NCBI GenBank assembly: GCA_019057735.1
Contig: JAHLWV010000156.1
Location: 1 to 5,737, forward strand
Direction: 5' to 3'
Length of the DNA stretch: 5,737 bases
DNA from: Promethearchaeota archaeon
Lineage (GTDB): Archaea; Asgardarchaeota; Lokiarchaeia; Sigynarchaeales; SOKP01
Both the position numbers and the translations under genes were made by a program. This document shows, one piece after another, positions 1 through 5,737 of the stretch. The notes under the pieces were generated by a model. That model was not told the origin of the DNA, did no database searches, and saw only the letters and a program-made list of their open reading frames with translations. Position 1 is the stretch's first letter; the number at the start of each line of letters is the position of its first letter.

Positions 1-59
1 GTAAAGATATGAAAGAAGATGTAATGAATCTTGCAACTCTTAGATCTTTGATAAGATAA
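1..59 (+). CDS. 3' end of an unidentified rightward gene (partial)
   Basis: Reading from base 3, eighteen sense codons run to a TAA at 57-59. The other two rightward frames stop within the first few codons. The visible tail is KDMKEDVMNLATLRSLIR, a charged, probably helical C-terminus. The stop lies 5 nt from the TAG of the leftward SET gene, so the two genes would be convergent with almost no spacer, a compact arrangement like the rest of the window. The fragment is too short to assign a family. It could also be a chance open frame, since nothing upstream is visible. Confidence 0.45.
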   Translation, partial: KDMKEDVMNLATLRSLIR

Positions 60-64
60 AGTAG

Positions 65-472
65 CTAATCGTGAATCTTAAACCATAAAGGACTAGTATC
101 GTCAACTAAACCATTATAATTTACTGTTAATTCCTCCCCCTTCTTAATGTCTTGAATAGCCGTGTATTCAATTGCTTTATTCTTATAATCGTATAAATAC
201 CGTAAATTGGGATTATACGAATGATTGATGAACTGACTAACGCTTAGAGTGATTGCGTTTTTAAAAGCCGGTTTAAGTTTTGGATCTTCCCAAATATAGC
301 AATAATTGTATAGGTGAGTTTTTTTAATCTTTCTATAATCTTTATTGGGTATTAAAACTACATTTGCTATGTCGATTACTGTATCTTTTTTAATATCTTT
401 CTTCGCAAAGGCACCTTTTCCTTTTTTTTCAGATACAAATTTAACTTCTATAAATTCATGCAATGGAATCAC
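65..472 (-). CDS. Small SET-domain protein, putative protein-lysine methyltransferase
   Basis: A 135-residue protein that is essentially one bare SET domain. The N-terminal SET strand with the KGKGAFA turn is at residues 17-23. The AdoMet-binding core motif FINHSYNPN is at 81-89, with the NHS signature at 83-85. The C-terminal part, DIKKGEELTVNYNG at 108-121, carries the expected catalytic Tyr119. No cysteine-rich pre-SET or post-SET segment is present; small microbial and viral SET proteins are similarly minimal. Known members transfer methyl groups from AdoMet to lysine side chains; the target here is unknown. The start is GTG at 470-472, the first start codon after the in-frame stop of the upstream gene, and only a weak AGAAG precedes it. 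It is the last gene of the cluster, 15 nt after the SIS-domain gene and in the same frame. The family call is firm; activity and substrate are inferred. Confidence 0.88.
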   Translation of the reverse strand: MIPLHEFIEVKFVSEKKGKGAFAKKDIKKDTVIDIANVVLIPNKDYRKIKKTHLYNYCYIWEDPKLKPAFKNAITLSVSQFINHSYNPNLRYLYDYKNKAIEYTAIQDIKKGEELTVNYNGLVDDTSPLWFKIHD

Positions 473-487
473 TGCTTCTATTCTTTT

Positions 488-1084
488 TTATTCTATTGAT
501 GCGTGACGCTTATCAATGTCGTTTTCGGTTATTTCTAATAGAACCATTAACGAGGCTCCAATTGAATCTAATATGGAAAGCGTAGAAATATCGAACAAAG
601 AGGTAAACGGAGCTAAAGAATCTTGTGAAATCGCTTTCTCTTTACTTTTACCCTCAACTTTAATGACCAAGTCAGATAACGTTGCGATCGTACTTTTAAG
701 ATTCCCTGTAAATAAAGCAATTTTTCCTCCAATTACTTTTGCTTCTTCGGCTATAGCTTTAGGTGAAGTTGTTTCACCGCTTCCGCTTACCAAAATCAAA
801 AGATCCTCTTTACTGTAGCGATATGTAACTGCATCGGAAACAAAACAAGATTTAATACCTAAATGCATTAATCTTTGAGCAAAACATCGTCCAATAAATC
901 CAGATCTACCAGCGCCATATATAAAAATCCTTCCATCTTTTGAATCAATTTCGATAATCAACTCAATTAGCTTTAAGATTTGATCCGTATCAATAGAGTC
1001 AGAATTTTTTTTTACTTGATCTGCGATTTCTAAAAGAGTATTTAGAAACCTTTCCCGTAGTAGTTTTGAATTAGAATTATTCAT
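488..1084 (-). CDS. hxlB: 6-phospho-3-hexuloisomerase-like SIS-domain protein (divergent)
   Basis: A 198-residue SIS-domain protein of usual PHI length. PHI interconverts 3-hexulose-6-phosphate and fructose-6-phosphate in the ribulose monophosphate pathway; many archaea are thought to use that pathway in reverse to make ribulose-5-phosphate. Intact family features are a leading helical segment (about 5-47), GAGRSGFIGRCFAQRLMHLG at 57-76, SGSGET at 100-105 and the C-terminal KRHASIE at 192-198. Two other signatures differ. The usual GE..TP after the first SIS block reads SDAVTY at 83-88, and the usual P.G[ST].FE reads PFTSLFD at 159-165, so two normally conserved glutamates appear as aspartates. 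The start is ATG 1082-1084, which overlaps the upstream stop as ATGA and has GAGGAG 8 nt upstream. A longer frame from 1132 would overlap the neighbour by 52 nt. No hexulose-phosphate synthase gene is in the window. SIS fold certain; exact substrate less so. Confidence 0.85.
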   Translation of the reverse strand: MNNSNSKLLRERFLNTLLEIADQVKKNSDSIDTDQILKLIELIIEIDSKDGRIFIYGAGRSGFIGRCFAQRLMHLGIKSCFVSDAVTYRYSKEDLLILVSGSGETTSPKAIAEEAKVIGGKIALFTGNLKSTIATLSDLVIKVEGKSKEKAISQDSLAPFTSLFDISTLSILDSIGASLMVLLEITENDIDKRHASIE

Positions 1085-2373
1085 TTCTGTCTCTCCTCTT
1101 TTGATAATTCGGGATGGACACAACTTCTCCACTGATCTACGGTTTCTTTAGGACCTAAACCAATCAAGAGGTCCCCAACTTCAAAAATAAAATCTGATTT
1201 AAAGCTGTAAATCCATTTATTTTCTCTTTTTAAGGCTATGATGTGAAACCCTCGTTTATATTTTTGATTTTGTAATTGATTATACGTTTTATCTTTAAAA
1301 TAAGAATCTGCTGAAATTGTTTCTCGGACGACTATTTCTGAAGTTTCTTCTATGGCTTTTTGAAGAATAACATGAGGTTCAAAACCTTCTAAAATATTTT
1401 CGGCTAAATGTGCCGCTGCATCTGCTATTAATTCGCATGAAAATACTATACGCATGATCCCTGTTAATATTTTTGGATTATCAAGTAATTGTGTTAAATC
1501 TAAAAGATCCTTTTCGAAATTTATATTCAATCCATCCATTAAAGATTCCATCTCTAATACATCTTCAGCTACATCGTAACTGTTAAAGAACAACGATGCT
1601 AAGGCTAATTCTATCATTGTCTCAGAAATATCAGTTATTAACACATAATCCCTTTTCAGTTCTTTAATTTCTTCATAAAATTCAGGGTTTTTTAGATCAT
1701 AATCCGATTCTTCTTTTACTTCACCGATGTGAAAAGAAAAATCTTCAGAGTCATATGTTAACTTCTTTAACTCTTTAATTGGTTCAATTTCTCCTTTAAT
1801 TATCAGTATATCCCCCGTTTTAATTTCATTATCTCTTTCAAATAACCAATCGTCCTTTCTTTTTATTGCAATTAAGTCTACTCCGTACTTAGACCGAAAA
1901 TGTACTTCTTTGCGATTCATTCCTATAAATTCACAATCATCATTGACGGTGATTTTCACAATGGGTTCAGGGACTTCGTCCCAAAATAGTTGCGTGAAAT
2001 CGGATATATCGCTATTTATATATACAACTCGAGCGATATCTGCAAGAGCATCAGAGATTTTGTCAATTGAATAGCCCATTACAACAATAGGTTCTAAAGC
2101 TTTTGCTTCTTTAAAACCACCAGTTTGAGTTTGAATAATTTGCAAATTCAATAGAAATGTTAATTCATGGATTCTCTTTTCAATTTTAGACGTCTCGTCT
2201 GCAATTTCCTTACTACTAAATTTTATAGCGCTGTAAGCAAGATCAATCATCAAGTCGATCTTCTGTTTCATCTCTTTTAAAATGTCCTTTAGTGATATAG
2301 GTTGGTACTGAAATTTCTTTCTTTTTTCATGCTTTTTAATTATTTTCTCACTCTCGTTTAGATAATTACGCAA
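1081..2373 (-). CDS. PhoU-TrkA_C-PhoU-TrkA_C regulatory protein of the MgtE-like permease
   Basis: A 430-residue soluble protein built as an internal duplication. PhoU-like helices (about 27-120, with LMIDLAYSAI at 41-50) are followed by a TrkA_C/RCK_C module (about 136-205: GVDLIAIKR, then TGDILIIKG). A second PhoU-like bundle (about 236-335, with ETMIELALASLFF) leads into a second TrkA_C module (about 345-415: GFHIIALKR, then VGDLLIGLG). This matches the archaeal group described as containing PhoU and TrkA_C domains (COG3273, from memory), often adjacent to the permease family seen here. TrkA_C domains bind small ligands; some bacterial ones bind c-di-AMP, so a cytosolic sensor or gate for the transporter is a reasonable inference. 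The start is TTG 2371-2373, overlapping the permease B stop by 8 nt without a clear Shine-Dalgarno site. The next in-frame ATG (residue 35) would cut into the first PhoU helix. Residues 7-20 are very basic. Confidence 0.87.
   Translation of the reverse strand: MRNYLNESEKIIKKHEKRKKFQYQPISLKDILKEMKQKIDLMIDLAYSAIKFSSKEIADETSKIEKRIHELTFLLNLQIIQTQTGGFKEAKALEPIVVMGYSIDKISDALADIARVVYINSDISDFTQLFWDEVPEPIVKITVNDDCEFIGMNRKEVHFRSKYGVDLIAIKRKDDWLFERDNEIKTGDILIIKGEIEPIKELKKLTYDSEDFSFHIGEVKEESDYDLKNPEFYEEIKELKRDYVLITDISETMIELALASLFFNSYDVAEDVLEMESLMDGLNINFEKDLLDLTQLLDNPKILTGIMRIVFSCELIADAAAHLAENILEGFEPHVILQKAIEETSEIVVRETISADSYFKDKTYNQLQNQKYKRGFHIIALKRENKWIYSFKSDFIFEVGDLLIGLGPKETVDQWRSCVHPELSKEERQK
1093..1098 (-). 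promoter_or_regulatory. Shine-Dalgarno site that fixes the hxlB-like start
   Basis: GAGGAG on the minus strand lies 8 nt before ATG 1082-1084, inside the end of the upstream PhoU/TrkA_C gene. It is the best ribosome binding site in the window and supports the inner Met over the start at 1132. With the ATGA stop/start overlap it indicates translational coupling. Confidence 0.85.
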
Positions 2374-2917
2374 ATATTTGGATAAAGGTTATTATAAATA
2401 AGGGGGTTAAGAAATCCGCTAACGATGTCACCATTGGAATTAAGAAATTATTTGGGTCTTTTCCTTTTCTAAATATTAATATGGAACCCATAAATAAAAA
2501 TACGAACATTAGTCCAAATAGAATTAAAATAGTAATAATAAAAATTGATATAATCAACAAGGGATTAACGATTTGTATTCCAGTTACACTTCCCAATATG
2601 TATCCTAGGCTTATCAACGCAGCAAGGCTTAATAAAATTGTTATAAACAACCCATAAAAGTCCTGTTTTAATCGATCAGAGACTTGAATTTTTGGAGACA
2701 ACGTACCTATATACAGGTGAGAGGTTAGACGAGATACCAGAACAGTTGATATATCCCCTATTAAAGAATTCAAGGACGGTAGAACTAATAAAATAATAGG
2801 AAAACTAGACAATACTCTTTCGTTACTAGATAGAAGCGTCCCGGAAAAGAGTCCCATAACAGAACTAATTAGAACTACTATTACTGATTCCTTAAAGATT
2901 TTTTTGAAGTAATCCAC
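2366..2917 (-). CDS. MgtE/SLC41-like divalent cation permease, half B
   Basis: A 183-residue membrane protein corresponding to one MgtE integral-membrane domain, without the cytosolic N and CBS domains of bacterial MgtE. About five hydrophobic segments are visible (roughly 11-30, 38-55, 87-110, 116-146 and 165-182). Family marks are PSLNSLIGDISTVLVSRL at 47-64, the cytosolic loop G71TLSP, and KGKDPNNFLIPMVTSLADFL at 151-170. Asp168 corresponds to the region of the pore aspartate that coordinates Mg2+ in bacterial MgtE (my alignment by eye). The start is GTG 2915-2917, 2 nt after the TAA of half A, with GGGGTG 8 nt upstream. It probably pairs with half A, as the two repeats of an SLC41 protein do. 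The transported ion (Mg2+, or another divalent metal) cannot be told from sequence. Confidence 0.86.
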   Translation of the reverse strand: MDYFKKIFKESVIVVLISSVMGLFSGTLLSSNERVLSSFPIILLVLPSLNSLIGDISTVLVSRLTSHLYIGTLSPKIQVSDRLKQDFYGLFITILLSLAALISLGYILGSVTGIQIVNPLLIISIFIITILILFGLMFVFLFMGSILIFRKGKDPNNFLIPMVTSLADFLTPLFIITFIQIFA

Positions 2918-2919
2918 TA

Positions 2920-3474
2920 TTATGGCACCCCAAACATAATAATTGTTAAGTAGAAGCAGATAACTGTAAAAAAATCGTCAATCGCTGTCATTACAGGATT
3001 TACAATATTATTTGGATCGAGCCCCCGCTTAAATGCTAAAAAATTTAAAAACGTCGAACAAGGAATTGAAATCGTTAAAGTCAACGCAATTGAAACAACT
3101 GGAATTATGATTAACAAACCAATATGGAAAATATAGAGTTTTATTAATAAGAAATTAATGAGGATGCTGAAAACTCCAATTGCTAATGCTGTTAATAACG
3201 ATAAAGATAATGTAGCTAATACATTTTCAAACCATGATTTCTTATTAAATTCGCCGATAATGAAGTCTCTTGAAGTCCGAGCGATAAACGGCCCACTTAA
3301 ATTACCCCTAAGAGAAAGTAAAGCAGGTATAATTAGAATTAATAAAAGAAAGCTCTTAAATGAAACTACTAAAAGGGAGAGTACGATTCCCGCAAGAATA
3401 TCGCCCACAATGGAAACCATTTCCGATGGAAATGTTTCTTTAACGATTTTGCCTTTAGTATCTCGAGCTTCCAT
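2920..3474 (-). CDS. MgtE/SLC41-like divalent cation permease, half A
   Basis: A 184-residue membrane protein and the first clear gene of the cluster. It has about five hydrophobic segments (roughly 19-38, 41-56, 85-112, 115-140 and 164-182). Family motifs are PALLSLRGNLSGPFIAR at 50-66, the loop containing GEF at 74-76, and RGLDPNNIVNPVMTAIDDFF at 150-169; Asp166/Asp167 occupy the pore-aspartate position. It resembles half B in length and motif order but differs widely in sequence, fitting an old duplication and a heteromeric transporter. The start used is ATG 3472-3474, which is preceded by CAT and five in-frame TGA codons and has no clear Shine-Dalgarno site. The promoter instead points to an ATG at 3519-3521 in another frame, so the N-terminus is uncertain. 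The membrane part is secure from about residue 10. Confidence 0.85.
   Translation of the reverse strand: MEARDTKGKIVKETFPSEMVSIVGDILAGIVLSLLVVSFKSFLLLILIIPALLSLRGNLSGPFIARTSRDFIIGEFNKKSWFENVLATLSLSLLTALAIGVFSILINFLLIKLYIFHIGLLIIIPVVSIALTLTISIPCSTFLNFLAFKRGLDPNNIVNPVMTAIDDFFTVICFYLTIIMFGVP
2926..2931 (-). promoter_or_regulatory. Shine-Dalgarno site for permease half B
   Basis: GGGGTG on the minus strand lies 8 nt before GTG 2915-2917 and within the last codons of half A. It agrees with the GAGGTG core at five of six positions and supports the GTG start and coupled translation of the two halves. Confidence 0.6.
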
Positions 3475-3521
3475 ATGTCATCATCATCATCAGATAAACT
3501 ATTCGTTAATTTTTCATTCAT
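3369..3521 (-). other. Candidate upstream reading frame overlapping permease A
   Basis: From ATG 3519-3521, fifty codons run to TAG 3369-3371. The first fifteen residues, MNEKLTNSLSDDDDD, lie ahead of permease A; the rest overlaps it in another frame and looks non-natural. The ATG lies about 33 nt downstream of the best TATA box, as expected for a short-leader archaeal mRNA. It could be a regulatory leader frame. Alternatively it is the true permease A N-terminus, separated by a frameshift: dropping one AT from the ATAT at 3473-3476 would join the Asp run to MEARDTK. Either reading is speculative. Confidence 0.3.
3478..3492. repeat. (TCA)5 trinucleotide tract before the permease A start
   Basis: Five perfect TCA units, TGA on the coding strand, end 3 nt before ATG 3472-3474. 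In the permease A frame they read as five consecutive stop codons. In the frame starting at 3521 the same bases fall within the run of Asp codons. Unit-number changes would keep the frame but alter the distance between promoter and start. Confidence 0.9.
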
Positions 3522-3556
3522 TCTCTTAATAATTTATTAAGACTCGAATTTATTTA
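3506..3556 (-). repeat. Promoter/start element, copy 1
   Basis: Read on the minus strand, this 51-bp stretch matches 5324-5374 on the plus strand at 45 of 51 positions without gaps, counted by eye. The first 15 bases (TAAATAAATTCGAGT) are identical. It covers most of the TATA box, the palindrome, the ATG at 3519-3521 and the following 13 nt. The CTCGA core makes chance A/T similarity unlikely. Confidence 0.8.
3524..3542. promoter_or_regulatory. 19-bp palindrome over the predicted transcription start, possible operator
   Basis: TCTTAATAATTTATTAAGA has perfect 9-bp arms around a single central base (3533). It lies between the TATA box and ATG 3519-3521, covering the predicted transcription start, where a dimeric repressor would act. 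The related element at 5340-5358 keeps seven of nine arm pairings. The A/T content raises the chance of a random dyad, so the call rests mainly on position and on the second copy. Confidence 0.4.
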
Positions 3557-3558
3557 AA
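3551..3558 (-). promoter_or_regulatory. TATA box of the permease-PhoU-hxlB-SET cluster
   Basis: TTTAAATA on the minus strand fits an archaeal TATA box. Its centre is 33 nt before ATG 3519-3521, placing transcription start near 3529 and a leader of about 8 nt to that ATG, or about 55 nt to the permease A ATG. Bases 3551-3556 lie within the repeated element shared with 5324-5374. A second TATA-like stretch (CTTATATTAA, around 3582-3591) lies further upstream and is less well placed. Confidence 0.5.
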
Positions 3559-3664
3559 AATTGCTAATTAAAATAAAAAATTTAATATAAGTATTTAAAA
3601 TCAAATAAACTCTTCAATTATTTTGGTTTGGAGAAAGAAAATAGATGATTTTTTTTTAATAAAA

Positions 3665-3678
3665 TTAGGTGCACCTAA
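3665..3678. promoter_or_regulatory. 14-bp perfect palindrome TTAGGTGCACCTAA, candidate metal-regulator operator
   Basis: TTAGGTGCACCTAA is a perfect dyad with a six-base G/C-containing core, lying between the HEAT gene stop and the permease cluster promoter, 107 bp upstream of the TATA box. The TTAGG/CCTAA half-sites recall DtxR/MntR-type metal-regulator boxes, although classical DtxR boxes are longer (19 bp). Position before a divalent-cation transporter fits, but the distance is large. With no loop it is not a convincing hairpin terminator. Confidence 0.35.
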
Positions 3679-3687
3679 AAAGAAAAA
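3677..3687 (-). terminator. T-rich terminator candidate for the HEAT-repeat gene
   Basis: On the minus strand TTTTTCTTTTT begins 13 nt after the TGA of the HEAT gene. Archaeal polymerase stops at such T-runs without needing a hairpin. The call is limited because A/T-rich tracts are common in this intergenic stretch. Confidence 0.4.
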
Positions 3688-3700
3688 CACTATTTCAAGA

Positions 3701-5227
3701 TCATATAGATTTTAACCAGTTGGAATCGATACGATTAAGGGCAGCTTCAACTTCGTTTCTAACATTCCAATCGTCATCCCATAGAGATTTTGCTAATGGT
3801 TCTAACGCGTTATTATTTCCTATTTGACCTAGTGCTTTTGCAGCAGCAATTCTAATTTTTGAATCGCTATCTTTAAGCATCTCTATAAATGGAGAGATGT
3901 CGCTAATGTTTTCGAACTTTCCTAATGCTAAGGCAATCCAACTTTTAATGAAAAGATCTTCATCATTAATTAAAGGTAATAGAGCTTCTAAGCTATTTTC
4001 ACTCCCTATTTTAATTAAGAGCTTAACTGCTGCTCTCTTAGTCTTCCAATTCGAAGAACTTAAAAAAGACCTCACCTCATTAATATATTTCTGATTCTTT
4101 ATTTTGGATAGGACATCAATAGAGACATCTCGCACTCTATTATCAGGATCGTTTAAAAGATCTAATAGTAATGAAATTTGTTGTTCATTACCTAACTTTC
4201 CTATTAATTTTGCACATAGACTTCTAATTTTCCATTCCTTAGCCTTAAGACCTTCAAAAACTTGAACTGGAATTTTATCTTTAGAAATCTGAAGAAGTGA
4301 ATTATAGGCTAATTTTCTGGTTTTAGTATCAATACTCTTGAAGGAATTAATCATATAATCTATAGAGTTCTTATCTTTAAGTAAACCTAAAAGCTTGATT
4401 GCTTCCTTCCTCTCTATCATATTTTTGCTTTTTGCAACTTCGTAAATTTTTTCATAAGAATTCAAGTCACCAAAAATTCGTTTTAACGATTGAATAGATA
4501 ACCTACGGATATTTTCATTTTTATCTTTTAATAATTTTAGAAGGGGATCAATTGCTCGTTTACTATTTATTGAACCTAACATTTTGATACTCGCTTTCTT
4601 AACTTCCTCATCGGAATCATCCAGTAAATTAATAATTAGTCTTACATCCTTTACTTGAATTAATTTTTCTAAAGCTTGAACAGCATTGCGTTTTACTTCA
4701 GGATCGTTTTTGTGAAGTAATTCCTTTAAGTAACTAGTTGAATCGCCGCATTGAATTTTACCCAGAATAACTGGAATTGATCTTTTAACATATAAATTTC
4801 CTTTATCAAAGAAGTTTATAATCTCTTGTATATCTCCTAATTTTCCTATGTTCACGATTGATTTTATGACATCATCCCTTATTTCTAATGAGGGATTACT
4901 CAGCATTTCTAACAAAGGTATTAATGCAGAGAGAATTTTAACTTTACCAAGGACAAACACCGCCGCTTTTCTAGTATTTATTAAATTATCTTTAAGAGCT
5001 TCAATTAATATTGGACTTGAAGCTTCTTGTATATTATTCGCTATAACATTGATAATTGTTGCTCGTACCTTACCATCTGATTCATTTTTATATTGTGTAT
5101 CAAAAAAACTCAAATAATCTTTATCAATCAAATTACTAATTGAATTAATCATATTCACTTTATTTTCTGGAACAGTTGTTTTAAGATACTCAACTTTAAA
5201 TTCTTGAAATCCCATTTTTCTAATCAT
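3701..5227 (-). CDS. HEAT-repeat protein of about 15 repeats
   Basis: A 508-residue protein made almost wholly of tandem HEAT repeats of about 31 residues, from near residue 65 to the end. Each pairs two helices around recurring patterns such as DP.NRVRDVSIDVLSKI, DSDSKIRIAAAKALGQIG and DDDWNVRNEVEAALNRI. The first 60 or so residues are more variable and may be a degenerate repeat or cap. There is no signal peptide, membrane segment or catalytic motif. Such solenoids act as binding scaffolds; members of the wider family include phycobilin-lyase-like proteins, but nothing here shows an enzymatic role. The start is ATG 5225-5227, preceded directly by an in-frame TGA; Met5 is an alternative. It appears to be its own leftward unit, separated from the permease cluster by 226 bp. 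The partner is unknown. Confidence 0.88.
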   Translation of the reverse strand: MIRKMGFQEFKVEYLKTTVPENKVNMINSISNLIDKDYLSFFDTQYKNESDGKVRATIINVIANNIQEASSPILIEALKDNLINTRKAAVFVLGKVKILSALIPLLEMLSNPSLEIRDDVIKSIVNIGKLGDIQEIINFFDKGNLYVKRSIPVILGKIQCGDSTSYLKELLHKNDPEVKRNAVQALEKLIQVKDVRLIINLLDDSDEEVKKASIKMLGSINSKRAIDPLLKLLKDKNENIRRLSIQSLKRIFGDLNSYEKIYEVAKSKNMIERKEAIKLLGLLKDKNSIDYMINSFKSIDTKTRKLAYNSLLQISKDKIPVQVFEGLKAKEWKIRSLCAKLIGKLGNEQQISLLLDLLNDPDNRVRDVSIDVLSKIKNQKYINEVRSFLSSSNWKTKRAAVKLLIKIGSENSLEALLPLINDEDLFIKSWIALALGKFENISDISPFIEMLKDSDSKIRIAAAKALGQIGNNNALEPLAKSLWDDDWNVRNEVEAALNRIDSNWLKSI

Positions 5228-5257
5228 TCATCCGTTTTTTTCAATAAAAAAAGCATC

Positions 5258-5266
5258 TAACTATAG
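5258..5266 (-). promoter_or_regulatory. Possible TATA box of the HEAT-repeat gene
   Basis: CTATAGTTA on the minus strand is centred about 35 nt before ATG 5225-5227, close to the spacing of the other promoter candidates here. It implies a leader of about 11 nt containing GGATGA. A longer-leader alternative is the A/T tract at about 5283-5292. Confidence 0.28.
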
Positions 5267-5320
5267 TATCGAGTTCATATTTTTATTTTTAAGTAAATAG
5301 AAAGATAGAAATTGTAAGTG

Positions 5321-5329
5321 TTATAAATA
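5321..5329 (+). promoter_or_regulatory. TATA box within the second promoter/start element
   Basis: TTATAAATA is the best TATA match in the window. Its centre lies about 33 nt before ATG 5359-5361, the same geometry as at 3551-3558. It would drive a rightward transcript beginning near 5351, about 175 nt before the exported-protein gene, so it may give that gene a long leader or serve a short RNA. Confidence 0.45.
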
Positions 5330-5374
5330 AATTCGAGTTTTATTAAATTAGTAAGAGTATGAACGAAAATTTAA
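5324..5374 (+). repeat. Promoter/start element, copy 2
   Basis: It matches 3556-3506 of the minus strand at 45 of 51 positions with no gap. Here the ATG at 5359-5361 opens only nine codons (MNENLIIKI) before TGA 5386-5388, whereas copy 1 opens with MNEKLTN. The dyad between TATA box and ATG is weaker, with 7 of 9 arm pairs kept. No gene follows directly, so this is either a regulatory module or the remnant of a duplicated gene start. Confidence 0.8.
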
Positions 5375-5425
5375 TAATAAAAATATGATTTCTATTATAC
5401 TCTTATACAATCAACATCCAAATCG

Positions 5426-5462
5426 TTTATGTTAGTAATAAAAGAGAAGTAACTAACATAAA
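5426..5462. repeat. Inverted repeat with 11-bp perfect arms
   Basis: TTTATGTTAGT (5426-5436) and ACTAACATAAA (5452-5462) are exact reverse complements around a 15-nt spacer. The right arm ends about 30 bp upstream of the TATA candidate for the exported-protein gene and 64 bp before its ATG. It could be a paired operator, or a hairpin in a transcript started from the promoter at 5321. Confidence 0.65.
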
Positions 5463-5491
5463 ATAAATAAAGAAAGTCTTGTTAAAAATAA

Positions 5492-5499
5492 TTTAATAA
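5492..5499 (+). promoter_or_regulatory. Possible TATA box of the exported-protein gene
   Basis: TTTAATAA, preceded by the A-rich GTTAAAAATA, is centred about 32 nt before ATG 5527-5529 and so predicts a leader of about 7 nt. The spacing agrees with the other promoter candidates; the sequence itself is only moderately TATA-like in an A/T-rich background. Confidence 0.35.
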
Positions 5500-5526
5500 A
5501 ATCTTTTCTTAAATTGAAAAATTAAG

Positions 5527-5737
5527 ATGAATATGAAGAGAATAAAAAATAAAAATATTATAATTCTATTCTTATTTTGCCTTACATATTTATCAAGTTT
5601 TCAATTAAGCTTAAGAGATTCCTATGTTAGTGATTTTAACAGCGGTAAAGATTTTATTTATGAATCCTATCCTCCTGTAACCTCAAAAAATGGATTTATT
5701 AATTCTGAAGGAAATAAAATTTTTTGGTTCATCCAAA
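5527..5737 (+). CDS. Exported or membrane-anchored protein, N-terminus only (partial)
   Basis: Seventy codons are open from ATG 5527-5529 to the window edge, with an in-frame TGA at 5515-5517 just upstream; Met3 (5533) is an alternative start. The N-terminus has a signal-peptide or signal-anchor shape: a basic stretch KRIKNK at residues 4-9, a hydrophobic core at about 11-25 (IIILFLFCLTYLSSF), then polar sequence. Cys18 sits inside the hydrophobic core and does not form a lipobox. The visible mature part, rich in aromatic and polar residues (DFIYESYPPV; NKIFWFIQ), suggests an extracellular domain, but I do not recognise a family. It is divergent from the HEAT gene across 299 bp. The rest of the gene lies outside the window. 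Confidence 0.72.
   Translation, partial: MNMKRIKNKNIIILFLFCLTYLSSFQLSLRDSYVSDFNSGKDFIYESYPPVTSKNGFINSEGNKIFWFIQ

What the first reader, a model, noticed from the sequence alone, without database searches (positions are those of the whole stretch)
3506..3556. A 51-bp promoter-plus-start element occurs twice, in two intergenic regions
Minus strand 3556-3506 and plus strand 5324-5374 agree at 45 of 51 positions without gaps, including an identical 15-mer with a CTCGA core. The match spans most of the TATA box, the dyad, the ATG and the first codons (ATGAAYGAAAA). Ordinary core promoters do not share this much. One copy drives the permease cluster; the other opens a nine-codon frame ahead of an exported-protein gene. 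This could be a coregulated promoter module or a relic of a duplicated permease gene start.
Basis: seen in the sequence. Interest (0 to 1): 0.72.

Follow-up and report, generated by a model that had tools for sequence, protein, structure and literature searches.

The report
Archaeal magnesium-transporter leader, copied once nearby
The repeated 51-base stretch is the promoter and first codons of a short reading frame that overlaps the start of a magnesium transporter gene in Lokiarchaeota, where it is conserved and often rich in acidic amino acids, so it may sense magnesium; the second copy is a local duplicate that looks like a relic.

Summary
The 51-bp match is real (45/51), but it is neither a regulon box nor mgtE's own start. 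Copy 1 (3556-3506, -) is the TATA box and start of a leader reading frame (ATG 3521) that crosses the mgtE start (ATG 3474) out of frame and ends about 100 nt inside mgtE. In 56 of 57 mgtE upstream regions from Lokiarchaeota an ATG opens this same relative frame 14-50 nt before the mgtE ATG; shuffles give 17%, other genes nearby 5 of 178. Counted without regard to frame, the most distal ATG within 56 nt is in that frame and open in 54 of 57. In 39 of 47 longer leaders at least three of the last six codons before the mgtE ATG are acidic (DDDDD, DSDEDG). Acidic leader ORFs that abort translation serve Mg2+ transporters in Salmonella and E. coli (mgtQ, mgtL). I propose the same logic here, by an overlapping frame in an archaeon; that mechanism is inferred. 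Copy 2 (5324-5374) duplicates such an mgtE start where relatives have a phosphoribosyltransferase start; one further example turned up in 65 genomes. It shows no sign of selection.

The parts
3551..3558 (-). TATA-like box (TTTAAATA) of the mgtE transcription unit, 37 nt before the leader ATG
   Evidence: sequence; a crude score puts the best TATA-like octamer 37 nt before the leader ATG in 24 of 53 scored regions, scattered from 31 to 60 nt in the rest
3506..3556 (-). Copy 1 of the 51-bp element: TATA box, start region, leader ATG and first five codons
3369..3521 (-). Leader ORF, 50 codons, MNEKLTNSLSDDDDDIWKLEILK..., out of frame with mgtE and overlapping its first ~105 nt
3477..3491 (-). Acidic run DDDDD of the leader ORF, ending 2 nt before the mgtE ATG
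2920..3474 (-). mgtE, first half-transporter (MEARDTKGKIVKE...), PF01769
   Evidence: Pfam 1.9e-17; MgtE of known structure E 2.5e-4
2366..2917 (-). mgtE, second half-transporter, PF01769
   Evidence: Pfam 3.5e-10
1081..2373 (-). TrkA_C + PhoU domain protein, next gene of the cluster
5322..5329 (+). TATA-like box (TATAAATA) of copy 2
   Evidence: sequence
5324..5374 (+). Copy 2 of the 51-bp element, a duplicate of an mgtE promoter and leader start
5359..5388 (+). Truncated leader copy, MNENLIIKI*, without the acidic run
   Evidence: sequence; MNESLTIKI* in L105 (read from the alignment)
5335..5464 (+). Segment that replaces the start of a phosphoribosyltransferase gene present in relatives; homology to L001, L004 and L008 breaks at 5334 and resumes near 5464 with L008
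5527..5737 (+). Start of an exported calcineurin-like phosphoesterase gene, with its own TATA-like box TTTAATAA at 5492-5499, 35 nt before its ATG
   Evidence: full-length homologue in L116, PF00149 1.7e-12

Best explanation
Copy 1 is the promoter and start of a leaderless mgtE transcript. Ribosomes first meet ATG 3521 at the 5' end and translate a leader frame that crosses the mgtE start codon out of frame and stops about 100 nt inside mgtE, so full leader translation should block mgtE. The acidic codons sit immediately before the mgtE ATG. I propose that at low Mg2+ the ribosome becomes unstable while making the acidic stretch, drops off at that place, and initiation at the adjacent ATG 3474 follows; at high Mg2+ the leader is read through and mgtE stays low. 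Shown from sequence: the leader frame, its conservation, the acidic run. Inferred: TATA box and transcription start, translation, Mg2+ response, drop-off. Copy 2 is a duplicate of such an mgtE start, joined next to the phosphoesterase gene in a rearranging flank, and is probably a relic.
For: 56 of 57 upstream regions (window plus 57 loci, L082 dropped because its contig ends 9 nt upstream) have an ATG 14-50 nt before the mgtE ATG that opens the same relative frame through the mgtE start; shuffles give 17%. Frame-blind count: of 75 ATGs 17-56 nt upstream, 63 are in this frame and all 63 are open; the most distal ATG is of this kind in 54 of 57 regions. Control: 5 of 178 other ORFs, none at 38 nt or more, against 20 of 20 mgtE. 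On the MgtE tree the leader length changes 8 times with the frame kept. 39 of 47 leaders of 41-50 nt have at least three acidic residues in the last six codons; 31 of 38 distinct ones have at least three in the last eight. In those 39 rows the three core acidic codons changed once, twice and nine times at codon positions 1, 2 and 3 (rows were chosen for acidity, which favours this). The mgtE ATG is kept at the junction, which speaks for initiation there and not for frameshifting. Acidic leader ORFs of Mg2+ transporters are known in enterobacteria; acid-run abortion eased by Mg2+ occurs in E. coli and in eukaryotic systems. Copy 2.
Against: No expression data. The 9 shortest leaders (14-26 nt) have no acidic run and 8 of the 47 longer ones have fewer than three acidic residues in the last six codons. 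L070 has no leader. Over the whole leader 19 sister pairs show 14 synonymous against 93 non-synonymous codon differences, so most of the peptide is not conserved. In sister genera GAGG within the acid codons could simply be a ribosome-binding site for mgtE. I defined the leader by its frame, so 'all lengths 2 mod 3' is no evidence by itself; and the 44/47 step is a GAT repeat, where 3-nt steps come for free. In the other shifted frame 11 of 57 regions have an open ATG at 14 nt or more (most at 16 nt, made by the GAT codons), 2 of 57 at 20 nt or more. Drop-off with local re-initiation was not shown for archaea in anything I read. Copy 2 keeps its TATA box and mini-ORF in two lineages, so some use cannot be excluded.
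Confidence: 0.5

Rival explanations
1. The leader frame is real and represses or couples mgtE translation, but does not sense Mg2+: it is a constitutive or differently triggered overlapping uORF, and the acid codons serve as a ribosome-binding stretch for mgtE.
For: The frame also holds in leaders without acid (IGVKKW, TGANIW, SKYQWCVEC). GAG GAT contains GAGG at Shine-Dalgarno distance in many sister genera.
Against: The window's own genus has GAT/GAC runs without a Shine-Dalgarno, and third-position changes keep the acid. The gene is a Mg2+ transporter, the known client of acidic leaders.
Confidence: 0.35
2. The 51-bp element is a transcription-factor module shared by a regulon.
For: The two copies share the TATA box and flanks.
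Against: In 65 family genomes the nine best matches are eight mgtE starts and one orthologous copy 2; the tenth lies inside a coding frame. Weaker short matches were not examined. The motif near the mgtE start of sister genera is at mgtE in 18 of 19 places. Between window and L105, copy 2 (41/51) is less conserved than its flanks (69/74 and 243/273).
Confidence: 0.05
3. Copy 2 is functional: it gives the phosphoesterase gene an mgtE-like, Mg2+-responsive promoter with a short leader.
For: TATA box, ATG and nine-codon frame survive in two lineages about 88% alike.
Against: The copy lacks the acidic run, its interval diverges faster than its flanks, and the phosphoesterase has its own TATA-like box 35 nt before its ATG.
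Confidence: 0.12
4. The leader is a structured RNA switch such as an M-box.
For: M-box riboswitches (recalled) control mgtE genes in bacteria. 6 of 47 leaders fold with a z-score below -2.
Against: No Rfam match in the window and only a large-subunit rRNA in five relatives; mean folding z-score -0.5 over 47 leaders; 0 of 27 consensus pairs covary in 11 sequences (they are too alike for a strong test).
Confidence: 0.05

Closest known systems
mgtQ of Salmonella (8-codon ORF before the mgtB Mg2+ transporter gene; PMC8092293, outline and passages read)
   Same: Short ORF directly serving a Mg2+ transporter gene; acidic codons destabilise the ribosome and raise transporter translation.
   Different: mgtQ works through alternative stem-loops in the mgtC-mgtB intergenic region; here the frame crosses the transporter start, no stem-loop is supported, the organism is an archaeon and the transporter is MgtE.
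mgtL (and corL) leader ORFs of E. coli and Salmonella (PMC11552253, passages read)
   Same: Leader ORF in the 5' region of a Mg2+ transporter mRNA; proline or acidic codons make mgtL elongation inefficient at low Mg2+.
   Different: Output there is Rho-dependent transcription termination; here overlap with the start codon suggests translational control.
Intrinsic ribosome destabilisation by Asp/Glu runs near the N terminus (PMC9718836, abstract and passages read)
   Same: Acid-rich stretch within the first ~16 codons; the effect is eased by Mg2+ in bacterial and eukaryotic systems.
   Different: The two places in that paper that mention archaea do not test it there.
Overlapping uORFs of eukaryotic mRNAs (recalled)
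   Same: An out-of-frame uORF that crosses the main start codon and is expected to repress it.
   Different: The eukaryotic case depends on scanning from a cap.

Membership tests
Mg2+-sensing leader ORF (mgtL/mgtQ type) | Short ORF upstream of, and serving, a Mg2+ transporter gene | tested here: met
   Leader ORF in 56 of 57 mgtE upstream regions; MgtE by Pfam and PDB sequence match. That it serves mgtE is inferred from the frame conservation.
Mg2+-sensing leader ORF (mgtL/mgtQ type) | Acidic (or proline) codons that impede elongation | tested here: inconclusive
   Acidic codons present in 39 of 47 leaders of 41-50 nt, not in the 9 shortest and few in 8 longer ones; that they impede elongation here was not tested
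Mg2+-sensing leader ORF (mgtL/mgtQ type) | Alternative RNA stem-loops that hide or free the transporter start, or Rho sites | tested here: inconclusive
   No supported fold, but the sequences are too alike for a strong test; Rho sites not tested
Mg2+-sensing leader ORF (mgtL/mgtQ type) | Leader is translated and the transporter responds to Mg2+ through it | not testable with these tools
   no expression data
Regulon promoter module | Same element before several different genes | tested here: not met
   Long matches only at mgtE starts and in the copy 2 lineage; weak short matches not examined; own genome not held
Duplicated gene start (relic) | Second copy homologous to promoter and first codons, absent from the same place in relatives | tested here: met
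   L001, L004 and L008 have a phosphoribosyltransferase start or its remnant there; copy 2 matches mgtE starts of L041 and L042 at 53 and 52 of 60
M-box riboswitch | Rfam covariance model match | tested here: not met

The most novel reading that the evidence does not exclude
Lokiarchaeota control their MgtE magnesium transporter with a leaderless, overlapping leader frame whose acidic codons make the ribosome itself the Mg2+ sensor, with drop-off placed exactly on the transporter's start codon. It would be an archaeal, eukaryote-like overlapping uORF with the logic of enterobacterial mgtQ/mgtL, evolved independently.
Probability: 0.35. Interest if true: 0.82.

Novelty: new variant of a known kind. 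Interest (0 to 1): 0.62.

Why it matters
If true, ribosome-based Mg2+ sensing by acidic leader peptides would reach beyond enterobacteria to archaea, and to the archaeal group usually placed nearest to eukaryotes, in the form of an overlapping uORF. Even without the mechanism, a frame-conserved leader ORF before one gene in 56 of 57 regions is a strong, testable sign of translational control in organisms where, as far as I recall, little such control is known. It also warns that the first ATG after this promoter is not the start of the transporter.

Tried and rejected
Regulon reading: searched the copy 2 region (5320-5470) in 65 family genomes (13 candidates scored per genome; apart from the ten best, the listed matches are short, about 20-71 bp, at E 6e-5 to 0.01 and were not examined) and the sister-genus motif with up to 2 mismatches (19 places in 18 of 65 genomes; by coordinates 18 lie at mgtE starts, the second place in G030, on another contig, was not examined). 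Not supported.

A 54-bp match in G036 (L113) looked like a third copy; it lies inside a coding frame. Taken as chance.

Programmed frameshift that would fuse the leader to MgtE: rejected because the mgtE ATG is conserved at the junction, the mgtE frame has stops directly upstream of it in the window's genus, and no slippery heptamer is visible (by eye).

Structured RNA: no Rfam match for the leader, mean z -0.5 (6 of 47 below -2), no covariation. Purifying selection on the whole leader peptide: not found.

More distant mgtE upstream regions, read by eye: G072 (L117), outside the family, has the leader (47 nt, ending NDDKIW); L118-L122 and L125-L132, 13 regions, show none that I could recognise. 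In one search, 76 of 227 phylum genomes had a match at E 1e-12; of the 18 outside the family I fetched 12, plus two weaker ones.

Literature: in the rows listed by searches (listings of 15, 15, 12, 6, 15 and 3 rows) I saw no paper on an archaeal Mg2+-transporter leader ORF; most subscription journals are not held.

Full report
What was checked. The two stretches agree at 45 of 51 positions and score 33 against a maximum of 16 in 150 shuffled pairs; identity drops sharply on both sides. The window belongs to a lokiarchaeon: among the best hits of its TrkA_C/PhoU protein the named ones near the top are mostly Lokiarchaeota, and one contig of a Lokiarchaeota MAG (L001) is 96% identical over most of the window. 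No genome of the window's own strain is held, so copies elsewhere in that genome cannot be counted.

Copy 1 in relatives. In 12 of 21 related loci a match of at least 33 of 51 to either copy exists, one each, directly before mgtE. Of the other 9, at least two (L003, L011) do not reach that place. The alignment shows the TATA box, the ATG and the stretch up to the next ATG kept. Reading all three frames showed that the mgtE frame opens only at MEARD (3474) and has stops directly before it, while the ATG in the element opens another frame, MNE(N/K)L...SSDDDDDIWKLEILK..., that runs through the mgtE start and stops near codon 50.

Breadth. MgtE was found in 60 of 65 held genomes of the family, in three of them without a usable start. 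I took upstream regions for the other 57. With the window and without L082 (contig end), 57 regions were scored: 56 have an ATG open through the mgtE start in the same relative frame, at 50 (30 cases), 47 (13), 44 (1), 41 (3), 26 (4), 23 (1), 17 (3) and 14 nt (1); shuffled upstream sequence would give 17%. In the other shifted frame 11 of 57 have one at 14 nt or more, 9 of these at 16 nt and made by the GAT codons; 2 of 57 at 20 nt or more; shuffles give 15%. Since the leader was defined by its frame, I also counted blind to frame: 75 ATGs lie 17-56 nt upstream, 63 in this frame and all 63 open, 12 in the other shifted frame with 2 open; the most distal ATG is in this frame and open in 54 of 57 regions. 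In the fetched loci, 178 other ORFs of at least 150 codons gave 5 (none at 38 nt or more), against 20 of 20 mgtE. On an MgtE tree the leader length changes 8 times with the frame kept. The exception, L070, has an unrelated upstream region. One genome outside the family (G072, L117) has the same layout at 47 nt; 13 more distant regions show none that I could recognise.

The acidic run. Of the 47 leaders of 41-50 nt, 39 have at least three Asp/Glu in the last six codons before the mgtE ATG: DDDDD in the window's genus, DSDEDG or ESDEDG in sister genera. Exchanges GAT/GAC/GAG/GAA keep the acid. In those 39 rows the three core codons changed once, twice and nine times at codon positions 1, 2 and 3 on the tree; the rows were chosen for acidity, which favours that result. 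The 18 front columns changed 158 times, the 18 end columns 51 times. Over the whole leader 19 sister pairs show 14 synonymous and 93 non-synonymous codon differences. The 9 shortest leaders have no such run and 8 of the longer ones have fewer than three acidic residues there. RNA structure has no clear support.

How it may work. A crude score puts the best TATA-like octamer 37 nt before the leader ATG in 24 of 53 scored regions, and scattered from 31 to 60 nt in the others; a transcript start at the ATG (leaderless) is inferred. A review finds Shine-Dalgarno sequences not prevalent in a lokiarchaeon (PMC7531240, section 5 read). If ribosomes start at the leader ATG, read-through should keep mgtE low. 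Acid runs near the N terminus abort translation, less so at high Mg2+, in E. coli and in yeast and human factor systems (PMC9718836, abstract and passages). In Salmonella, acidic codons of the 8-codon mgtQ are needed for translation of the Mg2+ transporter MgtB (PMC8092293, outline and passages), and mgtL works through inefficient elongation at low Mg2+ (PMC11552253, passages). Here the drop-off point would lie right at the transporter's start codon. This step is inference.

Copy 2. In L001 the HEAT-repeat gene is followed, divergently, by an intact phosphoribosyltransferase gene. In L004 its first codons are fused to the phosphoesterase gene, and in L008 about 40 codons of it remain before that gene, next to a HEAT-gene fragment and a further full phosphoribosyltransferase and HEAT pair. 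In the window and in L105/L116 (G027 contig C140) the same place holds copy 2, then about 90 bp of unknown origin, then the phosphoesterase gene. Copy 2 is nearer to the mgtE starts of L041, L042 and L044 (53, 52 and 52 of 60) than to the window's own (49 of 60), so it predates the recent change of copy 1 or came from a relative. Between window and L105, copy 2 agrees at 41 of 51, its flanks at 69 of 74 and 243 of 273: no sign of selection on it. The phosphoesterase has a TATA-like box of its own.

Verdict. The repeat itself is a local duplicate. The part of interest is the overlapping leader frame of mgtE: its existence as a conserved element I hold at about 0.9, Mg2+ sensing by the acidic run at about 0.35-0.4.

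Noticed in passing
window 5375-5464; L105 minus strand, about 1596-1507: About 90 bp after copy 2 gave no match in the fetched loci except the L105/L116 contig; they hold a second short frame whose ATG overlaps the stop of the nine-codon frame (ATGA) in both lineages.
   Followed up: partly
L001 2230-4644: An 804-codon exported or membrane protein gene stands between the HEAT gene and mgtE in L001 (its start is also seen in L099), absent at this place from the window and L004.
   Followed up: no
L116 (G027 contig C140): This contig is about 87% identical to the window although the same genome bin carries an MgtE only 69% identical to the window's; the contig may be misbinned or transferred.
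   Followed up: no
L102 2027-3442: About the first 11 codons of a phosphoribosyltransferase gene are fused in frame to an exported phosphoesterase gene.
   Followed up: partly
G030, contigs C17 and C132: The mgtE-start motif occurs on two contigs of this bin, a possible second mgtE or mixed bin.
   Followed up: no
window 3474-3451 and relatives: The first codons of mgtE (GAA GCT CGA GAT) vary little even at third positions in 11 sequences, as expected if both frames or the initiation site constrain them.
   Followed up: partly
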